The translations under genes were made by a program, and so were the position numbers. The notes beneath the pieces were generated by a model. It was given only the letters and a program-made list of their open reading frames with translations. It made no database searches and was not told the DNA's origin. Of a stretch of 7,414 nucleotides of DNA, positions 1-7,414 are shown piece after piece. The stretch is from Clostridia bacterium (GTDB taxonomy: Bacteria > UBA6262 > WVXT01 > JAUXBS01): positions 1 to 7,414 of the forward strand of contig JAUXDE010000088.1 of the NCBI GenBank assembly GCA_030618495.1, written 5' to 3'. How positions within the stretch are numbered: position 1 is the first letter of the stretch; every line of letters starts with the position of its first letter.

Positions 1-669
1 GATTCCATGAAAAAGAAACAGGAAGAAATCAAGTCGCTCAAGCAAAAAATGGAGGAAGATAAAACCAAATCAAGCAAGGTTTCGGAAACATCGGAGATTG
101 TCGGTGAGAAAACAGAAACAGTTAAGCCGGTTTCCGAAGACAAGAAGGGTGAAGTGAAGCCGGAAGCCGGCGAAGCCGCTCCTGGGCCGCAGGTTCTGAG
201 CACTTCGGCCGAAGGACAAAGTCGAAGGGCAGAACAGGAAACGACTGTGCCTGAAATGGGGGCAGCTAATCCGGAAGCAGGTACTGTAAAAAAGGAATCG
301 CTTCAACCGGAACCGGAAAAAGCGCAGCAGGAAGAACCCGTAGAAACTGAAGCCGGGAATGGTGAAAAGAAAATCAAGTTAAGGCTTGAGCCGCGCAAGA
401 TAAGCCTTGTGCCGCCGAAAACGCAGGCAAAACCCGGGGTAAAGGCGCAGGTTCAGGCAAAACCGAAGGCCGCCAAAAAGAAAAATGACGAAAAACCAAA
501 ACCACCCATAGAAATTAAAGATAAAACTAACGCGAAAAAAGAAAAAAAGAAGAAAGAAAAAGGGGAGAAAAAGAAAAAAGTTAAGAAGGAAAAAAAGACC
601 GCGGGAAAAACCGGAAAGAATGTTACGAAAAAATTCTGGGACTGGTTAAAAGAGCCCGTGCATAAATAA
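1..669 (+). CDS. Lys/Glu/Pro-rich low-complexity protein, probably 5'-partial
   Basis: I do not recognise a family. The frame is open to the window edge and the first ATG is at 7, with only 6 bases before it and no visible ribosome site, so this is probably the C-terminal part of a longer protein. Counting from the ATG there are 220 residues. Residues 1-20 are charged and heptad-like (possible coiled coil). Residues 20-120 are rich in E, K, P, A and G and are predicted disordered. Residues 121-160 are basic with imperfect AKP/VKAQ repeats. Residues 173-206 are almost entirely lysine and glutamate. The end is an aromatic tail, KKFWDWLKEPVHK. There is no signal peptide, membrane segment or catalytic motif in what is visible. 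A basic tail of this kind could bind nucleic acid or anionic surfaces, but that is inference only. The TAA stop at 667 lies 4 bp from the stop of the convergent minus-strand gene. A short inverted-repeat sequence is embedded in frame at 193-235. Confidence 0.7.
   Translation, partial: DSMKKKQEEIKSLKQKMEEDKTKSSKVSETSEIVGEKTETVKPVSEDKKGEVKPEAGEAAPGPQVLSTSAEGQSRRAEQETTVPEMGAANPEAGTVKKESLQPEPEKAQQEEPVETEAGNGEKKIKLRLEPRKISLVPPKTQAKPGVKAQVQAKPKAAKKKNDEKPKPPIEIKDKTNAKKEKKKKEKGEKKKKVKKEKKTAGKTGKNVTKKFWDWLKEPVHK
193..235. repeat. nested inverted repeat inside the coding sequence
   Basis: A perfect 12-bp palindrome, CTTCGGCCGAAG (203-214), lies between outer arms GTTCTG (193-198) and CAGAAC (230-235), which are reverse complements. 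A direct repeat CGAAGG occurs at 210-215 and 223-228. The segment resembles the short dispersed CTGAGC/TCGAAGG-type palindromic repeats found in many bacterial genomes, but here it is read in frame (about residues 63-77, around LSTSAEGQSRR). Whether it is dispersed in this genome cannot be seen from one copy. Confidence 0.5.
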
Positions 670-673
670 AATA

Positions 674-1357
674 TTATTTCTTTTTTAAGATTTTCTGTAC
701 CGATTGGCGCACCGTGTTCTTTACGGCCTCATCGGGGTCATCCAGCAGCAACTGCAGCATTTCCCCGGTTTCTGATGTGCCTATCTCACCAAGAGCCCAT
801 GCAGCGCTTAACCTCATCCACTTGTCAGTGCTTTTAATCATTTGTTGCAGCGTATCAATAGACAGTTTGGGGCTATACGGGTAAATTGCTTTTGCGGCAT
901 TAGCCCTCACCCTGTTGTTGGGGTCGTTGAGAAAAGGTTTAAGCATTTCAGGGGCAAGTTTTGAATCCTTGAAGACGGATTCTATTGTTTCCACTGATTC
1001 TGCGCGTATCCTTATTTGCGGATTTATATCCGTTATTACCCGTAGGCCTTCAGGCGTTTGTATTGTGAGTTTATCTGTTCTTTCGCTTTGTACCTGGTTT
1101 TCCAGGAGTTTCGCAAGTACCATCCACTGCTCATGAAACTTCTTAACTTCTTCTGCCGAAGAGGGTTGTTTTTTTATAACGAGTTCTTCCATGATGTTAA
1201 GAATGTTTTTTTCTCTTTCAAGAATTTCCCTGAACCGCTTGGACTGGCCGGATTCCTGAAATTTTAATTTTGACGGGATAAAACGCAATAAAAGATAAAT
1301 TATTGTAATTGATAATAATATTAACGATATTATTGATATGTATAGCATGATATTCAT
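674..1357 (-). CDS. membrane-anchored HEAT-repeat protein
   Basis: The protein has 227 residues. Residues 4-27 form one strongly hydrophobic N-terminal helix rich in I, L and S, followed by a basic RFIPSKLK stretch, so it is probably an inner-membrane anchor with the rest in the cytoplasm. Residues 38-95 are charged and helical. From about 114 to the end come helical repeats of the HEAT/PBS-lyase type. The second-helix signatures are visible as IRIRAESVETIES (115-127), NRVRANAAKAI (148-158), KWMRLSAAWALGEIG (179-193) and EAVKNTVRQSVQKIL (210-224). HEAT repeats are protein-protein scaffolds; no enzymatic residues are seen, so a role as adaptor is inferred. The ATG at 1357 directly follows the TAA of the upstream gene. 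GGAG lies 6 bases before it, inside that gene's last codons, which supports this start and translational coupling. It ends convergently, 4 bp from the plus-strand Lys-rich gene. Confidence 0.85.
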   Translation of the reverse strand: MNIMLYISIISLILLSITIIYLLLRFIPSKLKFQESGQSKRFREILEREKNILNIMEELVIKKQPSSAEEVKKFHEQWMVLAKLLENQVQSERTDKLTIQTPEGLRVITDINPQIRIRAESVETIESVFKDSKLAPEMLKPFLNDPNNRVRANAAKAIYPYSPKLSIDTLQQMIKSTDKWMRLSAAWALGEIGTSETGEMLQLLLDDPDEAVKNTVRQSVQKILKKK

Positions 1358-1930
1358 TTAACTCTCCGTTTCCAAGTTTTTAATCAGGTTTTCAAGATAC
1401 TTCTTTTCCTGCTCAACCAAGGATTGTTCCTTTTCCTCAAGTAATTTTTCCCTCAGGGCATGTTCTTCTGCCCTGATTTTCTCGGTCAACCCGTTCTTTA
1501 TTGTCTGGATGTCCGCTTTTTGTTTTTTCGTGTCATCACGGAACTTAATTATTTCTTTTTCAAGTGACCGTTTTTCTTCATCAAGCAGCCCTTTCTCCTT
1601 TTTCAATGATTCTATTAACTTGTTCATTTCATTTTCAAGGCCGCATTCCTTGCGTTTATAGTCTTTTTTTATATTTATTATCGCTTGCATTGCGGTTTCC
1701 TTTATTAATTTATTAACACTACTGCTGTAACCGGATTCAGTAACGGGCAAATCAACGGATTTCTTTTCTAATTTATTTTTCAGCAGGGTTATTGTTTTTT
1801 TAAGCTTTTTATTTTCAGTTATTATTTTTTTCTTTTGCTCTTTTTCGGACTTTTCTATTTTATTAATATTACGGGCAACTATTTCTCCCAGGTTTACCGC
1901 ACTCTTGTTTTTTTCGCTTTTTCTTGCCAT
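1358..1930 (-). CDS. coiled-coil protein of unknown function
   Basis: The protein has 190 residues, is highly charged (K/E/I/L) and has no signal peptide or membrane segment. The N-terminus (1-20) is basic. Residues 22-57 look like one coiled coil. A linker near 58-72 (VDLPVTESGYSSS) breaks the helix, and a long coiled coil runs from about 73 to 187, with hydrophobic residues at heptad spacing and segments such as LLDEEKRSLEKEII. I cannot assign a family; charged coiled coils match many structural proteins by composition alone. It is the first gene of a two-gene unit with the membrane HEAT protein. Its stop TAA is immediately followed by that gene's ATG in the same frame, so the two products are probably partners (inference). 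No Shine-Dalgarno sequence precedes the ATG, and the promoter at 1940-1968 puts the transcript start within a few bases of it. The next in-frame methionine is residue 81, so a downstream start is unlikely. Confidence 0.8.
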   Translation of the reverse strand: MARKSEKNKSAVNLGEIVARNINKIEKSEKEQKKKIITENKKLKKTITLLKNKLEKKSVDLPVTESGYSSSVNKLIKETAMQAIINIKKDYKRKECGLENEMNKLIESLKKEKGLLDEEKRSLEKEIIKFRDDTKKQKADIQTIKNGLTEKIRAEEHALREKLLEEKEQSLVEQEKKYLENLIKNLETES

Positions 1931-1939
1931 TATAGAACA

Positions 1940-1968
1940 ATAATATTAAACGTTTTGGTATTTGTCAA
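1940..1968 (-). promoter_or_regulatory. sigma-70-type promoter for the coiled-coil/HEAT unit
   Basis: Read on the minus strand: TTGACA (1968-1963), a 17-base spacer, then TATTAT (1945-1940). The -35 box is a perfect consensus match and the -10 box has one mismatch. Only 9 bases separate the -10 box from the ATG at 1930, so transcription should begin around 1932-1934. That leaves a leader of 2-4 bases with no ribosome binding site: a leaderless mRNA. Confidence 0.75.
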
Positions 1969-1991
1969 GTAAGAAAAAAGGGCGCTACCTG

Positions 1992-2012
1992 CTTTTTTTT
2001 CCTTTTTTTTTC
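1992..2012. other. homopyrimidine (T-rich) tract in the divergent intergenic region
   Basis: Twenty-one consecutive pyrimidines on the plus strand, containing T8 and T9 runs, lie between the two divergent promoters. No GC-rich stem precedes it on the plus strand, so I do not call it a terminator. It may act as an A/T-tract upstream element for either promoter (inference). The bases from 2013 to 2050 are AT-rich and hold the plus-strand promoter. Confidence 0.4.
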
Positions 2013-2018
2013 ATTTTC

Positions 2019-2046
2019 TTGAATATATTTAATAATATTGTATAAT
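2019..2046 (+). promoter_or_regulatory. sigma-70-type promoter upstream of the glycosyltransferase
   Basis: TTGAAT (2019-2024), a 16-base spacer, then TATAAT (2041-2046). The predicted transcript start is near 2052-2054, at the left edge of the inverted-repeat element. The mRNA leader would then consist almost wholly of that element (about 210 bases before the ATG at 2264). It probably was the native promoter of the downstream gene before the element inserted (inference). Confidence 0.6.
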
Positions 2047-2050
2047 AATA

Positions 2051-2081
2051 GTGTGGTGTTTCTAACATAGCTTTACATTTG
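2051..2081 (+). repeat. left terminal inverted repeat
   Basis: Pairs with 2251-2281 (28 of 31). Read outward on the minus strand it contains an ATG at 2068 opening a frame of 27 codons to a stop at 1985. Here the ribosome-site equivalent reads AAATG rather than the AAAGG of the right copy. Confidence 0.75.
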
Positions 2082-2250
2082 AAGGGCAGGCTTTGAGATG
2101 GGTTCAAGGAAAGACGAAGAAGCCGCTCAAAGAGAGCCCTTTCCGTAGGGCTGTCGCCTTTTGTCCATAGTCTGCGTTGCTCGTCGCTTATGTATCGCAG
2201 TGGATACACCGCGCTCCTCGTTTCTTGACTTTGAAGCAAAATGCTTCCAG

Positions 2251-2281
2251 CAAAGGTAAAGATATGTTAGAAACAACACAC
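2251..2281 (-). repeat. right terminal inverted repeat, carrying RBS and ATG of the next gene
   Basis: Reverse complement of the left repeat with three mismatches. On the plus strand it contains AAAGG (2252-2256), a 7-base spacer and ATG (2264-2266). It then encodes the first six residues of the glycosyltransferase frame (MLETTH). Confidence 0.75.
2252..2266 (+). promoter_or_regulatory. ribosome binding site and start codon for the GT39-like gene
   Basis: AAAGG with 7-base spacing to ATG 2264 is the only good ribosome site near this gene. The ATG at 2177 lies inside the element without a site. The ATG at 2288 is preceded by a purine-poor CACACCAAAAT stretch. I therefore choose 2264, although 2288 may be the ancestral start. 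Confidence 0.6.
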
Positions 2282-3712
2282 CAAAATATGAAAAAAAGAT
2301 TTATAATAATCCTGTCATCCGTAACAGCAATTCGCCTTGTAATAATAGCTTTTATAGGTTTAATAAACGATGAAGCGTATTACTGGGTATGGAGCAGGCA
2401 TCCATCCCTGAGTTATTATGACCACCCACCGATGATTGCCTGGGTTATAAGAGTTTTTACCGGAGTTCTTGGCAGCAGTCCTTTTACAATTCATCTTGTA
2501 GGGTTATTATTCATTACGTCCTTTACGGTCATATTGTATGCCTGGGCAAAAGAGATGTTTTCCGCCAGGGATGCTCTATGGGGAACCGTAACCGTGCTTT
2601 TTACACCCTTGTTCTTTTTGGGCGGGTCAGTGCTTACCCCTGATGCAATTCTGTCTTTTTTCTGGGTGATAACGCTTTATGCGGTATTCCGGGCGTTGAA
2701 GAGCAGGAAACATTTTTACTGGTACTGGGCGGGTATTGCAGCAGGACTGGGCGCTATTACAAAGTATAGTATATTCTTTTTGCCGGCGGCAGTATTTTTA
2801 TACCTGATATTTTCAAATGAAAACCGCTGGTGGCTGAAGAAAAAAGAACCCTACATTTCATTTCTATTAATGGTTGTAATATTTGCTCCCGTACTGGTAT
2901 GGAATGCCCGGAATGATTGGGTGTCTTTTACCTTTCATCTGGTTTCAAGGCACAATGTATATTTTTCGGCTGGCCGCTTTTTACGGTTTATTGTATCACA
3001 GATGGTGCATATATCGCCTGTTGCATATATTTACTGCTGGATTTCATTTTTCTTGCTTTTCTTGAAAGGTTTTAAGAATAAGGACTGGATTTCCAGGTAT
3101 TTATTTTTCATGTCTTTCCCGCTGGTTGCGGGGTTTTCACTATCCACGTTTTATACGGATGCCCTGTCGCACTGGCCGGTATTTGGCTACGTGGGCGGAT
3201 TGATAGCTATCCCGGCAATAATTAAATCCAGGAATAAAAACAAGGTTCTTGTAACCAATATCGTCTTAAGTGTTGTCATAATAACGGTTTTCGCCGGCCA
3301 GGTAATCTATCCCTTTTTCAGTATCAAAAAGGACCCGACGAATGATGTTCATGGATGGAGTGAAGTTGGAAAACAGACAACAAAGATTTACTCAACCCTG
3401 CCGGATGAAAGCTTCCTCTTATGCGCTCGTTATGAAACGGGCGGACAGTTGAGTTTTGCGGTTAGAAAAGAGGTATATGTTTTACATCCGGGGCGGGTTA
3501 CAGCATTTAACTTCTGGCAAAAAGAAAAAGAACTGATGGGAAAAGACGCTCTTTATGTTACCCATTCGGGATGTTTTTATCCTCCTAAAAATATATACAG
3601 GTTCAAGTCGATAAAATTGCTGAAAGAAATACCAATTTACAGGGCAGGAAAGAAGGTGCGCACTTTCAGCCTGTATCACTGCCGTGATTTCCGGGGAACA
3701 AAAAGACGCTGA
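2264..3712 (+). CDS. GT39 (PMT/ArnT-like) membrane glycosyltransferase
   Basis: The protein has 482 residues from ATG 2264. Family members transfer a sugar from a polyprenyl-phosphate donor to protein, lipid A or another envelope acceptor, using an acidic pair in the first extracytoplasmic loop. Here that loop follows the first membrane helix and reads NDEAYYWVWS (residues 35-44, acidic pair D36/E37), followed by YYDHPP (51-56), the hallmark of the PMT_2 branch. About nine or ten hydrophobic segments follow, up to about residue 350. A soluble C-terminal domain of about 130 residues then opens with a DVHGWSEVGK-type motif and ends near GKKVRTFSLYHCRDF. Length and layout are complete for the family. 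The sugar and acceptor cannot be told from sequence. The N-terminal MLETTH is encoded by the right end of the inverted-repeat element; the usual hydrophobic start MKKRFIIIL begins at 2288. It is followed 51 bp later by a separately promoted tRNA gene. Confidence 0.9.
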   Translation: MLETTHQNMKKRFIIILSSVTAIRLVIIAFIGLINDEAYYWVWSRHPSLSYYDHPPMIAWVIRVFTGVLGSSPFTIHLVGLLFITSFTVILYAWAKEMFSARDALWGTVTVLFTPLFFLGGSVLTPDAILSFFWVITLYAVFRALKSRKHFYWYWAGIAAGLGAITKYSIFFLPAAVFLYLIFSNENRWWLKKKEPYISFLLMVVIFAPVLVWNARNDWVSFTFHLVSRHNVYFSAGRFLRFIVSQMVHISPVAYIYCWISFFLLFLKGFKNKDWISRYLFFMSFPLVAGFSLSTFYTDALSHWPVFGYVGGLIAIPAIIKSRNKNKVLVTNIVLSVVIITVFAGQVIYPFFSIKKDPTNDVHGWSEVGKQTTKIYSTLPDESFLLCARYETGGQLSFAVRKEVYVLHPGRVTAFNFWQKEKELMGKDALYVTHSGCFYPPKNIYRFKSIKLLKEIPIYRAGKKVRTFSLYHCRDFRGTKRR

Positions 3713-3725
3713 AAAGGTAATTTTC

Positions 3726-3754
3726 TTGATTTTGAAACAATAAGTTGATATACT
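3726..3754 (+). promoter_or_regulatory. promoter of the tRNA-Glu gene
   Basis: TTGATT (3726-3731), a 17-base spacer, TATACT (3749-3754). The predicted start, near 3760-3762, is 2-4 bases before the tRNA 5' end, leaving a very short 5' leader for RNase P. Confidence 0.65.
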
Positions 3755-3763
3755 GACGTAAAT

Positions 3764-3840
3764 GGCGCATTCGTCTAGTGGTTTAGGACATTGCCCTCTC
3801 AAGGCAAAGATCACGGGTTCGAATCCCGTATGCGCTACCA
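3764..3840 (+). tRNA. tRNA-Glu, anticodon CUC
   Basis: All arms fold. The acceptor is GGCGCAT with ATGCGCT (G1-U72 wobble, as in typical bacterial tRNA-Glu), discriminator A and encoded CCA at 3838-3840. The anticodon stem is TTGCC/GGCAA with loop CTCTCAA, giving anticodon CTC at 3798-3800, which reads GAG codons. The T stem is ACGGG/CCCGT around TTCGAAT. The D-arm TCGTCTAGTGG is the usual tRNA-Glu form. A CUC-bearing isoacceptor implies a separate UUC one elsewhere. No clear stem-loop terminator follows, only a short T5 at 3841-3845. Confidence 0.97.
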
Positions 3841-3894
3841 TTTTTAACCATTCAATAAACGCTTCCTAATGTAAAAAATTAATGCAAAAATCGG

Positions 3895-3922
3895 TTGACT
3901 ATTTGAGTATTTATGATATAAT
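3895..3922 (+). promoter_or_regulatory. extended -10 promoter of the subtilase gene
   Basis: TTGACT (3895-3900), a 16-base spacer, then TGATATAAT: a perfect TATAAT (3917-3922) preceded by the extended -10 TG. The transcript would start near 3929 with an AT-rich leader of about 70 bases, in which I see no riboswitch-like structure. The strong match suggests robust, housekeeping-sigma expression. Confidence 0.75.
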
Positions 3923-3999
3923 TTATATGTAGAGGTTAAATATATCTATATAAAACATTATTAATAAATTTACATAGTATTTAAGGTTATTATCATCTT

Positions 4000-6900
4000 A
4001 TGAAAATAAAAGCTTTTTTTAAGTTATTCTTGTTTGTTTACTTGTCGCTTTCTATTTCCACAGCATCTGCAGACATTATTTTGTCTGTCCCAAAGAAGGA
4101 AGGAATCCACAATCCCAAAATACAAAGTGTATTGGGTCAGTTAGTAAAAGAACATTCCAGCAGGGGAAGGGAAGGGGCAAGAAATTTTTCACGCAAGAGG
4201 TTGTTGCCTGTAAAGGGGGACATGGTTAAAGTGGTCCTTGTGCTGGAACCAGGCAAGACCATAGGCCAGGGTATCCTGAAAACCATGGGTGTAAGAGTTA
4301 TCGGCAGGTACAGGCACCTGCTGGAGGTGGAAGTCCCCATAGATAAAATTGAGCAGATTGCTAATGAGGTGGCTGAAGTCAAACGTGTGCGGTTGTCTCA
4401 TAAAGCCAGACCGCTTGAAGTGAAGAGCGAGGGTGTTCTGCTGACCGGGGCGTCTGATTTTCATAATTTGAACTTTACGGGTTCATGTATAAAGATTGCG
4501 GTTATTGATATGGGGTTTGGCGGACTGGGTGATTCGCAAGCAAGCGGTGACCTGCCCTACAGTGTCATTTTTTCCACGTTTGACGGTTTTGCTGTTGACA
4601 TTTCATCTCACGGGACAGCCTGCGCGGAGATAGTATACGATATGGCTCCTGACGCAGAACTTCATCTCTTAAGGATATACGATGACATTCAGCTGGGTAA
4701 CGCAAAGGATTATTGCAAGAGCAATAACATCGATATCATCAGCTGTTCCTTGGGGTGGATATGTTCCGGACCGGGGGATGGAACCGGGGTCGTCTGCGGT
4801 ATAGCTGATGATGCAAGGAATGCGGGTATCCTGTGGGTAAATTCTGCGGGGAATCAGGCAAATCGCCATTGGCAGGGTGATTCCCAGGTGCTTTATTCCG
4901 GGGCATTGTCAAACGGAACCACTGACTGGGATGTTTTGGATCCTATAGTGAATATAGCTGTGACCAGCGGAGATATAATTGAACTGGAACTTCGCTGGAA
5001 CACCACCTCCTGGAATTACTGTGATCAGAACTATGACCTGTTTCTGTTTGATAGTGATGGTTGGGTCGCGGATTCCACTGAAATACAGGTGGGAGCGGGG
5101 TTCAGTCCAAACGAGAGTATTACGCATGTTGCCAGCACAACAGATGAATACACTATTTATATATGTAACTGTATGGGGCTGGCGGAAGACACTTTTATTG
5201 AACTTCACAGCGTTAATCATGATTTCGAAGAAAGTTCAACATGTAACCCGGCAGGTTCAATAGTTGAGCCTGCTGATTCCGAAAAGGTTCTTACAGTTGG
5301 TGCAATTCATTATGATAACTGGGTAAGCAGCGGCCCGATTGAGGATTTCAGTTCTCAGGGGCCGACCAAGGATAGCAGGATTAAACCCGACATGTGCGGG
5401 CCCGATGGCGTGACATCCGATGTTTACGGCCCGGGCGGTTTTTGGGGAACTTCTGCGTCGGCGCCGCACGTTGCGGGAGCCGCGGCGCTGATTCTTTCAA
5501 TGTTCCCCGATTATAGCGCTGATGATATTGAATCAAAACTGTTCACTAATGCAATAGACTGCGGGGTGGAAGGAATAGATAATATTTACGGTTTTGGTGA
5601 ACTGAATTTATTGCCGGGTGACGTACCGCGTAATCTTCTTTGTGAAGGCGAAGTTAATCCCGAAAATATAATTAACCGTACTCCTGAGTTTTCATGGACT
5701 TTCAGCAGTCAATCCGCGTACCGGGTAATTGTTGCAAGTTCTTCCGCGGCGCTGGACGCCGATACGGGTGATATGTGGGACTGTTATGAGCTTAGCTCAT
5801 CATCATATACTTTTTATGCGGGTTCTTCGCTGAGCGGGAACTGCACGTATTACTGGAAGGTAAGATGCTGGGATGTGGGCTTAACGACTTCATCGTACAG
5901 TATTACTCAAAGGTTCTCCGTAAGGAACAGCACTCCTTTCGCCCCGACGAACACCACCTATTATTTCCAGGTAGAAATTGAACCGGATACGCTGGAGTTT
6001 TCATGGACCTTCAGCGATCCCGATTATGTTGACGGACAGAGCGCTTATCAGATTCTTGTTTCATCGGCGGTAACGAAAATAAATTCAAATACCGGCGATT
6101 TCTGGGATTCCGGAAAGGTTATGTCTTCGGAAAGTACGGGTATTCCCTACGGAGGTAACGCGCTTGAGTTCGGTACAACTTATTACTGGAAGGCGAGGAC
6201 ATGGGACGTTAAAGGCGCTACCGGTCCTTACTGTTCCGCTCAGATATTTGAGACAACGGACAGGCCCACTAACTTTGAGGGAGTGGCGCTGTCAACTTAC
6301 TCGATAATGTGGAGCTGGCAGGATAATTGCAGGAAAGGGACCTGTTCCTATGTCGTGTATGATGGAACCATTAACAAATCAGGAAGCTTACCTCAAAGTA
6401 CAACTTTCTGGATAGAGGGAGAACCTCCGCAGGCAGGACTTGATTCCAATACGCAGTACACGAGGAGGGTGTTGCTGTCTGAGGTTCCGGAACCGAAGTA
6501 TTCCAATTCGGATTCAAGATATACGATGGCGAAAATACCCACGGGTCTCACCGTTCTTGAAACCGGAGACCACAGTGTTAACCTGCGGTGGGTTCCCGAG
6601 GGGGGAAGCTACTTCGGTATTGCAAGGGCAACGTTTCCTGTCGTGGAAGCGTTCACATGGCTTAGCACCGGCGTGCCTCGCGGTATCGATACCCATGTGA
6701 TATATGTAGATAACAAAGCGGTGTTTGCCAGGACAACGTACTGGTACACGATAAAAGGATATAACGGTGATGGTGTCCATACCAGCACGACTACCGCAAT
6801 CATTGCTCTAACGAAAAGCGATATTACGCCTCCGGGGCCTCCGATAGTTACGCTGAACAATCCCGGGGATCAGAATGGCGTGAAGACAGGCGATACAATA

Positions 6901-7414
6901 GTGGTTACCGGAATGTCGGTTGGCAATGAGCCGGAACTGACGATAGATAGTATAGTTATTATGGATCAAACCGGTTACGAACTGTACAGGAGCGGGAACA
7001 GCAGTAGTTTGTTTAACGTTGATATTGATATAGACTGGAACTACGGAACAATAGAGGGAACCATTGAGATAAAGGACGATATCAAAAATGGACATCGCAC
7101 GGCAACTCACCTGATACTGGAAGTAACGGTAATGGATAATGACAATGGTTATACAGCTAAAAGTTTTTCAACAAACAGTATCACAATCCTTGGGGAGGAA
7201 GTCAGGCTTAATGTGTATATTCCGTACGAAGAGGGCAAGAGGTCAATTAATCCTATAATAGGTGAAGATGCTACAATATTTTTTGAAGTTATGGAAACCT
7301 GTCCCGTGGAAGTGAGCGTGTATACCATAGCGGGTGAACTGGTGAAAACCATAGTGAGCCCTGAGGAACCCGAATACGATTCGGGTTGCTATATAAGAAC
7401 ATGGAACGGCAGGA
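4000..7414 (+). CDS. secreted S8 subtilisin-like protease, multidomain, 3'-partial
   Basis: There are 1138 complete codons and no stop before the window ends. Residues 1-24 are a signal peptide (basic start, hydrophobic core, TASA cleavage site). About 25-150 is a propeptide-like region. The catalytic domain shows D170 (VIDMGFGG), H204 (SHGTAC), oxyanion N285 (NSAGNQ) and S485 (GTSASAPHVAG), the S8 order with all residues present. About 200 residues separate N285 and S485 (about 66 in subtilisin) because of a beta-rich insertion near 300-410 containing NYDLFLFDSDG. Two Fn3-like modules follow (about 562-641 and 665-751), each with SWTF, YR/QI-V-SS, TGD-WD and TYYWK-R-WD. Further Ig/Fn3-like domains lie at 755-945 and 949-1066. 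A FlgD-like domain begins near 1067 (EVSVYTIAGELVKTI, then WNGR) and is cut off. The start is fixed by an in-frame stop at 3982 and the signal peptide; AAGG at 3983-3986 is 13 bases away, longer than usual. Substrates are unknown; surface retention or export through the C-terminal domain is inferred. Confidence 0.95.
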   Translation, partial: MKIKAFFKLFLFVYLSLSISTASADIILSVPKKEGIHNPKIQSVLGQLVKEHSSRGREGARNFSRKRLLPVKGDMVKVVLVLEPGKTIGQGILKTMGVRVIGRYRHLLEVEVPIDKIEQIANEVAEVKRVRLSHKARPLEVKSEGVLLTGASDFHNLNFTGSCIKIAVIDMGFGGLGDSQASGDLPYSVIFSTFDGFAVDISSHGTACAEIVYDMAPDAELHLLRIYDDIQLGNAKDYCKSNNIDIISCSLGWICSGPGDGTGVVCGIADDARNAGILWVNSAGNQANRHWQGDSQVLYSGALSNGTTDWDVLDPIVNIAVTSGDIIELELRWNTTSWNYCDQNYDLFLFDSDGWVADSTEIQVGAGFSPNESITHVASTTDEYTIYICNCMGLAEDTFIELHSVNHDFEESSTCNPAGSIVEPADSEKVLTVGAIHYDNWVSSGPIEDFSSQGPTKDSRIKPDMCGPDGVTSDVYGPGGFWGTSASAPHVAGAAALILSMFPDYSADDIESKLFTNAIDCGVEGIDNIYGFGELNLLPGDVPRNLLCEGEVNPENIINRTPEFSWTFSSQSAYRVIVASSSAALDADTGDMWDCYELSSSSYTFYAGSSLSGNCTYYWKVRCWDVGLTTSSYSITQRFSVRNSTPFAPTNTTYYFQVEIEPDTLEFSWTFSDPDYVDGQSAYQILVSSAVTKINSNTGDFWDSGKVMSSESTGIPYGGNALEFGTTYYWKARTWDVKGATGPYCSAQIFETTDRPTNFEGVALSTYSIMWSWQDNCRKGTCSYVVYDGTINKSGSLPQSTTFWIEGEPPQAGLDSNTQYTRRVLLSEVPEPKYSNSDSRYTMAKIPTGLTVLETGDHSVNLRWVPEGGSYFGIARATFPVVEAFTWLSTGVPRGIDTHVIYVDNKAVFARTTYWYTIKGYNGDGVHTSTTTAIIALTKSDITPPGPPIVTLNNPGDQNGVKTGDTIVVTGMSVGNEPELTIDSIVIMDQTGYELYRSGNSSSLFNVDIDIDWNYGTIEGTIEIKDDIKNGHRTATHLILEVTVMDNDNGYTAKSFSTNSITILGEEVRLNVYIPYEEGKRSINPIIGEDATIFFEVMETCPVEVSVYTIAGELVKTIVSPEEPEYDSGCYIRTWNGR
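5683..6252 (+). repeat. tandem Fn3-like modules within the subtilase
   Basis: Two adjacent protein repeats of about 80-87 residues (562-641 and 665-751) share SWTFS, an AYR/QILV-SS strand, DTGDMWD / NTGDFWDSGKV, and YYWKVRCWD / YYWKARTWD. The pattern resembles the Fn3-like modules of bacterial alpha-L-rhamnosidases, which suggests carbohydrate or surface binding, but this is a family resemblance judged by eye. The repeats have diverged at DNA level, so this is an old duplication. Confidence 0.6.

Follow-up and report, generated by a model that had tools for sequence, protein, structure and literature searches.

Organization of the locus

The window, by which we mean the whole stretch of 7,414 nucleotides analysed, is an entire contig (C124) of a draft genome of an uncultured Clostridia bacterium, G000 (1.69 Mb in 179 contigs). 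It carries on the plus strand a gene for a membrane glycosyltransferase of the GT-C type (PMT_2; match to PF13231 at 4.2e-36), which, read from its ancestral start MKKRF, occupies positions 2288–3712 and is unbroken over 474 codons. A syntenic orthologue, 71% identical and with upstream neighbours common to both genomes, was found in the one same-genus genome used for comparison (G001, 76% complete). Comparison of the two genes gave a dN of 0.18 and a dS of 1.7; between G000 and G001 the gene is under strong purifying selection, on an average that includes the time before the insertion described below. Judging from this average and from the intact frame, the gene looks functional.

Upstream lies a putative native promoter (2019–2046, plus strand), composed of TTGAAT (2019–2024), a 16-nt spacer and TATAAT (2041–2046), with 10 of 12 consensus matches; it is also present at the G001 site. 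The start of the divergent gene on the minus strand (1930–1968) is itself leaderless-looking (TTGACA-17-TATTAT, followed by 9 nt and ATG), and so is that of its G001 counterpart. Between the divergent promoters (1973–2020) there is a terminator-like hairpin with a T-rich stretch, which is missing from the G001 site. A terminator scan of the window gave one match (1973–2001), located upstream of the mobile element described next, and none inside the element.

A family of TA-targeting MITEs

In the window, promoter and gene are separated by a 231-bp non-coding element (2051–2281), oriented from end B to end A on the plus strand, which has dozens of matches in G000 and none at the syntenic site of G001. 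Its left terminal inverted repeat (end B, 2051–2081, plus strand) agrees with a 31-bp end pattern without mismatches, and the right one (end A, 2251–2281, minus strand), which contains AAAGG and an ATG in outward reading, agrees with two mismatches (table of 56 ends). The left copy of the target is TA (2049–2050), the dinucleotide found beside most element ends in the genus. The right copy is CA (2282–2283); the left copy and the flank tables of the family point to an ancestral TA at this position.

The family was surveyed by pattern searches and in retrieved sequence stretches of G000 and G001. The 31-bp ends gave 48 matches in G000, 7 in G001 and none in the control. A whole-element query produced no matches in the other 39 genomes searched, while one degenerate end pattern recovered only the sister genome G001 among genome contigs and nothing in viral contigs. 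Thirteen of the 14 complete copies are 190–265 bp long and one is 533 bp, and they are thus too short to hold a transposase gene. TA, frequently as part of TAG, comes next after most ends, and in G001 the syntenic sites of the window gene, of recA and of dapB are empty. The repeat is therefore a TA-targeting MITE, with inverted repeats, small size, no transposase gene, many dispersed copies, a target duplication and empty sites.

The TA target duplication is that of MITEs derived from IS630/Tc1-mariner elements. This assignment was not adopted, however, since no match to the DDE_3-type transposase of a parent element (PF13358) was found in G000 or G001, an absence that counts for little, given the fragmentation of both assemblies and the 76% completeness of G001. 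Neither did the pattern matches include a pair of ends 1–2 kb apart on the same contig, as a candidate parent element. The best promoter sites within the element did not exceed the shuffled mean in nearly all copies, and the weak TTGACG-17-CAGCAT seen close to end A is not preserved in the window copy. Because the MITE itself holds no convincing promoter, the native upstream promoter remains the best candidate for driving the glycosyltransferase gene.

Two further arrangements were encountered in the survey. The 533-bp copy (L007, 801–1333, contig C1) seems to contain another palindromic repeat that has ends of its own (AGTGTCTTATTAAACAACCTATGTAA...), possibly a nested second MITE family. At L017/L077 (C21, 111–186), 14 bases separate two outward ends that share an orientation, which gives the impression of one element end set down next to another.

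The empty site and the ancestral start region

At the syntenic site of G001, which has no element, the start region reads TTGAAT-16-TATAAT-8-ATGAAAAAG. When the flanks of the window element were joined and one target copy was kept, TTGAAT-16-TATAAT-8-ATGAAA was obtained, with the same spacing as in G001. In G001 the gene begins at MKKKF itself, with its ATG 8 nt downstream of TATAAT, no ribosome site, and none of the residues MLETTHQN that precede MKKRF in the open frame of the window. The more distant orthologues have MKRRF (genome G002) and MNRKF (genome G005) as their N-termini, begin immediately after the gene before them, and likewise lack MLETTHQN. The TATAAT-8-ATG spacing in the two genomes suggests that the ancestral glycosyltransferase gene was probably of the leaderless type. 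Leaderless starts as a general habit of G000 were considered and rejected: −10 boxes just 5′ of ORFs occur in 6 of 65 cases versus 9 of 65 in the control, i.e., they are not enriched.

Read from the sequences of the filled and the empty site, the MITE has come to stand between the native start codon and its promoter. The first-pass annotation had named the element as the source of the ribosome site and start codon; since the element-free orthologue has neither AAAGG nor MLETTHQN, the element does supply AAAGG and the ATG at this locus. Its suggestion that an insertion is turned from a knock-out into a fusion does not apply here, as the coding sequence was spared: the MITE inserted downstream of the −10 box and upstream of the start codon.

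A candidate start codon in the right inverted repeat

The right repeat, read outward, is CAAAGGTAAAGATATGTTAGAAACAACACAC, in which the Shine-Dalgarno (SD)-like AAAGG (2252–2256, plus strand) is followed by 7 bases (TAAAGAT) and the candidate start ATG 2264. This ATG is in frame with ATG 2288, 24 bases later, through a continuous MLETTHQN-MKKRF. The repeat proper (2251–2281) encodes MLETTH, and the last two codons of the eight-residue leader (2264–2287, plus strand) lie in the flank. The description of this arrangement in the first-pass annotation was thus accurate, including its remark that the start at MKKRF has no ribosome site of its own: no SD-like sequence was found 5′ of ATG 2288, where the anti-SD duplex energy is −0.3 kcal/mol, versus −4.0 kcal/mol for ATG 2264. 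The anti-SD was taken from the 16S tail of a same-order genome because the 16S of G000 is incomplete. This tail contains a normal anti-SD, and AAAGG matches the AAAGG in its complement (GAAAGGAGG). SD-like motifs precede 34 of 65 ORFs of G000, compared to 9 of 65 in a control window, and are missing from the remaining 31.

Two changes are private to the window copy. A T to G change created AAAGG, and the change of the right target copy from TA to CA converted the in-frame codon TAA into CAA. In trials with two random substitutions, an SD core arose about 6% of the time. At this chance rate the two changes are suggestive of selection, without proving it, and AAAGG may be coincidental.

Ends of other copies

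The ends of the family had been supposed to carry an outward translation start as such. Among the 49 ends with an outward ATG, the SD core was found in the window end only; its anti-SD pairing is −4.0 kcal/mol, the runner-up reaching −1.4 and the median being −0.3 kcal/mol. Where the window copy has CAAAGG, the other ends mostly have CAnATG. The ATG belongs to a motif, ATGTTAG, that is conserved in nearly all ends and is present in both ends of the element, as expected of a recombination end recognised by a transposase, and it is an incidental part of the transposition end. The codon that follows the repeat in the ATG frame is TAN, set by the target duplication, and is a stop when it reads TAG or TAA; in most copies the frame closes at the duplicated TA or soon after. 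Three of the about 22 A ends facing a gene start are open and in frame (the window, the copy at dtd on C52 and a copy on C55), so that the proposed survey of other copies yielded in-frame fusions at about the rate expected by chance.

The conserved ATG of ATGTTAG would suit ends built with an outward ribosome site and start codon that turn insertions into N-terminal fusions. We consider such a design highly improbable in view of the single SD core among 49 ends, the frame usually closed at or near the duplicated TA, the three in-frame cases among about 22, and the presence of the motif in both ends, which is what an inverted repeat recognised by a transposase would show. The window start looks like a one-copy exaptation, a private accident, rather than a translation-start device of the repeat.

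Which start codon is used

We propose that a TA-targeting MITE, whose insertion is documented by the empty site, entered the 8-nt stretch separating −10 box and ATG in a gene that would have been of the leaderless type. With the native promoter kept upstream, the transcript would have acquired a structured leader of ~235 nt and the leaderless start would have been lost. The two private changes, the first giving AAAGG and the second removing the in-frame stop, would then have opened a start at ATG 2264, and its use would add MLETTHQN to the protein. This history as a whole is, in our estimate, evenly balanced between right and wrong.

As the start used, ATG 2264 is put slightly ahead of ATG 2288, at about even odds. 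It is favoured because it alone has SD pairing, because SD motifs are used in G000, and because the anti-SD in the same-order 16S is normal. RNA folding from the native transcription start (about 2053) counts against its use on native-promoter transcripts: the two inverted repeats pair, and AAAGG and ATG 2264 are buried in the resulting TIR:TIR stem, AAAGG being mostly paired and the unpaired probability being near 0 for ATG 2264 and near 0.5 for ATG 2288. Translation may thus have continued from ATG 2288 after the insertion, without an SD and from an A-rich unstructured stretch just 3′ of the element stem, with AAAGG and the open MLETTHQN frame arising by coincidence. The half-open state of ATG 2288 agrees with this, as do the starts of the closest orthologues at the MKKRF position (MKKKF, MKRRF, MNRKF), the lack of an SD-like motif in about half of the ORFs, the chance SD rate of about 6% and the chance rate of in-frame fusions. 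However, it would require SD-independent initiation far from the 5′ end in a gene that was probably leaderless, and anti-SD pairing is lacking upstream of 2288 (−0.3 kcal/mol); we regard continued use of ATG 2288 as a possible, if somewhat doubtful, explanation. The leader fold is very stable (−86 to −90 kcal/mol) and might even block translation, in which case the insertion crippled a gene now heading to decay. G000 has other members of this glycosyltransferase family, including one 47% identical, which favours this reading, but the frame of 474 codons is intact and purifying selection between G000 and G001 is strong, albeit as an average that includes pre-insertion time, and decay of the gene therefore seems unlikely.

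Comparison with known elements

A literature search, limited in scope, found no prior report of a MITE with leaderless genes or of a MITE orientation bias. MITE ends fused as gene starts are already known from MITEAba12 of Acinetobacter, a short non-autonomous element that has start codons close to its ends, with a few codons behind them; in three copies the neighbouring CDS is reported to take its first four residues (MQQS) from the element (PMC6382973). An outward ATG putatively fused in frame in this manner was found here in the window, dtd (C52) and C55 copies. MITEAba12 is 111–114 bp long, is related to ISAba12, has predicted outward promoters and showed no orientation preference (PMC6382973), whereas the copies of the window family are mostly 190–265 bp long, target TA, contain no convincing promoter and are strongly biased in orientation. 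What is new compared to MITEAba12 is the empty site, the probably leaderless ancestor and a family-wide survey showing that the window case is exceptional. The locus is a clear instance, documented by an empty site in a sister genome, of a gene whose start region has been replaced by a mobile repeat, and it makes it possible to ask whether rescue of a leaderless gene can follow the separation of its promoter and ATG. The survey also makes clear that a start device cannot be deduced from the presence of an ATG at the end of a transposon.

RUP, Correia/NEMIS and ERIC elements are likewise mobile, short and palindromic; according to the available part of a review (PMC2229807), they end in TA, reside mainly between genes, give long stem-loop transcripts and in some instances fuse in frame to genes. 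They differ in size and host, being set apart here by description rather than by sequence, and fusion via an end-borne start codon is not among the effects described in that part. Copies of QMITE1 and QMITE2 of Coxiella extend into the 3′ ends of genes and contribute C-terminal codons to them, like some end-B copies of the present family; the effect reported in the available part of that study concerns gene 3′ ends, with no mention of start codons being supplied (PMC5896051).

Orientation of copies and stop codons at the junctions

The orientation bias of the copies relative to genes is a more general question. Of the cases scored in G000, 20 of 22 A ends point towards the start of a gene, and 14 of 17 B ends point towards a gene's 3′ end (Fisher p = 6e-6, although the two ends of an element are not independent observations). 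Counted by hand with one vote per element and with the divergent window site excluded, 28 copies were forward and 4 reverse (binomial p = 2e-5). No promoter that would explain the bias was found in the element copies. The genes downstream, named by eye from N-terminal sequences only, include recA, dapB, surE, dtd, tsaD and rubredoxin.

As the empty G001 sites for recA and dapB show, the element entered these loci at the stop codon of the preceding gene. The C-terminus of the protein encoded there is preserved, because the target TA and the first G of the element remake TAG; a stop formed in this way at the junction recurs frequently among the 15 ends meeting a gene 3′ end. The family might accordingly be viewed as a one-way intergenic leader cassette, in which end B would close the upstream gene with the junction stop, end A would face the next start, and the orientation would be kept via an RNA-level effect on the downstream gene, the window copy having made a leaderless gene start from the element's own end; we think it rather unlikely that this is correct in full.

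Insertions at the TA of a stop codon were noted for L009 (C10, upstream of recA), L089 (C70, upstream of dapB), L064, L019, L024, L057 and L030; in copies other than those at recA and dapB, the ORF on the upstream side extends into the repeat and terminates within it. Examples of the orientation bias are found at L009, L006, L022, L087 and window positions 2051–2281.
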